This document shows, piece by piece, positions 1-60,278 of a stretch of 60,278 bases of DNA; position 1 is the stretch's first letter; each line of letters begins with the position of its first letter. Location: contig DJLT01000094.1 of the NCBI GenBank assembly GCA_002435145.1, positions 27,030-87,307 of the forward strand, given 5' to 3'. Position numbers and translations under genes: made by a program. Source of the stretch: Neptuniibacter sp. UBA6509 (GTDB lineage Bacteria; Pseudomonadota; Gammaproteobacteria; Pseudomonadales; Balneatricaceae). Below the pieces are notes generated by a model. That model saw only the letters and a list, made by a program, of their open reading frames with translations. It was not told the DNA's origin and ran no database searches.

Positions 1-3000
1 GGAGCAGGTGCTGCGACCGGAGCTTCAACTGGCAATTCAGCCACCCGAGGAACTGCTTGTGGGATGCGCTGTGGTCGCGCCTCACCTGTACGTGGTACAG
101 ACGTACCACCTAGATACATTGACATAACGTTTTCCTGACTTTCCAGGAATTGACGCATCATATCAAAGTACTCTGCCATCACTGCCGGACCACCAGCATT
201 TGGTGCTTGCCTGCGCCCATCCATTGTTCGCTCCTTGTTATGCTTAAAATGAGTTCTATTACTTTTTGGGTTTGTAGCCATTGGTGCCAGCGCTGTAGAC
301 GTTTCATGCACAATACTCGTAGCTTCTGCTAGCGGAGTCTTTTGCATTTGCATCTGTGCCTGCTCCAAGGTTACACCTATCTGTTTTATCGGATCTGATG
401 CACGTCGTGCACCGCTACCATTTAGAATCCAAGCATGTTTAGACACCGGACTCTGTTTTACAAAACCGTTAAGCGCGTCAGATTTTTCAGTCTCACACGC
501 AAGGCCTGCTAATAAAGGAAGTAGATCAAGTTCAACCCCTTCACTAATCAGTTGCCCTAATGCGCTAAGAATGCCGTAAACACCCTCTTGGCTATTATCA
601 AGTGCAACTGTTGTATGAGGAAGATCCCCTAATGTTTGAGCAATGAGTCGTGACAATATAGATTTAGGCCCAACCTCAACAAAGACCCGAGCGCCATCTC
701 GATACATTGATTCAATCTGTTTTACAAATTCAACAGGATTGACCAGATGCTCTGCCATTGATGACTTTAACTGCTTAATTTCAGACTGATGAATATCACC
801 CGAGCTATTAGAATAAACAGGAGACTCTGGGGCACTCCAATCAGTTTGCTCAATTAGCTTCGCAAGATGTGATTGAGCTGGCTGCACAAACTGCGAATGG
901 AATGCAGCGGCTACTGGAATAGGGGTTGCTGTAATATCAGCCTTAGATAACGCCTTAATTGCTTTATCTATTCCCTCTTGAGAGCCAGAAATAATACATT
1001 GTGCAGGTGCGTTATGGTTCGCAACAATAACGCCCTCAACCCCAGCAATAGCAGATTCAACTTGATCACGCGTTGCTTGAGCAGCCGCCATTGTTCCAAG
1101 TTCACCACCCGCTTTACTAGATTCATCAACAATGAAACGCCCGCGCGCTTCAGATAATGCGATCAATGTTTCGTAATCAAAGCCACCTGCTGCATGCAAT
1201 GCAACAAACTCACCATAGCTATGTCCGGCAAACATATCGGCTTTGAAATCTAACGACTGTAGCAGTCGCCATAAACCTGTCTCAACTGCACCCAAAGCAG
1301 GTTGAGCCACATCAGTACTTGTTAAGGCTTTTGTAGCTGCTTTTTTCTGTTCTGCTGTATAAGTCGCACGCGGATAAACAAAATCACTCAGCGTAAGGTT
1401 TTTTCCAAACCGTTCAGCAAATGGAGTCTTCAAAAAACCATCAGCTTCAGCCAAAGCGGCATTAACCGCAGGGAATGTGTAAGCAACTTCACGCGCCATA
1501 TGCGTGTATTGAGCCCCCTGCCCAGGGAACATCGCAGCTACTTTACCTTCAGTTTTCTGACCATTACCGTGATATACACCTTCAGGCAGCGCTGAAATTT
1601 CATCTTTCAAATAACCTAGCGTTGCGACCACTTTTTCAACAAGGTCGGCATGATCTTTCGCAACAATAACGACTGTCTCAAGACCCGCTTTACGCTTTTT
1701 AATAAGATTGAATGAAAGCTTTTTCAGATCTAAAACATCAACTGAAGCGAGTTCATTCGCAAGTTCAGAAAACTTAGCGATTAACTTCTCGCCCGATTCC
1801 GCACTCCAGATAAGAAGTTCAGCAGGCCCATTTTGACGCGCAGCTTTCTTCATCCAAGGACGGTATTCACCTTGATATTCTTCCAAAACAACATGAAAAT
1901 TGGTGCCACCGAAACCAAATGCGCTACACGCTGCACGGCGAGGCTCACCTTTACTTAACCAAGGCTGAGCCTCATCAAGTAAATAAAGCGGAGAAGATTC
2001 ATCAGCAAGCACGTTATTTGGCTTTTCTACACCATAATGGGGAGGCAGAACCTGATGTTTCAAAGCCAAAGCAGCTTTAATCAAACCCGCCACACCAGCA
2101 GTTGCTTTCGTATGACCGATCATTGTTTTGACCGAACCGACAACCGCATGTTTAGCTTCAACGCCCGCTTCTTTCAGCAGCCTAGTTGTACTTTCTAGTT
2201 CCGCAGTATCGCCGGCAACCGTACCTGTGCCATGAGCTTCAAAAAGACCTACGGTTTCAGGACCGAAGCCCGCTTGTTGATAAGCGCGACGCATAGCTCT
2301 GAGCTGGCCTTGAGGAAGAGGAGCGGTTAAGCCTTTCGCTTTACCATCACTGCTACCACCAGCACCTTTAATAACTGCGTAAATTTGATCGCCATCCCGT
2401 TCAGCATCCTCAAGGCGCTTCATTGCGACCATTGCGATACCTTCAGAAATAACAATGCCATCGCCCGTTGAATCAAACGTACGACATCGACCACGTGGCG
2501 ATAAAGCTTGGGTTTTACTGAAGCAAAGGTAACCAAACGGGCCTTGAACTGTATCAACCCCCCCAGCAAGGACAAAATTACTGCGACCTGCAGTTAATTC
2601 AGAAATGCCCTGATAAATAGCTGTCAAAGATGATGCACATGCGGCATCAGTGGTAAAGTTTACACCACCAAAATTCAGACGATTTGCTATACGCCCAGCC
2701 ATTACATTGATCAATATTCCGGCGAACGAGTCTTCCGTCCATTCAGGTAACATATCAGCAATATGGTCAGGCAGATCGCCTTTAAAACGAGGCATCTCCG
2801 CACGTAATCCATACTGCATGCCTACATCACCGGCCCCACCACTGGCACCAATGATAACGGAAGCATTCTCACGATCGAATTCACGTTTATCATAACCTGC
2901 ATCAGCAAGTGTTCGCGAAGCTACCTCCAAAGCCATTAACTGCATTGGATCGACCGCATCTACGGACTTTGGCGGCATCCCATATTTTGTAGGATCGAAT

Positions 3001-5246
3001 GCCAAATCATCAATAAAACCACCCCAACGGGAGTATATTTTATCTTTCGCATCTCGATTTTCATCAAAATACAAACGCCAATCCCAACGGTGAGAAGGGA
3101 TCTCTGTGATAGCGTCCACTTTATCAAGAATATTTGACCAATATTCTTCAGTAGAGTTTGCCTGCGGGAAAAGACCTGAAATACCCACAATAGCAATATC
3201 AACAGGCTTAGAGTCAGCCTCATCCGCTTGCTGAGCATCAACGGCATTGGCAGCTAGCAATGCAAGCCCACCTCCAGTTACTTGCTCATGCAAAGCATCA
3301 ATATTTAAGAGATCTGTTCGCAGAGTCGCGACCTGACCCAGCATATACATACCATCAGCATGCTGAGTTTTCTCATCAAGCGCCGTTAATTTGGCATTTT
3401 CACCTACACGCGCACAACCTTTAGAGGCAATACGTAAACGGCCCATTATCAAATCATCAAGCGTAGCGCGTGCCTCATCCACAGGCACAGACTGCTCAAT
3501 CATCTCACGGCGTTTATTAAAAAACATTTTTGCAAAAGGCGTGTAAGCACAACGACTCGCATGACCCGGACCCGATTCCAAGCTTACCGTATGCTCACAC
3601 TCAACAACCTCTTTCTGGAAAGCAGGAACAATAGCCCCCGATTCAACAATCTCCTTAGTGAAGAGATAGCTACTTCCCATTAGCGCACCGACTTGAACGC
3701 CCTTACTCAGTAATGGCGCTGCTAATACCTGCACCATTGCAGCAGACACTTCATCATGAACACCACCAGCAAACAGTACCTGAATACCCTCAGCCTTGGA
3801 TCTACCTGAATCAATCTCCTCCAAAAGGCGATCAACCATTGTACTCCACAAGACGAAGCTGCTTAGCGGTCCAATATGCCCACCACACTCACGCCCTTCA
3901 AAAATAAAGCGATGAGCACCTTCTTGTAAAAACAGTGGAATCAAATTAGATGAAGGCACATGCAAGAAAGACTGAACCCCTTCCTGCTCTAGCTTTACAG
4001 CCTGATCTGGACGACCACCCGCAATAATCGCATATTTAGGCTTATATTTTTGCGCTAGAGATATCTGCTCATCCAATAAGGATTGAGGGGCAAACCCCAA
4101 CAAACCTATACCCCAAGGTTTATCACCTAAACGCTTATCAGTGTCATCCAATAGTTTATCTAACGCAGCACCTTTCAATAATGCAAACGCTAACATTGGC
4201 AAGGCACCACCATCAGCAACAGCACCTGCAAATTCAGCATTATCCGATACACGACTCATCGGCCCCTGAACAAGAGGGAAGCGAATCCCAAGAGCTTCAG
4301 CTAGAGGTGCATTTTCCGATAAAGGCTTATGTTCAAGCGCTTGCTCAATCGATTCACCAACGGTTTGATCAATCGCGGTAAACAGATCTGATAAGTAGCC
4401 ATATTTATCACGCCAAGCTTTGGCAAAACAAATATCTTGGCCTAGCGGCAACAAACCTTTCTGAGGAGAATCCCAATTCACCTTACCTAGAACATCTTCA
4501 GGCTTAACCACCTGACCTGACATTTCAGTATTAAATGACTGAGCATTACGATAACCCGGACGAACTAGAACTCGAAAATAAGCGCCTAACTCCTCATCAC
4601 CGATCGCTACCGTTTCATTGCCTGATAAGTTGCCAACATATGGAGCGAGATTATCTGCTAAAGGTGAATCTTTTAACAAAAGAACTTGGCTTTCTAATAC
4701 GCCACCTTGAGCACCTACAGCACTACAAGCGGCAGCAACATGCGGTGTAATACCACCACGCACAAACAGCGGCAGCGTAGTTTTCCCTGCCCATTTTTGC
4801 AAAAGAATAAAGCTACTACCTTCACCCACAAATCCGCCAGCTTCATGGCCTTTAATCATCAAGCCATCAGCATGCTTTGCCAGCATTGCTTCATCGGTGT
4901 GGGCATCCACAACCTCAACGAAGACAATTACACCCTTCTCACGTAAACGCGCAATTTCTTTAGCTAGAGAAGCAACTAGAAGGTCATCTATAATCAGATA
5001 ACTAAAACCTTGATCGATTTTAGCTTCTGCGGCAGCCAGCAGTTCTGTATTAACCGTATCCAGCTTTAAACCAAACTCATTACGACCATGCTTAGATAAC
5101 AGATCTAATTGCTCAAGCAATTTGGCAGATTCGACACTCAACTCAGCATTTAATATACCAACGCCACCCGCTCGACACGCGGCAATAGCAATAGAAGCAT
5201 CACTATAACCTGCTGGCGTATATACAAATTTCTTAAACTTATTCAT
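1..5246 (-). CDS. PUFA/polyketide-type multidomain synthase (NMO-NMO-KS-AT...), partial, continues past left edge
   Basis: An open frame begins at ATG 5246, seven to eight bases after an AAGGA ribosome site, and is still open at base 1 (1748 codons seen). Residues about 1-300 and 310-580 are two successive nitronate-monooxygenase/2-nitropropane-dioxygenase-like TIM barrels, with GHEAGG near residue 134 and ECGGH near 455; PfaD, the enoyl reductase of PUFA synthases, belongs to this family. A beta-ketoacyl synthase follows (about 677-1100) with DAACASS (Cys870), EAHGTG (His1005) and GHTKA (His1045), so the Cys-His-His triad is intact. An acyltransferase follows (about 1235-1520) with FPGQGAQ and GHSYGEF (Ser1343). 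The visible end is a Pro/Ala-rich linker of the kind that precedes acyl-carrier domains. It probably makes a specialised acyl chain or secondary lipid. The product is unknown, and further domains and partner genes should lie to the left. Confidence 0.88.
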   Translation of the reverse strand, partial: MNKFKKFVYTPAGYSDASIAIAACRAGGVGILNAELSVESAKLLEQLDLLSKHGRNEFGLKLDTVNTELLAAAEAKIDQGFSYLIIDDLLVASLAKEIARLREKGVIVFVEVVDAHTDEAMLAKHADGLMIKGHEAGGFVGEGSSFILLQKWAGKTTLPLFVRGGITPHVAAACSAVGAQGGVLESQVLLLKDSPLADNLAPYVGNLSGNETVAIGDEELGAYFRVLVRPGYRNAQSFNTEMSGQVVKPEDVLGKVNWDSPQKGLLPLGQDICFAKAWRDKYGYLSDLFTAIDQTVGESIEQALEHKPLSENAPLAEALGIRFPLVQGPMSRVSDNAEFAGAVADGGALPMLAFALLKGAALDKLLDDTDKRLGDKPWGIGLLGFAPQSLLDEQISLAQKYKPKYAIIAGGRPDQAVKLEQEGVQSFLHVPSSNLIPLFLQEGAHRFIFEGRECGGHIGPLSSFVLWSTMVDRLLEEIDSGRSKAEGIQVLFAGGVHDEVSAAMVQVLAAPLLSKGVQVGALMGSSYLFTKEIVESGAIVPAFQKEVVECEHTVSLESGPGHASRCAYTPFAKMFFNKRREMIEQSVPVDEARATLDDLIMGRLRIASKGCARVGENAKLTALDEKTQHADGMYMLGQVATLRTDLLNIDALHEQVTGGGLALLAANAVDAQQADEADSKPVDIAIVGISGLFPQANSTEEYWSNILDKVDAITEIPSHRWDWRLYFDENRDAKDKIYSRWGGFIDDLAFDPTKYGMPPKSVDAVDPMQLMALEVASRTLADAGYDKREFDRENASVIIGASGGAGDVGMQYGLRAEMPRFKGDLPDHIADMLPEWTEDSFAGILINVMAGRIANRLNFGGVNFTTDAACASSLTAIYQGISELTAGRSNFVLAGGVDTVQGPFGYLCFSKTQALSPRGRCRTFDSTGDGIVISEGIAMVAMKRLEDAERDGDQIYAVIKGAGGSSDGKAKGLTAPLPQGQLRAMRRAYQQAGFGPETVGLFEAHGTGTVAGDTAELESTTRLLKEAGVEAKHAVVGSVKTMIGHTKATAGVAGLIKAALALKHQVLPPHYGVEKPNNVLADESSPLYLLDEAQPWLSKGEPRRAACSAFGFGGTNFHVVLEEYQGEYRPWMKKAARQNGPAELLIWSAESGEKLIAKFSELANELASVDVLDLKKLSFNLIKKRKAGLETVVIVAKDHADLVEKVVATLGYLKDEISALPEGVYHGNGQKTEGKVAAMFPGQGAQYTHMAREVAYTFPAVNAALAEADGFLKTPFAERFGKNLTLSDFVYPRATYTAEQKKAATKALTSTDVAQPALGAVETGLWRLLQSLDFKADMFAGHSYGEFVALHAAGGFDYETLIALSEARGRFIVDESSKAGGELGTMAAAQATRDQVESAIAGVEGVIVANHNAPAQCIISGSQEGIDKAIKALSKADITATPIPVAAAFHSQFVQPAQSHLAKLIEQTDWSAPESPVYSNSSGDIHQSEIKQLKSSMAEHLVNPVEFVKQIESMYRDGARVFVEVGPKSILSRLIAQTLGDLPHTTVALDNSQEGVYGILSALGQLISEGVELDLLPLLAGLACETEKSDALNGFVKQSPVSKHAWILNGSGARRASDPIKQIGVTLEQAQMQMQKTPLAEATSIVHETSTALAPMATNPKSNRTHFKHNKERTMDGRRQAPNAGGPAVMAEYFDMMRQFLESQENVMSMYLGGTSVPRTGEARPQRIPQAVPRVAELPVEAPVAAPA

Positions 5247-5470
5247 CTAATCATCCTTGCCAAAACAATACTGCCCGCAGTTTAAATACAGACAGAGCAT
5301 TTAATCTTTTGTATAAATACATGATAAATATTTAATGAGACCGTCAAATGGACCTTAATAGAAACTTAATATGACTATACCTGAGCTTTTTTGCAACGCA
5401 ACACAACCCTGCTGATAAAACTACACTATCCTATAGACAGATCATGACATTTCCGTGAAAAAAGCTCAAA
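5247..5470. other. Intergenic region between trpE and the synthase gene
   Basis: These 224 bases separate the trpE stop from the synthase start, both on the minus strand. On that strand TTGACG (about 5342-5347) followed after 15 bases by TATCAT is a possible promoter for the synthase, though the spacing is short. The region also holds a widely spaced perfect 11-bp inverted repeat (5382-5392 and 5458-5468). I see no small gene. Confidence 0.4.
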
Positions 5471-6955
5471 TTACGCACTATCAAGCCCCTTCTCAACCAT
5501 CGCTACAGCACTAAAAATAGCACGCCCTTTATTCATCGTTTCCTTCCACTCCAAACGAGGAACCGAATCAGCCACAACGCCTGCCCCCGCCTGGATATGC
5601 AAAATTTCATCTTTGATAACTGCTGTACGTATCGCTATTGCAGTATCCATATTTCCATTCCAAGATAGATACCCCACAGCGCCGCCGTAAACCCCACGCT
5701 TTACAGACTCCATCTCATCAATAATCTCCATTGCCCTCACCTTCGGAGCACCACTAAGCGTGCCCGCTGGCAATGTTGCTCTTAGCACATCCATTGCAGA
5801 AACTTTAGGCTTAAGCTTTGCATTAACATTGGAAACTATATGCATAACATGCGAATAGCGCTCGATGACCATTTTATCTGTCAACTCAACGCCACCCACT
5901 TCGGCAACACGTCCGACATCATTACGACCCAAATCAATCAGCATCAGATGCTCAGCAATCTCTTTAGGATCAGCCAAGAGCTCTTTTTCCATTGCCAGGT
6001 CTTCTTCAGGCGTAGCACCTCGCTTACGCGTTCCAGCAATTGGACGAACACTGACCTGACCATCCTCAACGCGGGCCAAAATCTCCGGAGAAGAACCAAC
6101 CACATGAAAATCATCTAGATTTAGCACATACATGTAAGGAGATGGATTCAAACAACGTAGCGCACGATAAAGATCTAACGGCTTACGGCTGAACGGTATA
6201 GACATACGCTGAGAGATCACGCACTGCATAATGTCACCATCAAGCACGTACTCTTTGATCTTATCCACAGACTCCATAAAAGCCTGTTCACCAAAGCTAG
6301 ACTTAAACTCCGTCTCTTTAACCTCTCGCTGATCCTCTACTGCTGGCTTATCATACGGAATCGCCGCTCTTAACTGCTCAACAAGAACATCCAATCGATC
6401 TTGTGCAGCCTCGTAAGCGCCCTCTTGAGCAGGGTCTGCATGACAAATCAATACGAGCTTACCAGCCAAGTTATCAAACACTACGACCTCATCAGAGACC
6501 ATCAGCAAGATATCTGGCGTGCCTAACACATCTTCAGGACAGCTATCTTTCAGGCGCTTCTCAACATAGCGAACGCAATCATAGCCAAAGTACCCGACCA
6601 ACCCACCATTAAACCGAGGCAATCCTTCAAGCTCAGGAACGCTGTAGCGCTCTTGAAAACGTTCAACGAACTCTAAAGGATCTTCGACATCATGAGATTC
6701 AACCAACTCACCGTCATCAAAAATAGAAACCTGTTCACGCTGAACTTTAAGCACCGTCCGACAAGGCAAGCCAATAATTGAGTAACGCCCCCAAGTCTCG
6801 CCACCTTCAACAGACTCCAGAAGGTAACTATAAGGCGCATTAGCCAGCTTTTTATAGGTTGATAAGGGCGTATCCAAATCAGCAAGCACTTCACGTGTTA
6901 CGGGGATACGGTTGTAATTCTGCGCGGACAGTTCCGCGAACTGTTCAGGTGTCAT
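5471..6955 (-). CDS. trpE: Anthranilate synthase component I
   Basis: The 494-residue protein has the usual TrpE length. It converts chorismate and glutamine-derived ammonia to anthranilate, the first step of tryptophan synthesis, in the cytoplasm with the TrpG amidotransferase. The N-terminal domain carries the LLES tryptophan feedback-binding motif at residues 45-48. The C-terminal chorismate-binding domain shows [19 protein letters not shown] and YSHVMHIVS, so the enzyme looks complete. trpG is not in the window, which fits a pseudomonad-like arrangement where trpE stands apart from trpGDC. It lies downstream of rpe and gph, separated by a 543-base leader region with a terminator hairpin and a candidate Trp leader peptide. 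Confidence 0.97.
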
Positions 6956-7122
6956 AACAGGTCACTCTTAATGCCAAAAATTATATTCAAGGAGGCGAAA
7001 GAGCAGACATTTTAGAAAAGGAAGGGATATCAGATACTTCTTACTGCTGGAGCGTAATCCAAATAATGCGAATACATCAACTGATTACTTAACCTGCCTA
7101 GACCCATGCCTGCTTTTGAAAA

Positions 7123-7209
7123 TCAGACACGCCATCGCCATCGTCTATCCGAACAGGATAAACACACTAATTCAGCATCAAATCTTTGCATTGCTGGAGA
7201 AACGGGCAT
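7123..7209 (-). CDS. Candidate trpE leader peptide (28 aa, Arg-Trp-Arg-Trp near its end)
   Basis: On the minus strand an ATG at 7209 opens a 28-codon frame ending in TGA at 7123-7125. Its last residues are Arg-Arg-Trp-Arg-Trp-Arg-Val, with Trp at codons 24 and 26. Two closely spaced Trp codons just before the stop and upstream of trpE are typical of ribosome-mediated attenuation leaders, and trpE attenuation is known in pseudomonads. Against this, the ribosome site is weak and no classical GC-rich terminator with a T tract lies between it and trpE; only a longer AT-rich hairpin (about 7057-7092 on the plus axis) is visible. Termination could be Rho-dependent, or the peptide could be chance. 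Confidence 0.45.
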   Translation of the reverse strand: MPVSPAMQRFDAELVCLSCSDRRWRWRV

Positions 7210-7305
7210 TTTTTAGGCTTACATTAAGTTTATGGAACTATAAACAATATAGCAGCGATCAATTTGAATCAACCGCTGGCATTAAATAGACAGCTTCAAG
7301 AACAG

Positions 7306-7327
7306 AAAAAAGCCCCGAGAACGGGGC
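7306..7327 (-). terminator. Rho-independent terminator after rpe-gph
   Basis: Read on the minus strand, GCCCCG pairs with CGGGGC across a TTCT loop and is followed by six T residues. It lies about 170 bases after the gph stop and probably ends the rpe-gph transcript. It could instead act as an attenuator for read-through into trpE. Confidence 0.8.
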
Positions 7328-7498
7328 GCACAAATGCTGTGATAAGAGCCTGCAAGTTCAGATCTTTCAACTTAGCAGTACAAGCCAATATATGAGGGAT
7401 GGCTTGCGAGCCACTCTAATATTAAAGGAATAGGATTTTTAAAAAAATCGATTTTAATCATTCAATTGATCGCTTTTTACGACATACAATAAAACCAA

Positions 7499-8176
7499 CT
7501 AGCGTAAAAGATGATCTAAGCGCTCAACCATAAGATCAGGAGCGGATAAGGAGATACACTCACCATGATTATAGCCATAAGGAACGCAAGCCACTGCGCA
7601 GCCAGCAGCTCTTGCAGCACTCACATCACTGATAGAATCACCTACCATTAATGCTCTATCCGCAGCTACACCACACTGACGCATAATTTCTTGCAAAGGC
7701 AGCGGGTCTGGCTTTTTCTTGGCAAGACTGTCTCCACCTAAGATCACCTCAAAGAAGCCCGTTAACTCAAAACCATCAAGCATGGTACGAGTAAAGCTAA
7801 TAGGTTTATTGGTCACCAAACCCATCTTGATGCGATTCTCTTTTAATAACTTCAAACAGGCTAGAGCCCCTGGGTACAACTGACTTTGATCCGCAGTTGC
7901 CTTAGCATAGAACGCCATAAAAAGAGATAAACCTTTTTCATAAAGCTCTTCTTCATGAGCATCAACGCTCATATTATCCGCTAAGGCTCTTCTTACTAGT
8001 ACGGCAGCGCCATTACCAACCCAATTTCTGACTTTACCAACACCTGCTAGTGGCCGATCCAGAGCCTGTAACATTCGATCAATAGCCACAGCCAAATCTG
8101 GCACGCTATCAACCAGCGTGCCATCTAGGTCAAACATCACCAACTCAGGATTGACCCCATCGAACAGCTCTTTCAT
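7499..8176 (-). CDS. gph: Phosphoglycolate phosphatase
   Basis: This 225-residue HAD-superfamily hydrolase removes phosphate from 2-phosphoglycolate, a product of DNA 3'-end repair and oxygenation side reactions. HAD motif I is FDLDGT with the nucleophile Asp16 and acid/base Asp18; motif II is VTNKP and motif III-IV is KKKPDP followed by MVGDSISD. The length matches the family. It starts two bases after the rpe stop (TAA-GG-ATG), so the two genes are surely co-transcribed and probably translationally coupled. The rpe-gph-trpE order supports gph over other HAD phosphatases. Confidence 0.93.
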   Translation of the reverse strand: MKELFDGVNPELVMFDLDGTLVDSVPDLAVAIDRMLQALDRPLAGVGKVRNWVGNGAAVLVRRALADNMSVDAHEEELYEKGLSLFMAFYAKATADQSQLYPGALACLKLLKENRIKMGLVTNKPISFTRTMLDGFELTGFFEVILGGDSLAKKKPDPLPLQEIMRQCGVAADRALMVGDSISDVSAARAAGCAVACVPYGYNHGECISLSAPDLMVERLDHLLR

Positions 8177-8178
8177 CC

Positions 8179-8853
8179 TTATGAGCCTACTAAAGCCAGC
8201 TGCTTACGCATCTCTGCGATTGTCGTCTGATAATCATCCGTATTAAAAATTGCTGAACCCGCAACAAAAGTGTCCGCACCCGCCTCAGCGATTTCACGAA
8301 TATTCCCTATACCAACACCACCATCAATCTCTAAGCGGATGTCATAACCACTTTTATCAATCAGTTCACGCGCTTGCCTAAGCTTATCTAGTGTACCTGG
8401 GATAAACTTCTGCCCACCAAAACCGGGGTTCACAGACATCAGCAGAATCATATCCACCTTATCCATCACATACTCAAGCTGGCTTAACGGCGTAGCTGGA
8501 TTAAAAACTAAACCTGACTTACAGCCACCATCACGAATCATCTGCAATGAACGATCGACATGCTCTGAACCTTCCGGATGGAAAGTAATATAGCTCGCAC
8601 CCGCTTCAATGAAATCACCGATAAGGCGATCAACAGGCTTAACCATTAAATGAACATCAATCGGAGCTGTTACACCATGCTTTCTCAAAGCAGTACAAAC
8701 CATCGGCCCGATAGTTAGATTAGGAACATAATGATTATCCATTACATCAAAATGAACAATATCCGCACCAGAAGCCAGTACGTTATCCACTTCTTCACCT
8801 AAACAAGCAAAATCAGCAGAAAGTATTGATGGGGCAATTTTAAAATCAGGCAT
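8179..8853 (-). CDS. rpe: Ribulose-phosphate 3-epimerase
   Basis: The 224-residue TIM-barrel enzyme interconverts D-ribulose 5-phosphate and D-xylulose 5-phosphate in the pentose phosphate pathway. Recognisable family motifs are APSILSADF at the N terminus, the metal-binding [12 protein letters not shown], the loop [10 protein letters not shown], and the phosphate-binding LEIDGGVG and AGSAIF. Length and motifs are complete. It is the first gene of the rpe-gph pair and is divergent from the DUF3530 gene, with roughly 90 bases shared for both promoters. Confidence 0.97.
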
Positions 8854-8942
8854 GGTTTATTGTCCGAAATAATAAATGTGAATGCTATTTTAACGGAGCA
8901 AGTATCTTGCTGTCAGCCAGCTTCTTACTCATAATCCACATT

Positions 8943-10076
8943 ATGAGATTTATTTTATCTACTTTTGCCACAATTCTGCTTCTTTCTTTGCCTAGCTATG
9001 CTGCCGAAGGTGAAGAAAACTCTAGCACTGAGAACACAGCTGAGGCTGGTAGCTCTCCTACACCTGCACCCCAAATACCGAGAACAGAACCCAATACAGA
9101 TAAAAACCGTATTCTAGAACTACTTAAAAGCCAAGATCCTGAAACCGAGATACTTCAACTAGATACCGGCAAAGAAGATGAAAAACTAATTGCCTTCTAT
9201 CGCATTGAAGGGAGCGGGATCAAACAGGGGGGCATCATCATGTTTCCTGACCAAAGCACTCATATGGATTGGCCTGATAAGATAAGCTACCTCAGAGAAG
9301 GCCTCTCAGATTATGGCTGGTATACACTGTCTATCTACCTTCCTCAGCCTGCAAGAAACCAAATCCCTAAACGAACCCTACCTGTTCTTTCCGCAGTAAA
9401 ACCGGACTCACCAAATGAAGCGAGCACAGAAGAAGGTAGTGGTGGTGAAGAACAAACAGAACAGAACCCTATCGAGGAGCAACCAGCACCTCCAGCCGAA
9501 GCACCAAACAACACAGACGCGGCTACGCCCGAAGATAATGCAGAACAAGAACCAACCGAGCCTTACCAAGATAGAACGAATCGCTTAGGCAAAGCAGCCT
9601 TCAACCACATGAAAGCCAGTGATGATCTAAACCGTTTTATTATTCTGGGGGTTGGCACAGGCGCTACATGGGCCGCCCAATACGTTCAACAAAACGAAAA
9701 GGAGCAAGATTTAAGGCTCCTAATGATCGACGCAAGAGACCCATTACAAGAGAATGCGCCCAAGCTACTCTCTCTGCTGCCAGAAATCTCAAGCACCATT
9801 ATCGATCTGCACCATAGCTCACGGATAACAAACGAAAATGATTTAACACCCGAATCACCTGCTAGACGTTTACGCCTCGCTAGACATAAACGAATGAATA
9901 ATTTCCATCAAAGCAGAATGCCCGAAGTTTCAGATAACTGGAAACGAAACAACTCTTGGCTCCTTAAACATACACGCGGCATGATCAACACTTACATTAT
10001 TAAAGCCGAACAAAACAAGCGTGCTATTCAGCTAGATAATAATCAAGTTACCGAGTCAGAAAAAGCGCCGGGGTAA
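8943..10076 (+). CDS. DUF3530 family protein, exported, alpha/beta-hydrolase-like
   Basis: From ATG 8943 the protein is 377 residues with a clear signal peptide (MRFILSTF, a hydrophobic core, then SYA-AE). A TTG at 8907 preceded by GGAG would add twelve residues, but that would place the Arg inside the signal, so the ATG is preferred. A block around residues 80-130 (GGIIMFPDQ, WPDKISYLREGL, YGWYTLSIYLP) matches DUF3530, which resembles alpha/beta hydrolases. A Glu/Pro/Ala/Thr-rich, probably disordered segment (about residues 155-210) then interrupts the fold before a second half with ILGVGTGA, a nucleophile-elbow-like position lacking the usual Ser. Function is unknown. It converges with djlA. 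Confidence 0.75.
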   Translation: MRFILSTFATILLLSLPSYAAEGEENSSTENTAEAGSSPTPAPQIPRTEPNTDKNRILELLKSQDPETEILQLDTGKEDEKLIAFYRIEGSGIKQGGIIMFPDQSTHMDWPDKISYLREGLSDYGWYTLSIYLPQPARNQIPKRTLPVLSAVKPDSPNEASTEEGSGGEEQTEQNPIEEQPAPPAEAPNNTDAATPEDNAEQEPTEPYQDRTNRLGKAAFNHMKASDDLNRFIILGVGTGATWAAQYVQQNEKEQDLRLLMIDARDPLQENAPKLLSLLPEISSTIIDLHHSSRITNENDLTPESPARRLRLARHKRMNNFHQSRMPEVSDNWKRNNSWLLKHTRGMINTYIIKAEQNKRAIQLDNNQVTESEKAPG

Positions 10077-10097
10077 ACGATAAAAAACATAAAAAAA

Positions 10098-10922
10098 TCA
10101 AGCCTTCCTAGCGTTTTTAATACGCTCATAGGCCGCTTGAATTTCCTGTGATTTTTCTTTGGCTATTTCAATCATCTCTTCAGGCAATCCTTTAGAGACT
10201 AATTTATCAGGATGATGCTGACTCATCTGACGACGGTAAGCCTTCTTAACTTCAGCATCACTCGCACTTTCTTCGACACCTAAGACCGCATAAGAATCCT
10301 TAAGCAATACTTCACTATCAACACCCTCTTGACCATGCTGATAGAAATCTCTTTGCGCCTTAACTCTTGCGATGACCTCATCAACAGAATCCGCACCAAA
10401 ATCCAACGCAAGGCACAAAGCCTCAATAACTCGTAACTCCTGCGTACTTACTTCACCATCAGCCATAGCGGCTTGCAGCTGTATCTCTACAAACATCAAT
10501 TTCACAGAAGGTCTGCGCTTCAGCATAATGGAAAGCGGCTTAACGACTTTATTTAGATCAAATGCAGGGTCTTTACCCTCAGTAAAGAACTGCATAGCCT
10601 GACGCCTTCTAGCCTCATCCAATCTCATCTGAGCCATAACATTGCGCGCATACTGGATTTCATCCTCAGTAACACGCCCATCAGCCTTTGCAATTTGCCC
10701 CATCACAGAGAATGTCGCACGAAAAAAGGCTTCTTGAGGATTAAGCGATGCAACAGCTTTCTTTAACGCCCGACTAATTAAAAAACCGACAACGCCACCA
10801 AAGATCAGCCCCCAAAAACCACCTGAAAACAGACCAACTACAGCCCCCAACAAAATTGAGGTAGAGTGCCTTTTAAATGTATCGCCTAACTCAGCACCTT
10901 TCTCTTGCGCATCAAAAGCCAT
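10098..10922 (-). CDS. djlA: DjlA-type membrane-anchored DnaJ co-chaperone
   Basis: The 274-residue protein has one N-terminal membrane segment (about residues 22-48, rich in Gly, Phe and Leu), a TerB-like helical region (about 60-190), and a C-terminal J domain (about 211-274). The J domain carries the HPD motif at residues 237-239, which stimulates DnaK ATPase. This order is characteristic of DjlA, a cytoplasmic-facing inner-membrane co-chaperone linked to envelope stress. Its start overlaps the murU stop by 11 bases, so it is the last gene of an amgK-murU-djlA operon. Confidence 0.9.
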   Translation of the reverse strand: MAFDAQEKGAELGDTFKRHSTSILLGAVVGLFSGGFWGLIFGGVVGFLISRALKKAVASLNPQEAFFRATFSVMGQIAKADGRVTEDEIQYARNVMAQMRLDEARRRQAMQFFTEGKDPAFDLNKVVKPLSIMLKRRPSVKLMFVEIQLQAAMADGEVSTQELRVIEALCLALDFGADSVDEVIARVKAQRDFYQHGQEGVDSEVLLKDSYAVLGVEESASDAEVKKAYRRQMSQHHPDKLVSKGLPEEMIEIAKEKSQEIQAAYERIKNARKA

Positions 10923-11601
10923 CTATCTTCTGCTCCTTAGTTCGTTGATCAACTTGCCTTAAACGTTCTGGCGTACCTACATCAGTCCAAAAGCCTTCGT
11001 AAAGCTCAGCACCTACTTTCCCTGATGCTATAGCGCAGCGCAAGATAGGCCCTAGCGCTTCAGGCTTATCCAACTGAAGTTCCTGAAACATCGCTACAGG
11101 CAACACACTGACACCACTATATGTATATTTTTCACCTAAATGAGGATCTAACACCCCCTCAACCAAACCGAAATCCCCCGCTGGGTTATGCGAAGGATTA
11201 GGCACTAAAACAAGGTAAGGCGCTTTTACCTCTTCGGCAAGCAATCGTTCAAAAGGATAATCTGTAAAGATATCACCATTTACAACTAGAAATGCTTCTT
11301 CACCCCCAGCGGTTAGCAAAGGTAACGCTTTACGAATCCCCCCTGCTGTTTCCAATAACTCAGGTTCTACAGAATAACTAATTCTCGCACCAAACCGCTC
11401 CCCAGCCCCTAAATATGCTTCAATCTGCTCCCCTAGCCATGAGTGATTGATAACAATATCTTTACAGCCCGCGGCGACAAGTGCTTTCACATGATATTCA
11501 ATTAAAGGAATACCTGCGACTTCAAGCAAAGGTTTAGGTTTGGTAAGCGTTAATGGCCTCATCCGTTTACCCAGCCCAGCAGCCAGTATCATCGCTCTCA
11601 T
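10912..11601 (-). CDS. murU: N-acetylmuramate alpha-1-phosphate uridylyltransferase
   Basis: This 229-residue nucleotidyltransferase has the RmlA-like signature at its N terminus (AAGLGKRMRPLT followed by KPKPLLEVAG) and the catalytic VVNGDIFTD. With AmgK it turns recycled MurNAc 1-phosphate into UDP-MurNAc, bypassing de novo synthesis; in Pseudomonas this route gives intrinsic fosfomycin tolerance. The assignment over a sugar-1-phosphate transferase for other sugars rests on the 4-base overlap with amgK and on the position next to lptD. Confidence 0.92.
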   Translation of the reverse strand: MRAMILAAGLGKRMRPLTLTKPKPLLEVAGIPLIEYHVKALVAAGCKDIVINHSWLGEQIEAYLGAGERFGARISYSVEPELLETAGGIRKALPLLTAGGEEAFLVVNGDIFTDYPFERLLAEEVKAPYLVLVPNPSHNPAGDFGLVEGVLDPHLGEKYTYSGVSVLPVAMFQELQLDKPEALGPILRCAIASGKVGAELYEGFWTDVGTPERLRQVDQRTKEQKIDGF

Positions 11602-12650
11602 TCAACAACCCAATTATCGAGTACATTAGCTTCAAAATAAGGGCTCTGCCTCATTTGAGGCACCACCTTTTGCACCAACCACCCCGCGATAGGTTTCAAC
11701 TCTTCAGTTTTAGCAGCAACAGCGATGAGATAATTCATTGTCCGCGGAATATCAGCTAAATAACCCGACTTACCATCACGAATATTGAGTCGTACAAAGA
11801 TCCCTATCGCCTTCAGATGACGCTGAGCACCCATCAGATCAAACCAACGTTTAAAGTAAATTGAGTCAGGTAACACTTTCCCCCGCTCAATCAGGCTTAA
11901 ACGAAAATCTTCCACCCATTCATATACTTGCTCATCGGGCCAGCTAATATAGCAGTCTCTCAAAATCGAGACCAAATCATAGGTGAGAGGACCTTCCACC
12001 GCGTCTTGAAAATCAATCACACCCGGCGCTTTATTTTCACGATACATTAAATTTCTAGAATGATAGTCGCGATGAACAAAGACCGTAGGCTGCTCTAACG
12101 CGGCATCGATAACATAGTTAAACAAAAACTCTACCATCTCTTGCTCTTGTTCATCGAGCGTCATACCTAACAGCTTTTGTAAAAACCATTCCCGAAACAG
12201 CTCGACCTCTCTCGACAACAAAGGCCTATCATAAAGAGGAAACATTCGGCCATTTGAAGGCTGGCACTCTTGCATGGCAAGCAAAGTATCTAAAGCTTGC
12301 CCATAAAGGCGACCGACAGTCGTCTCATTTAACTTGGCCATATAGAGATCATCACCAAAGTCTTCAAGCAACATAAAGCCTTGAGACAAATCATGCGCAT
12401 GAATATGCGGAACCGATATACCCGCAGATTCCAGTTCGCCTGCAATCGTTACAAATGGCAAACTATTTTCTTTTTCAGGGGGCGCATCAACAGCGATCCA
12501 ACTCATATCGCCAGACTGAGCACGAAAATAACGTCGAAAACTCGCATCTCCCGATACTGCAGATAATTGCCATTCACATCCATCATATGTATCTAGCTTT
12601 GGCAACTCTTGCTCCAGCCAGTTTTTCAATTGCGCGCAACGCTGATCCAT
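11598..12650 (-). CDS. amgK: N-acetylmuramate/N-acetylglucosamine anomeric kinase
   Basis: The 350-residue aminoglycoside-phosphotransferase-fold kinase phosphorylates MurNAc (and GlcNAc) at the anomeric position in peptidoglycan recycling. The N-terminal lobe has SGDASFRRYFR. The catalytic loop is VHRDYHSRNLMY and the metal-binding motif is IDFQDAVEGP. Length fits AmgK. It overlaps murU by four bases and is divergent from lptD. Confidence 0.93.
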   Translation of the reverse strand: MDQRCAQLKNWLEQELPKLDTYDGCEWQLSAVSGDASFRRYFRAQSGDMSWIAVDAPPEKENSLPFVTIAGELESAGISVPHIHAHDLSQGFMLLEDFGDDLYMAKLNETTVGRLYGQALDTLLAMQECQPSNGRMFPLYDRPLLSREVELFREWFLQKLLGMTLDEQEQEMVEFLFNYVIDAALEQPTVFVHRDYHSRNLMYRENKAPGVIDFQDAVEGPLTYDLVSILRDCYISWPDEQVYEWVEDFRLSLIERGKVLPDSIYFKRWFDLMGAQRHLKAIGIFVRLNIRDGKSGYLADIPRTMNYLIAVAAKTEELKPIAGWLVQKVVPQMRQSPYFEANVLDNWVVE

Positions 12651-12892
12651 TAACTACAACACCCTAATAAAAGAAACATGTTCGTTTAAGCGTATTATTA
12701 CATTTCAACCACAAAAAAAGGTATTAGATCATAAACTTTCAACCTCATTAATTGCTTCATCCACATAAAAACCACCCGAACGCTACACTCGCTGCTGAGA
12801 ATGATTTATCATTCCTCGCTTTACGCTTTCTTCAGGGGTTCGGATTATGGTCGAATTCTCCGAAAAACTGTTAAAACGGATTTAGTTAATAG
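12651..12892. promoter_or_regulatory. Divergent amgK / lptD promoter region with Fur-box-like palindrome
   Basis: The 242 bases between the two divergent genes hold a perfect 7-2-7 palindrome, GAATGAT-TT-ATCATTC at 12799-12814, about 80 bases upstream of lptD. The core AATGAT/ATCATT resembles the Fur-box consensus. I saw no convincing sigma-E promoter (GGAACTT/TCTGA). Confidence 0.35.
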
Positions 12893-15811
12893 ATGCCCTT
12901 CGCCAAACGCTCTACCTATACACTGACACTTGCGATTAGCGCAGCTCTCGTATCGGGTTACTCCTGTGCTGAAGCGACGCCTTCCGAAGCTGAAATGGCT
13001 TGGAACTGCAGCATGACAAAAGATGGCGGCTGGGACTGCGATGTCAATGAAGAAGCAATAAAACGAGCAGAACAGGAATCTCAAAGCGAGACTGTCTCTA
13101 ATCAGGCAAGTGACCGAACTTCAATCCAAAACCAAGAGCCTAATACTGAAAGCAACGTTGCGACCGAAGAAGTTACAATTAAACCTGCCGCAACAGCTAC
13201 TGCCGCCACTATAACTACAATCCCCAAAAAAAATCCCCAAAGCACTCCAACTGCCCCAACATCAACGCCTAAACGTCAAATAACATCACAACAAACAAAC
13301 AATGGTGTTTGGGACTGCGTCGCAGGTGCGAATGGTGAATGGTTATGTAACGGTGAAGGTGAAGGTGAAGGTCAAAGCAATCAAGAACTTGCTGTACAAC
13401 CACAACAGACGCAACCAGCAGAAACTGCTGCTTACGTAGCTAGTAGCCCGCAAGTTGCAGCCAGCAATAAACCTGTTGTCACAAACGAGGTTATTGGGAG
13501 TGAATGGCAATGTGGAACATCAGCTAGTGGCGACTGGGATTGCAACAAAGTCAACATACATGCGTTATCTGTACCGACCAACAGAGCAGCCTCTGCTACG
13601 GCAATCGCTGCGACCAGCTACATTACCGAAAACCCATACTCTCATTTAGATTGGGCCTATTACCGCGACCAAAGCCAACAACAATGCGCAGGACGTTACC
13701 TAGAGCCTGAGTTTGCGATTAACGGTGATGAAAATAATCCAAATCCGCCTTTACATTTAGAAGCGGACCGTTCATCAACAGTGATTGGTGGACTTAGCAC
13801 CCTAAGCGGCGGCGTTAATATGCGCCAGGGCAATAGACGCCTAATTTCCAGCAGAGCTGAACTTGATCAAATAACTAATAAAGCCCGCTTTGAAGGAAAC
13901 GTTCAATACCGTGAGCCTGGCTTACTCATGTTAAGCGATAATGCTCAGATAGACACAACGACCCAAGAGGCAATCTTCGACAATGCTCAATATGTCCTTC
14001 ATGAAGATGGCTTACGTGGTAAAGCAGATCGTGTTATTCGCCTAGAGGACAAACGCCTAAGGCTTGAGGATGGTGATTATACCTATTGCCCTCCATACAG
14101 TGAGGCGTGGAAACTCAATGCAGACAGCATCGTACTCAATAAAGAGAAGGGCTATGGTGAGGCAGAAGATGCTGTACTGAAAATTGCCGGGGTACCCGTA
14201 TTTTACACCCCTTACTTCACTTTCCCTATAGACGACACAAGACGCTCTGGTTTCTTGTACCCTAGCATTGGCTACAGCAACGACAACGGATTAGATCTCG
14301 CTGTTCCATATTATTTCAACATCGCACCGAACCTAGATGACACACTAACACCTAGAATCATTTCCGATAGAGGGCTTCTTCTGGAAAATGAACTGCGATA
14401 TTTAAATAGCTGGTCAAACAACACTCTAAACACAGCTTACCTACCTGACGACGACATAAAGAATGACAACCGCTGGTTATTAGGCATTGATCATAAGGGC
14501 ACACTTGCTAAAAACTGGCAGACTGATATCGATTACACATCAGTCAGCGATGTCGACTATTTTGAAGATTTAGATACTAATTTAGAAGTTGTGCGTCAGG
14601 ACCATCTAAATCAAAAAGCAAGCATCACCTACAAAGCTAAAAGCTGGAAATTCCAAGCTAAAGCACATGATTATCAAACAATAGATGATGATAGCAAAGC
14701 ACCTTATAAGCGATTACCCCAGCTATCATTAATTGGTGATAATGAATTTGGCTCCGGCGGAAACTTCACTTACGAGGCCGAATACACCCAATTTGATCGC
14801 AATATTAACGGGCTAACAGGGTCCGATCGAGTTATCGGTGATCGTCGATTCTTTCTACCCAGCATCAGCTATTTATGGCAATCCCCATGGGGTTATCTGA
14901 AGCCCGAACTAGGCTTATGGAATAGCTCTTACTCTTTAGAAAACCAAGTCACAGATTATAGCTCAAGCCCAAGCGTGAGCGCGCCAATACTTAGTGTTGA
15001 TAGCAGCCTAGCCTTCGAACGAGTGCTCGCGAGCGGTAGCATACAAACATTAGAACCTCGATTCTTTGGTCTCTATGTACCTGAAGAAAACCAGGATGCA
15101 GTACCAGATTTCGATACAAGCTCACTGACATTTAATTATCAATCTTTATTCCGTCAAAACCGTTTCAGTGGGTATGACAGATTAGGTGATGCTCAACAAA
15201 TCTCTTTAGGTTTAACAAGCAGACTTTATACCGAGAATGGCAATGAAACTGCTAACTTCAGTATAGGCCAAGCCTACTATTTTAAAGACCGTACAGTACA
15301 ACTGGACAGCTCTACACCTGATGAAACAGACGGTCAAAGCGATATTGCGACTCAAGCGACTTGGTATGTATCTCCTAACTTTAAAGCCAGCCTAGATGCC
15401 ATATTCAGTCACAGTAACTTTAAAGCAACTGAAACAAATACTCGACTCCGCTACAATAGCGATATAAATCATCAAATTGACTTTCGTTATCGCTACAAAG
15501 AAGATAAACGAGATCAAACTGATCTATCATTCATCTGGCCCATCACTCGAAACTGGACAGGCATGGGCCGCTGGCTTTATGACATTGAAGACAGTGACAG
15601 TTTAGAAACCGCATTAGGTCTAGAATACGAAAGCTGCTGTTGGAAAGTTAGCGTTGCAGGTCGCCGCTGGCTAGACGACACAGATGAATTTGATACAGGC
15701 GTATTCCTTAACTTTACCCTAAAAGGACTCGGCTCATTTGGAAGTGGTACTAATGACTTCCTAAATGACATCATAGGCTATGAAGAGCGTGAAGAGCAAA
15801 ATGACAATTAA
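12893..15811 (+). CDS. lptD: LPS-assembly outer membrane protein LptD
   Basis: The 972-residue precursor inserts lipopolysaccharide into the outer leaflet of the outer membrane together with LptE. A signal peptide ends near residue 25-30. A long N-terminal extension (about 30-225) with three W-x-C-x7-W-x-C motifs and disordered linkers follows. The jellyroll domain then includes the repeated strand motifs of the OstA/LptA fold (GGVNMRQG, FEGNVQYREPG). From about residue 430 to the end is the beta-barrel, including YTPYFTFPIDD and RSGFLYPS. Cys-Cys at about 915-916 and cysteines in QQCAGRY and YTYCPPY correspond to the disulfide-forming cysteines of LptD. It precedes surA, which encodes the chaperone needed for its folding, and overlaps it. 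Confidence 0.97.
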   Translation: MPFAKRSTYTLTLAISAALVSGYSCAEATPSEAEMAWNCSMTKDGGWDCDVNEEAIKRAEQESQSETVSNQASDRTSIQNQEPNTESNVATEEVTIKPAATATAATITTIPKKNPQSTPTAPTSTPKRQITSQQTNNGVWDCVAGANGEWLCNGEGEGEGQSNQELAVQPQQTQPAETAAYVASSPQVAASNKPVVTNEVIGSEWQCGTSASGDWDCNKVNIHALSVPTNRAASATAIAATSYITENPYSHLDWAYYRDQSQQQCAGRYLEPEFAINGDENNPNPPLHLEADRSSTVIGGLSTLSGGVNMRQGNRRLISSRAELDQITNKARFEGNVQYREPGLLMLSDNAQIDTTTQEAIFDNAQYVLHEDGLRGKADRVIRLEDKRLRLEDGDYTYCPPYSEAWKLNADSIVLNKEKGYGEAEDAVLKIAGVPVFYTPYFTFPIDDTRRSGFLYPSIGYSNDNGLDLAVPYYFNIAPNLDDTLTPRIISDRGLLLENELRYLNSWSNNTLNTAYLPDDDIKNDNRWLLGIDHKGTLAKNWQTDIDYTSVSDVDYFEDLDTNLEVVRQDHLNQKASITYKAKSWKFQAKAHDYQTIDDDSKAPYKRLPQLSLIGDNEFGSGGNFTYEAEYTQFDRNINGLTGSDRVIGDRRFFLPSISYLWQSPWGYLKPELGLWNSSYSLENQVTDYSSSPSVSAPILSVDSSLAFERVLASGSIQTLEPRFFGLYVPEENQDAVPDFDTSSLTFNYQSLFRQNRFSGYDRLGDAQQISLGLTSRLYTENGNETANFSIGQAYYFKDRTVQLDSSTPDETDGQSDIATQATWYVSPNFKASLDAIFSHSNFKATETNTRLRYNSDINHQIDFRYRYKEDKRDQTDLSFIWPITRNWTGMGRWLYDIEDSDSLETALGLEYESCCWKVSVAGRRWLDDTDEFDTGVFLNFTLKGLGSFGSGTNDFLNDIIGYEEREEQNDN

Positions 15812-17093
15812 GCTTCGCAAATTACTATCTATTGCAGTATTCGCACTGCTTACTCCCACTCAAACCTTATTGGCTGAAGCAATACCGCTTGATCGTGTCG
15901 CTGCCGTTGTCAATGAAGGTATCGTTATGCAGAGTGAGCTAACGCAACGAATCGCGATTACCAAAGAGCAACTATCCGCACGAAAAACACAACTTCCTCC
16001 TGAGCATATTTTGCGCAAACAGGTGCTCAACCGTCTAATTTTGGAAAGCATTCAAAAACAGATGGCAAGCAGACAAGGCATCCGTATCTCTGATGGTCAG
16101 CTAAACGGAGCACTAGGCCGTATTGCGAGCCAAAATGGCCTATCCATTGAACAGTTCCGCGAAGCTCTAATAGCAGAAGGCCGTGATTACAAACAGGCGC
16201 GCGAACAGATTCGTAATGAGCTTTTAATCAACAGCGTACAACAGAACTTTGTTAACCGACGTATTCGTGTTACCGAGCAAGAACTAAATAACTTCCTCAA
16301 CTCTGAAAATGGTAAAGCTGAGTTATCCGCTGAATACTCACTAGGCCATATACTGATCGCCACCCCTTCTCAAGCGTCTCCTGAGATCATCCAAGCTGCG
16401 GAGAAATCTGCTCACGAGGTTTATAATAAACTAGAAAGTGGTGCGGATTTTTCACAGTTAGCCGTAGAATTTTCAAATGCACCCAACGCATTAAAAGGTG
16501 GTGACTTAGGCTGGAGAAAAGCGGCTGAGCTACCTGAAACTCTTGGTGATGCAGCGCGTAAACTCTCACCTGCTGAGTTCAGCAAACCTATTCGCTCGCC
16601 AAGTGGCTTTCATATCATTTTAATGAAAGATAAACGCGGTGGTGCTGTACAATTAGTCGAACAGCTTTTGGTTAGCCATATTTTACTTAAACCAAGTGAA
16701 ATTCGCACATCAGCCCAAGCTAAACGCCAGATAAACCAATTAAGCCAACGCATCCAGAGCGGTGAAGAGTTCACCTCGATTGCTAAAGAGTACAGCGATG
16801 ATTCAGCAAGCGGCTCTGAAGGGGGCTCTTTAGGCTGGACTCAAAATGGGCAGATGGTGCCAGAATTTGAGCAGGTGATGAACAATACACCGATTGGCCA
16901 CGTTTCAGCACCTTTTGAATCCCGTTTTGGCTGGCACATTTTGACCGTGCTAGATAAACGTACTCAAGATCTTGGTGAAGAGATGCAAGAAAGTCGTGCC
17001 CGTGCTGTAATCCAAAAGCGAAAGTTCAATGAAGAACTAACAAACTGGTTACGCGAGATACACTCTCAAGCTTACATCGACATCAAGGAGTAA
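15801..17093 (+). CDS. surA: Periplasmic peptidyl-prolyl isomerase and OMP chaperone SurA
   Basis: SurA escorts unfolded outer-membrane proteins, LptD among them, across the periplasm. ATG 15801 is preferred because it follows a GAAGAG ribosome site inside the end of lptD and starts a normal signal peptide (MTIKLRK, hydrophobic core, LLA-EA); an upstream ATG at 15780 would add seven residues. The 430-residue product has the N-terminal chaperone domain ([17 protein letters not shown]) and two parvulin domains, beginning near [10 protein letters not shown] (about residue 175) and [10 protein letters not shown] (about 285). It has the usual length of SurA, and the start overlaps lptD by 11 bases. 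Confidence 0.96.
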
Positions 17094-17097
17094 TCAC

Positions 17098-18096
17098 TTG
17101 GGGATCAGTCGCCTTGCCATTACACCTGGAGAGCCTTCGGGCATAGGCCCCGATCTGTGCATTCAAATTGCACAGTCCGGGCATCCTGATGAGCTGGTCG
17201 TTATTGCGGACCCTGAACTACTTCGCAAGCGCGCCAGCCTGCTTCAGCTGCCACTTTCAATTGAGCAGTTTGATCCTCAGCTACCTGCATCACCAACACC
17301 TGCACGTACCCTAAAGGTCATTCCTGTAGAGCTGAAAGTGGATGCTTTACCTGGCGAACTCAACAAAGCGAATGCTGAATATGTTCTTAAAACGCTCAGC
17401 ATCGCAACCCAAGGCTGCCTTGACGGTACCTTTTCGGCATTAATTACTGCGCCTGTTCACAAAGGCGTTATTAATGAAGCGGGCATACCTTTTAGTGGAC
17501 ATACTGAGTTTCTAGAAGCATTAACAGAAACGAAGAAAGTCGTCATGATGCTCGCAACTGAAGGTCTACGTGTTGCTTTAGCGACAACACATCTTCCACT
17601 TCGTGAGATAGCCGATGCAATAACGCCGGAACTACTTAGCGAAGTGATTCACGTGTTAAATGACGATTTAAAGACGAGCTTTGGAATAGCCAAGCCCAAA
17701 ATATTGGTCACTGGCCTTAATCCTCATGCAGGTGAAGGTGGCCATTTAGGCATGGAAGAGATCGAAACAATCGAACCCACACTTTCGGAGCTCAGAGCGC
17801 AAGGCATTGATCTTGAAGGGCCACTTCCAGCAGACACTCTTTTCACCGAAAAATACTTACAAACTGCAGACGCAGTATTAGCGATGTATCACGATCAAGG
17901 CCTGCCTGTACTAAAATACAAAGGCTTTGGTAAAGCAGTGAATATCACTTTAGGCATGCCTATTATTCGCACCTCCGTAGATCATGGCACTGCCTTAGAT
18001 CTTGCAGGTACAGGTCATGCAGATTCTGGCAGTTTACTTACTGCCATCGACTATGCTGGCGAAATGTCTCGTCACCGCAATCAACGCGCGAACTAA
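17098..18096 (+). CDS. pdxA: 4-hydroxythreonine-4-phosphate dehydrogenase
   Basis: PdxA oxidises 4-phosphohydroxy-L-threonine in the DXP-dependent vitamin B6 pathway. The 332-residue protein has [12 protein letters not shown] at its N terminus, the substrate-binding [10 protein letters not shown], and the metal-binding His residues in TTHLPL, MYHDQGL and GTGHAD. The start is TTG at 17098, four bases after the surA stop, with an AAGGAG ribosome site over the surA stop codon. It follows surA in the classical surA-pdxA-rsmA operon. Confidence 0.96.
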
Positions 18097-18099
18097 TTC

Positions 18100-18909
18100 A
18101 TGAGCAAAAAACCTGTAGCACACAAAGCCCGTAAGCGTTTTGGGCAAAACTTTCTGCATGATCATGGCGTGATTCGTCGTATCATTCGTGCAATAGCACC
18201 TCATGAGTCAGACCAGATCGTAGAGATTGGCCCCGGCTTAGGTGCATTAACTGAAGAACTTCTATCTGAAGCAGGCGAGCTAGACGCCATTGAGCTCGAT
18301 AGAGACCTTCCGCCGATTCTACGCACTAAATTCTTTACCTATGAAGATAAATTTCGCATCCACGAAGCCGATGCTATGAAATTTGATTTCTCCCAACTTC
18401 GCAAAGGTGAAAAGCGTCTAAGGATTGTCGGAAACCTACCCTACAATATATCCACGCAACTTATTTTCCACCTTCTAAGTCATGCAGAAAACGTAGAAGA
18501 TATGCATTTCATGCTACAAAAAGAAGTTGTAGATAGAATGGCTGCTGGGCCTGGGGAAAACAACTATGGTCGCTTAAGCATCATGGCGCAGTACTTTTGC
18601 AAAGTTGAATCCCTATTTATGGTTCCGCCTGGTGCATTCAACCCTGCCCCTAAGGTCGATTCAGCTATTATTAGATTAACGCCTTACCAAACGCTACCTG
18701 ATATCGCTGAAGATAAAGAGCAGTTTGAGATAGTGGTACGGACTGCATTTAATATGCGCAGAAAAACTTTACGTAATAACCTAAAACCACTTCTGAGTGC
18801 TGAAGATTTAGAAAGCATCGGCATTGATCCAACCCTACGCCCAGAAAGACTATCTGTTGCTAATTTTGTAACCATTAGTAACTTTCTTACCCAGCAAAAA
18901 GGCAAATAA
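18100..18909 (+). CDS. rsmA: 16S rRNA dimethyladenosine transferase
   Basis: RsmA (KsgA) dimethylates two adjacent adenines near the 3' end of 16S rRNA during small-subunit maturation. The 269-residue protein has KRFGQNFL at the N terminus, the SAM-binding VEIGPGLGALT, and the catalytic NLPYNIST. It starts three bases after the pdxA stop and is followed closely by apaG. Length and motifs are complete. Confidence 0.97.
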   Translation: MSKKPVAHKARKRFGQNFLHDHGVIRRIIRAIAPHESDQIVEIGPGLGALTEELLSEAGELDAIELDRDLPPILRTKFFTYEDKFRIHEADAMKFDFSQLRKGEKRLRIVGNLPYNISTQLIFHLLSHAENVEDMHFMLQKEVVDRMAAGPGENNYGRLSIMAQYFCKVESLFMVPPGAFNPAPKVDSAIIRLTPYQTLPDIAEDKEQFEIVVRTAFNMRRKTLRNNLKPLLSAEDLESIGIDPTLRPERLSVANFVTISNFLTQQKGK

Positions 18910-18916
18910 AAAGTTA

Positions 18917-19303
18917 ATGGATAATTTTGAGCTTGGACACAACGTAAACATCAAAGTGGAAACAAACTATCTGACCAAGCAATCGGACCCAGACAGCAAA
19001 CGCTTTGTTTTTTCTTACTCGATTACCATTACCAATAACAATGTCATGCCGGTACAGCTTTTAAATAGGCACTGGTTGATTACTGATGGTAACGAACACA
19101 TCCAAGAGGTCCAAGGAGAGGGGGTTGTGGGCGAACAACCGGTTATAGAGCCCAATACTAGTTACACTTATACCAGTGGAGCAGTTCTAGCTACGAGTGT
19201 TGGCAGCATGCAAGGCCATTATGAAATGAGCACAGATGAGGGCAGTACTTTCAACACCCCTATCGATGCTTTCACTCTCGCAAGCCCTAACGCACTGCAT
19301 TAA
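18917..19303 (+). CDS. apaG: ApaG domain protein
   Basis: The 128-residue single-domain protein has the ApaG/FxnIII-like beta-sandwich pattern: FSYSITITNNN, LLNRHWLITDG, and a GEQPVIEPNTSYTYTSG block. ApaG is linked to divalent-cation and Ap4A physiology, but its biochemical role is not settled. It sits between rsmA and apaH, its standard neighbours, seven bases after rsmA. Confidence 0.95.
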   Translation: MDNFELGHNVNIKVETNYLTKQSDPDSKRFVFSYSITITNNNVMPVQLLNRHWLITDGNEHIQEVQGEGVVGEQPVIEPNTSYTYTSGAVLATSVGSMQGHYEMSTDEGSTFNTPIDAFTLASPNALH

Positions 19304-19336
19304 TGATACAAGCCCTTAAAGCTAGAGTCGCGATAT

Positions 19337-20188
19337 ATGGCTACCTACGCAATTGGTGACATTCAAGGTTGTTATGACGAGCTGCAAGCACTGCTAAAGC
19401 TCGTCAACTTTTCTGAACAGGACCAATTATGGGTCGCAGGTGACCTAGTTAATCGCGGCCCAAAATCTCTTGAAACCCTCCGTTTTCTAAAATCATTAGG
19501 CCCAAGAGCAACCTGCGTTTTAGGTAATCATGACCTGCACCTTCTCGCTATCTATTTTCAAGCCACCAAGCAAAAACGCAGTGACACTCTGGCCCCAATC
19601 TTTAGCGCACCAGATAGAGATGAACTTCTATCTTGGCTTCTTCAACAAAAACTAATGGTTCACGATAAAGAAAATCGTGTAGCGATGATTCACGCAGGTA
19701 TCCCACCCTGCTGGAGCATACGCAAAGCAAGAAAACGCGCTAAAGAAGTTGAAAACGTTCTTAACAGTACTTTAGCCAAAGAATATTTCGCCCACATGTA
19801 TGGCAACAAGCCTGATACTTGGACCCCCACGCTCGAAGGCTGGGATCGATTAAGGCTGATTACCAACTATTTAACACGTATGCGCTTTTGCACACCTGAA
19901 GGGAAGTTAGATTTTTCTGCTAAAGGCACCCTTGATTCTCAACCTGAAGGGCACAAGCCTTGGTTCAGACTACCGCGCAAAAACCCTAAAGAACAAAACA
20001 CTCGGATCATTTTCGGGCACTGGGCTGCCTTAGAAGGCGAAGCCGATGCGGATAATGTATTCGCATTAGATACCGGATGCGTTTGGGGTGGAAAATTAAC
20101 AGCGCTGCGCTTAGAAGATATGAAAACGTTTAGTATCAACGCGATACAACCCAAACATACTCCGCCACCCACTAGCCAATATTTATAA
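19337..20188 (+). CDS. apaH: Bis(5'-nucleosyl)-tetraphosphatase, symmetrical
   Basis: ApaH splits Ap4A into two ADP and also acts on Np4-capped RNA. The 283-residue metallophosphoesterase carries GDIQGCYDEL, GDLVNRGP and GNHDLHLL, which supply the metal-binding Asp, Asn and His residues, followed by HAGIPP and GHWAAL. Length matches the family. It lies 33 bases after apaG and 12 bases before glpE. Confidence 0.97.
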   Translation: MATYAIGDIQGCYDELQALLKLVNFSEQDQLWVAGDLVNRGPKSLETLRFLKSLGPRATCVLGNHDLHLLAIYFQATKQKRSDTLAPIFSAPDRDELLSWLLQQKLMVHDKENRVAMIHAGIPPCWSIRKARKRAKEVENVLNSTLAKEYFAHMYGNKPDTWTPTLEGWDRLRLITNYLTRMRFCTPEGKLDFSAKGTLDSQPEGHKPWFRLPRKNPKEQNTRIIFGHWAALEGEADADNVFALDTGCVWGGKLTALRLEDMKTFSINAIQPKHTPPPTSQYL

Positions 20189-20200
20189 AAGAGAACCCTT

Positions 20201-20521
20201 ATGAGCGAATTCAAATGCATCGATTCCAACCAAGCCGTTGCACTAATGGAACAAGGCGCTGGGGTTGCAGATATACGTGACGCACAAAGTTATGCACAGG
20301 CCCACATTTCAGGCTCGGTCAATCTAACTAATGAAAATATGCATCAGTTTATGCACGATGCCGACATGGACAATCCCCTACTCGTTTGTTGCTATCACGG
20401 CATTAGCAGCCAAAACGCTGCACAGTTCTTAATCGAGCAAGGCTTTGATGAGGTCTATAGCATCAATGGTGGTTTTGAAGCATGGCGTGTGGAACAACCT
20501 AACTTGTGCGAGCAAAGCTAA
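20201..20521 (+). CDS. glpE: Thiosulfate sulfurtransferase GlpE (rhodanese)
   Basis: The 106-residue single rhodanese domain transfers sulfane sulfur from thiosulfate to thiol acceptors. The active-site loop is CYHGISS with the catalytic Cys64, matching the GlpE CxxGxS pattern, and DIRDAQSYAQAHI and GGFEAW mark the rest of the fold. Its stop codon shares a base with the cca start (TAATG), indicating translational coupling. Confidence 0.92.
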   Translation: MSEFKCIDSNQAVALMEQGAGVADIRDAQSYAQAHISGSVNLTNENMHQFMHDADMDNPLLVCCYHGISSQNAAQFLIEQGFDEVYSINGGFEAWRVEQPNLCEQS

Positions 20522-21651
20522 TGCAAATCTATCTAGTGGGCGGAGCGGTACGAGACAAACTATTAGACTTCCCTATTTTTGATAAAGATTGGGTTGTTGT
20601 TGGCGCCACCGCACAAGAGATGATCGATTTAGGCTACCAGCAAGTTGGGCAAGACTTTCCCGTCTTTATCCACCCCAAAAGCGGTGAGGAATACGCACTT
20701 GCTAGAACAGAAAGAAAGTCAGGTAAAGGCTATACTGGCTTTCAGTACCATGCAGACCCATCCGTGACCCTCGAAGAGGACTTACTGCGTCGAGATCTCA
20801 CCATTAACGCTATGGCCATGGATGTTGATAGCGAGGATGATGAAGGACAGATCTATGATCCCTATAACGGCCAACAGGATTTGGCTGACAAGCTACTTCG
20901 CCATGTATCTCCCGCTTTTTCTGAAGACCCGTTAAGAGTATTAAGAGTTGCCCGCTTTGCGGCACGCTATCATCACTTAGGGTTCTCGATTGCAGATGAA
21001 ACCCTTCAACTCATGACAGAGCTATCCACAGGTGATGAATTGGAACACCTCACATCGGAACGTGTGTGGAAAGAGTTTGAACGTGCACTTTCAGAACCGT
21101 CACCCTGGATATTTTTACAAGCTCTGCAAGAGTGCAACGCAATTACCAAAGTGCTCCCTGAATTAGCCCCCTCTATAAATGATTCACTCATTGCAGCTTT
21201 TCAGGTCGTAAGCCAACAAACAACCAAAGGGGAAGGGGAAAGCGAAAACGCAATCACTCGCTTCGCCTGCCTTCTATCTTTATCTAACGATCTAAACATT
21301 AACTCTTTTTGTGAGCGCTTACGTACCCCAAACCTCTATAAAGAGTTGGCGCTACACTGTAAAAACAACCACCAGCAATTCTCGCAGTTTGATCAACTCA
21401 GCGCCGAAAAAAAGCTCAATACGATTTTAGCGCTTGATCTAATTCGAAGACCTCAACGCCTACCGCAGTTAATTGAATGTATTAACGCATTACATACGAA
21501 CGTTAGCATGAGCCATCTAAATCCTATACTCGAATTGATCGCGAAAATTCAGCCAAAACAACTAATGGAAGAAGGATTCAAAGGGCCTGAACTAGGCGAA
21601 GCGATCAACCAGCGTCGCCTGTCTATCTGCGAGCAATTTAGCGAAGACTAA
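20521..21651 (+). CDS. cca: CCA-adding tRNA nucleotidyltransferase
   Basis: The enzyme adds or repairs the 3' CCA end of tRNA. The 376-residue class II protein starts at ATG 20521, so the N terminus reads MQIYLVGGAVRD; an upstream in-frame start would add five residues without the family signature. The catalytic carboxylates are Asp21 and Asp23 (FDKDW), and EEDLLRRDLTINAM and DPLRVLRVARFAARY follow. The C-terminal third lacks a recognisable HD phosphohydrolase motif, so this is the shorter form rather than the full E. coli type. It is coupled to glpE. Confidence 0.95.
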   Translation: MQIYLVGGAVRDKLLDFPIFDKDWVVVGATAQEMIDLGYQQVGQDFPVFIHPKSGEEYALARTERKSGKGYTGFQYHADPSVTLEEDLLRRDLTINAMAMDVDSEDDEGQIYDPYNGQQDLADKLLRHVSPAFSEDPLRVLRVARFAARYHHLGFSIADETLQLMTELSTGDELEHLTSERVWKEFERALSEPSPWIFLQALQECNAITKVLPELAPSINDSLIAAFQVVSQQTTKGEGESENAITRFACLLSLSNDLNINSFCERLRTPNLYKELALHCKNNHQQFSQFDQLSAEKKLNTILALDLIRRPQRLPQLIECINALHTNVSMSHLNPILELIAKIQPKQLMEEGFKGPELGEAINQRRLSICEQFSED

Positions 21652-21678
21652 GAACATTAAAAATTAAGGAAAAGAGTA

Positions 21679-22449
21679 ATGAGCCGCCCAACCGATAAAG
21701 ACGACCCCAACATGACTGAAAGCAAAGTCGCTCTTATCACGGGTTCAGCCAAACGCGTTGGCGCGACTATCGCTAAAAAACTGCACGCACAAGGCTACTC
21801 AATCCTGATCCACTACAATCGATCTAAAACAGAAGCCCTAGCGCTTACCGATTCGTTTAACCAACTTCGCCATAATAGCGCTCATTGTATACAGGCTGAT
21901 TTAAACAACATGGATGATGTCGTGCTATTAGCGAAAGAAGCGGTACAACCCTTTGGAAGAGTAGATCTATTGGTTAACAATGCCTCTGCGTTTTATCCAA
22001 CGCCGGTTACCGAAAGCAGCCAAGCACAGTGGGATGAATTGATTAATTCAAATCTGCGTGCACCCTACTTCCTTTGCGCTGAACTGAGCGAAACCTTAAA
22101 GGAAAACAACGGCTGTATTATTAATATGATCGATATTCATGCTCAAAGAGGCTTACCCGGCCACCCGATCTACTCTATTGCCAAAGCAGGGCTAGAGATG
22201 ATGACCAAAAGCTTAGCCAAAGAACTCGCACCCAAAGTACGTGTTAACGGCGTATCTCCCGGCGCAATTCTGTGGCCTGAAGCAGACCTAACAGCCGAAG
22301 CGAAACAAGCGATTGTGGATAAAACGTTATTAGGGAAAATTGGACAAGCAACTGATCTAGCAGAAACGGTAAATTACTTAGCTAATGCCAGCTACGTTAC
22401 AGGCCAAATATTGGCGGTCGATGGTGGGAAGTCGCTCTACAGCCATTAG
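21679..22449 (+). CDS. Pteridine/dihydromonapterin reductase-like short-chain dehydrogenase
   Basis: The 256-residue SDR protein has the NADPH-binding TGSAKRVGA motif typical of pteridine reductases and FolM rather than the usual TGxxxGxG, then NNASAFYPTP, and the catalytic YSIAKAG. It most likely reduces dihydromonapterin or dihydrobiopterin to the tetrahydro form. The nearby folB and folK genes on the opposite strand support a pterin role. ATG 21679, with AAGGA and AAGAG before it, is preferred over ATG 21712. FolM is the best name but I leave the symbol open. Confidence 0.82.
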   Translation: MSRPTDKDDPNMTESKVALITGSAKRVGATIAKKLHAQGYSILIHYNRSKTEALALTDSFNQLRHNSAHCIQADLNNMDDVVLLAKEAVQPFGRVDLLVNNASAFYPTPVTESSQAQWDELINSNLRAPYFLCAELSETLKENNGCIINMIDIHAQRGLPGHPIYSIAKAGLEMMTKSLAKELAPKVRVNGVSPGAILWPEADLTAEAKQAIVDKTLLGKIGQATDLAETVNYLANASYVTGQILAVDGGKSLYSH

Positions 22450-22598
22450 AAATGAACTGTAGGAAGCCACCCTGTGCGCGAGTTTTTTGGTTTTCTTCTA
22501 TATTCTGAAGATCATTTACCTCTCTTCACAAAGAAGCGCTGAGATCCTACGAAGGCCAGCTGCACCCTCAAATCTTTACTCTAACCCGACTTTACGCC

Positions 22599-23114
22599 TT
22601 ACCCCACAGAACAAGGCAATGAATTCCCCTGCCACTCAAACTCTACAGACCATAGTGATTGCTGCTCAGCATAATCCTGCCACAGTGCAGAATAAGAGAT
22701 CTGAAGTTCAGGGTGCAGCGTATCTCCTGCGATATCAGCCAAAGGCTTTAAGACAAACGCATTCTTTGTGATCTCACCACGCGGTAACTGCACACCCGAA
22801 TGCTCTCCCACCAGCTGATCATAGGTAAGAATATCAATATCTAAAGTTCGGCCGCTAAACTTAGGGCCTTTTCGGCAACGACCATTTTCATCTTCAATTC
22901 GCTTCAGCAGTGTGGATAAGTCAGCGACTGAAAGCTGGGTATTAAACGCGGCGACAAAGTTAAAAAAGTTATCACCACTAAAGCCAACCGCTTCGCTTTC
23001 GTACACTGTGGATATATTTAGTGCACCAAAATGCTGATGCAACGCATCAAGTGCAGAACGCGTGTAGTATTCACGTTCTGTATTACTCCCAACACTGACA
23101 AAAACCTGCGCCAT
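22599..23114 (-). CDS. folK: 2-amino-4-hydroxy-6-hydroxymethyldihydropteridine diphosphokinase
   Basis: FolK pyrophosphorylates 6-hydroxymethyl-dihydropterin in folate synthesis. The 171-residue protein shows VFVSVGSNTEREYY, the FNFVAAF segment, GRTLDIDILTYD with the metal-binding Asp pair, and LPRGEITKNAFVLKPL. The start overlaps the folB stop by one base (TAATG), so folB-folK is an operon. It converges with the SDR gene across about 150 bases with no evident terminator. Confidence 0.94.
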   Translation of the reverse strand: MAQVFVSVGSNTEREYYTRSALDALHQHFGALNISTVYESEAVGFSGDNFFNFVAAFNTQLSVADLSTLLKRIEDENGRCRKGPKFSGRTLDIDILTYDQLVGEHSGVQLPRGEITKNAFVLKPLADIAGDTLHPELQISYSALWQDYAEQQSLWSVEFEWQGNSLPCSVG

Positions 23115-23470
23115 TAGAAACGCTCCCCGCGCTCAATAATCACGCCAACATCTGCCGCTTTAGGCACTGCACCCGGCTTACCCAAACGCAATTTCAACCA
23201 CTTAACCGAAAATTCATTCATCACAATCTCTGCGATCTGTTCAGCCATGGTTTCCACTAACTGAAACTCACTCTTCTCGATAAATGCAATCAAGCGATCT
23301 GATACGGATTTATAGTTCAGCGTATTATCTACATCTTCAGTGTTCGCCGCCTGACGAATATCTGTACCCATCTCTAAGTCCAGATTAACGCGCTGACGAA
23401 TCTCACGTTCCCAGTCATAAATACCAATGACTGTTTCCACCTCTAACTCTCGAATGTACACTATATCCAT
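23114..23470 (-). CDS. folB: Dihydroneopterin aldolase
   Basis: FolB converts dihydroneopterin to 6-hydroxymethyl-dihydropterin and glycolaldehyde. The 118-residue protein has the family start (IRELEVETVIGIYDWERE), the LVETMAEQIAE stretch and KPGAVPKAADVGV near the end. It is coupled to folK and divergent from plsY with only 21 bases between, so the two promoters must overlap one another or the opposite gene. Confidence 0.95.
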   Translation of the reverse strand: MDIVYIRELEVETVIGIYDWEREIRQRVNLDLEMGTDIRQAANTEDVDNTLNYKSVSDRLIAFIEKSEFQLVETMAEQIAEIVMNEFSVKWLKLRLGKPGAVPKAADVGVIIERGERF

Positions 23471-23491
23471 AACTTCACTCTTGGATTCATA

Positions 23492-24079
23492 ATGACCGAT
23501 ACTGGACTTGTCACCATCGGACTTATTTTTCTTGCTTACCTATGGGGCTCAATCCCCGTAGCAGTGATCGTTTGTCATGCCTTTAATATTCCTGACCCTC
23601 GCCAGCAAGGTTCTGGTAATCCCGGCACAACCAATGTCTTACGTATTGGCTCAGCTAAAGCCGCCACATTGACACTCTTTGGCGATATTGGCAAAGGCAT
23701 ATTGGCACTACTGCCCGGTCTACTTTTACCTTTATCCAACACAGAACAATCCCTTTGCGCATTAGCCGCTATTCTCGGCCACCTTTTCCCGATTTTTTCA
23801 TCATTCAAGGGCGGCAAAGGTATCGCCACTGCGCTGGGTGTTTGTATCTGTTTGTACTGGCCATTGGCAATTGCACAGCTGATTGTGTGGGGAATAGTTG
23901 CAGCAATTAGCCGTACAGCATCACTTGCCTCTACTGCCTGTGCACTTGTTAGCCCAATCTTTATTTGGCTAACCGCCCCGGAGTATTTTGCTGTCATGCT
24001 AATCATTTCAGCGCTTTTACTCCTCAGCCACCGTACAAATATACGTAATCTGCTTAACAGTTCAGAACCTCGGCTTTAA
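23492..24079 (+). CDS. plsY: Glycerol-3-phosphate acyltransferase PlsY
   Basis: PlsY transfers the acyl group of acyl-phosphate to glycerol 3-phosphate in the inner membrane, the first committed step of phospholipid synthesis. The 195-residue protein has about five membrane segments and the three conserved loops: the SIP region near the N terminus, [12 protein letters not shown], and [12 protein letters not shown]. Its end overlaps the end of the convergent tsaD by four bases. Confidence 0.95.
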
Positions 24080-25104
24080 ATCGCCTCAAGCGTATCAAGC
24101 GGCCAACGAGGTTTTGTTACGATTTCTAGACCACTTTGCTGGCCTGCTACTAAACGCTGACAACCTGCAAACGCGATCATCGCACCATTATCTGTGCAGA
24201 ATTCAGGACGCGCATAAAAGAGTTCAGAGCGCTCCTTTTTAACCATCTCTTCTAATCGTTCACGTAACCGCTGATTTGCACTCACACCACCGGCAATGAC
24301 TAACTGCTTAAATCCAGTATGCTGCAGGGCGCGTTTACATTTTATAGCTAGGGTATCGACAACAGCTTCTTCAAAAGCACAAGCGATATCATTAATTGTC
24401 TGATCATCCAGCTTTCCATTTTCATCACGATGATCATTAGAAGTATTCAGGGTAAATGTCTTTAAGCCCGAAAAACTCATATCCATGCCGGGACGGTCGA
24501 TCATCGGGCGAGGAAAACGAAAACGCGTTCGATCACCTAATAATGCATGTTTAGCGACTAACGGCCCGCCCGGATAATCTAAGCCGAGCATTTTCGCGGC
24601 TTTATCAAAAGCTTCTCCGGCTGCATCATCGAGTGATTCACCCAGAAGCTCATACTGACCAATACCATCGACACGCACTAGCTGGGTATGTCCACCCGAT
24701 ACCAGTAAGGCAACAAATGGAAACGAAGGAGGGTTCTCTTCCAACATCGGGGCTAGCAAATGACCTTCCATATGATGCACGCCGATGGCGGGCTTACCCC
24801 ATGAGAGCGCCAACGCTCGACCGGTTGAGGCACCTACCATCAGCGCACCAATCAAACCGGGGCCTGACGTATAGGCAATAGCATCCACATCACCTTTCTT
24901 TACATCAGCCTTTTCAAAGACTTCATCCAATAGAGGCAGTAATTTTCGCACATGATCACGTGAAGCCAGTTCAGGCACGACACCACCGTATTCAGCATGC
25001 ATCTTTACTTGGCTGTATAACGCATCAGCCAATAAGCCTTGCTCACTGTCATAGATTGCAACACCGGTTTCATCGCAAGAGGTTTCTATTCCTAATACAC
25101 GCAT
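24076..25104 (-). CDS. tsaD: tRNA N6-threonylcarbamoyladenosine transferase subunit TsaD
   Basis: TsaD transfers the threonylcarbamoyl group from threonylcarbamoyl-AMP to A37 of ANN-decoding tRNAs. The 342-residue ASKHA-fold protein has [13 protein letters not shown], the metal-binding [10 protein letters not shown] (His111 and His115), SGGHTQLV, and [13 protein letters not shown]. Among its likely substrates is the CAU-anticodon tRNA further along. It is divergent from rpsU and converges with plsY. Confidence 0.97.
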
Positions 25105-25359
25105 CTTTTACTATCTCAATTTAGATTTATAGCGCTACCGAACATTACAAAATCATACTAGCCGGTCGCTTTGCGGGCATTATACATCTGCCCTTGGCCG
25201 ACTGCATGCAAACCTGTGTAGAAAATAGCCTGAATAGCCATTAACTGCTTTACTTAGCCTAGTGAAAGGAATAAAATTTCGCGCCTTGCCATAGAACCGT
25301 CTGTTTTATGAGCAAGTTTCATTAAGTATTAACTAAACAATTATAGGGTTTGTTAAAAC

Positions 25360-25575
25360 ATGCCAGCTGTAAAAGTTAAAGAAAACGAGCCATTTGATGT
25401 TGCTCTACGTCGTTTCAAACGTTCTTGCGAAAAAGCAGGCGTACTAGCTGAAGTTCGTCGTCGTGAATTCTACGAGAAGCCAACTTCTGTACGTAAGCGT
25501 AAAGCAGCTGCTGCTGTTAAGCGTCACGCTAAGAAAGTATCTCGCGAAAACGCACGTCGCGTACGCTTGTACTAA
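25360..25575 (+). CDS. rpsU: 30S ribosomal protein S21
   Basis: The 71-residue basic protein has the standard S21 sequence ([34 protein letters not shown]). It is the first gene of the rpsU-yqeY-dnaG-rpoD cluster. A GGG-containing ribosome site lies about 12 bases before the ATG. The 255 bases upstream, shared with divergent tsaD, contain a TATAAT-like box on the tsaD side (near 25180), but I find no clear consensus promoter for rpsU. Confidence 0.98.
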
Positions 25576-25622
25576 TACTCGAGATATACACAAGATCCCA
25601 TTCAGGTAATTAGAGGTAAGTT

Positions 25623-26072
25623 ATGTCGGAGCTTAAGCAGCGAATCACTACAGAGATGAAAGCTGCAATGCGTGCCAAAGATAAGGAACGCCTAAGCACT
25701 ATCCGCATGATGTTAGCCGAACTCAAGCGCATCGAAATCGATGAACGCATTGAGCTGGATGATACCCGAGTTATTACGGTGCTAGACAAAATGTCTAAGC
25801 AACGTCGAGACTCTATCTCACAATTTGAAGAAGCGGCACGTATGGATCTTGCTAGTGCTGAGCGACGGGAGTTGGAGGTGATTAAAACTTTCCTGCCGCA
25901 ACCGCTTACGGATGAAGAACTTGTAGCCATTGTTAAACAAGCTACAGAAGAGTCAGGCGCGCAGTCCATGCAAGACATGGGCAAAGTCATGGGGCTAGTA
26001 AAACCCCAAGTTCAAGGCCGCGCCGATATGGGTAATATATCCAAACTTGTTAAGGCCGTACTAACAAGTTAA
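25623..26072 (+). CDS. yqeY: YqeY/GatB-related family protein
   Basis: The 149-residue protein belongs to the YqeY family, related to the C-terminal tRNA-binding domain of GatB. Family motifs are RAKDKERLSTIRMMLAELKRIE, DDTRVITVLDKMSKQRRDS, FLPQPLTDEE and MGKVMGLVKP. The role is not settled; a tRNA or translation link is inferred from the GatB relation and the position between rpsU and dnaG. It lies 47 bases after rpsU. Confidence 0.93.
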   Translation: MSELKQRITTEMKAAMRAKDKERLSTIRMMLAELKRIEIDERIELDDTRVITVLDKMSKQRRDSISQFEEAARMDLASAERRELEVIKTFLPQPLTDEELVAIVKQATEESGAQSMQDMGKVMGLVKPQVQGRADMGNISKLVKAVLTS

Positions 26073-26147
26073 ACACGATCTAGCTAGGCTGATATCAAGT
26101 TAGACACTACCTAGCTAAAGACTATCAAGTTAAAGACTATCCAGTTA
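26060..26147 (+). repeat. Degenerate ~30-bp tandem repeat between yqeY and dnaG
   Basis: The motif TATCAAGTTA and variants occur at 26062 (TAACAAGTTA), 26093, 26123 and 26138 (TATCCAGTTA). Flanking CTAGCTA matches at about 26079 and 26110. This gives two nearly full units of 31 and 30 bases (26072-26102 and 26103-26132) with partial copies at each end, the first reaching into the end of yqeY. It looks like local duplication or a repeated binding site. Confidence 0.65.
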
Positions 26148-26181
26148 CACTCCCGCTGATACCTAATCAGCAGTTGAGCTC

Positions 26182-28179
26182 ATGGCCGGACGCATACCCC
26201 AAACATTTATCGATGATTTATTAGCACGCGTCAATATTATTGACGTGCTAGATGGTCGTGTCCAAAAGCTAAAACGCGCCGGCAAGAACTACTCAGGCCT
26301 TTGCCCTTTCCATAAAGAAAAAACCCCCTCCTTTTCTGCTAACCAAGAGAAACAGTTTTATTACTGCTTTGGCTGTGGAGCAGGTGGAAACGCACTGGGG
26401 TTTCTTATGGAATATGAGAATATCGGCTTTCCTGAAGCGGTTGAAGAGCTCGCTAAATCCGCCGGAATGGAAGTCCCACGTGATGATTCCCCGCAGCAAC
26501 GCGAAAAAGATCAGCAATTAAAAAAGCTGTACGAACTGCTCGATGCCGCCAGCCAATACTATGAAGATCAGCTACGTAGCAATGACAGTCGTACTGACGC
26601 TGTTAACTATCTAAAATCACGCGGCCTTAGCGGCCAAGCAGCCAAAGCATTTTCGATTGGTTTTGCACCCTCCGGCTGGGATAATTTACTTAAGCACCTA
26701 GGTAAAGATGATCCGCATAAAGCCAAGCTTCTAGAAGAAGCGGGAATGCTTATTCACAATGAAGAGCGTGACAGCCGCTACGATCGATTTCGTAATCGTA
26801 TTATGTTTCCGATTAGAGACCAGCGCGGCAGAACTATAGCTTTTGGTGGACGTGTACTAGGTGACGATAAACCGAAGTACCTTAATTCCCCGGAAACACC
26901 CACATTCCATAAAAGCCGTGAACTTTACGGTCTTTATGAAGCAAGAAAACACAACAGCAAGTTAGATCGCCTTATTATTGTTGAAGGCTATATGGATGTC
27001 GTTGGTTTAGCTCAATACGGCATTCACTATGCCGTGGCGACCCTAGGTACCGCCACGACAGAACAACACTTAGAGCGACTTTTTAAAATAGTACCGGAAA
27101 TCATCTTCTGTTTTGATGGAGACAATGCAGGTCGAGAAGCCGCTATGCGCGCACTCAAAACCGCAATACCCGTTATTGAAGATGGTAAAGAAGCCCGTTT
27201 TTTATTCTTACCTGATGGCGAAGACCCTGACAGCTTAGTACGCCAAGAAGGCGAGATAGCCTTTAGTGAAAGATTATCCACAGCCCAACCCTTGTCTGAG
27301 TTTTTCTTTAAAAGCCATTCCGAAACTGCGGACTTAGATAGCATGGATGGACGTGCGCGCTTTAGCACTGAAGTGCTTCCCGCTATCAACTCAATGCGCC
27401 CAAGCCTGCTACAGCAGATGATGCTAGATCGAATTTGTGAGCTAACAAACTTATCCCTCGATCAGATTCAAACCACTGTTAATTTTCATGAAGCGCTTAC
27501 AACCACATCCACTCCAGCAAGCCAAAACACAAGCACTTCTGATGCATATAGCCCTCCGCCAGCACTAGAGTATGATAACTATCCTAGCGAAGAGCCGCAT
27601 TACGCAGACTTTGAATCTGGCTATCAAGAGTCATACCAAGAACAGCCAAGTAAGAAAAAGGGCAAATTCAAAAACGGTTACAAAAAAGATAAATTTGGCG
27701 AGCAGCCAGGCCCTCGGTTACCGCGCCCAAAAAACACAGAGCTTTCGTTTGCCGAAAAACTCATATCACTGCTTTTGCATTACCCTCAACTCGCAAGCGA
27801 ATACACACCGCCACAAAGTCTATCTCAGGCCGAAAGCACAGATATTCAGCTTCTCATTCAGTTAATTACCTATTATACAGAGAACCCATCTGCATCACTT
27901 GGTCAGCTCGCTGTTGATTGGCGCGAAGATGAAAAACTCTCACAAACTATCATCAGCCTATATGAGATATCCACTTCGCTAGAAATACACTCAGAAGAAG
28001 ATGCTCGCCTTTACTTAAAAGACGCTAAAAATCAGCTAGAACTGATCGCCTTGGAACAAGAGATCTCTGCACTACAAAGAAAACAACAACAGACCGGCAA
28101 ATTAAGCACTGAAGAAAAAGTATCGCTGGCGCAAAACTTTCAGAAACTAAATCAGCTAAAACATATCACCAAAGAATAG
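26182..28179 (+). CDS. dnaG: DNA primase
   Basis: DnaG makes RNA primers at the replication fork with DnaB. The 665-residue protein has the CHC2 zinc finger (Cys41, His44, Cys62, Cys65), the RNA-polymerase domain with the TOPRIM motif IIVEGYMDVVGLAQ, and the acidic CFDGDNAGR and PDGEDPDSL. A hydrophilic, tyrosine- and lysine-rich linker (about residues 435-510) joins the C-terminal helicase-binding domain. It is longer than E. coli DnaG (581 residues), mostly because of this linker. Confidence 0.97.
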   Translation: MAGRIPQTFIDDLLARVNIIDVLDGRVQKLKRAGKNYSGLCPFHKEKTPSFSANQEKQFYYCFGCGAGGNALGFLMEYENIGFPEAVEELAKSAGMEVPRDDSPQQREKDQQLKKLYELLDAASQYYEDQLRSNDSRTDAVNYLKSRGLSGQAAKAFSIGFAPSGWDNLLKHLGKDDPHKAKLLEEAGMLIHNEERDSRYDRFRNRIMFPIRDQRGRTIAFGGRVLGDDKPKYLNSPETPTFHKSRELYGLYEARKHNSKLDRLIIVEGYMDVVGLAQYGIHYAVATLGTATTEQHLERLFKIVPEIIFCFDGDNAGREAAMRALKTAIPVIEDGKEARFLFLPDGEDPDSLVRQEGEIAFSERLSTAQPLSEFFFKSHSETADLDSMDGRARFSTEVLPAINSMRPSLLQQMMLDRICELTNLSLDQIQTTVNFHEALTTTSTPASQNTSTSDAYSPPPALEYDNYPSEEPHYADFESGYQESYQEQPSKKKGKFKNGYKKDKFGEQPGPRLPRPKNTELSFAEKLISLLLHYPQLASEYTPPQSLSQAESTDIQLLIQLITYYTENPSASLGQLAVDWREDEKLSQTIISLYEISTSLEIHSEEDARLYLKDAKNQLELIALEQEISALQRKQQQTGKLSTEEKVSLAQNFQKLNQLKHITKE

Positions 28180-28208
28180 CCCCAGCCCAAGCGACAACGC
28201 AAAAAACT

Positions 28209-28310
28209 GGCTCCACCCTTGAAAAAATAGAGCCTAATCACCATATACAAGATTAAGTTACCGATCATTTCAGCAAGTCGCTGAAAAATAGTCTATTTTT
28301 AACGGGTAAC
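28209..28310 (+). promoter_or_regulatory. Structured dnaG-rpoD intergenic segment with nested inverted repeats
   Basis: A GGCTC/GAGCC stem (28209-28234) is followed by a nested set: outer arms GTTACC/GGTAAC (28257-28262, 28305-28310) enclose TTTCAGC/GCTGAAA (28268-28286) and AAAAATAG/CTATTTTT (28284-28300). The last ends in five T residues and could be a weak terminator or an RNA-processing site that sets the rpoD level relative to dnaG. Confidence 0.5.
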
Positions 28311-28360
28311 TGACTAAAACTGGCACGGCCTTTTCCCTAGCAAAATAGCGACTTCATCGT

Positions 28361-28366
28361 TATAAT
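28361..28366 (+). promoter_or_regulatory. Probable rpoD promoter -10 box
   Basis: A perfect TATAAT lies 45 bases upstream of the rpoD ATG, after the dnaG-rpoD hairpins. The hexamer 17 bases upstream (TAGCAA) is a poor -35, so the promoter may be weak or activator-dependent. No sigma32 consensus was seen. Confidence 0.5.
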
Positions 28367-28410
28367 GGCCTGCTCGAATTTTCATCCATTTTTACAAGTC
28401 ACAGGGTCCT

Positions 28411-30213
28411 ATGTCCGATACTTCGCAGCAACAGCAGTCTCGCCTCAAGGAATTGATCGCACGTGGTAAAGAGCAGGGCTACCTTACCTTCGCTGAAATC
28501 AATGACCATCTACCACAGGACATTGCCGATCCGGATCAAGTAGAAGATATTATCCGCATGATCAATGACATGGGTATTTCCGTGTCAGAAGAAGCGCCGG
28601 ATACTGAAACACTACTGATGACCGAAGGTGATTCCGCAGAAGTTGATGCGGATGAAGAAGCTGTAGCAGCACTTGCTGCTGTAGAGTCTGACGCCGGACG
28701 CACGACTGACCCTGTCCGCATGTATATGCGTGAAATGGGTACCGTTGAACTATTAACTCGCGAAGGCGAGATCAGCATTGCTAAACGAATTGAAGAAGGT
28801 CTTCGAGAAGTTATGTGCGCTGTTGCATGCTTCCCTGGCACTGTTGATGCCATCATTGAAGCCTACGACCTTACCATCCAAGAAGAAGGCCGCTTAAGCG
28901 ACATCTTCAGCGGCTACATTGATCCTGATGATGGCGTCATGCCTGTAGCTCCTCCTGCAGCACCTGCCGAAGATGACGATGAAGAGGAAGAAAAAGAGAA
29001 AGGCCCAGATCCTGAAGAAGCCGCACGTCGCTATGGCCTAGTTCGCGAAAAGCTGATTGCACTAAAAGACATTGTTGAAGAACACGGCCGTGGTAGCAAA
29101 GAACATAAGAAAGCCCAGTTCGAACTTGGCGAAGTGTTCTCTCCGATTAAACTTTCGCCTCGCTACTATGAAGCGCTAGTCAACCGTGTTCGCTCTACGA
29201 TTGAAAATATTCGTAAACAAGAACGCACTATCATGCGTATCTGTACACAACGAGCAAAAATGCCACGTAAAGCCTTTATTAAAGACTTCCCTGGCAACGA
29301 AACAAATACAAGCTGGTTCACCGATATTATTGATTCCAAGAGCGATTACTCGCGTGCAATCAAAACAAATATCATTGAACTTAAGCGTGCACAAAGAAAA
29401 CTTATTAATGCAGAGATCGATACAGGCATAGCCCTAACAGAGATCAAAGAGATTAACCGCGCAATGTCTATTGGCGAAGCAAGAGCACGCCGCGCGAAAA
29501 AAGAGATGGTTGAAGCCAACCTACGTCTTGTAATCTCCATTGCTAAGAAATACACCAACCGCGGTCTACAGTTCCTAGATCTAATCCAGGAAGGTAACAT
29601 CGGCCTAATGAAAGCGGTAGACAAATTTGAATACCGTCGTGGTTATAAGTTCTCAACTTATGCTACATGGTGGATCCGCCAGGCAATTACTCGTTCCATT
29701 GCCGACCAAGCACGTACCATACGTATTCCAGTGCATATGATCGAAACGATCAACAAACTGAACCGTATTTCCCGTCAGATGCTACAAGAGATGGGACGTG
29801 AAGCAACGCCTGAAGAACTTGCCGAACGCATGGAAATGCCTGAAGACAAAGTACGTAAAGTTCTGAAGATTGCCAAAGAACCAATCTCAATGGAAACACC
29901 AATCGGTGATGATGAAGATTCAAGCTTAGGCGATTTCATTGAAGACGTGACTATCTCCTCCCCAGTTGACTCAGCAACAGGCGAAGGCCTACGTGAAGCA
30001 ACAAAAGAGGTATTAGCCGGCCTGACAGTACGTGAATCTAAAGTTCTGCGTATGCGTTTCGGTATCGAGATGAATACAGACCATACGTTAGAAGAGGTAG
30101 GTAAGCAGTTTGACGTAACGCGCGAGCGTATTCGTCAGATCGAAGCCAAAGCCCTGCGCAAGCTTCGCCACCCTAGCCGCTCAGAGCACCTACGTGGTTT
30201 TATTGACGACTAG
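28411..30213 (+). CDS. rpoD: RNA polymerase sigma factor RpoD (sigma 70)
   Basis: The primary sigma factor of 600 residues is complete. Region 1.1 is at the N terminus ([19 protein letters not shown]), region 1.2 at [21 protein letters not shown], an acidic non-conserved region at about 170-230, region 2 at [17 protein letters not shown] with [13 protein letters not shown], region 3 at IRIPVHM, and region 4.2 at [17 protein letters not shown]. The length is close to E. coli sigma 70 (613). An AGGG ribosome site precedes the ATG. It ends the macromolecular-synthesis cluster. Confidence 0.98.
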
Positions 30214-30235
30214 CATATTCTTTTAAATCAAAACC

Positions 30236-30264
30236 TTGCACCCATGATTCCTACTCGGTATTAT
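30236..30264 (+). promoter_or_regulatory. Sigma70 promoter for the tRNA gene
   Basis: TTGCAC (30236-30241) and TATTAT (30259-30264) are separated by exactly 17 bases and followed by the GC-rich discriminator GGGCGCCC, a hallmark of stringently controlled stable-RNA promoters. It lies just after the rpoD stop and about 90 bases before the tRNA. Confidence 0.75.
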
Positions 30265-30359
30265 GGGCGCCCTCTCCTTTTGGAGAACCTCAAATTGATT
30301 CAAAATTAACTGTTTTGTTACTGTTTTGAATTCAATTCGCAAGAGCAATCTTGCTCTGG

Positions 30360-30436
30360 GGGCCTATAGCTCAGTTGGTTAGAGCGCTCGACTCATAATC
30401 GATCGGTCGCAGGTTCGAGTCCTGCTAGGCCCACCA
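30360..30436 (+). tRNA. ileX: tRNA with CAU anticodon, probably tRNA-Ile2 (AUA-decoding)
   Basis: The 77-base cloverleaf has acceptor stem GGGCCTA/TAGGCCC, D arm GCTC/GAGC, anticodon loop CTCATAA (anticodon CAT), T arm GCAGG/CCTGC with TTCGAGT, and an encoded CCA. The ACTCATAATCG anticodon arm and GGTCGC variable region look like minor tRNA-Ile, whose C34 is changed to lysidine by TilS to read AUA, more than like elongator tRNA-Met. The position after rpoD matches what I recall for Pseudomonas. Elongator tRNA-Met remains possible. One mismatch closes the anticodon stem. Confidence 0.85.
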
Positions 30437-30882
30437 CTTTAAAGACCGCACAACCTTCAGACACCCCCTGCGCACTCTTAGCGAACCTGCAACATAAGCC
30501 CCTCCACAATATAGCAGCATAAGTCGTAATTGAGCCTCCCTATCAAGCATGTAGATTTTTTTAATAGGATAAATCCACAAAAAACGACTATATTAATAAA
30601 TACTAATACAACAGGAGATGCTACATGAAGTGGTGTAAACCAAGCTATAACGACTTGAGAATTGGCTTCGAAGTAACAATGTATTTTGCCAATCGATGAT
30701 CCACGAGGTCGGGAGAAAAGGAATTCTCCCGAATATCCTTCGACAAACCCAAAGCCAAAAACCTGAATGAGGTCAACACATTGCGACCCCATTCAGATAT
30801 GCCTGCTGTAAACTAAGCAAACAGCAGGGCTCAGACCTTACAATATTGACTACCTTTCACATCAGTTCCTACCCAAAACTCA
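30437..30882. other. 446-base intergenic region after the tRNA, with two hairpins
   Basis: Two perfect 8-bp inverted repeats are present: CGGGAGAA/TTCTCCCG (30710-30731) and CCTGCTGT/ACAGCAGG (30802-30828). The latter lies just past the DUF2126 gene stop and could end its minus-strand transcript, but lacks a T tract. A minus-strand frame of 104 codons (30478-30792) with one hydrophobic stretch exists, but I see no ribosome site or family signature and do not call it a gene. Confidence 0.5.
30710..30731. repeat. Perfect 8-bp inverted repeat (hairpin)
   Basis: CGGGAGAA and TTCTCCCG flank a 6-base loop. No T tract follows on either strand, so it is not a standard terminator. Its role is unknown. 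Confidence 0.7.
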
Positions 30883-33800
30883 TCAGCTCGAGGATACATC
30901 AGCAGGTGCAACATTCCTTAAATCAAGCGTATAAGGATATTCATTACTAAAGACTTCCTCTTTAAGTGCCGCAGGCTTTGCAGGACGATCATCAGGTGAG
31001 AATTCGCGTACGACCCTTGCACCAGTGGTAGCCGTTATCTCTCCCGGAGAGTGTCCAAACTCATCATAACGAGAGACCCTTCTCGCTTCAGCTTCATGAC
31101 CATTAACTGGATAGGTATCATAACTCCGTCCACCCTGATGACTCACATGATAAGTACACCCACCTATACTCTGGCCGTTCCAAGTATCAACCAAGTCAAA
31201 GGTCAACGGCGCATGCACCCCAATAGTCGGATGGAGGGCTGAAGGTGGCTGCCATGCCCGATAACGAACACCTGCTACATATTCACCATTACGCCCAGTA
31301 CTTCGCAATGGCACACGATGGCCATTACAGGTCACGACATATCGTCCCTCATCTAGGCCTGAAAGCTTAATTTGCAAACGCTCCACAGAAGAATCAACAT
31401 AACGTGAAGTCCCAAAACTACTGATCTCTTCACCCAACACATGCCAAGGCTCAATAGCCCAACGCAACTCAATAGCCACATTATCAATCTGAACCCGACC
31501 ATAATGTGGATAACGAAACTCTTCAAAAGGCGCCAACCAATCAAGCTGGAAAGGTATGCCATGATCCTGAAGATCCTGAACCACACATTTCAGATCCGCC
31601 CACGCATAATGAGGCAACATAAACTTATCATGCAATTCAGTCCCCCAACGCGCTAATGGCTTGCTATAAGGCTCATCCCAGAACCGCGCCACCAAGCTAC
31701 GAATAAGAAGGGCTTGAACCAAGGCCATGCGTGAGTGCGGCGGCATTTCAAATCCACGAAATTCCAGTAAACCCTGCCGCCCACTGGCACTACCAGGTGA
31801 ATACAATTTATCAATACAAAATTCAGCACGGTGAGTATTGCCGGTCATATCAACCAACAGATTTCGCAAAATCCGATCCACTAACCATGGCTGATCAATG
31901 ATACCCTCAGGCATTTGCTTAAAAGCAATTTCCAGCTCATACAACATCTCACCTCGGGCTTCATCAACCCTCGGCGCCTGACTGGTAGGGCCAATAAACA
32001 TGCCAGAAAATACATAGGATAATCCAGGGTGATGTTGCCAATAGGTAATCAAGCTACGCAAAAGGTCCGGACGGCGTAACAATGGGCTGTCAGCCGGTGT
32101 ATTAGCCCCTATCGTAATATGATTACCGCCACCGGTACCGGTATGGCGCCCATCTAGCATAAATTTTTCAGTTCCCAGACGACACTCATGCGCGGCCTGA
32201 TAAAGTCGAGTTGTATTATCCACCAGCTCATCCCAACTTTCAGAAGGGTGGATATTAACTTCAATAACACCTGGATCAGGCGTCACTAATAATTTTTTAA
32301 GGCGACTGTCTTTTGGCGGCTCATAGCCCTCTAACACTATCGGCAATTTAAGCTCTGTTGCGGTTTTCTCTATGGTCGCAATGAGCTGAAGGTAGTGTTC
32401 AAGGTAGGTCATCGGCGGCAGGAACAAATACAACTTACCATCACGAGGCTCAATACATAACGCAGTACGTATCACCTCAACCTGATGCGTGGTTATAGCA
32501 TCCGATGCAGGCATCTCTTTAAGCTGCTCAACCGTTTCCGCGAACTGACTATGCTTAGGTAAAGGACGGGATAATTCAAAAGGATCAGATTCTGCTTGAA
32601 CCTCACGTTCCTCTTCAGTTTGATAGGGAAGAGAATCTAGCGGCAATCGGTACCCCAAAGATGAATCACCTGGGATTAACACCACCTGCTCGCGTCTCAT
32701 AGGCCAATGAGTTGAGTGCCAATTAGATTGTGAATAATCCCACGCAAGTGGCAAAACAAAACCACTTGGGCTATTTAAACCACGCTGCAGCAGCTTAGCG
32801 ATGCGTTTACGCTCTAGATCACTATCCAAATCAGCTTTTAATGGATCAATGTTACCCGGTAGATTTTGCTCTTTCCAAGCAAAATACAGCGCATCTTCAT
32901 AAGCTGGGAGGATAAATTTATTATCAAGCTGAAGGTTATTACACAACTGAGTAAAAAACTTTTCAGCAGAACTCAAATCATGACCATAATCCTGATCAAC
33001 TCGCGCTAACAATGACGGTTTAGACCATAAAGGCTCACCATCTTCACGCCAAAAACAACCTAGCGCCCAACGAGGGATCTCCTCACCGGGATACCACTTA
33101 CCTTGACCGTAGTGTAATAGGCCACCCGGGGCATATTCTTCACGTAAGCGCAGTAACAGATCTTTGGCTAATTTAAGCTTATCGTCACCCAATGCATCCG
33201 TATTCCACTGCGGAGATTCCATATCATCAACAGAAACAAAGGTTGGCTCCCCACCCATGGTCAAGCGAACATCCTGCTCATTCAGCTGCTGATCTATTGC
33301 AGATCCCAACTGCATAATATCTTCCCACTGCTGATCGCTATAAGGCTTAGTGACCCTTGGATCTTCTTGAATTCGCGTTACGCTGTTTTCATGTTCAAAT
33401 TCAACCTCACATGGGCTAGTCGCACCTGTCACAGGAGCCGCTGAAACTGGATCTGATGTACATGCCAAAGGAATATGCCCTTCTCCAGCAAACAAGCCCG
33501 ATGTTGGATCAAGACCGATCCAGCCGGCACCCGGAATATAAACTTCACACCAAGCATGTAGATCAGTGAAGTCCTCATCAGCTCCTGCTGGACCATCAAG
33601 AGGTTTTACATCAGGCTTGAGCTGAACTAGATAACCGGATGTAAAGCGAGCAGCCAAGCCTATTCGACGGAGTATCTGAACAAGTAACCATGCGGTATCT
33701 CTGCAAGAGCCTTTTTTACTAGATAACGTTTTCTCGCAAGTCTGAACACCGGGCTCCATGCGGATACCGTAATCAATCTCTTGCTCAAGTTGCTGGTTTA

Positions 33801-34242
33801 GCTCAACCAAAAAATCATTGATTGGTTTTGGCTCTTTATCAACCTTGCTCGCCCACTTCTTCAGTAACGGACCTTTTTCTGAGCACTTTAGATAAGGCAG
33901 CAGCTCCTTTTTTAACTGAGCATCGTACTTAAATGGATAGTTTTCAGCATATTCTTCAACAAAGTAGTCGAATGGGTTAATAACGGTCATATCCGCAATC
34001 ACTTCTACTTCAATGCTAAATTCATCTGTTTTTTCTGGAAAAACGAGTCTAGCCTGATAATTGCCAAAAGGGTCCTGCTGCCAGTTCAAGAAATGCTCTT
34101 CAGGGGTTATTTTGAGAGAGTATCCGTGAATATGTGTACGCGAATGAGGAGCTGGCCGTAAACGTAATGTATGCGGAAATAGATTAACTCTACGATCAAA
34201 CTTGTATTTTGTCTTGTGATTCAAGGCTACACGAATTGCCAT
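30883..34242 (-). CDS. Transglutaminase-like / DUF2126 fusion protein
   Basis: The 1119-residue protein has no signal peptide, so it is probably cytoplasmic. Residues about 1-150 match the bacterial transglutaminase N-terminal beta domain (FPHTLRLRPAP). The papain-like transglutaminase core follows with the triad Cys180 (KGSCRD), His229 (DLHAW) and Asp245 (LDPTSG). From about residue 310 to the end is DUF2126, with GGGNHITIGAN, WQHHPGLSYVFSGMF and LLEFRGFEMPPH. From memory, DUF2126 has been placed in the glutamine-synthetase-like carboxylate-amine ligase group, so this chain may both cut and form amide bonds. It is divergent from the ATP-grasp gene at 34703. The substrate is unknown. Confidence 0.88.
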   Translation of the reverse strand: MAIRVALNHKTKYKFDRRVNLFPHTLRLRPAPHSRTHIHGYSLKITPEEHFLNWQQDPFGNYQARLVFPEKTDEFSIEVEVIADMTVINPFDYFVEEYAENYPFKYDAQLKKELLPYLKCSEKGPLLKKWASKVDKEPKPINDFLVELNQQLEQEIDYGIRMEPGVQTCEKTLSSKKGSCRDTAWLLVQILRRIGLAARFTSGYLVQLKPDVKPLDGPAGADEDFTDLHAWCEVYIPGAGWIGLDPTSGLFAGEGHIPLACTSDPVSAAPVTGATSPCEVEFEHENSVTRIQEDPRVTKPYSDQQWEDIMQLGSAIDQQLNEQDVRLTMGGEPTFVSVDDMESPQWNTDALGDDKLKLAKDLLLRLREEYAPGGLLHYGQGKWYPGEEIPRWALGCFWREDGEPLWSKPSLLARVDQDYGHDLSSAEKFFTQLCNNLQLDNKFILPAYEDALYFAWKEQNLPGNIDPLKADLDSDLERKRIAKLLQRGLNSPSGFVLPLAWDYSQSNWHSTHWPMRREQVVLIPGDSSLGYRLPLDSLPYQTEEEREVQAESDPFELSRPLPKHSQFAETVEQLKEMPASDAITTHQVEVIRTALCIEPRDGKLYLFLPPMTYLEHYLQLIATIEKTATELKLPIVLEGYEPPKDSRLKKLLVTPDPGVIEVNIHPSESWDELVDNTTRLYQAAHECRLGTEKFMLDGRHTGTGGGNHITIGANTPADSPLLRRPDLLRSLITYWQHHPGLSYVFSGMFIGPTSQAPRVDEARGEMLYELEIAFKQMPEGIIDQPWLVDRILRNLLVDMTGNTHRAEFCIDKLYSPGSASGRQGLLEFRGFEMPPHSRMALVQALLIRSLVARFWDEPYSKPLARWGTELHDKFMLPHYAWADLKCVVQDLQDHGIPFQLDWLAPFEEFRYPHYGRVQIDNVAIELRWAIEPWHVLGEEISSFGTSRYVDSSVERLQIKLSGLDEGRYVVTCNGHRVPLRSTGRNGEYVAGVRYRAWQPPSALHPTIGVHAPLTFDLVDTWNGQSIGGCTYHVSHQGGRSYDTYPVNGHEAEARRVSRYDEFGHSPGEITATTGARVVREFSPDDRPAKPAALKEEVFSNEYPYTLDLRNVAPADVSSS

Positions 34243-34702
34243 TCCTTAATGCTCCTAAGCTGAACGCACTGTACCAAATTGCGAGATAAGCAAACTTTGA
34301 TCCTGTTTAATCCTTTATTAAGTACTCAATCTAATTACATGCCATATGGGCTAATAAAGCATTCCACAGCACTGCGATTATCATCCCTTAATATAGAGAG
34401 TGTTAAACAACTGCTTTATTACACAGCAAGCTTCAAGCCAATTCATATCAAGCACCGCAAAAGCCTATGATCGTAATACAACGCCATCACCCAGCTCATT
34501 AGCCCTATAGCCCCGTAAAAAAGCACATTAAATATTAATGGCCTAATATTTGCTCAATCCCCTTTAGATAAAATATTTATAGATTCTTCGGTCTATTAAT
34601 CAGGCCGAAGCACCAAGGCAGGGCCAACAAAAAGCCTTGCTCACCTTCGCCGCACTATAATAGTGCAGTCTTAAGTTTTCGGATATCAGGGAAACAAAGG
34701 GT
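34243..34702. promoter_or_regulatory. Divergent promoter region of the amidoligase cluster
   Basis: The 460-base gap between the two divergent arms carries three inverted repeats close to the ATP-grasp gene: CTTCGG/CCGAAG (34586-34610), CAAGGC/GCCTTG (34614-34639), and the palindrome GCACTAT-A-ATAGTGC (34652-34666). The palindrome contains a perfect TATAAT (34656-34661), so a protein bound there would cover the -10 box. The minus-strand frames here are not convincing genes, and I see nothing else in the first 300 bases. Confidence 0.5.
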
Positions 34703-36154
34703 ATGAATAGCATTTGGGATGGTTATGAATCGGTGTCACATTTTGACGAGCTAGTCTCGTCAAAAGGTAAACCGCGAGAAGCGGCGGACAAATTAGTAGA
34801 ACATATTGCAGACATGGAAGATGGAGAGCTAGATAAGCGCCGCCAAATGGCTGAAGCCACCATTCAGGAGATGGGGATATCTTTTACTGTTTATACTGAA
34901 GAGGGCAATATAGACCGTGCGTGGCCCTTTGATATTATCCCAAGAATAATTCCATCTGATGAATGGAAACAGGTCGCTGAAGGGCTTAAACAACGACTCA
35001 GTGCCCTAAATATGTTTATCGATGACCTTTATCATGAACAAAAGATTATTCGTGACGGTGTGGTCCCCGAACATGTAATCCAAGGCTCCCCAAACTTTCT
35101 TCCCGAATGCATTGGTGTCAATCCGGCTCATAGTGTCTGGGCACATATATGTGGTACCGACTTGGTCAGAGATGGTGACGGTAAGTTCTTTGTTCTGGAA
35201 GATAACTTACGCGTCCCTTCTGGGGTTTCCTACATGCTCGAAAACCGAGCTATTACTAAGCGCGTATTACCTGAAATTTTTGAGAAAGAGAACATCCTCC
35301 CATTAGACGATTACTGCGCTCACCTGTTTGATATGTTGGCCTCTTTATCTCCTAGGGATGTTGAAGAACCTGAAATTGTTGTCTTAACACCTGGCATTTT
35401 TAACTCTGCTTACTTTGAACATGCCTTTCTAGCTCAACAGATGGGAGCCGAGCTCGTAGAAGGCAGCGATCTATTCGTCGAAGATGATTGCGTATACATG
35501 AAAACAATTGCCGGGCCGGAACGCGTTGATGTGATCTATCGTCGAATTGATGACGCCTTTATCGATCCGGAAGTATTTAGGAAAGACTCAGCATTAGGTG
35601 TACCCGGCTTGATGAAAGCATGGAAAAAGGGCAATGTTGCTTTAGCGAATGCCCCGGGGGCAGGTGTAGCAGATGATAAGGTTGTTTATGCTTACGTACC
35701 AGCCATCATCAAATACTATCTTGATGAAGAACCGATTCTATCCAATGTTGAAACCTATCTGTGTGAAGATCCCAAACAAAAAGAGTATGTACTGGCTAAT
35801 CTGGATAAATTGGTTGTAAAACCAGCCAACGAATCAGGTGGCTATGGAATGCTCGTGGGGCCGCACTCGACCAAAAAAGAGCAAACTAAATTTGCTCAGC
35901 TAATTAATGAGAACCCACGTAATTATATCGCCCAACCTACATTGAACCTTTCTACCGCTCCGACACTGATAGGACAGGGAAAGTTAGAACCACGCCATTT
36001 AGATCTTCGCCCATTTATTTTACAGGGTAAAGACGCCTATGTGACGACCGGAGGGTTAACACGAGTTGCCATGAAAAAAGGCTCGCTTGTTGTTAATTCA
36101 TCTCAAGGTGGCGGTAGTAAAGATACTTGGATTGTTGATACGGAGACTGAATAG
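34703..36154 (+). CDS. Circularly permuted ATP-grasp protein (DUF404/DUF407 type)
   Basis: The 483-residue protein belongs to the circularly permuted ATP-grasp family 2, putative ATP-dependent carboxylate-amine ligases. Family landmarks are PFDIIPRIIPSDEW (about residues 74-87), GSPNFLPECIGV, the ATP-site stretch FFVLEDNLRVPSGVSYMLENR (given only as a landmark, about residues 160-180), VLTPGIFNSAYFEHAFLA, YRRIDDAFIDP, and VVKPANESGGYG. An AAAGGG ribosome site precedes the ATG. It is followed two bases later by an alpha-E gene, the standard partner. The product of the ligation is not known. Confidence 0.9.
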   Translation: MNSIWDGYESVSHFDELVSSKGKPREAADKLVEHIADMEDGELDKRRQMAEATIQEMGISFTVYTEEGNIDRAWPFDIIPRIIPSDEWKQVAEGLKQRLSALNMFIDDLYHEQKIIRDGVVPEHVIQGSPNFLPECIGVNPAHSVWAHICGTDLVRDGDGKFFVLEDNLRVPSGVSYMLENRAITKRVLPEIFEKENILPLDDYCAHLFDMLASLSPRDVEEPEIVVLTPGIFNSAYFEHAFLAQQMGAELVEGSDLFVEDDCVYMKTIAGPERVDVIYRRIDDAFIDPEVFRKDSALGVPGLMKAWKKGNVALANAPGAGVADDKVVYAYVPAIIKYYLDEEPILSNVETYLCEDPKQKEYVLANLDKLVVKPANESGGYGMLVGPHSTKKEQTKFAQLINENPRNYIAQPTLNLSTAPTLIGQGKLEPRHLDLRPFILQGKDAYVTTGGLTRVAMKKGSLVVNSSQGGGSKDTWIVDTETE

Positions 36155-36156
36155 TT

Positions 36157-37152
36157 ATGTTATCTCGTGTAGCCGAAAGAATTTATTGGGGTGCCCGTTA
36201 CCTAGAGCGTGTTGAGAACATTGCACGCCTAGTCAGCGTTTATGACAGTTTGCTGTTTGATCTACCAAAGAAAACCAATATCAGCTGGTATAACCTTATT
36301 CGTATCAACAGCAATGCTGATAGCTATACTGAACGCTATAAAGTTCGGGACGAACGAAATGTCGTGAAATTTTTACTAGCCGACGATTCCAATCCCTATT
36401 CGTTACTCTCATCTCTGAGGCACGCAAAAGAAAACATCCGCACAACAAGAGATGTAATACCTCAAGATACATGGGAACAAATTAACGAATTGGACCTTTA
36501 TGCTCGACACAATATTCAGCAAGGTATAAACCGAACCAATCGGCATAAATTTTTAAACACGTTAATACAGCGCTGCCAAGAAATAACCGGTCTATTCGAA
36601 GGCGCCATGAGCCGGGACGCCACATGGCAGTTTGTCGTCATTGGCAGAAATATTGAACGAGCAGATATGACGACGCGTATTCTTGATGCCGGCGCTTCCG
36701 TCATACTGCAACCAAATGAAGATAAACGCGTAAATCTTGACCAAGTCGTATGGGGGAACGTACTTCGCTCAGTTAGCGGCTATATGAACTACCGACGCGG
36801 AGTAAGAACAGCAGTTCAATCGCAAAAAGTTGCAAGATTTATGTTGGAAGATCCTCACTTTCCAAGAACCCTGCGTTTTTGCCTAAACGAAATACATGCA
36901 GCCGCTCAAAAATTACCACGCCCTGAAAATATTTTAAGGGGTATAGAAACGGTTAAAGAACTACACTACCCCTTAAATAATGGAGAACAGCTTAATGAGA
37001 CGTTTCGAGATCACCTCAACGATCTACAGATAAGCGTTTCTCAACTGCATGACGACCTTAGCGCTAACTGGTTCGCTTTCACTCCGTGTATGCGCAAGCT
37101 CGCTCTTCCAAAAAACAGCATAACGAGCATGCAAACATCGCAACAGGGATAA
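36157..37152 (+). CDS. Alpha-E domain protein (DUF403)
   Basis: The 331-residue, all-helical protein begins with the alpha-E signature MLSRVAERIYWGARYLERVENIAR. It continues with FVVIGRNIERADMTTRILD and RFCLNEIHAA, repeats of the Arg-Glu-rich helices that define the domain. Alpha-E proteins occur almost always with permuted ATP-grasp and transglutaminase genes, and their own activity has not been established. It starts two bases after the ATP-grasp stop. Confidence 0.9.
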   Translation: MLSRVAERIYWGARYLERVENIARLVSVYDSLLFDLPKKTNISWYNLIRINSNADSYTERYKVRDERNVVKFLLADDSNPYSLLSSLRHAKENIRTTRDVIPQDTWEQINELDLYARHNIQQGINRTNRHKFLNTLIQRCQEITGLFEGAMSRDATWQFVVIGRNIERADMTTRILDAGASVILQPNEDKRVNLDQVVWGNVLRSVSGYMNYRRGVRTAVQSQKVARFMLEDPHFPRTLRFCLNEIHAAAQKLPRPENILRGIETVKELHYPLNNGEQLNETFRDHLNDLQISVSQLHDDLSANWFAFTPCMRKLALPKNSITSMQTSQQG

Positions 37153-37245
37153 ACTTGACGAAAGCAAAATCGCTCCTTTAAAAGTCACAAATTTTATTTC
37201 TACATTTGCAGTGACACTGAAAGCAGATTTTTTACAAGTAGTCGC

Positions 37246-37251
37246 TATAAT
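37246..37251 (+). promoter_or_regulatory. Possible promoter -10 box before the ATP-grasp-alpha-E fusion
   Basis: A perfect TATAAT lies 22 bases before the GTG start of the fusion gene, inside the 120-base gap after the alpha-E gene. No good -35 is present. It suggests the second half of the plus-strand arm can be transcribed separately. Confidence 0.35.
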
Positions 37252-37272
37252 GTGCGCAACTAGAATCAAATA

Positions 37273-39846
37273 GTGGGCAAGTCAGTGCAGAATCAATCAC
37301 AATCAGTCATGAGTGAACCATCAAGTAACTTCTCAGTTCCCGATGGTCACTATAATGAGGCGTTTGATCTAGGTCTGCCTCGTTCGCACTGGCAATACCT
37401 ACTAGAAAGCATCGAAACCCTTGGACACGATGGGCTTCAGGACCGACATAAAAAAGCAGAACGCATATTACGTGATGATGGCGCTACCTATAACCTTGCT
37501 AGCGGGCCTTTAGACAGTAAAACCTGGGAACTAGACCCTATTCCAATGCTTATTCCAAGCGAAGAATGGAGTCTCATCGAAGCAGGTTTAACCGAACGCG
37601 CTGAACTTTTAAACCTCATTTTGAAGGACATTTACGGTCCCAGAGAGCTTATTCGTCAAGCCGTTATTCCGCCTGAAATCATTTATAGCCACCCGGGTTT
37701 CCTACGCCAGTGCCAAGATATTCAACTTCCCAATGATCATCAGTTGACACTTCATGCCGCAGATATGATCAGGGGAGCTGATGGTAAGATTATCATCATC
37801 GGAGACCGTACCCAGTCACCAAGCGGTGCGGGTTATGCGCTCGAAAACCGCACGGTCCTTTCTCGTGTGGTGCCCAGCCTATTTCGTGATAGCCAAGTAC
37901 ATCGGTTATCTCATTTTTTTCAATCTCTTAGAAATACACTCGCTTCGCTTGCTAAAGATAAAACCGATGATCCATTGATCGTCATCCTAACACCGGGTGC
38001 TTACAGCGAAACCTATTTTGAACATACCTATCTTTCCAACTACCTCGGCTACCCTTTGGTTCAGGGTAGTGATTTGATAGTTAGGGATGGATGTGTCTGG
38101 CTTAAGTCCCTAAATGGGTTAAGCAAAGTTAACGTTATAATGCGCCGTGTAGATGATATTTACTGTGACCCCGTTGAGTTAAAGTCTAATTCCTATCTGG
38201 GAATTCCTGGCCTCCTTGAGGTCATCCGCAACGGCAATGTTGCAGTCAGTAATCCGCTTGGTTCCGGCATTCTAGAAACGCCCGCTTTATTAAAATACAT
38301 GCCTCAAATCAGCCAGCACTTTCTGGGCCGCGATTTAAAACTACCGTCTGTCGATACTTGGTGGTGCGGCGATAAGAGTGATCTAAACTTCATTAAATCT
38401 AACTTGGATTCTCTTATCATTAAACCCGCTATGCGCAAGGCCAGCAGCCCCAGCGTATATGGCCATATGCTAACCGCGGAAAGCCGATCAGAAATACTGG
38501 CTCGTATCGAAGCATCCCCCCATGAGTTTGTGGCACAAAGCTATGTCACCCCTTCCTATCTGCCAGCGTGGCAAGATAATGAGATTCTGACACGACCTTC
38601 AATTTTTAGAAGTTTTACTGTATCGAATCAGGTGGCAAATCAAAGTACATATACCGTAATGGCCGGCGGCTTAACTCGGGTTGGCTTAAGCCAGCAAGCC
38701 ACCGTTGTGACGAATCAAGCGGGGTCACAAAGTAAAGACACCTGGATACTAGCATCCGAACCTGAAAAGCAGACCACTCTAATTGAAGATAACAGTGGCA
38801 TCATAAATCTAGCACACGAAGCTAATCTACCCAGCCGAGTCATTGAAAATCTTTTCTGGATGGGGCGCTACGCGGAAAGAGCCGAGTCCAACATGCGCTT
38901 AATGCGTACCGTTTTCATGCAGATGAATGGCATTGAGCCATTGCCCGAAAAATCTAAAAAGATGCTATTGCAGGCTCTATCTCAGCAAACCAATTGTCTT
39001 CCTGGTTTTATGGATATAGAGAAACTGGATAATCCCGACCAAGAGCTGATCGATATCATCTTAGATAGCAATCGCTCCAGCAGTATTAAATCCAGTTTAT
39101 TAGCACTCTTAACTTGTTCGGAAGAAGTCAAAGAGATGCTATCCGCAGACACACACAGAATCATTAACGATATTCGAGATAATCTGTTTGAACTGGAGCG
39201 TTCTTATATCAGTGGTTTACCCTCAGCGCCTGAGGAATCACTGGATCCACTAGTAACGACCTTGCTTGCGATGTCGGGTCTAAGCCATGAAAGTATGCTC
39301 CAAGGCGTTGGCTGGAAGTTTCAAGAGATTGGCCGCCGTACAGAAAGAGCGCTACAAACTGCTCGGCTCATTCAATCATTACTAACAACCGCACTGCCCC
39401 AATCGCAACAACAGCAAATTCTTGAATCAGTGCTTCTTAGTGTCGAAGCATTAATAACCTTCAGACGACGCTATCGTACACATACCGATGTTGCACACGG
39501 GTTAGAGTTACTGATGTTAGATGAAACTAACCCACGCTCTATCATCTACCAGCTACAGTGCCTTCTAAACCATTTTAAAGACCTACCACAACCTGATTCT
39601 CTAAAACCAGGCTTAAGTCCGGGTGAGAAGCGACTTATTCAATCACTCAGCAACATTCAAATGGCAGACCTTGATGCTGTATCAAGATATGACACAGAGA
39701 CTCAATCACGCGGCCAACTTCAACAACTACTAAAAGAAGTAATCAAGCACATTGAAGATTTCTCTTCTGTGCTCAGCGATCAATACTTTGATCACCAATC
39801 AGAGCCTCAGCAACTTGAAGCCACCCAAGGGATTGTATTTCTATGA
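37273..39846 (+). CDS. Fusion of permuted ATP-grasp and alpha-E domains
   Basis: The 857-residue protein joins an N-terminal permuted ATP-grasp domain (about residues 50-495; PIPMLIPSEEWSLIEAGL, GAGYALENRTVLSRV, VILTPGAYSETYFEHTYL, YCDPVELKSNSYLG, LIIKPAMRK) to a C-terminal alpha-E domain (about 515-835; RVIENLFWMGRYAERAE, WKFQEIGRRTERALQTARL). It thus repeats in one chain what the two preceding genes supply separately. Where the unfused ATP-grasp has VLEDNLRVPSG, this one has IIIGDRTQSPSG, a divergent nucleotide/metal loop. The start is uncertain: GTG 37273 or ATG 37309 (12 residues shorter), neither with a strong ribosome site. Its stop overlaps the next ATG (ATGA). Confidence 0.9.
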   Translation: MGKSVQNQSQSVMSEPSSNFSVPDGHYNEAFDLGLPRSHWQYLLESIETLGHDGLQDRHKKAERILRDDGATYNLASGPLDSKTWELDPIPMLIPSEEWSLIEAGLTERAELLNLILKDIYGPRELIRQAVIPPEIIYSHPGFLRQCQDIQLPNDHQLTLHAADMIRGADGKIIIIGDRTQSPSGAGYALENRTVLSRVVPSLFRDSQVHRLSHFFQSLRNTLASLAKDKTDDPLIVILTPGAYSETYFEHTYLSNYLGYPLVQGSDLIVRDGCVWLKSLNGLSKVNVIMRRVDDIYCDPVELKSNSYLGIPGLLEVIRNGNVAVSNPLGSGILETPALLKYMPQISQHFLGRDLKLPSVDTWWCGDKSDLNFIKSNLDSLIIKPAMRKASSPSVYGHMLTAESRSEILARIEASPHEFVAQSYVTPSYLPAWQDNEILTRPSIFRSFTVSNQVANQSTYTVMAGGLTRVGLSQQATVVTNQAGSQSKDTWILASEPEKQTTLIEDNSGIINLAHEANLPSRVIENLFWMGRYAERAESNMRLMRTVFMQMNGIEPLPEKSKKMLLQALSQQTNCLPGFMDIEKLDNPDQELIDIILDSNRSSSIKSSLLALLTCSEEVKEMLSADTHRIINDIRDNLFELERSYISGLPSAPEESLDPLVTTLLAMSGLSHESMLQGVGWKFQEIGRRTERALQTARLIQSLLTTALPQSQQQQILESVLLSVEALITFRRRYRTHTDVAHGLELLMLDETNPRSIIYQLQCLLNHFKDLPQPDSLKPGLSPGEKRLIQSLSNIQMADLDAVSRYDTETQSRGQLQQLLKEVIKHIEDFSSVLSDQYFDHQSEPQQLEATQGIVFL

Positions 39847-40724
39847 TTTACCGCATCCGACATATCACAGAATATACCTACAACAGACCTGTTTCGCTTT
39901 GCTACAACCAAGCTCACCTTCTACCTCGCAGTACAGACAATCAAATTTGTCAGAACATGCAGGTAAACATTACTCCTAAGCCGGACTATTTTTCCCAGCG
40001 AGAAGATTACTTTGGCAACAACTGCTTCTACTTTTCACTGCAAAAGCACCATAAGAAATTAGTAATCGACGTTACCACCGAGATAGATACCCAATCCGAG
40101 CGTGCATCCCTGGATCTTGATCTGGGTAAAACATGCTCTCAGGTAAAACAAGAATTAGAACTATCGACTCTGCCTGAAGTTATCGAAGCCAAAGAGTTTT
40201 TGTTAGATTCACCAATGATTAAAATCAGCAGTGAATTGAAGGACTACGCACAAGAACTGTTTGATGAGAATCGCCCTCTATGCTCAGCAGTACGCGCCCT
40301 AACCACTAAGATATTCAACGAATTCAAATATGACCCAAGTTCAACCAACGTAGCCACCCCACTACATGAAGCGTTAGAGAAAAAAAGCGGGGTATGTCAG
40401 GATTTCGCCCATATTGCTATCGGCTGTTTAAGAGCAATGGGGTATCCAGCACGCTATATTAGTGGCTACTTAGAAACCTTACCCCCACCGGGAGAAGAAA
40501 AACTAATAGGCGCTGATGCCTCCCACGCATGGTTTGCTGTCTACTCCCCGGGTGAAGGCTGGTTTGAGTTTGATCCAACTAATGACGACATCCCCGCGGA
40601 TCAGCACATAACAACAGCTTGGGGGCGTGATTACTCTGATGTAACCCCACTGAGAGGGGTTGTTTTTGATGGAGGGAACAGTCAGGAGCTAAGCGTATCT
40701 GTGGATGTAAGAAGGCTTTCCTAA
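39843..40724 (+). CDS. Transglutaminase-like cysteine peptidase family protein
   Basis: The 293-residue cytoplasmic protein has the bacterial transglutaminase N-terminal domain (about 1-100, RIRHITEYTYNRPV) and the core with triad Cys185 (SGVCQDF), His228 (DASHAW) and Asp244 (FDPTND). It overlaps the ATP-grasp-alpha-E fusion by four bases (ATGA), so the two are translationally coupled. In this setting it may hydrolyse, or transfer through, the isopeptide made by the ligases, but that is inference. Confidence 0.9.
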   Translation: MIYRIRHITEYTYNRPVSLCYNQAHLLPRSTDNQICQNMQVNITPKPDYFSQREDYFGNNCFYFSLQKHHKKLVIDVTTEIDTQSERASLDLDLGKTCSQVKQELELSTLPEVIEAKEFLLDSPMIKISSELKDYAQELFDENRPLCSAVRALTTKIFNEFKYDPSSTNVATPLHEALEKKSGVCQDFAHIAIGCLRAMGYPARYISGYLETLPPPGEEKLIGADASHAWFAVYSPGEGWFEFDPTNDDIPADQHITTAWGRDYSDVTPLRGVVFDGGNSQELSVSVDVRRLS

Positions 40725-41191
40725 AAAAGCACACTAAATTACGCCCTTAATATTCAATTTCTTCATTATTAGAGAAACTTGCAGCTTGCGTAGACATAAA
40801 AGGTAAACACATTTCTCAGATCTGATCAGCTGAACCGCTTAGAGCACTTGAACAGCTTATTGCAACCTCCATTTCTAGGGGGCCCCAATTTACATTTATT
40901 TAACAAACTAGTAATCAATTCAGCTATTTCATTGCATCCCTATCAGATGTATTGAAACCTAAAAAGCATTCCCCGCTCAGCTTTTAGTCTTCATAATCTA
41001 ATTTAATAGAAGTTTTAACCAGTATGGAATGAGACTGAAAGCTCTACAACACCCTAAAGAAACATTTAACTCAGAAAAAAATAATAAACGTATTCTTGAT
41101 TTCAAAAAATTATAATAATGAAGTCAATAGGGGAGAAATTGACATAAACAGGTGTAAGATGCTTTTTAAACACAGTTTTTAAAAATAACCT
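40725..41191. other. 467-base convergent intergenic region
   Basis: This gap separates the amidoligase cluster from the end of the polysaccharide operon. A stem CTAAAAAGC/GCTTTTAG (40959-40987, one bulge) could act as a bidirectional terminator. An AT-only stem TTTTTAAA/TTTAAAAA (about 41163-41184) lies next to the wzz stop. A TTGACA at about 41140 has no matching -10. No gene was found. Confidence 0.4.
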
Positions 41192-41851
41192 CTAGCGCAC
41201 AAACCGCTTTTGGGCAACATTCCTAAACAAAACTATAGCACTACCAATCACAGCACCGAAGAAAATCGATACAAGGAAAGCAAGTGCAGGCCTAGGTGTC
41301 TTTTTTATTGCTACTGACCCAAAAGATAACGCTTTCGAACCACTCTGAATCTGCATAATAGTTCTTTTGGCATTAAGAAGATTATTTACAGCTCTCTCTG
41401 TACCAAGCAATTCATTAGATAGTTCAGTTTCAATGACTTCTAGTTCATACATAGCTTCTTTTAAAATGAGCTGCGTTAACTTGTCATTCATCATAGAAAG
41501 CTCTTCTATATAACTTTCCGCCTTTTTGTATTTATCAGTCTTCAAAGACAAATACCTACCGCTCTTAACGCTCTCCCAGCGCTCTTCCGAATAAGACATA
41601 AAAATTGCTGGCAGACCTAGTTCTAAACACTCGATATGCATGTCACAGAGCTGCTGATCTCCAATCATTCTCATATTGGTACTAACAGGGATAGAAACGG
41701 TATATACTGGTTTTGAAAACTTTAAGTACCCCCAATTCAACACTAAACATATAGAAATACTAATAACTATAAGCCATTTCCCCTTCCACAAAACCTCAGC
41801 GATATCAAACAAATCAAATTGTCCCTCACGCATCAAATTTTCAGTTGTCAT
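41192..41851 (-). CDS. wzz: Wzz/chain-length determinant family protein
   Basis: The 219-residue inner-membrane protein has two transmembrane segments (about residues 28-46 and 190-212) flanking a periplasmic, helical region, the topology of polysaccharide co-polymerases. The Pro-rich motif before the second segment (KKTPRPALAFLV) is the Wzz signature. It would set the length distribution of the polymer made by Wzy. It is shorter than typical O-antigen Wzz (about 325 residues), so the periplasmic part is reduced. An AGGCGAG ribosome site precedes the ATG. It is the last gene of the operon. Confidence 0.82.
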   Translation of the reverse strand: MTTENLMREGQFDLFDIAEVLWKGKWLIVISISICLVLNWGYLKFSKPVYTVSIPVSTNMRMIGDQQLCDMHIECLELGLPAIFMSYSEERWESVKSGRYLSLKTDKYKKAESYIEELSMMNDKLTQLILKEAMYELEVIETELSNELLGTERAVNNLLNAKRTIMQIQSGSKALSFGSVAIKKTPRPALAFLVSIFFGAVIGSAIVLFRNVAQKRFVR

Positions 41852-41945
41852 TTATCTCGCCTACAAAAAAAATAATCGCCAAAACAGCAATACTTAAAGC
41901 CACCAACAGCTTCCCAAAATTTAATATGTACACCAATCAAAGAAG

Positions 41946-43895
41946 CTAATGCAAAGGAGCAGAGATGTCTTCATCAGCAGCTCTTACAGCTAACCAATCG
42001 ACAACAGGTGAACTTGGCTTATAACCACGAACAGCACTTTCCAATATAGCTCTGGCCGCGACAGCATCACCGGAAACTTCAGCCTCCTCTAATTTTAAGA
42101 TGACATCCAATAATATTTCATGTTTAAGTACCTCCTCTCTTGCCATCATAATCTTTGAATGATCTGTACCTATAACATCATCACCAATCAAGAGCTCTTC
42201 ATATAATTTCTCGCCAGGTCTCAAGCCACTATATTCGATTGACACCCCATTTGGATTCTCTTTATCTTTCACTTGACGCCCCATGAGATGAATCATTCGT
42301 TTCGCTAAGCTTGTAATTTTGACTGGTTCCCCCATATCCAACACAAACACATCCCCTCCTTTGGCCATAGAACCTGCCTGAATAACCAATGTAGCAGCTT
42401 CAGGTATTGTCATAAAAAATCGTGTAATCTCAGGATGAGTAACCGTAATAGGCCCCCCCGCCCCTATTTGATTACGAAAAAGAGGAACAACTGAGCCAGA
42501 AGAACCTAGAACATTACCAAAGCGAACCATTGAAAAAACTGTGCTGTGACCCCTTTGAGCTAAATCCTGCAAAATCAATTCAGCTAACCGCTTTGTCGCA
42601 CCCATAACATTTGTGGGTCGAACTGCCTTGTCGGTAGAAATCAAAACAAAACGTTCCACAGAAGCCTTCACTGCGGCCTCAGCAATAATTTTTGTTCCTA
42701 TAGCATTATTACGAATACCCTCGAATATATTATGTTCAACCATAGGAACATGTTTATAAGCAGCTGCATGATAGATTGTGTCAATCTTAAATTTCCTGAG
42801 AACTCTATCAATACGCTCAATATCTAAAACCGAACCTAAAACTGGATACACATCGATACTTATCCCTAAACTGCCTGCCAACTCCCTAAGCTCATGTTCT
42901 ATGCTATATAAAGCAAACTCGCACATTTCATATAAAATTATAGATTTAGGATCGTTAACTAGCACCTGCCGAGATATCTCTGCTCCTATTGACCCCCCAG
43001 CCCCACTAATAAGAACCGCCTTATTACTAATACTTCTAGAAACTAATTCCACATCTGCGGGCACAGGGTCCCTGCCCAATAAATCCTCTAATTCAACATC
43101 CCGCAAACTATCAACTGATTCCCCGGATACGATTTCAGACATCGGAGGCACAGTCTTAACATAAACAGGGAATGCAGATAAAGACTCTAAAATTACACTT
43201 TTCTGAGAGAGGCTTGCCGAAGGTAGAGCCAATAACACATGTGTAATTCCCTGGTCCCCGATCAATACAGACAATTGCTCAGGACTGTATACTGGTAGCC
43301 CATTAACGGTACTACGATGCAACCCCTGATCATCATCTATAAAACCTACCGGCATATATTCCGCCCCATTTACCAAAGCAGCTGCCAACTGAACTCCTGA
43401 CCCCCCTGCACCATAAATAAGAACTGGATCTTTTTCTACATAATAGCGTAACAACCAATGATAATAGCTACGAACTAAAAATCTACTCCCTCCAACATAA
43501 ACTAATGCTGCAAGTGCAAAATTAACTGGTACTGAACGCGGGAAAGGCTGTACATTTAAAACAATTGCAGCAACCCAAAGAAAGGCAGCTAAAATAACAA
43601 CCCCTTTAATAACGGAAAAAATTGCTTGGGCACCCATGAACCGAACAACCGCACGGTAAAGCCCAAGCCGCATAAAAACTAGCAGACCTACAATTGGAAG
43701 CATAATAAACAAAGGCCAAGCCGGCTGAATAAATTCAGCTGGCCACCATTCAGCTAGACGAAGGGCGAATCCAGACCAAAGCGCCAGAGGAAGAGCAATT
43801 AAATCAGCGAGAACCATGATTGTCTTCTTACTATTTCTCCCCAATGCCATAATTCTGTAGTGAGGGGATTTAACAGGGGCACTAAACCCATTCAT
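41946..43895 (-). CDS. wbpM: WbpM/FlaA1-like UDP-GlcNAc 4,6-dehydratase, membrane-bound
   Basis: About 649 residues with four N-terminal membrane segments (first 150 residues), a CoA-binding-like domain with GAGGSGVQLAAAL, and a C-terminal SDR domain with SGAGGSIGAEISRQ and STDKAVRPTNVMGATKR. In the latter Met replaces the usual catalytic Tyr, as in WbpM. It would make UDP-4-keto-6-deoxy-sugar from UDP-GlcNAc. ATG 43895 is chosen since GGAG lies six bases upstream; ATG 43898 and TTG 43907 are in frame. The 4-keto product would feed the aminotransferase, the next gene upstream. Confidence 0.88.
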   Translation of the reverse strand: MNGFSAPVKSPHYRIMALGRNSKKTIMVLADLIALPLALWSGFALRLAEWWPAEFIQPAWPLFIMLPIVGLLVFMRLGLYRAVVRFMGAQAIFSVIKGVVILAAFLWVAAIVLNVQPFPRSVPVNFALAALVYVGGSRFLVRSYYHWLLRYYVEKDPVLIYGAGGSGVQLAAALVNGAEYMPVGFIDDDQGLHRSTVNGLPVYSPEQLSVLIGDQGITHVLLALPSASLSQKSVILESLSAFPVYVKTVPPMSEIVSGESVDSLRDVELEDLLGRDPVPADVELVSRSISNKAVLISGAGGSIGAEISRQVLVNDPKSIILYEMCEFALYSIEHELRELAGSLGISIDVYPVLGSVLDIERIDRVLRKFKIDTIYHAAAYKHVPMVEHNIFEGIRNNAIGTKIIAEAAVKASVERFVLISTDKAVRPTNVMGATKRLAELILQDLAQRGHSTVFSMVRFGNVLGSSGSVVPLFRNQIGAGGPITVTHPEITRFFMTIPEAATLVIQAGSMAKGGDVFVLDMGEPVKITSLAKRMIHLMGRQVKDKENPNGVSIEYSGLRPGEKLYEELLIGDDVIGTDHSKIMMAREEVLKHEILLDVILKLEEAEVSGDAVAARAILESAVRGYKPSSPVVDWLAVRAADEDISAPLH

Positions 43896-43907
43896 CATAA
43901 ACTCCAA

Positions 43908-44176
43908 TTTATTGAAATAGACTTAAAGAACCAATAAAAACCATTTGCCACTTAACTCCAATAAAAACGAATCTTAAGAAAAAATATGGCACTAATCCTA
44001 CTCGCCATTACTGGCAATCACTCGTGGGCCCAAAGCAGCATTATTATACATGTCTATTATTAATACTATCTCATGATCTCTTCATACTTTTTTAAACTCT
44101 ACTTTCTATTAAGATCACTCAAAGAGGGTAGGAATAGGTTTGCTAATCCCCCTTATAAACTCAAATCAAAACATAT
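43908..44176. promoter_or_regulatory. Intergenic gap inside the polysaccharide locus, possible internal promoter
   Basis: The 269 bases between the aminotransferase stop and the wbpM-like gene are the only large gap in an otherwise overlapping operon. On the minus strand TATAAT lies at 44043-44048 without a clear -35. The dehydratase and wzz could have their own promoter here. Confidence 0.35.
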
Positions 44177-45352
44177 TTACGGTAATGGCCGCTGAAAAAC
44201 ATCTCTTAGAACTTCACAAGTTTTATCAATCTCTTCCTGAGTCAATGTTGGATGACACATACACATTAGGCTAGATTTACCTAACTCTTGCGCAAAAGCT
44301 AGCGCATTTTTAGGCCTGATACCTGTACCATCAAATGCTTTTTCCAAATACACCTCTGAGCAAGTACCAGAGAAGCATGGTACACCTTTGGCATTTATTT
44401 CAGCCATAAAGTGATCTCGGACTTTCTCCGCTTCATTTATAGGGACATCAACAAAAAAATAACACTTATAAGCGGCATGCAAAATCGTAGAAGGAACTTC
44501 AGGCACCCTTATAACGTCCAAGTCTTTTACAGCATCCCATATTTGCTCAGCATACTTTAAACGAACACTCTGCCATTCATCCATTTTCTTAATCTGAATC
44601 CGCCCAATCACAGCCTGCATTTCTGTCATGCGCCAATTAGTTCCAAATGACTCATGCAACCAACGAAATCCCGGAGGATGCTCTTGCTCATAAACAGCCC
44701 CCCAGCTTTTACCATGGTCCTTAAATGACCACATAGATGACCAAAGAGAATGATCGTTAGTTGTAACCATTCCTCCTTCCCCACCTGTTGTCATAATTTT
44801 ATCCTGACAGAAAGACCAACAGCCTATATGACCAATACTTCCAACTGATTGATTTTTATATTTAGCACCATGTGCCTGAGCACAATCTTCAATTACAAAT
44901 AAACCTTTACCCGATGCTAGCGACATGATTGGATCCATATCACACGGCCAACCTGCTAAATGAACACAAATAATTGCTTTAGTTCGAGAAGTGATAACAG
45001 CAGAAATCGTCTCAGCAGTTATATTTTGACTATCTCTGTCGACATCAGCAAACACAGGCATTGCTCCTGAATTTACAATGCTTGAAACTGACGCTAAAAA
45101 AGTACGAGAAGTTACAATAACCTCATCACCAATGCCAATCCCTAAAGCCTTCAAGGCTAGGTCCAGCGCGACAGTTCCATTAGCTAAAGCAATCGCATAT
45201 TTAGCTTCAGCAAAACAAGCAAACTCCCGTTCAAAATCTCGCCCTTCTCTACCAGTCCAGTAATTAACCTGATTAGTAAGTAGCACATCTCTCACTGCAT
45301 CAGCCTCTTCTTTAGAGAATGATGGCCAAGAGGAAAAAGGTCCATTTAACAT
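44177..45352 (-). CDS. DegT/DnrJ/EryC1/StrS-family sugar aminotransferase
   Basis: The 391-residue PLP enzyme has the family pattern: LANGTVALDLALKALGIG, VIEDCAQAHGAK (Asp156 and Gln159 near the cofactor), and SFCQDKIMTTGGEGG with the Schiff-base Lys185. It would transaminate a UDP-4-keto-6-deoxy sugar, most simply the product of the WbpM-like dehydratase, to a 4-amino-4,6-dideoxy sugar. It starts immediately after the sugar-transferase stop. The exact substrate cannot be read from the sequence. Confidence 0.9.
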   Translation of the reverse strand: MLNGPFSSWPSFSKEEADAVRDVLLTNQVNYWTGREGRDFEREFACFAEAKYAIALANGTVALDLALKALGIGIGDEVIVTSRTFLASVSSIVNSGAMPVFADVDRDSQNITAETISAVITSRTKAIICVHLAGWPCDMDPIMSLASGKGLFVIEDCAQAHGAKYKNQSVGSIGHIGCWSFCQDKIMTTGGEGGMVTTNDHSLWSSMWSFKDHGKSWGAVYEQEHPPGFRWLHESFGTNWRMTEMQAVIGRIQIKKMDEWQSVRLKYAEQIWDAVKDLDVIRVPEVPSTILHAAYKCYFFVDVPINEAEKVRDHFMAEINAKGVPCFSGTCSEVYLEKAFDGTGIRPKNALAFAQELGKSSLMCMCHPTLTQEEIDKTCEVLRDVFQRPLP

Positions 45353-45976
45353 TTAACGAACAACCGTTTTAATTATACACTCGAGATCAAGTTTTATTGA
45401 CCAGTTTTTAATATACTCTAGATTAATTTTAACCTTATCAGGCCAAATAACTTGTTTGTTATATAGTTCAGGATTATCAACATGAGCAAGAATAGTTTCT
45501 TCATTTTTATATTTTAAAGTTGCAGGACCTGTAATTCCAGGGCGAACGTTCAATAAAGCACACTCATCACCCTTTAATTCATCGGCAAAGCCAGGAACGT
45601 CAGGCCTAGGTCCGACAAAACTCATATCACCAATTAATACATTCCACAACTGCGGCAACTCATCTATTTTTGTATTCCTAAAAAAAGCACCGCAGGTAGT
45701 AATTCTAGGGTCCGATGAAAGAGTTACTGTTGTTGACATTGACTGTATTGGGCTCATAGTTTTGATCTTAAACACATTAAAGCGCTTACCATTTAGTCCA
45801 ACCCTACACTGAACGAACAAACCATTACTCTTTGTATCTGCACATGCAATAATCCAAGCTAGTAAAATCAACCACCAGAAAACTATCAAACCCGACAAAG
45901 CTAAGATAATATCAAGAGACCTTTTTAGCCTTTCTTGAGCTCTACTTAAACAAATCTCTTGATCGTCAGTAACCAT
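45353..45976 (-). CDS. Initiating sugar-phosphate transferase (PglC/WcaJ family)
   Basis: The family moves a sugar 1-phosphate from a UDP-sugar to undecaprenyl phosphate, the first membrane step of repeat-unit assembly. About 207 residues, with one membrane-embedded helix (about 22-46), then QCRVGLNGKRFNVFKIKTM, TKIDELPQLWNVLIGDMSFVG (landmark only, about residues 104-124), GPRPD and RPGITG. The small size is that of PglC-type monotopic enzymes. GTG 45994 is an alternative start giving 213 residues; ATG 45976 is preferred, after GGGG. The sugar is probably the amino-dideoxy product of the neighbouring genes. Confidence 0.88.
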   Translation of the reverse strand: MVTDDQEICLSRAQERLKRSLDIILALSGLIVFWWLILLAWIIACADTKSNGLFVQCRVGLNGKRFNVFKIKTMSPIQSMSTTVTLSSDPRITTCGAFFRNTKIDELPQLWNVLIGDMSFVGPRPDVPGFADELKGDECALLNVRPGITGPATLKYKNEETILAHVDNPELYNKQVIWPDKVKINLEYIKNWSIKLDLECIIKTVVR

Positions 45977-46820
45977 AACGCCCCAACGTTTCACCTACAA
46001 GCTTTTCCAAAACTTCCACTTCACTATCTCCTAAAGCTTCCCGCCCCTTTCCCACACTCTCACTAGAAACCTTTGCAATAGATTTTTCTATAGCCTGCTG
46101 ATCAAATTCTAAGGACAAAAACTTAGCAATGTTAATCAAATTAAGTTCCGGTTGCGAAACAAATTCCTCATAACTCAATCTAAAGACCCGGTCTTGCGGC
46201 ATTTCACGAAAAGCGTTTTCAGCACTTTCTATGCAACGCTGCCACTGAATTGCACAAACTTCGTTTAACGTATAGTTTATTAAAATCTCATCCATATCAT
46301 GAAGAATAGGCCCCCAAAAAGCTAATCGCTTATCTGACGAAGTCAATCGATGCAAACGACTCTTAAAATACCTCAGCGCATAAACTGGCAAATCAAGCAA
46401 GGGAACGAAACGCACCTTTTCCAACAAGTATGGTATATCTAATGTGGCAGTCCACCTTAATCTTGCCGAACCTACAGCATCGATACCATCTCGATAAATA
46501 AAAATATATTTAGAATCCGGCAATACTTTATCTACAAAAGGAATTCTCAGACTGCTAGCACATGTTTTCTCAACTACAGTATGAGCACCATATTTTGCTG
46601 CAACCCAATTAAACTGGCGATGTATATATTCACTAAGAGCTGCAGTAACTTTTGAGGGCGGGATTTCATCCGAAGGGAAACTGATATTCCCATGTCTCCA
46701 TATGTAGTTAATCTCATCACATGGCCAAGTTTCCACCCCATCAAGGGAACACAATACATCCCTCAACATATTAGTACCACTTCGTGGGGCGCCGACTATA
46801 ATTACATTTTGCCTTCTCAT
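45966..46820 (-). CDS. Sulfotransferase family protein (1 of 4)
   Basis: The 284-residue cytoplasmic protein has the 5'-phosphosulfate-binding P-loop GAPRSGTN (residues 10-17) and a 3'-phosphate-binding IYRDGIDAVGSARLRW segment, the two PAPS-binding elements of sulfotransferases. It would sulfate a sugar of the polysaccharide or its lipid-linked intermediate. It overlaps the glycosyltransferase upstream by four bases (ATGA) and the sugar transferase downstream by about 11. Confidence 0.82.
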   Translation of the reverse strand: MRRQNVIIVGAPRSGTNMLRDVLCSLDGVETWPCDEINYIWRHGNISFPSDEIPPSKVTAALSEYIHRQFNWVAAKYGAHTVVEKTCASSLRIPFVDKVLPDSKYIFIYRDGIDAVGSARLRWTATLDIPYLLEKVRFVPLLDLPVYALRYFKSRLHRLTSSDKRLAFWGPILHDMDEILINYTLNEVCAIQWQRCIESAENAFREMPQDRVFRLSYEEFVSQPELNLINIAKFLSLEFDQQAIEKSIAKVSSESVGKGREALGDSEVEVLEKLVGETLGRYGY

Positions 46821-48049
46821 TTTTGATTACCCCCTTTCAAAAGCAAGTCCACCCACTGCGTTAAAATCTTAGTTTCCGAAAAAGACTCTATAGCTGTTCT
46901 TCTTGCATTTTCTTTCATACATAACAACGTATATTCAGAATCAGCAAAAAGTTTTAACATTTCAGCTAACGCATTACTATCTCCAGGAGACACCCCACCC
47001 CCATATTTACCAGACAAGACATCTCTAGAAAGTCCACTTTCAGCTTCTACAGCCACTATAATCGGACATCCTTGCTCTAGGTAAGTCATTGTTTTACTAG
47101 GGTATGCATAGCGATAAAGACCTTTAGATAAACTAACAAAGCCAATATCAGCTTTCAGCATTGCAGCCTTCGCAATTTCAACAGGATGATGCCCGATAAA
47201 ACTGATATTTAGAGCATTATCTGAAACCTGCAACTCTAGTTCCTTTTTTGCTGCCCCTTCCCCCATTATCACAATATGAATATCCGGCCGATGCCTAAGC
47301 TTTTTCATTGCTGCGACAAGAATATCCAACCCTTGAAAACGTCCCACGTTACCAGCAAACAACATAGTAAGCGTTACATTTGGCCATTCGAAAGGTAGTT
47401 CATTAGGTATAATTTGTTCAGAAGGGAGACTAAAATTATTGATGACTTGAATATTATAATCTCCTCTGCCGCGAGCTCGTAAGGAATTTTCCATATCTTC
47501 TGATAACACTACTACAGGGGCAGCTCTACTGCATGTCCAATTATCAGCCCAAAGCAACAGTTTATAAACTATGGGATTAGAAAACTCACCAGATACCCTA
47601 CCTATTTCAGGATGAACATCCATACAATGGTAAATAAACCTTGCCCCAGTTAATCTAGCAGATAGTGCAGAAAAAAAACCGCCCAAGACCGGCGGAGCAG
47701 TTGAGACCATTATTACATCATATCGCCCCCACAAGGCCTTACAAAAAACCGCCCACCCCAATTTAAAAGCATTCCAAATTCTACGTATAGGCTTACCTGA
47801 CTCATTTGGTAGCTCTAATCTATATACGGTAGCTCCATCTACAATTTCCACTTTTGACCGAGTTTCGTTTTTTAACTCCTGCTTGTAAGAAGGCTGTGAG
47901 GAAAGAACATTTACGATATGCCCCTCCTGCTTCCAACACCTTACAATTTCTCTTAACATGGAAGCATACGGTGGAGTATCGGGCCAATAATACCGGTGCA
48001 CAACTAGTACCTTTAACCCACTGCAACTACGTTTATTCCTATTTGCCAT
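46817..48049 (-). CDS. Glycosyltransferase family 4, WbuB/WbjE-like (probable L-FucNAc transferase)
   Basis: About 410 residues with the GT-B fold: the N-terminal HRYYWPDTPPYASMLREI of WbuB-like proteins, and the C-terminal NVGRFQGLDIL, YPSKTMTYLEQGCPIIV and ESGLS nucleotide-sugar site. ATG 48049 is chosen because it shares bases with the upstream stop (TGATG); TTG 48064 is in frame. Position directly after the three UDP-L-FucNAc genes matches fnl-wbuB and wbjBCDE arrangements, so transfer of L-FucNAc is the likely role. Confidence 0.85.
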   Translation of the reverse strand: MANRNKRSCSGLKVLVVHRYYWPDTPPYASMLREIVRCWKQEGHIVNVLSSQPSYKQELKNETRSKVEIVDGATVYRLELPNESGKPIRRIWNAFKLGWAVFCKALWGRYDVIMVSTAPPVLGGFFSALSARLTGARFIYHCMDVHPEIGRVSGEFSNPIVYKLLLWADNWTCSRAAPVVVLSEDMENSLRARGRGDYNIQVINNFSLPSEQIIPNELPFEWPNVTLTMLFAGNVGRFQGLDILVAAMKKLRHRPDIHIVIMGEGAAKKELELQVSDNALNISFIGHHPVEIAKAAMLKADIGFVSLSKGLYRYAYPSKTMTYLEQGCPIIVAVEAESGLSRDVLSGKYGGGVSPGDSNALAEMLKLFADSEYTLLCMKENARRTAIESFSETKILTQWVDLLLKGGNQK

Positions 48050-49182
48050 CAATACTGTTTCCAAACAGTTCTCATAACATAATCACGATAGCTATGTATT
48101 ATACGCACAACCTTATCGGAAACATTGGGTTTACTGTAATCATCGACCAAATGCAGTAAACGCTCCTTACCTACAGATTGATCTTCTAAAATATCCAGCC
48201 CTTGCATTACACGTTCCGTCGACAAGCCCACCATCATAACAGATGCCTCTTCCATTCCTTCAGGGCGCTCATGAGCTTCTCGCAAATTCAGCGCGGGGAA
48301 ATTCATGATTGATGATTCCTCATTAATGGTGCCACTATCAGATAGGACAGCCTTGGCGTTTTTCTGGAGGTGATTGTAATCATGAAACCCCATAGGCTTC
48401 AGCAACTGGATATTAGGATGAAATTCTAACCCTTGCGCTTCGATACGATTACGAGTACGAGGGTGCGTGGACACAATAATTGGGAGATCGTAATGCTCGG
48501 CAACAGTATTCAGTATATTAGCTAGGTTCTTCAGCTGTATTGGGGAATCCACATTCTCCTCACGATGAGCACTCACAACAAAGAAGCAACCTTTTTTCAA
48601 AACTAAACGCTTCAAAATATCGGAGTTATCAATTTGCGGCATGTAATACGACAATACCTCAAACATGGGGCTACCTGTTTTAATCACTCGGTCTGCTGGC
48701 AAACCTTCGGCTAATAAGTAGTCACGCGCAATAGTGCTATAAGTCAGATTGATATCCGCAGTATGATCAACGATCTTCCGATTAGTCTCTTCCGGTACAC
48801 GCTGATCAAAACAACGATTCCCTGCCTCCATATGGAAAATTGGCACTTTACGGCGTTTAGCTGGTATTGCTGCAAGACAAGAATTCGTATCACCCAGTAC
48901 AAGCATGGCATCTGGCATAGCGCTTTCAATCACATTATCAACCGCTATAATCACCTGCCCAATAGTTTCAGCTGCGTTTTTACCTGCTGCATTCAAGAAA
49001 AAATCTGGTTTGCGGACACACAAGTCATTGAAAAAAACTTCATTCAGCTCAAAATCATAGTTTTGGCCGGTATGGACAATAATATGTTCGCAATGCTCAT
49101 CGAGCTTAGCTAATACTCGAGATAAGCGGATAATCTCTGGCCGAGTACCGACAACTGACATTACTTTTAATTTATTCATCAT
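48049..49182 (-). CDS. fnlC: UDP-GlcNAc 2-epimerase family enzyme, FnlC/WbjD type
   Basis: About 377 residues with VVGTRPEIIRLSRVL, HTGQNYDFELNEVFF, ILGDTNS-like LVLGDTNSCLA, HMEAGNRCFDQRVPEETNRK and SDSGTINEESS, the WecB-family active site. Next to the fnlA- and fnlB-like genes it should carry out the last step, 2-epimerisation to UDP-L-FucNAc. ATG 49182 is preferred over GTG 49188. It begins about 11 bases after the fnlB-like stop. Confidence 0.9.
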   Translation of the reverse strand: MMNKLKVMSVVGTRPEIIRLSRVLAKLDEHCEHIIVHTGQNYDFELNEVFFNDLCVRKPDFFLNAAGKNAAETIGQVIIAVDNVIESAMPDAMLVLGDTNSCLAAIPAKRRKVPIFHMEAGNRCFDQRVPEETNRKIVDHTADINLTYSTIARDYLLAEGLPADRVIKTGSPMFEVLSYYMPQIDNSDILKRLVLKKGCFFVVSAHREENVDSPIQLKNLANILNTVAEHYDLPIIVSTHPRTRNRIEAQGLEFHPNIQLLKPMGFHDYNHLQKNAKAVLSDSGTINEESSIMNFPALNLREAHERPEGMEEASVMMVGLSTERVMQGLDILEDQSVGKERLLHLVDDYSKPNVSDKVVRIIHSYRDYVMRTVWKQY

Positions 49183-49193
49183 TAGCACTCTAG

Positions 49194-50297
49194 CTACAAA
49201 AGGTGAGCAAACGTATCAGGCGCATTTCGATCAAAAATCTCATTCGCCCATAACATTACAAGCAGTTCATCATCACCAATATTCGTTATGTCATGAGACC
49301 AGCCCGGCACGGTTTCAACAACACGGGCCTCATCACTATTAACTGTTGTCTCAAAGCACTCCCCAGTAACAATGTGCTTAAATTTAAACAAGGCAGTTCC
49401 TTTAACCACCAGAAATTTTTCATTCTTAGTATGGTGATAGTGGCCGCCTCTAGTGATGCCAGGATGCGCTGAAAAAAAAGAAAACTGACCCGCACCTTCT
49501 GTTTTCAACATTTCACAAAAAATTCCGCGTTCATCAGAGTATGTGGGTAAATTGTAACTAAATTGCTCCGGAGAGAAATAGCTTAAATAGGTCGAATACA
49601 ATGCACGCTCCAAGCCTTGACCAACATTTTCTGTGACCAAAGTTTGGCGGCTCTTTTTAAAAGAATGCAATAATTCAGAGACTTTACCTACCGTCGTGGA
49701 ATACGCAGGCAACACTTGTCGATACCCTGATGCAGTACCATTTTTTAACAAACCCATTAACTCATGACAAAGGTCATCGATATATACCAATGTCACAGGC
49801 GCCACTGGATTATTGATAGTAATTTCGATGTTATTAGCGATATTGTGACAGAAGGTAGCTACAAATGAATTGTAATTTGGGCGGCACCATTTACCGAATA
49901 CATTAGGAAAACGATAAATAAAGTAAGGCGCATCTGTTTCCCCACCGTAAGCAACAACCTCTTTTTCAGCGCTTAACTTACTCAATCCATAAAGATTATC
50001 CATTTCCGCTTGAGTTGAAGAACTGAGCATTAACGGCGTTTTTCGTCCTGACTTTTCTAATTCACCTACGATAAATGCTGTTAGATCAGCATTACCTTGC
50101 TGAAATTCAGCGTCATCTTTGGGACGGTTCACTCCCGCCAAATGAAAAACAAAGTCAGCACATTGCAGAGCGGCAATCAGTTGATCCTGAGACGTATCGC
50201 GATCAATACGAACAATATCGCTGTGACCATTCTCTTCCAACATAATGCAAAGGTTTTGACCGATAAACCCTTGCGCTCCTGTCACAACAATTTTCAT
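49194..50297 (-). CDS. fnlB: UDP-sugar reductase FnlB/WbjC/CapF type (SDR plus cupin)
   Basis: About 367 residues. The N-terminal SDR domain starts MKIVVTGAQGFIGQNL and the C-terminal cupin carries GGHYHHTKNEKFLVVKG and WSHDITNIG. This two-domain structure is specific to CapF-like enzymes, which act between the dehydratase and the 2-epimerase in UDP-L-FucNAc synthesis (C3 epimerisation, then C4 reduction). ATG 50297 is chosen, one base after the fnlA-like stop; an upstream start would add nine residues. Confidence 0.9.
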   Translation of the reverse strand: MKIVVTGAQGFIGQNLCIMLEENGHSDIVRIDRDTSQDQLIAALQCADFVFHLAGVNRPKDDAEFQQGNADLTAFIVGELEKSGRKTPLMLSSSTQAEMDNLYGLSKLSAEKEVVAYGGETDAPYFIYRFPNVFGKWCRPNYNSFVATFCHNIANNIEITINNPVAPVTLVYIDDLCHELMGLLKNGTASGYRQVLPAYSTTVGKVSELLHSFKKSRQTLVTENVGQGLERALYSTYLSYFSPEQFSYNLPTYSDERGIFCEMLKTEGAGQFSFFSAHPGITRGGHYHHTKNEKFLVVKGTALFKFKHIVTGECFETTVNSDEARVVETVPGWSHDITNIGDDELLVMLWANEIFDRNAPDTFAHLL

Positions 50298-50298
50298 T

Positions 50299-51333
50299 TT
50301 AGATATCAGCCTCATAAGCTTCACCAGCTCGAATCGCGCGTATCATTGCCAATTTTAACAACAAGACTTTCATACCCTCCACATCTAACCGTTCAGTATT
50401 ATGAGAATTATAATCCTCATACTGTGAGATGCGAGCATCGCCATCCTCTACAAACTTCCCGTAATTTAAGTCTCTCAAATCCGGCGGCACACGATAGTAA
50501 TCACCGCGATCCTCCGCAGCGGACATCTCTTCACGGCTTAACAATGCTTCATACAGTTTTTCACCATGACGTGTTCCAATAACGTTCACAGGGTGTTCAG
50601 GCAAGCCAAGTAATTCTTTCATCGCATCAGCGAGCGTTTGAATAGTGGCCGCAGGTGCTTTCTGGACAAAAATATCACCATTTTTGCCATGTTCAAAAGC
50701 ATAAAGAACCAAATCAACAGCATCCTCAAGCGTCATCATGAAACGCGTCATATTAGGGTCTGTAATAGTCATCGGTTTTCCCACTTTAATTAAGTCCGCA
50801 AACAGTGGAATAACCGAACCACGTGAAGCCATCACATTGCCATAGCGAGTCCCACAAATAACGGTGTTAGTGCCATCCAAGTTCCGAGATTTAGCCACCA
50901 TAACTTTTTCCATCATGGCTTTAGAAATACCCATAGCATTTATTGGGTAAACCGCTTTATCAGTACTTAAACAAACAACTCGCTCAACATTATTCATGAT
51001 CGCAGCCTCAAGCACATTCTCTGTTCCCATTACGTTCGTCTTCACCGCTTCCATAGGATGAAACTCGCAAGAAGGTACTTGTTTGAGTGCTGCAGCATGG
51101 TAGATGTAATGTACACCGCGGGTCGCATTCAACACACTATTATAGTCTCGCACGTCACCAATATAGAACTTTAATTTGGTATTTCCATATAGCTTACGCA
51201 TGTCATCTTGCTTCTTCTCATCTCGACTAAAGACTCTTATTTCAGCAAGACCAGAATTAAGAAAACGTCTCAAAACTGCATTTCCGAAAGAACCTGTCCC
51301 TCCGGTTATTAGAAGTATTTTATTATCAAACAT
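50299..51333 (-). CDS. fnlA: UDP-GlcNAc 4,6-dehydratase (5-inverting), FnlA/WbjB/CapE type
   Basis: The 344-residue SDR enzyme opens UDP-L-FucNAc synthesis from UDP-GlcNAc. It has ITGGTGSFGNAVLRRFL, VHYIYHAAALKQVPSCEFHP, and STDKAVYPINAMGISKAMM, in which Met takes the place of Tyr, as in FlaA1/WbjB enzymes. The C terminus has TRHGEKLYEALLS. It is soluble, unlike the WbpM-like protein in the same locus. A 74-base gap separates it from the upstream sulfotransferase. Confidence 0.92.
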   Translation of the reverse strand: MFDNKILLITGGTGSFGNAVLRRFLNSGLAEIRVFSRDEKKQDDMRKLYGNTKLKFYIGDVRDYNSVLNATRGVHYIYHAAALKQVPSCEFHPMEAVKTNVMGTENVLEAAIMNNVERVVCLSTDKAVYPINAMGISKAMMEKVMVAKSRNLDGTNTVICGTRYGNVMASRGSVIPLFADLIKVGKPMTITDPNMTRFMMTLEDAVDLVLYAFEHGKNGDIFVQKAPAATIQTLADAMKELLGLPEHPVNVIGTRHGEKLYEALLSREEMSAAEDRGDYYRVPPDLRDLNYGKFVEDGDARISQYEDYNSHNTERLDVEGMKVLLLKLAMIRAIRAGEAYEADI

Positions 51334-51407
51334 AGATCAACCAGTTGTAATTCAAATAAATACAAAAACTATTACTCTGATCTTTAATACAAAATTCACA
51401 ATAATAA

Positions 51408-52205
51408 TTATTGGCCACTTAACCAAGAATAATCAGACTCATAACCTAAACGTATCAAATGAGCACCTGCATACTCATTAAAGATTTCTTTAGATTGGAG
51501 CGTGAAATGATTCACCCAATCTCCGGACACCCCCTTTCTAAGATAACTGGATGATTCCTCATCTCCCTGCACTCGTCCAGATTGATTGGAGAAACTATAA
51601 TTACTTATTATATTATCTATCTCCAAATCAGAAACATTATTACATCCGAACCAAGCTAATGCTCTTTTTAGCTCTTGTTCCGGCTCACTAAGAAGCTGTT
51701 CATATTTAGTATGAAAAACAGGTTTATCAAGCCAAGCATCCACAAATTCTGTCCATGAAAATCTAGGCTGAATCTGCTCTTGAAAAGAATATTCAATGAA
51801 TTTTGATAAATTATGCTGTATATCATTAGGATCCTTAAAACCTAAATATTTCACAACAGCATTTGTAGCTTTAGCACTACTGAGTTCATTCCCAACCACT
51901 TTATGAAAATACCAAGAGACCATAACATCACGGCCATCTCGCCAAACTACACATACATCTTTAAAGCTTTGAGAATATAAGTAATGCCCATGCAATACTG
52001 AGTCGGCAAACATTGGCAAACGATTCCTCGGAAAAGGCAACCCCATGGAATCAGCAAGCATTTGAGCAAACCATGAGCCTCCCGACTTAGGATACTCATT
52101 TACTAAAGGGTACCTATTACCCAATAGATCTCCATGTTTTGCCAAACACAACCTCAAGGCACCGTTTAGACTGAACCAGAGTCTATGATCAATCTGCTGT
52201 ATCAT
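51408..52205 (-). CDS. Sulfotransferase, sulfotransfer_1 type (2 of 4)
   Basis: The 265-residue protein has the classic PAPS signature YPKSGGSWFAQML (about residues 38-50) and the 3'-phosphate-binding WRDGRDVMVSWYFH. This makes it the clearest sulfotransferase of the locus. A C-terminal GVSGDWVNHFT resembles the RKGxxGDWK motif of cytosolic sulfotransferases. It overlaps the deacetylase gene by 17 bases. Confidence 0.88.
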   Translation of the reverse strand: MIQQIDHRLWFSLNGALRLCLAKHGDLLGNRYPLVNEYPKSGGSWFAQMLADSMGLPFPRNRLPMFADSVLHGHYLYSQSFKDVCVVWRDGRDVMVSWYFHKVVGNELSSAKATNAVVKYLGFKDPNDIQHNLSKFIEYSFQEQIQPRFSWTEFVDAWLDKPVFHTKYEQLLSEPEQELKRALAWFGCNNVSDLEIDNIISNYSFSNQSGRVQGDEESSSYLRKGVSGDWVNHFTLQSKEIFNEYAGAHLIRLGYESDYSWLSGQ

Positions 52206-53154
52206 TACACAACCTTTTATAATTTTTATGCAAATCTGATTCAGCTAATAACTCCTGACCACATTGATTCATTGTTATGAATTCCAGTAAGCCTTTCTTT
52301 CTAAGCCCATCCGCTTGAATCAAAAAGCATTTAAACGCGTCACCAACTGCACGGTCTCGTAACAAGTTAAAGGGATGTAACCACAAATGATAAATATCCT
52401 TTTCCATTCGAGGTTCAGAGGCTGAAATCAAAATTTTTCTAAGTATTGCTTTTAAACAAAACCGCTTCACAAATGCCGCACGCCCCCCATACCAGTTAAA
52501 AAGAGCAGACCCTGTTTGAAGAACCTCTCCGCTCATACCTAACATCACTCTAGAAGGAGGAGCTCCATTTGTAATCTCTGATGTATACTTTAAAATTCTA
52601 GGGAGGTTCGATCTACGAAGAATTTTGGGATTAATTCGAGCTCCAAGCCCGAATTTTTTAGCTATAGCTTTATGATAATGTGCTTCGTCACGTGGGTAAA
52701 CAATATTGGTAGGTACTCGACCCAATAAAAGACCTATATCATCTAATGAAATTCTCACGTCATCCATATAAACATCCTCATCAATGTCACAATGTGAAGG
52801 ATAAGGGTGAGTCGCTGTATGAGTCGCTATTTCATGCTGTTCAAAAGATACAACTTGTTTAATAAGATCTACTGCTGAACGCGAGGTCGGTTTCGAACAG
52901 TGAAGAAATGATTCTACGGATTCTCGATAACGCCCTTTGAGATGTTCAGTCTGTATATGGCCGGTTTCTGAATTCAATAAATTTGACACGATTGCCCATG
53001 TTACCGGAACGGACATCTCCTCTAACAAACGAATATAGGCAGGCAACTCGGCATGACAGGCATCGTACAAACCTGAACGTTCTCTCACCTCCCATTCATA
53101 CGAATCTGCCACCCCCCAAGCCAATTCAAAATCGAAGCTAATTACAACTTTCAC
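52189..53154 (-). CDS. Polysaccharide deacetylase-like (NodB homology) protein
   Basis: The 321-residue protein has the NodB pattern: SFDFELAWG with Asp8 at the start, and HEIATHTATH, with His112 and His116 as candidate metal ligands. FPRD-like VYPRDEAH follows. No signal peptide is visible, so it would act on a cytoplasmic nucleotide sugar or lipid-linked sugar rather than on finished polymer. It starts with GTG 53154 inside the end of the upstream gene. N-deacetylation is the likely activity, and the substrate is unknown. Confidence 0.75.
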   Translation of the reverse strand: MKVVISFDFELAWGVADSYEWEVRERSGLYDACHAELPAYIRLLEEMSVPVTWAIVSNLLNSETGHIQTEHLKGRYRESVESFLHCSKPTSRSAVDLIKQVVSFEQHEIATHTATHPYPSHCDIDEDVYMDDVRISLDDIGLLLGRVPTNIVYPRDEAHYHKAIAKKFGLGARINPKILRRSNLPRILKYTSEITNGAPPSRVMLGMSGEVLQTGSALFNWYGGRAAFVKRFCLKAILRKILISASEPRMEKDIYHLWLHPFNLLRDRAVGDAFKCFLIQADGLRKKGLLEFITMNQCGQELLAESDLHKNYKRLCNDTAD

Positions 53155-54016
53155 GCGTTTCTGCCTTTTTATCTAAACGATTAATCATATTCAAGTAAAG
53201 AGAGCACCTATCAAGCTCTTCTCCTTGGCGAATAAGCAATTGACTCCCTGAAACTACAAGAACCCCATTAGAGTATGAAATATCGCATAAAGGTAACCCC
53301 AGAAAAGACCAAACACTTTTTATTGTTTGGACAGGGTTCTTCTCAAATTCAGAAAAATCTATATTAAAAAATCTATCATTGGGTATATTTGAATCAACTA
53401 CAAAAGAGTACAGAGCTTCCCATTGAGCGAGAAGAAAATCATCGGAGTATTGCTCTCCCATAATATCAACAAACATAGCTGGCGGTGTGGATTTTTTCTT
53501 GATCCCCGCAATAGTAGAATATGGTTCTCTTATCACATTTATAACGAAGCAGTTTGGGAATGCTTCATTTAACTGGTTAAGCATAACTGTATTACTAATA
53601 CTTTTATCTAAAAACATGGTATTTTTTCTACACCATGGCGAAATCTCCAATCTAAATCGATCCTTGTCAAAAAAAGATAATTTCATGTTAGCCACATCCT
53701 GTAAATTAGAATACAACCCTCTAGGGAAGTAACCCACATCAAAATCCACTAGATCAGTAGTAATAGCAGAGCCTTCTACAGGAGGCGAGCACAACATAGG
53801 ATGCAAGCATATTGCATCTTTTATAATTGTTGTGCCCGAATTGTAACAACCAGACATAAAAACCATACCTAGCACATCCGGCTTTGGAAAGAACCTTGAA
53901 ATAACGCTTCTCAAAAAAGCGTTTCTCATAATTTTAGCAAGAGACTCTCGAAAGAAACCTTTAAAAAAATTATCACCGTGCCTTTCTTTAAATCGAACCA
54001 TTTTCCTATAAATCAT
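53138..54016 (-). CDS. Sulfotransferase-like protein (3 of 4)
   Basis: About 292 residues, with MSGCYNSGTTIIKDAICLHP as a P-loop like the GxxRSGTT motif of sulfotransferases but with Asn in place of Arg, and NVIREPYSTIAGIKKKS as the 3'-phosphate site. It is less typical than the others, and the sulfotransferase fold is inferred. ATG 54016 after GAGGA is chosen; TTG 54055 would overlap the wzy stop. Confidence 0.65.
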   Translation of the reverse strand: MIYRKMVRFKERHGDNFFKGFFRESLAKIMRNAFLRSVISRFFPKPDVLGMVFMSGCYNSGTTIIKDAICLHPMLCSPPVEGSAITTDLVDFDVGYFPRGLYSNLQDVANMKLSFFDKDRFRLEISPWCRKNTMFLDKSISNTVMLNQLNEAFPNCFVINVIREPYSTIAGIKKKSTPPAMFVDIMGEQYSDDFLLAQWEALYSFVVDSNIPNDRFFNIDFSEFEKNPVQTIKSVWSFLGLPLCDISYSNGVLVVSGSQLLIRQGEELDRCSLYLNMINRLDKKAETRESCN

Positions 54017-54051
54017 TAAAAAATCCTCACGCCACATAAAAATAGGATCAC

Positions 54052-55233
54052 TCAATCACGAACCCGATCATTTTGAGAAAATCTAAGTCCTAGAGCTAAT
54101 GAAAGATATCCTGCAGGAGTCAACAAACCTTCGAATGAACTTCCAACCATCATCCCGACACAGGGGACAACAAGTATAATTGCCGCATAATTATTACTAA
54201 AAATTGAAACACACAGTCGTTTAGTCACCAAATAAAAAAATGTAAAAGAAAAAACAAAGCCTAGAACGCCAAACATATACATCTGCGAAAGAACAAAATT
54301 ATGAATATATTTATCCCCAAACTTATACCCATACCCTCCCCCAAACAAAAAAGACGACAAATCAACTGAAAACACCTCTTTAATCATACCGAACCTAGCA
54401 GTATCCCATAAATAAAAATGACGTGTTAAAGAAACATCGCCAAAGACAAAGATCTTTATAACAACCAAAGAAAAAACAACAAAAGATATAATAATAAAAT
54501 TATTGACAACCAAAGCGTTTACACCACGAAAGTAAACAGCCAATATAATTAAAAAATCAATTATCGCCCTCCGTGAAAAAGTAAACAAAACCATAAAAGA
54601 AGAAATCATCACCGAAAACAAACCCAACTTCCCCTTTGAAGCAAAGCAACCAAAAAATATCAGAAAAGCAAACAAAGAAAATATCTCACCGTAAGTATTT
54701 CTCATTATATCTTTTGACCTAACCCCATTCAAATCATACTGAGGAGAGAAAAATGTATAAATTTCACTAACCATAGGTAGAGTCATCTCCCAATAGCCAA
54801 AAACCTCAACTTCTAACTGAAAAAACAAAAATACTATAAGACAAAGCAAAAAAACAAAAAAAACAAAAACTGAAAGAGCCACTCCTTTAATAAGACTTAA
54901 CAGTCTCTCATTCTCAATCGAAACAAGATAACACCTAATACCCATATATGAAAAAAACAAATATAATGTTTTAAAAATAATAATATCAATCTTGTAATCA
55001 ACATCTAAAAGCGCATAAGTTGAGTTAAAGAAAACCAGCAGAAATAATATAAAATCAATTTTACATATGCCAAACGCACTAAACCCTGTTACAAGAGCCC
55101 AAAACCCCAACAAGAAGTAGGGAAAAACAACAAAATAATATACACTCACGCCAGTATCAAAAAACTTAACCGAAAAAAAACCTAAACTAACAAACAAAAA
55201 ACAAAAGTAAAAACCAGCAAGCCTAGACAGCAT
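54052..55233 (-). CDS. wzy: Wzy-like polysaccharide polymerase
   Basis: The 393-residue, very hydrophobic protein has about ten or eleven membrane helices and one larger periplasmic loop around residues 135-185. This matches O-antigen polymerases, which are recognised by topology rather than sequence. Wzy joins flipped repeat units at the periplasmic face. The gene is Phe-, Val- and Leu-rich and AT-rich, as is usual for wzy. A GGAAG ribosome site precedes the ATG. Its position between a sulfotransferase and wzx supports the call over O-antigen ligase. Confidence 0.8.
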   Translation of the reverse strand: MLSRLAGFYFCFLFVSLGFFSVKFFDTGVSVYYFVVFPYFLLGFWALVTGFSAFGICKIDFILFLLVFFNSTYALLDVDYKIDIIIFKTLYLFFSYMGIRCYLVSIENERLLSLIKGVALSVFVFFVFLLCLIVFLFFQLEVEVFGYWEMTLPMVSEIYTFFSPQYDLNGVRSKDIMRNTYGEIFSLFAFLIFFGCFASKGKLGLFSVMISSFMVLFTFSRRAIIDFLIILAVYFRGVNALVVNNFIIISFVVFSLVVIKIFVFGDVSLTRHFYLWDTARFGMIKEVFSVDLSSFLFGGGYGYKFGDKYIHNFVLSQMYMFGVLGFVFSFTFFYLVTKRLCVSIFSNNYAAIILVVPCVGMMVGSSFEGLLTPAGYLSLALGLRFSQNDRVRD

Positions 55234-55237
55234 AACT

Positions 55238-56188
55238 TTACTTCCTAAATCTTATTTTAGCTAATATTCGTTTATTTAATTGATACGGCCTTCTTATAAA
55301 GTTCCTATGAAAAAATTCCATAACTAGATACTTACACTCTAGAAAGAAATATTTTTTTAAATCTAAACTACCAACTTCATAACCTAAAGACGCCATTTCT
55401 TCACTTAAATGTGCTTCAATAAACTGAATATCATTGATAGGAAGCCACTGCCAATTAGCTATACTACCTGTAAAAATTGGTTTCAAAGTTTCAGCATGAT
55501 GCTTTTGTTCTGGTTCAAAATTAGCTTGATCTCGAGCTGCAAAATCAAGGACGCTACTCGATATTGGTAACGCCAAAAAGGATTGTATTTTTTCTATGAC
55601 ATTAACTGTATCTAGTATTAAGTCTTCATACCTAACACTCATATATTTTGGATTACCATTAAGCTTATTATGAATCTCTATTACTCGCTTCCAGTTATTA
55701 ACAAAGGACAAAGGGTACTGATACCCAACAATCATTTTTTTATATGATGCATATATCGCTCTAGGGTCGCGTACTATATGTATGACTCGCGCAGCTGGGT
55801 AATCCCTAAGAAACCTTTCTGCCTGAAAAACATGAGCAGGAGTTTTCTCCCCGAAAAGAGTAATACCATCTTGCTCAGCGCCTTCCATAAGCAACGAGAA
55901 GAAAGCCGCATCAACCGAATTTAAGCTAGATTCCTTCACTCTTCGTTCAAAACATGACCAATCACTGACTCGACTCTGTATCCACCATTTACTTTTTAAG
56001 GTTTTTATAAGACTTTCAACGGAATCCCTCCTTCCACCATCTTTAAATATCGAAGTATAAAAGAAAGTTTCTGGTGGGATATGGACAGACTGGTGGCAAC
56101 TGAGCATAGATTTAAGCAATGTCGTACCAGATCTACCAGAACCAACTACTAAGAAAAAATTTTCCGATACTTTATCTACACTATTCAT
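55238..56188 (-). CDS. Sulfotransferase family protein (4 of 4)
   Basis: About 316 residues, with VVGSGRSGTTLLKSMLSCHQ as the 5'-phosphosulfate loop, IPPETFFY, and VIHIVRDPRAIYASYKK as the 3'-phosphate site; the sulfotransfer_3 pattern is complete. ATG 56188 is chosen, sharing bases with the wzx stop (TGATG). It most likely uses PAPS to sulfate the polysaccharide. Confidence 0.85.
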   Translation of the reverse strand: MNSVDKVSENFFLVVGSGRSGTTLLKSMLSCHQSVHIPPETFFYTSIFKDGGRRDSVESLIKTLKSKWWIQSRVSDWSCFERRVKESSLNSVDAAFFSLLMEGAEQDGITLFGEKTPAHVFQAERFLRDYPAARVIHIVRDPRAIYASYKKMIVGYQYPLSFVNNWKRVIEIHNKLNGNPKYMSVRYEDLILDTVNVIEKIQSFLALPISSSVLDFAARDQANFEPEQKHHAETLKPIFTGSIANWQWLPINDIQFIEAHLSEEMASLGYEVGSLDLKKYFFLECKYLVMEFFHRNFIRRPYQLNKRILAKIRFRK

Positions 56189-57450
56189 CAAATACCTTTA
56201 CGAAACAATCCAATAATACTGACATCAATCTTAAACTTATAATAAACCCTAATAGCAAGAATAGCATTCAGAAAAGCAGTTACAAAAAGTTGAATATAAG
56301 CTGCTGACTCCGCGCTATAAACTGGTGCTATTATGTATATAAGTAAACCCAAAACAACCACCGATATCACTGAAAGCACTCCGGCAAAAAGCTCATCTCC
56401 CGCCATAGCTAGAAAAACAAATACAGGGCCACATAAAGCAGAAAAAACCTTAGCTAAAACTAAAACATTTAACAAACTGTCATTAGATACGTATTCTTCA
56501 TTAACAATGCCTAGAAGCTCCGTAGAATAAGAAATAACCACTATAGCAGGCAGCACTGTTAAAACCGCAACAAAAACCATTGTCATTTTAATTTCTTTCA
56601 GTGCAACAGAACGACTTATTCTATCTTTAAACATACGAGCGATTATTGGGGCCAAATAGAGATTCAGAGCAACAGAAGACAGGTTTAATAACTGGCTAGC
56701 TTTAGAAGCTATAGCGTACCCCCCTGCTTCTATATTCCCGCATACAACAGAAACCATATAAATATCAATCTGATTCAACAACCCTGGACCTATTGCAAGC
56801 ATTGCAAAAGGGAATAACTTCTTAAAAAAACACCACTCCCCACCTAGCACTGGCATATTTAACAAAAAACCAAAAACAGTTGTCTTTTTAACCAAAAAAA
56901 ACACTTGAGCCACAAAAGCAATTCCCCATGAAAACATTAACACATAGATAAGACCTTCAGAAGAAACTCCTTCAAAATCATAATAATTAAAAACAACAAA
57001 AATCATAAAAACAAACAAAAAAGGACGAAAAACATTTAACAAAAACTCTGCCAAAAGCCGATTTCCGCTCCCCCGAAGAAGCGAAGTCGAAAGAACAAAC
57101 AACACATTAAACATCACCGTCAAAACAACAAAAAACAAAATATAAAAATCACCATAATACTTTAAAACAACAACAACAAAAACAACCAAAAAACAAAACA
57201 ACAAACATTTAATCAAAATTAAAATATTACTTTCAAAGAAACTATTCAAACCGTAGCTTACCGAAACTTCTTTGAGTAAGTATCTATCCCCTCCGAAAAC
57301 TGAAAGAACCACACATATAGACACAAATGAAATCAAGGATGCGTATTCACCATATTCATTTGCATCCATAAAAAAAGCAGGAACAACCTGACCAACGAAT
57401 AGAAAAGAAACCCCTATTAATTTAAAGCAAACTACTAAAACTCTATCCAT
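56188..57450 (-). CDS. wzx: Wzx-like O-antigen flippase
   Basis: The 420-residue protein has about twelve membrane helices and polysaccharide-transporter features (VPAFFMDANEYGEYASL near the N terminus, ASKASQLLNLSSVALNLYLAPI in the middle). It would move undecaprenyl-linked repeat units across the inner membrane. The start is one base after the glycosyltransferase stop. Strongly AT-rich. Confidence 0.85.
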   Translation of the reverse strand: MDRVLVVCFKLIGVSFLFVGQVVPAFFMDANEYGEYASLISFVSICVVLSVFGGDRYLLKEVSVSYGLNSFFESNILILIKCLLFCFLVVFVVVVLKYYGDFYILFFVVLTVMFNVLFVLSTSLLRGSGNRLLAEFLLNVFRPFLFVFMIFVVFNYYDFEGVSSEGLIYVLMFSWGIAFVAQVFFLVKKTTVFGFLLNMPVLGGEWCFFKKLFPFAMLAIGPGLLNQIDIYMVSVVCGNIEAGGYAIASKASQLLNLSSVALNLYLAPIIARMFKDRISRSVALKEIKMTMVFVAVLTVLPAIVVISYSTELLGIVNEEYVSNDSLLNVLVLAKVFSALCGPVFVFLAMAGDELFAGVLSVISVVVLGLLIYIIAPVYSAESAAYIQLFVTAFLNAILAIRVYYKFKIDVSIIGLFRKGI

Positions 57451-57451
57451 A

Positions 57452-58537
57452 TTATTCTATAACCAATGAAAATTCTTTTATAAACCTTTCTTTCGAAAAG
57501 TATTGTACATGCTTAAGCCCCTCCTCTACTGTTTTCTTATACAGAGAAGAATCCTCCTGTAATGCTATAACCATTTCCGCCATAACGTTGGGATCATCAT
57601 CTTTGAAAAGCCCGTAAACATTGCCCATCGATTCTCTTGCAGAGCTATTATCAGCAAGTACACAGGGGCAACCACTTGACATAGCCTCCAAAACCACCAT
57701 ATACATCGACTCTACTTTACTGCTATTAATCATACAAAAAGACGTAATATATTTTTTTTGAAGCTCCGTTCGTGTCAACGGCCCAAGAAATTCAACTGAG
57801 GTTTCGACACCTATAGCTTCAGCATAATCTTTATTTCCTTCCCAAGATTTCAAGTCCTGACCACCAACAACACATAACTTCCAGTTGATATCAGGTCTTT
57901 TATTTTTCAGCGATCTAATACACTCATAAAGAAAATTATTATTTTTATGTTTAGCTGGGCTTGTAACCGCAATTATCTTTCCTGCTTCTTTTTTCTCACC
58001 CCTCCCCCCTACCGATTTAAATTCAGAATTAAGGCAAACGTGAATAACCGAAAAATCATTTCTATCAACTCCTGTATATCTTACAGCAATATCCTTTAGA
58101 TAATTTGATTCAAAGATATTCTTTTTCGCATACTGTAATGCTTTTTTAGCATCAAACCTCCTGATTTTTGCACCAATGCCATCTTCAGTCATAAAAGACA
58201 ACAAGTTAATATGGTAAACATAATTATTATAAACCGAAGGAATATATTGATTAAACGATAAAACAACACATTCATCCCTTTTAAGGAAAGAACGAAATAA
58301 AAAATACACCTTGGATATAAAATAGACAGCTGCAGGGCTCAAATAACTAAAAAATCCATTTACAGACGATAGTGGAATATCACCCCTCTTTTCATATTCA
58401 CTTAACAGTTTTTTATCACCTAAATAAATAACAAAATCTCTTTTTTCTTCTATCAAATAATCTACTATTTGATCAAGAACACTCCCCCCCCCACCAGAAC
58501 GAAGAGTCCCTGCATAGACCAAAACTTTTTTCTTCAT
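57452..58537 (-). CDS. Glycosyltransferase family 4
   Basis: About 361 residues with a GT-B layout: VLVYAGTLRSGGGGSVLDQI at the N terminus, and the C-terminal VTSPAKHKNNNFL, EFLGPLTRTELQ and SKVESMYMVVLEAMSSGCPCVLA (landmark, about residues 280-300), with the catalytic E-x7-E region. It is probably one of two non-initiating transferases of the repeat unit. ATG 58537, directly after GAGGGGAGC, is preferred to ATG 58558. It is the first gene of the operon, 76 bases from divergent mnmC. Confidence 0.85.
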   Translation of the reverse strand: MKKKVLVYAGTLRSGGGGSVLDQIVDYLIEEKRDFVIYLGDKKLLSEYEKRGDIPLSSVNGFFSYLSPAAVYFISKVYFLFRSFLKRDECVVLSFNQYIPSVYNNYVYHINLLSFMTEDGIGAKIRRFDAKKALQYAKKNIFESNYLKDIAVRYTGVDRNDFSVIHVCLNSEFKSVGGRGEKKEAGKIIAVTSPAKHKNNNFLYECIRSLKNKRPDINWKLCVVGGQDLKSWEGNKDYAEAIGVETSVEFLGPLTRTELQKKYITSFCMINSSKVESMYMVVLEAMSSGCPCVLADNSSARESMGNVYGLFKDDDPNVMAEMVIALQEDSSLYKKTVEEGLKHVQYFSKERFIKEFSLVIE

Positions 58538-58613
58538 GCTCCCCTCACTTCTTTTCATAGTATTTAGGCAGACCCAATGTTAAAATTACTAAAATTAATT
58601 ATCATATACCTTC

Positions 58614-60278
58614 ATGGAAAAACTAACCTCTGCACATAATACTTGGCTGGACGAAATTCCCATTTCGAGTAAATATGACGATGTATATTTCAATAGCCAA
58701 AACGGTTTTTCAGAAAGCAAGTACGTTTACCTTGAAAGCAATAATATAGAAAAACTCCATAGCGAACCCTATTCTACTATAGTAATTGCCGAAACTGGAT
58801 TCGGAGTAGGGCTAAATTTCCTAAACACTTTGCACTCTTGGACTACTGCAAAGAAACACAGTAATCATTATCATTATATTTCAGCCGAAAAACACCCTTT
58901 ATGCTCAAGAGACATTGCAAGAGCCTTACATGGTCTAAGCCCAAAATTTGACGATTATATCCGCCTTTTACTTTCTCAGTACCCTCAATCTAGGCAAGGC
59001 TTCTATCGTTTATATTTTAATAAAAATATAACATTAACATTACTTTTCGGAGACGCCACTGCGTGTTATTCACAGCTATATGCTGAAGTAGATGCATGGT
59101 ATCTAGATGGTTTTTCCCCATCCAAAAACCCTGATATGTGGACAAAAGACCTGTTTGAATCCATTGCTAAACTTAGCCATGCCAATACTACTTTTTCGAC
59201 ATTCACTTCTGCTGGAATTGTTAAAAGGGGCCTTACAAGGGCCGGATTTAATGTCAAAAAAAGAAAAGGTTTTGGCATGAAAAGAGAGATGTTAGTTGGA
59301 ACTTTTTCCGGAACTCAAATTACCAATAAAGCTGAAATCAAGCCCTGGTTCTCGCTTCCTAAATCTAAACGACCTAAAGAAGTCACTATTATTGGCGGAG
59401 GCCTATCAGGGTGCAGTACGGCTTACTCACTGGCTCAACGGGGCATTAAAGTCACCCTGATAGAAAAAGAAACTCAGTTAGCGAGTGCAGGCTCAGGAAA
59501 TAGACAAGGCGCTCTTTATGCTAAGTTACCTGTTACACCCACTAAGCAGGGCGAGTTACATTTAAGTGGTTTTCTGTACACGGTTAATTTTCTGAAACAA
59601 AATGATCCGGACAACTCATTCTGGTCTCAATGTGGTGTCGCACAGTTAGCCACGAAAGATAGTGAAGCAATAAAGCAGCGGGAATTAATAGAAAATGAGT
59701 ATTACCCTGACACACTGGTACAGTTAAAAACAGCGGGGGAGCTGACAGAAATTTGCGGTTCCAGCGTTGTTCATGATGGGCTTTTTTTCCCTGATGCAGG
59801 TTGGGTTTCACCGGTCGATTTTTGCCAATTCTTATCAAATCATCCTAATATCACCCTGATACAGAAAGATATTGACGCTATACAACACACTAACAGCAGA
59901 TGGCAATTAACGGATAGCGATAGCAAGCACTTACACTGTTCTCATTTAGTCATCTGTAATGCTGAATTCGCTAACCAATTCTCAGCTACAGAGCACCTAC
60001 CTCTAAAAGCAATACGGGGCCAAGTATCGATCACACAAAAAAACACTAGCCTACCTGAATTAAAGACAGTTATTTGCGGGGAGGGATATATATCCCCTGC
60101 TAAAAACGGCAAATATTGCTTTGGCGCGACATTTGATTTAAAAGGCAAAGAGAGGGATGTTACTGCGAGTGATCACAATAAAAATCTTAAAAAGCTATCT
60201 GCCGCACTGCCTGATTTCCATCAATCATTAACAGAACAAAACCTTCCCTTAAGCGGCAGAACAGCTTTTCGCTGTAGC
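58614..60278 (+). CDS. mnmC: tRNA 5-methylaminomethyl-2-thiouridine biosynthesis bifunctional protein, partial
   Basis: The frame opens at ATG 58614 and is still open after 555 codons at the right edge. The N-terminal methyltransferase domain (about 1-240) has AETGFGVGLNFL and DAWYLDGFSPSKNPDMW. The C-terminal FAD domain starts near residue 262 with VTIIGGGLSGCSTAYSLA and LIEKE, followed by GSGNRQGALYAKL. MnmC removes the carboxymethyl group and methylates the wobble uridine to mnm5s2U. About 90-110 residues are missing. It is divergent from the polysaccharide operon with only 55-76 bases between. Confidence 0.95.
   Translation, partial: MEKLTSAHNTWLDEIPISSKYDDVYFNSQNGFSESKYVYLESNNIEKLHSEPYSTIVIAETGFGVGLNFLNTLHSWTTAKKHSNHYHYISAEKHPLCSRDIARALHGLSPKFDDYIRLLLSQYPQSRQGFYRLYFNKNITLTLLFGDATACYSQLYAEVDAWYLDGFSPSKNPDMWTKDLFESIAKLSHANTTFSTFTSAGIVKRGLTRAGFNVKKRKGFGMKREMLVGTFSGTQITNKAEIKPWFSLPKSKRPKEVTIIGGGLSGCSTAYSLAQRGIKVTLIEKETQLASAGSGNRQGALYAKLPVTPTKQGELHLSGFLYTVNFLKQNDPDNSFWSQCGVAQLATKDSEAIKQRELIENEYYPDTLVQLKTAGELTEICGSSVVHDGLFFPDAGWVSPVDFCQFLSNHPNITLIQKDIDAIQHTNSRWQLTDSDSKHLHCSHLVICNAEFANQFSATEHLPLKAIRGQVSITQKNTSLPELKTVICGEGYISPAKNGKYCFGATFDLKGKERDVTASDHNKNLKKLSAALPDFHQSLTEQNLPLSGRTAFRCS

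Follow-up and report, generated by a model that had tools for sequence, protein, structure and literature searches.

The window, i.e. the whole stretch of 60,278 nucleotides from Neptuniibacter sp. UBA6509 that was analysed, carries five intact ORFs within positions 30883-40724, and every named domain was assigned by Pfam far above the cut-off. On the minus strand, TG-DUF2126 (30883..34242; 1119 amino acids; Pfam and conservation) has an N-terminal transglutaminase-like module (Bact_transglu_N and Transglut_core) fused to DUF2126 (1345 bits), a putative amidoligase according to the Pfam description. On the plus strand lie AG1, a stand-alone circularly permuted ATP-grasp protein (34703..36154; CP_ATPgrasp_2, 570 bits), AE1, a stand-alone alpha-E protein (36157..37152; Alpha-E, 269 bits), AG2-AE2, a fused ATP-grasp and alpha-E protein (37273..39846; 480 and 228 bits), and TG2, a stand-alone transglutaminase-like cysteine hydrolase/transferase (39843..40724; Pfam, ORF, and conservation), whose start overlaps the stop of AG2-AE2. 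An earlier note on this DNA had described a five-gene cluster with two permuted ATP-grasp and two alpha-E domains and had called for profile searches, and these recovered all of its domains; the four families (CP-ATP-grasp, alpha-E, transglutaminase, and DUF2126) are all encoded and linked at the locus. AE1 and AE2 are the only alpha-E copies found in a search of the organism's own genome. As had also been claimed, none of the five N-termini resembles a signal peptide, judged by eye, and the Cys-His-Asp triads of both transglutaminase cores are intact and conserved: C180/H229/D245 of TG-DUF2126 is kept in 98, 98, and 99 of 99 aligned sequences and C185/H228/D244 of TG2 in 61/61. Neither NCBIfam nor PADLOC yielded a match at E<=0.001, the Rfam scan of the window found one tRNA only, and AG1 had no match to E. 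coli genomes at the DNA level.

The cluster itself is already known and widespread; Iyer et al. 2009 are said to have described the CP-ATP-grasp/alpha-E/transglutaminase/DUF2126 set as a peptide-synthesis/modification cluster. Among 299 sampled genomes of the phylum, DUF2126 is present in 92, all of which also carry alpha-E (at least two copies in 86/92), a linkage far beyond chance; the earlier note had stated that these families co-occur. Since 24 of 99 loci run all five genes in a single direction, in the order AG1>AE1>TG-DUF2126>AG2AE2>TG2, the divergent arms seen here represent a local rearrangement. In 15 of 18 genomes picked for an AG2 without an adjoining AG1, AG1 was located elsewhere; AG2 without AG1 was found in three genomes, for which completeness was not given, and AG1 without AG2 in 6/21 other genomes. 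One congener (G001) has AG1 and AG2 and no DUF2126. To my knowledge, no product of DUF2126 has been described, and its name was not met in the available papers matching the family terms. Leaving aside the transglutaminase part, a sequence search for solved relatives of DUF2126 at E<=1 turned up only two marginal matches (E 0.15), and a fold comparison with GCS2 was dropped because relatives were too few (8/76 genomes, one strong match).

It was found that the two ATP-grasp copies differ at the putative active site. The putative metal/ATP residues of AG1 are all present (D153, E166, N168, K373, and a GGYG loop). The four residues are invariant in 60/60 sequences, and the E-x-N motif and the glycine loop are also kept in 60/60. 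The earlier note had named the loss of ATP-site residues in both ATP-grasp domains as grounds against its reading, and the AG1 site is complete. In AG2, Asn168 is kept in 0/65 sequences and Glu166 in 1/65, and neither the GGYG loop nor the invariant D434 remains. Among further genes, E and N are kept in 26/26 AG1 and neither occurs in AG2 (0/12). AE1 carries the family-wide E92-N93 and W-E-x-x-N motifs, whereas AE2 has not conserved the R-E-N-x-R motif of AE1; both halves of AG2-AE2 are without residues conserved in AG1/AE1. The AG2 sequences group together as a single clade, with support 1.0 and a long branch. For AG1, dN/dS against the L032 copy is 0.024, synonymous change being saturated in the other nine of ten comparisons. 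With these losses in AG2 and in AE2, a degenerate partner is the better interpretation of AG2-AE2. Judging from these residues, only AG1 appears to be a competent ATP-grasp, AG2-AE2 is a predicted pseudo-ligase, and the duplicated set seems to consist of an active ligase with a degenerate partner. The earlier suggestion that the duplicated set provides two ligation steps or two substrates is not supported, Asn being absent first from 65 and then from 12 AG2 sequences. It is improbable that AG2, through altered metal chemistry, still works as a ligase on a second substrate, as the earlier note implied. Such an enzyme would agree with the retention of the K373 equivalent in 61/65, of D153 in 40/65, and of a D at the E166 column in 23/65 sequences, as well as with a new conserved D-R-T-Q motif in place of E-D-N-L-R, which indicates that the AG2 gene is constrained and not decaying, but it would have to act with both E-x-N and the glycine loop missing and beside an AE2 that has not conserved the AE1 motif.

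Sigma54 -24/-12-like boxes were found in front of both arms. The box TGGCTTGAAGCTTGCT (34425..34440, minus strand; score 9.5) ends 182 nt before the start of TG-DUF2126, and similar boxes (TGGCTTA, then TTGCT; -176 to -202; score 8.5) precede TG-DUF2126 in four other congeneric loci (L032, L034, L036, and L038). The box TGGCCTAATATTTGCT (34539..34554, plus strand) ends 148 nt before AG1 with a score of 8.5, which is below the cut of 9.5 used for the counts. Seven congeneric genomes (L193-L197, L032, and L035), plus L041 and L028, have the pattern TGGCCTG-N4-TTGC(T/C) some 136 to 158 nt ahead of AG1; in further genes, the AG1-box distances are measured from where the profile match begins and not from the start codon. 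Both window arms have weaker but positionally conserved sigma54 boxes, and boxes of this type are conserved in relatives. Boxes scoring at least 9.5 of 12 occur before 29/49 AG1-led units (antisense 3), 16/61 TG-DUF2126-led units (antisense 4), and 17/374 control genes (antisense 12), counted over gene runs with a summed score of at least 400 and regions of at least 150 nt; 20/49 AG1-led and 45/61 TG-DUF2126-led units have no strong box, and only 1/17 AG2-led units has one. After thinning at 80% identity, a strong box was present in 16/31. L044 and L045, whose contigs are identical to those of L032 and L038, were removed before the box, thinned, palindrome, and linkage counts. The window sites were already known when the 9.5 cut and the relaxed pattern were chosen, and the 26 further AG1 genes served as a check: with regions of at least 150 nt, a strong box was found in 13/26 (antisense 1). 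The glnA region of the organism's own genome carries boxes of similar quality.

Between the AG1 box and AG1 lie a perfect palindrome with NtrC half-site spacing, GCACTATAATAGTGC (34652..34666, plus strand; GCAC-N7-GTGC), and a weaker NtrC-like site, GCACCAAGGCAGGGC (34610..34624, plus strand; 9/12). Nothing else in the 60 kb window matches the spacing of the former, for which 0.42 matches were expected. Both sites are downstream of the box, the usual position being upstream. NtrC is encoded in the organism's own genome, which has just two occurrences of the strict NtrC pattern, the second with no obvious nitrogen gene beside it. In related loci, GCAC-N7-GTGC was found upstream of boxes in 11/55 regions and other spacings in 0-2; this count covers regions with a box score of at least 9, so that the AG1 side of the window falls outside it, is unthinned, and includes the near copies L087/L088. 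The N7 signal emerged from a scan of all spacings from 3 to 19, and the controls compared were at least 200 nt long. Could all these promoter signals be coincidental, the cluster having a housekeeping or envelope role? Taken singly, the window boxes are weak, with two mismatches each and 43 such matches in 60 kb against 32 expected, but the replication of boxes in the further genes, the spacing specificity of the palindromes, and the published NtrC data on sister operons make coincidence very unlikely. On these signals, the cluster looks nitrogen-controlled, an aspect absent from the earlier note.

Published data on sister operons show expression that depends on NtrC and occurs in nitrogen limitation: I35_5080-5083 of B. 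cenocepacia H111 are listed among the targets common to sigma54 and NtrC, and induction under nitrogen limitation is reported for the P. putida Anbu operon PP_2685-2688; a PP_2685 promoter construct showed no response to nitrogen. The available text of a marine metagenome study correlates these families with urea-metabolism domains (PMC3597751). The linkage of ntrC-glnL in A. caldus was also counted for nitrogen control. An ammonium transporter adjoins the cluster in one locus (L058), the nitrogen genes near clusters being single matches among 119 scanned neighbours with no control set. In the Pfam scan of these 119 of the 313 neighbours, no nitrogen family recurred, and among the 25 of 109 families listed, only Proteasome had more than two members.

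I consider it reasonably probable (roughly 0.6) that the cluster encodes a cytoplasmic system for making and breaking amide bonds, induced through sigma54 and NtrC when nitrogen is limiting. Induction in this organism, the reactions, and the pairing of AG1 with AG2 are what I infer from the residues and promoter signals above. Limiting nitrogen would lead sigma54 and NtrC to induce the five genes. AG1, working with AE1, would be the active ligase, converting a carboxylate into an acyl phosphate to be coupled to an amine; the Y. bercovieri ATP-grasp is reported to release phosphate. AG2-AE2, as a catalytically degenerate and re-purposed copy, would probably pair with AG1-AE1 as a scaffold, regulator, or substrate holder, and DUF2126 would probably act as a further ligase unrelated to these. 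Both transglutaminase-like modules may hydrolyse or transfer the amides formed, giving a make-and-cut cycle that would most likely serve starving cells to recycle nitrogen or turn over amides, with a protein or a small molecule as substrate. Of the earlier proposal that an isopeptide or peptide tag is built and trimmed in the cytoplasm, the making and breaking of amide bonds is supported, as is the statement that no product is established; the tag remains a guess.

A small-molecule pathway, in which the ligase product would be a metabolite of amide or peptide type (similar to glutathionylspermidine, or a gamma-glutamyl amide) for nitrogen storage, scavenging, or signalling and the transglutaminase-like enzymes would hydrolyse it as in the bifunctional GspSA, is possible, and I hold it tentatively. 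D153/E166/N168/K373 of AG1 align with D318/E330/N332/K533 of E. coli GspS in a weak profile alignment (P=0.005, hhalign probability 6.8%), and a solved relative, 3n6x, is putative glutathionylspermidine synthase by its label only. In L034, genes for Gln-synt_C, a class-II amidotransferase-like protein, and a FolD-like protein lie near TG-DUF2126, resembling the N-methylglutamate route; L036 and L038 have the Gln-synt_C-like gene as well. A comparison of the AG1 profile with the single E. coli GspS sequence found nothing. However, GSP_synth (PF03738) has no match in the five proteins or the own genome, and a product that stores nitrogen would not be expected of starving cells.

Protein tagging akin to the Pup-proteasome system is rather unlikely. 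In such a scheme, the ligases would mark cellular proteins with a small peptide or amino acid, which the transglutaminase-like enzymes would shorten or take off again, and degradation of the marked proteins, by Anbu where present and by another protease in this organism, would recycle nitrogen. It would fit control by nitrogen limitation and an Anbu-like gene family found in 21/99 loci, at a median of 35 bp from a cluster gene and on the same strand in 17/21; its members scanned with Pfam match Proteasome (5/119 neighbours, plus two proteins scanned separately). M. smegmatis deficient in pup/proteasome is described, in the available part of the source, as growing more poorly in nitrogen limitation (PMC8223512). 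On the other hand, Anbu was not found in the organism's own genome (91% complete), whose single Proteasome match is HslV beside HslU, none of the five proteins matches the Pup ligase/Dop family in Pfam, and the accessible text on Y. bercovieri Anbu records neither peptidase activity nor partner binding (PMC6376114). The fuller version, a Gram-negative counterpart of pupylation in which an asymmetric ligase (the active AG1/AE1 pair and the pseudo-ligase dependent on it) and DUF2126 would put a small amide-linked tag on proteins in nitrogen starvation, the transglutaminase-like enzymes would edit the tag, and Anbu or another protease would recycle the proteins, is more doubtful still. The RimK/Rlo idea, as far as it is set out in the available part of its source (PMC12239564), was set aside because no RimK-family match was found among the five proteins.

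With amide-bond turnover under nitrogen limitation as the favoured reading, a widespread orphan system becomes directly testable: a growth condition can be named, together with the prediction that AG1 works and AG2 alone does not. Among known systems, the Pup-proteasome shares the ligase and isopeptidase-like logic and the role in nitrogen starvation; in the present case, there is no Pup-ligase match among the five proteins, and no 20S or Anbu protease was found. E. coli GspSA is a glutathionylspermidine synthetase/amidase in which an ATP-grasp ligase is paired with an amidase. It shares the co-linear D, E-x-N, and K with AG1 in the weak profile alignment, but the Pfam families differ and the hydrolase here is another one. 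The Anbu operon (P. putida PP_2685-2688; Y. bercovieri) likewise combines ATP-grasp, alpha-E, and transglutaminase, whereas the present cluster has AG2-AE2 and TG-DUF2126 in addition and no Anbu was found in the genome. The B. cenocepacia H111 genes I35_5080-5083 share DUF404/407, DUF403, and two transglutaminase-like proteins, one of them large, but are four in number, and the set as listed in the available part of the source is without a fused AG2-AE2. The cluster of Iyer et al. 2009, as presented in papers citing it, has the same domain set and linkage, and it too was broadly predicted to ligate and cleave amides; the gene order is divergent here, and to that description the present analysis adds that AG2/AE2 has degenerated and that sigma54/NtrC signals are conserved.

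All five ORFs of the cluster are intact in the window. They encode a transglutaminase-DUF2126 fusion (TG-DUF2126, 30883-34242, minus strand) and, on the plus strand, a stand-alone ATP-grasp protein (AG1, 34703-36154), a stand-alone alpha-E protein (AE1, 36157-37152), a fused ATP-grasp and alpha-E protein (AG2-AE2, 37273-39846), and a stand-alone transglutaminase-like protein (TG2, 39843-40724). The domains named in the earlier note were all recovered by Pfam, far over the cut-off, and the cluster belongs to a known kind; NCBIfam and PADLOC searches gave nothing at E<=0.001. AG1 and AE1 are 2 bp apart, AE1 and AG2-AE2 are separated by 120 bp, and the AG2-AE2 and TG2 frames share 4 bp; the plus-strand arm reads as an operon. 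The source genome is a draft (3.88 Mb, 91% complete), and the nearest named relatives of its TG-DUF2126 are from Neptuniibacter (89% and 84% identity, best segment). A tRNA-Met gene (30360-30436) lies between the cluster and a gene that looks like rpoD (28411-30213). Downstream are surface-polysaccharide genes (Wzz, Polysacc_synt_2; 41192-43907), where the G+C content is lower (about 0.39-0.41 vs 0.43-0.46).

Gene order was compared in 99 loci, the window counted and two repeats of other contigs removed. The most frequent order is AG1>AE1>TG-DUF2126>AG2AE2>TG2 in one direction (24/99), and all five genes lie within the fetched stretch in 44/99 loci, many being cut by contig ends. The exact divergent order of the window is common only to L032; L033 and L039 are divergent too, but have a different order. 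The L032 cluster has surroundings unlike those of the window and is flanked by genes similar to ones found on a different contig of the window's genome. Within the genus, therefore, the cluster has apparently changed place. Six of the 10 other genomes of the genus have DUF2126; G001 lacks it and has both AG1 and AG2; genome searches of G006, G009, and G010 found no DUF2126, AG1, or AG2. In three congeners (G002, G003, and G004), AG1 is about 40 kb from TG-DUF2126 on one contig. In other Neptuniibacter loci (L034, L036, and L038), TG-DUF2126 is solitary in the stretch read; that of L034 adjoins a cupin-HTH regulator, a Gln-synt_C gene, and class-II amidotransferase-like and FolD-like genes. A 90-kb plasmid of Enterobacter roggenkampii (L127) has five genes annotated as the members of the cluster, in the most frequent order; therefore, the cluster can be plasmid-borne. 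The co-occurrence of these domains, also stated in the earlier note, was borne out in 299 sampled genomes of the phylum: alpha-E is present in all 92 that have DUF2126, with at least two copies in 86. Another 79 have alpha-E without DUF2126 (one copy in 68, two in 11). Thus, a second alpha-E copy tends to accompany DUF2126 (86/92 vs 11/79).

Are the two ATP-grasp copies equivalent? Residues were compared between 60 AG1 and 65 AG2 sequences. D153, E166, D167, N168, K373, G379, G380, G382, and D434 are invariant in AG1. AG2 has D (40), N (24), or T (1) in the D153 column; D (23), G (19), S (11), A (7), or five others including one E in the E166 column; and R (55), H (4), or others in the N168 column, with N in 0/65. 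The glycine loop and D434 are gone from AG2, and K373 is retained in 61/65. In a weak profile alignment with the GspS family (P 0.005, probability 6.8%; P 0.13 using AG1 alone), AG1 D153/E166/N168/K373 correspond to GspS D318/E330/N332/K533, which I take to be metal- and ATP-binding residues. Among additional genome-wide matches outside the first set, E and N are present in 26/26 AG1 and neither in 12/12 AG2, and 3n6x, a solved AG1 relative, retains the motif. In AE1 (n=61), E92 and N93 occur in 61/61, R91 in 57, and R95 in 59; position 91 is Lys in the window. In the corresponding AE2 columns, the most frequent residue differs from that of AE1 and reaches at most 26/62, while G163, E167, and P236 are kept in both. 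From these sequences the fused copy appears degenerate, which is new as far as the literature searched goes (a scope without Iyer et al. 2009). Since AG2 conserves a D-R-T-Q stretch of its own, it is constrained, and the AG2 sequences form a single clade (support 1.0, branch 0.86). A pseudo-ligase is expected to require AG1, and this dependence was tested with AG1 and AG2 separated by bit score and frame length. AG1 was found elsewhere in 15 of 18 genomes picked for AG2 without an adjacent AG1; the three with AG2 and no AG1 are MAGs. Among 21 other genomes searched, six have AG1 without AG2 and three have neither.

Sigma54 boxes were scored out of 12 against TGGCACG-N4-TTGCA, with GG and GC obligatory. 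Sense boxes of at least 9.5 precede 29/49 AG1-led units (antisense, 3/49), 16/61 TG-DUF2126-led units (antisense, 4/61), 1/17 AG2-led units, and 0/1 TG2-led units, against 17/374 control genes of the same loci (antisense, 12/374). At a cut of 10, the excess persists for AG1-led units (15/49 vs 9/374 controls), and no excess is seen for TG-DUF2126-led units (1/61). Some control boxes may belong to nitrogen genes, such as the Gln-synt_C-like genes of L034, L036, and L038, one of the three being Pfam-checked. After thinning of AG1 at 80% identity, boxes remain in 16/31, and additional AG1 genes have boxes in 13/26 (antisense, 1; Fisher 8e-10). In the window, the AG1 box (34539-34554, plus strand) scores 8.5 and the TG-DUF2126 box (34425-34440, minus strand) 9.5; taken alone, they are unremarkable within 60 kb. 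A relaxed pattern, TGGC-N7-TTGCW, picked after these boxes had been seen, has 90 matches in 3.88 Mb (backwards control, 46), two of which lie, correctly divergent, inside the 460-bp gap between the cluster arms. The AG1 box recurs at the same place in seven congeneric genomes and two other genera.

GCAC-N7-GTGC was found upstream of the sigma54 boxes in 11/55 regions (0 to 2 for other spacings from 3 to 15) and in 4/27 leaders (other spacings, 0 to 2). NtrC consensus matches of at least 10/12 accompany 16/49 AG1-led and 13/61 TG-DUF2126-led units and 31/369 controls. The sole exact palindrome of the window is at 34652, with a weaker site at 34610. Relative to the AG1 box, these NtrC-like sites are downstream; relative to the TG-DUF2126 box, they lie 170-226 bp upstream, a usual position for an enhancer. 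Exact sites are also present in the leaders of L009, L032, L035, and L041. The window's genome encodes NtrC (762 bits). In its glnA region, one box scores 9 and two NtrC-like sites match at 9/12; thus, the signals of the cluster are of comparable quality. Elsewhere in this genome the strict NtrC pattern occurs in one place only (L232, G000:C44:18101-18115), where the 3 kb read shows no evident nitrogen gene. The predicted AG1 leader (34556-34702) has an unusually stable fold (z -3.8, equalled by 0/200 shuffles) with several predicted hairpins, one formed by the palindrome; no Rfam family matches it. The breadth of the promoter signals is new as far as the literature searched goes, a scope without Iyer et al. 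2009 and the cited P. putida NtrC paper.

A nitrogen role of the cluster is well supported by analogy with sister operons, as described in the available parts of the papers cited here. B. cenocepacia I35_5080-5083, encoding DUF404/407, DUF403, and two transglutaminase-like proteins, are listed as targets shared by NtrC and sigma54; their tabulated values run from -6.0 to -9.4 in an unconfirmed unit (PMC5491218). In nitrogen-limited P. putida, PP_2686-2688 are up 11- to 37-fold, ascribed to NtrB/NtrC, and PP_2685 (Anbu) is up 1.1- to 4.8-fold (PMC7801951). Expression is higher on nitrate than on ammonium for PP_2685 (log2 4.4) and PP_2688 (log2 4.0), and the available text describes a response to nitrogen limitation for the PP_2688 promoter and not for the PP_2685 promoter (PMC8050072). 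In marine metagenomes, Bact_transglu_N, DUF403, DUF404, and DUF407 correlate with urea-metabolism domains (PMC3597751).

The most frequent partner of the cluster is an Anbu-like family (21/99 loci); searches of the window's genome (91% complete) gave HslV only and no Anbu. A. caldus has ntrC-glnL, an Anbu-like peptidase, TG-DUF2126, AG1, and AE1 grouped together, and its TG-DUF2126 is apparently interrupted, since it was matched as two pieces across a longer stretch. L058 has an ammonium transporter ahead of its cluster. Glutaminase, urate oxidase, glutamine synthetase, and glutamate dehydrogenase each matched once among the first 25 of 109 families listed for 119 neighbours. In this neighbour scan, which had no control, the nitrogen genes are suggestive only of a link to nitrogen. 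A family of about 410 aa adjoins the cluster in eight loci, on the same strand in seven (L115, 8765-9997, where a Pfam scan was empty; similar ORFs in L087, L088, L102, L105, L106, L107, and L121), and a putative zinc metallopeptidase lies between AE1 and TG-DUF2126 in Caballeronia (L129). The chemistry of the cluster is inferred. In Y. bercovieri, the ATP-grasp protein liberates phosphate from ATP, and for its Anbu the available part of the same paper reports neither peptidase activity nor specific binding of a partner (PMC6376114). A second Anbu structure paper describes, in its available part, the same operon with genes non-essential absent stress, and cites the up-regulation of Anbu in nitrogen-limited P. 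putida (PMC5666114). The likeness to the Pup-proteasome system, judged from the available part of its description, is a possible working likeness only, and the cluster may act similarly (PMC8223512).
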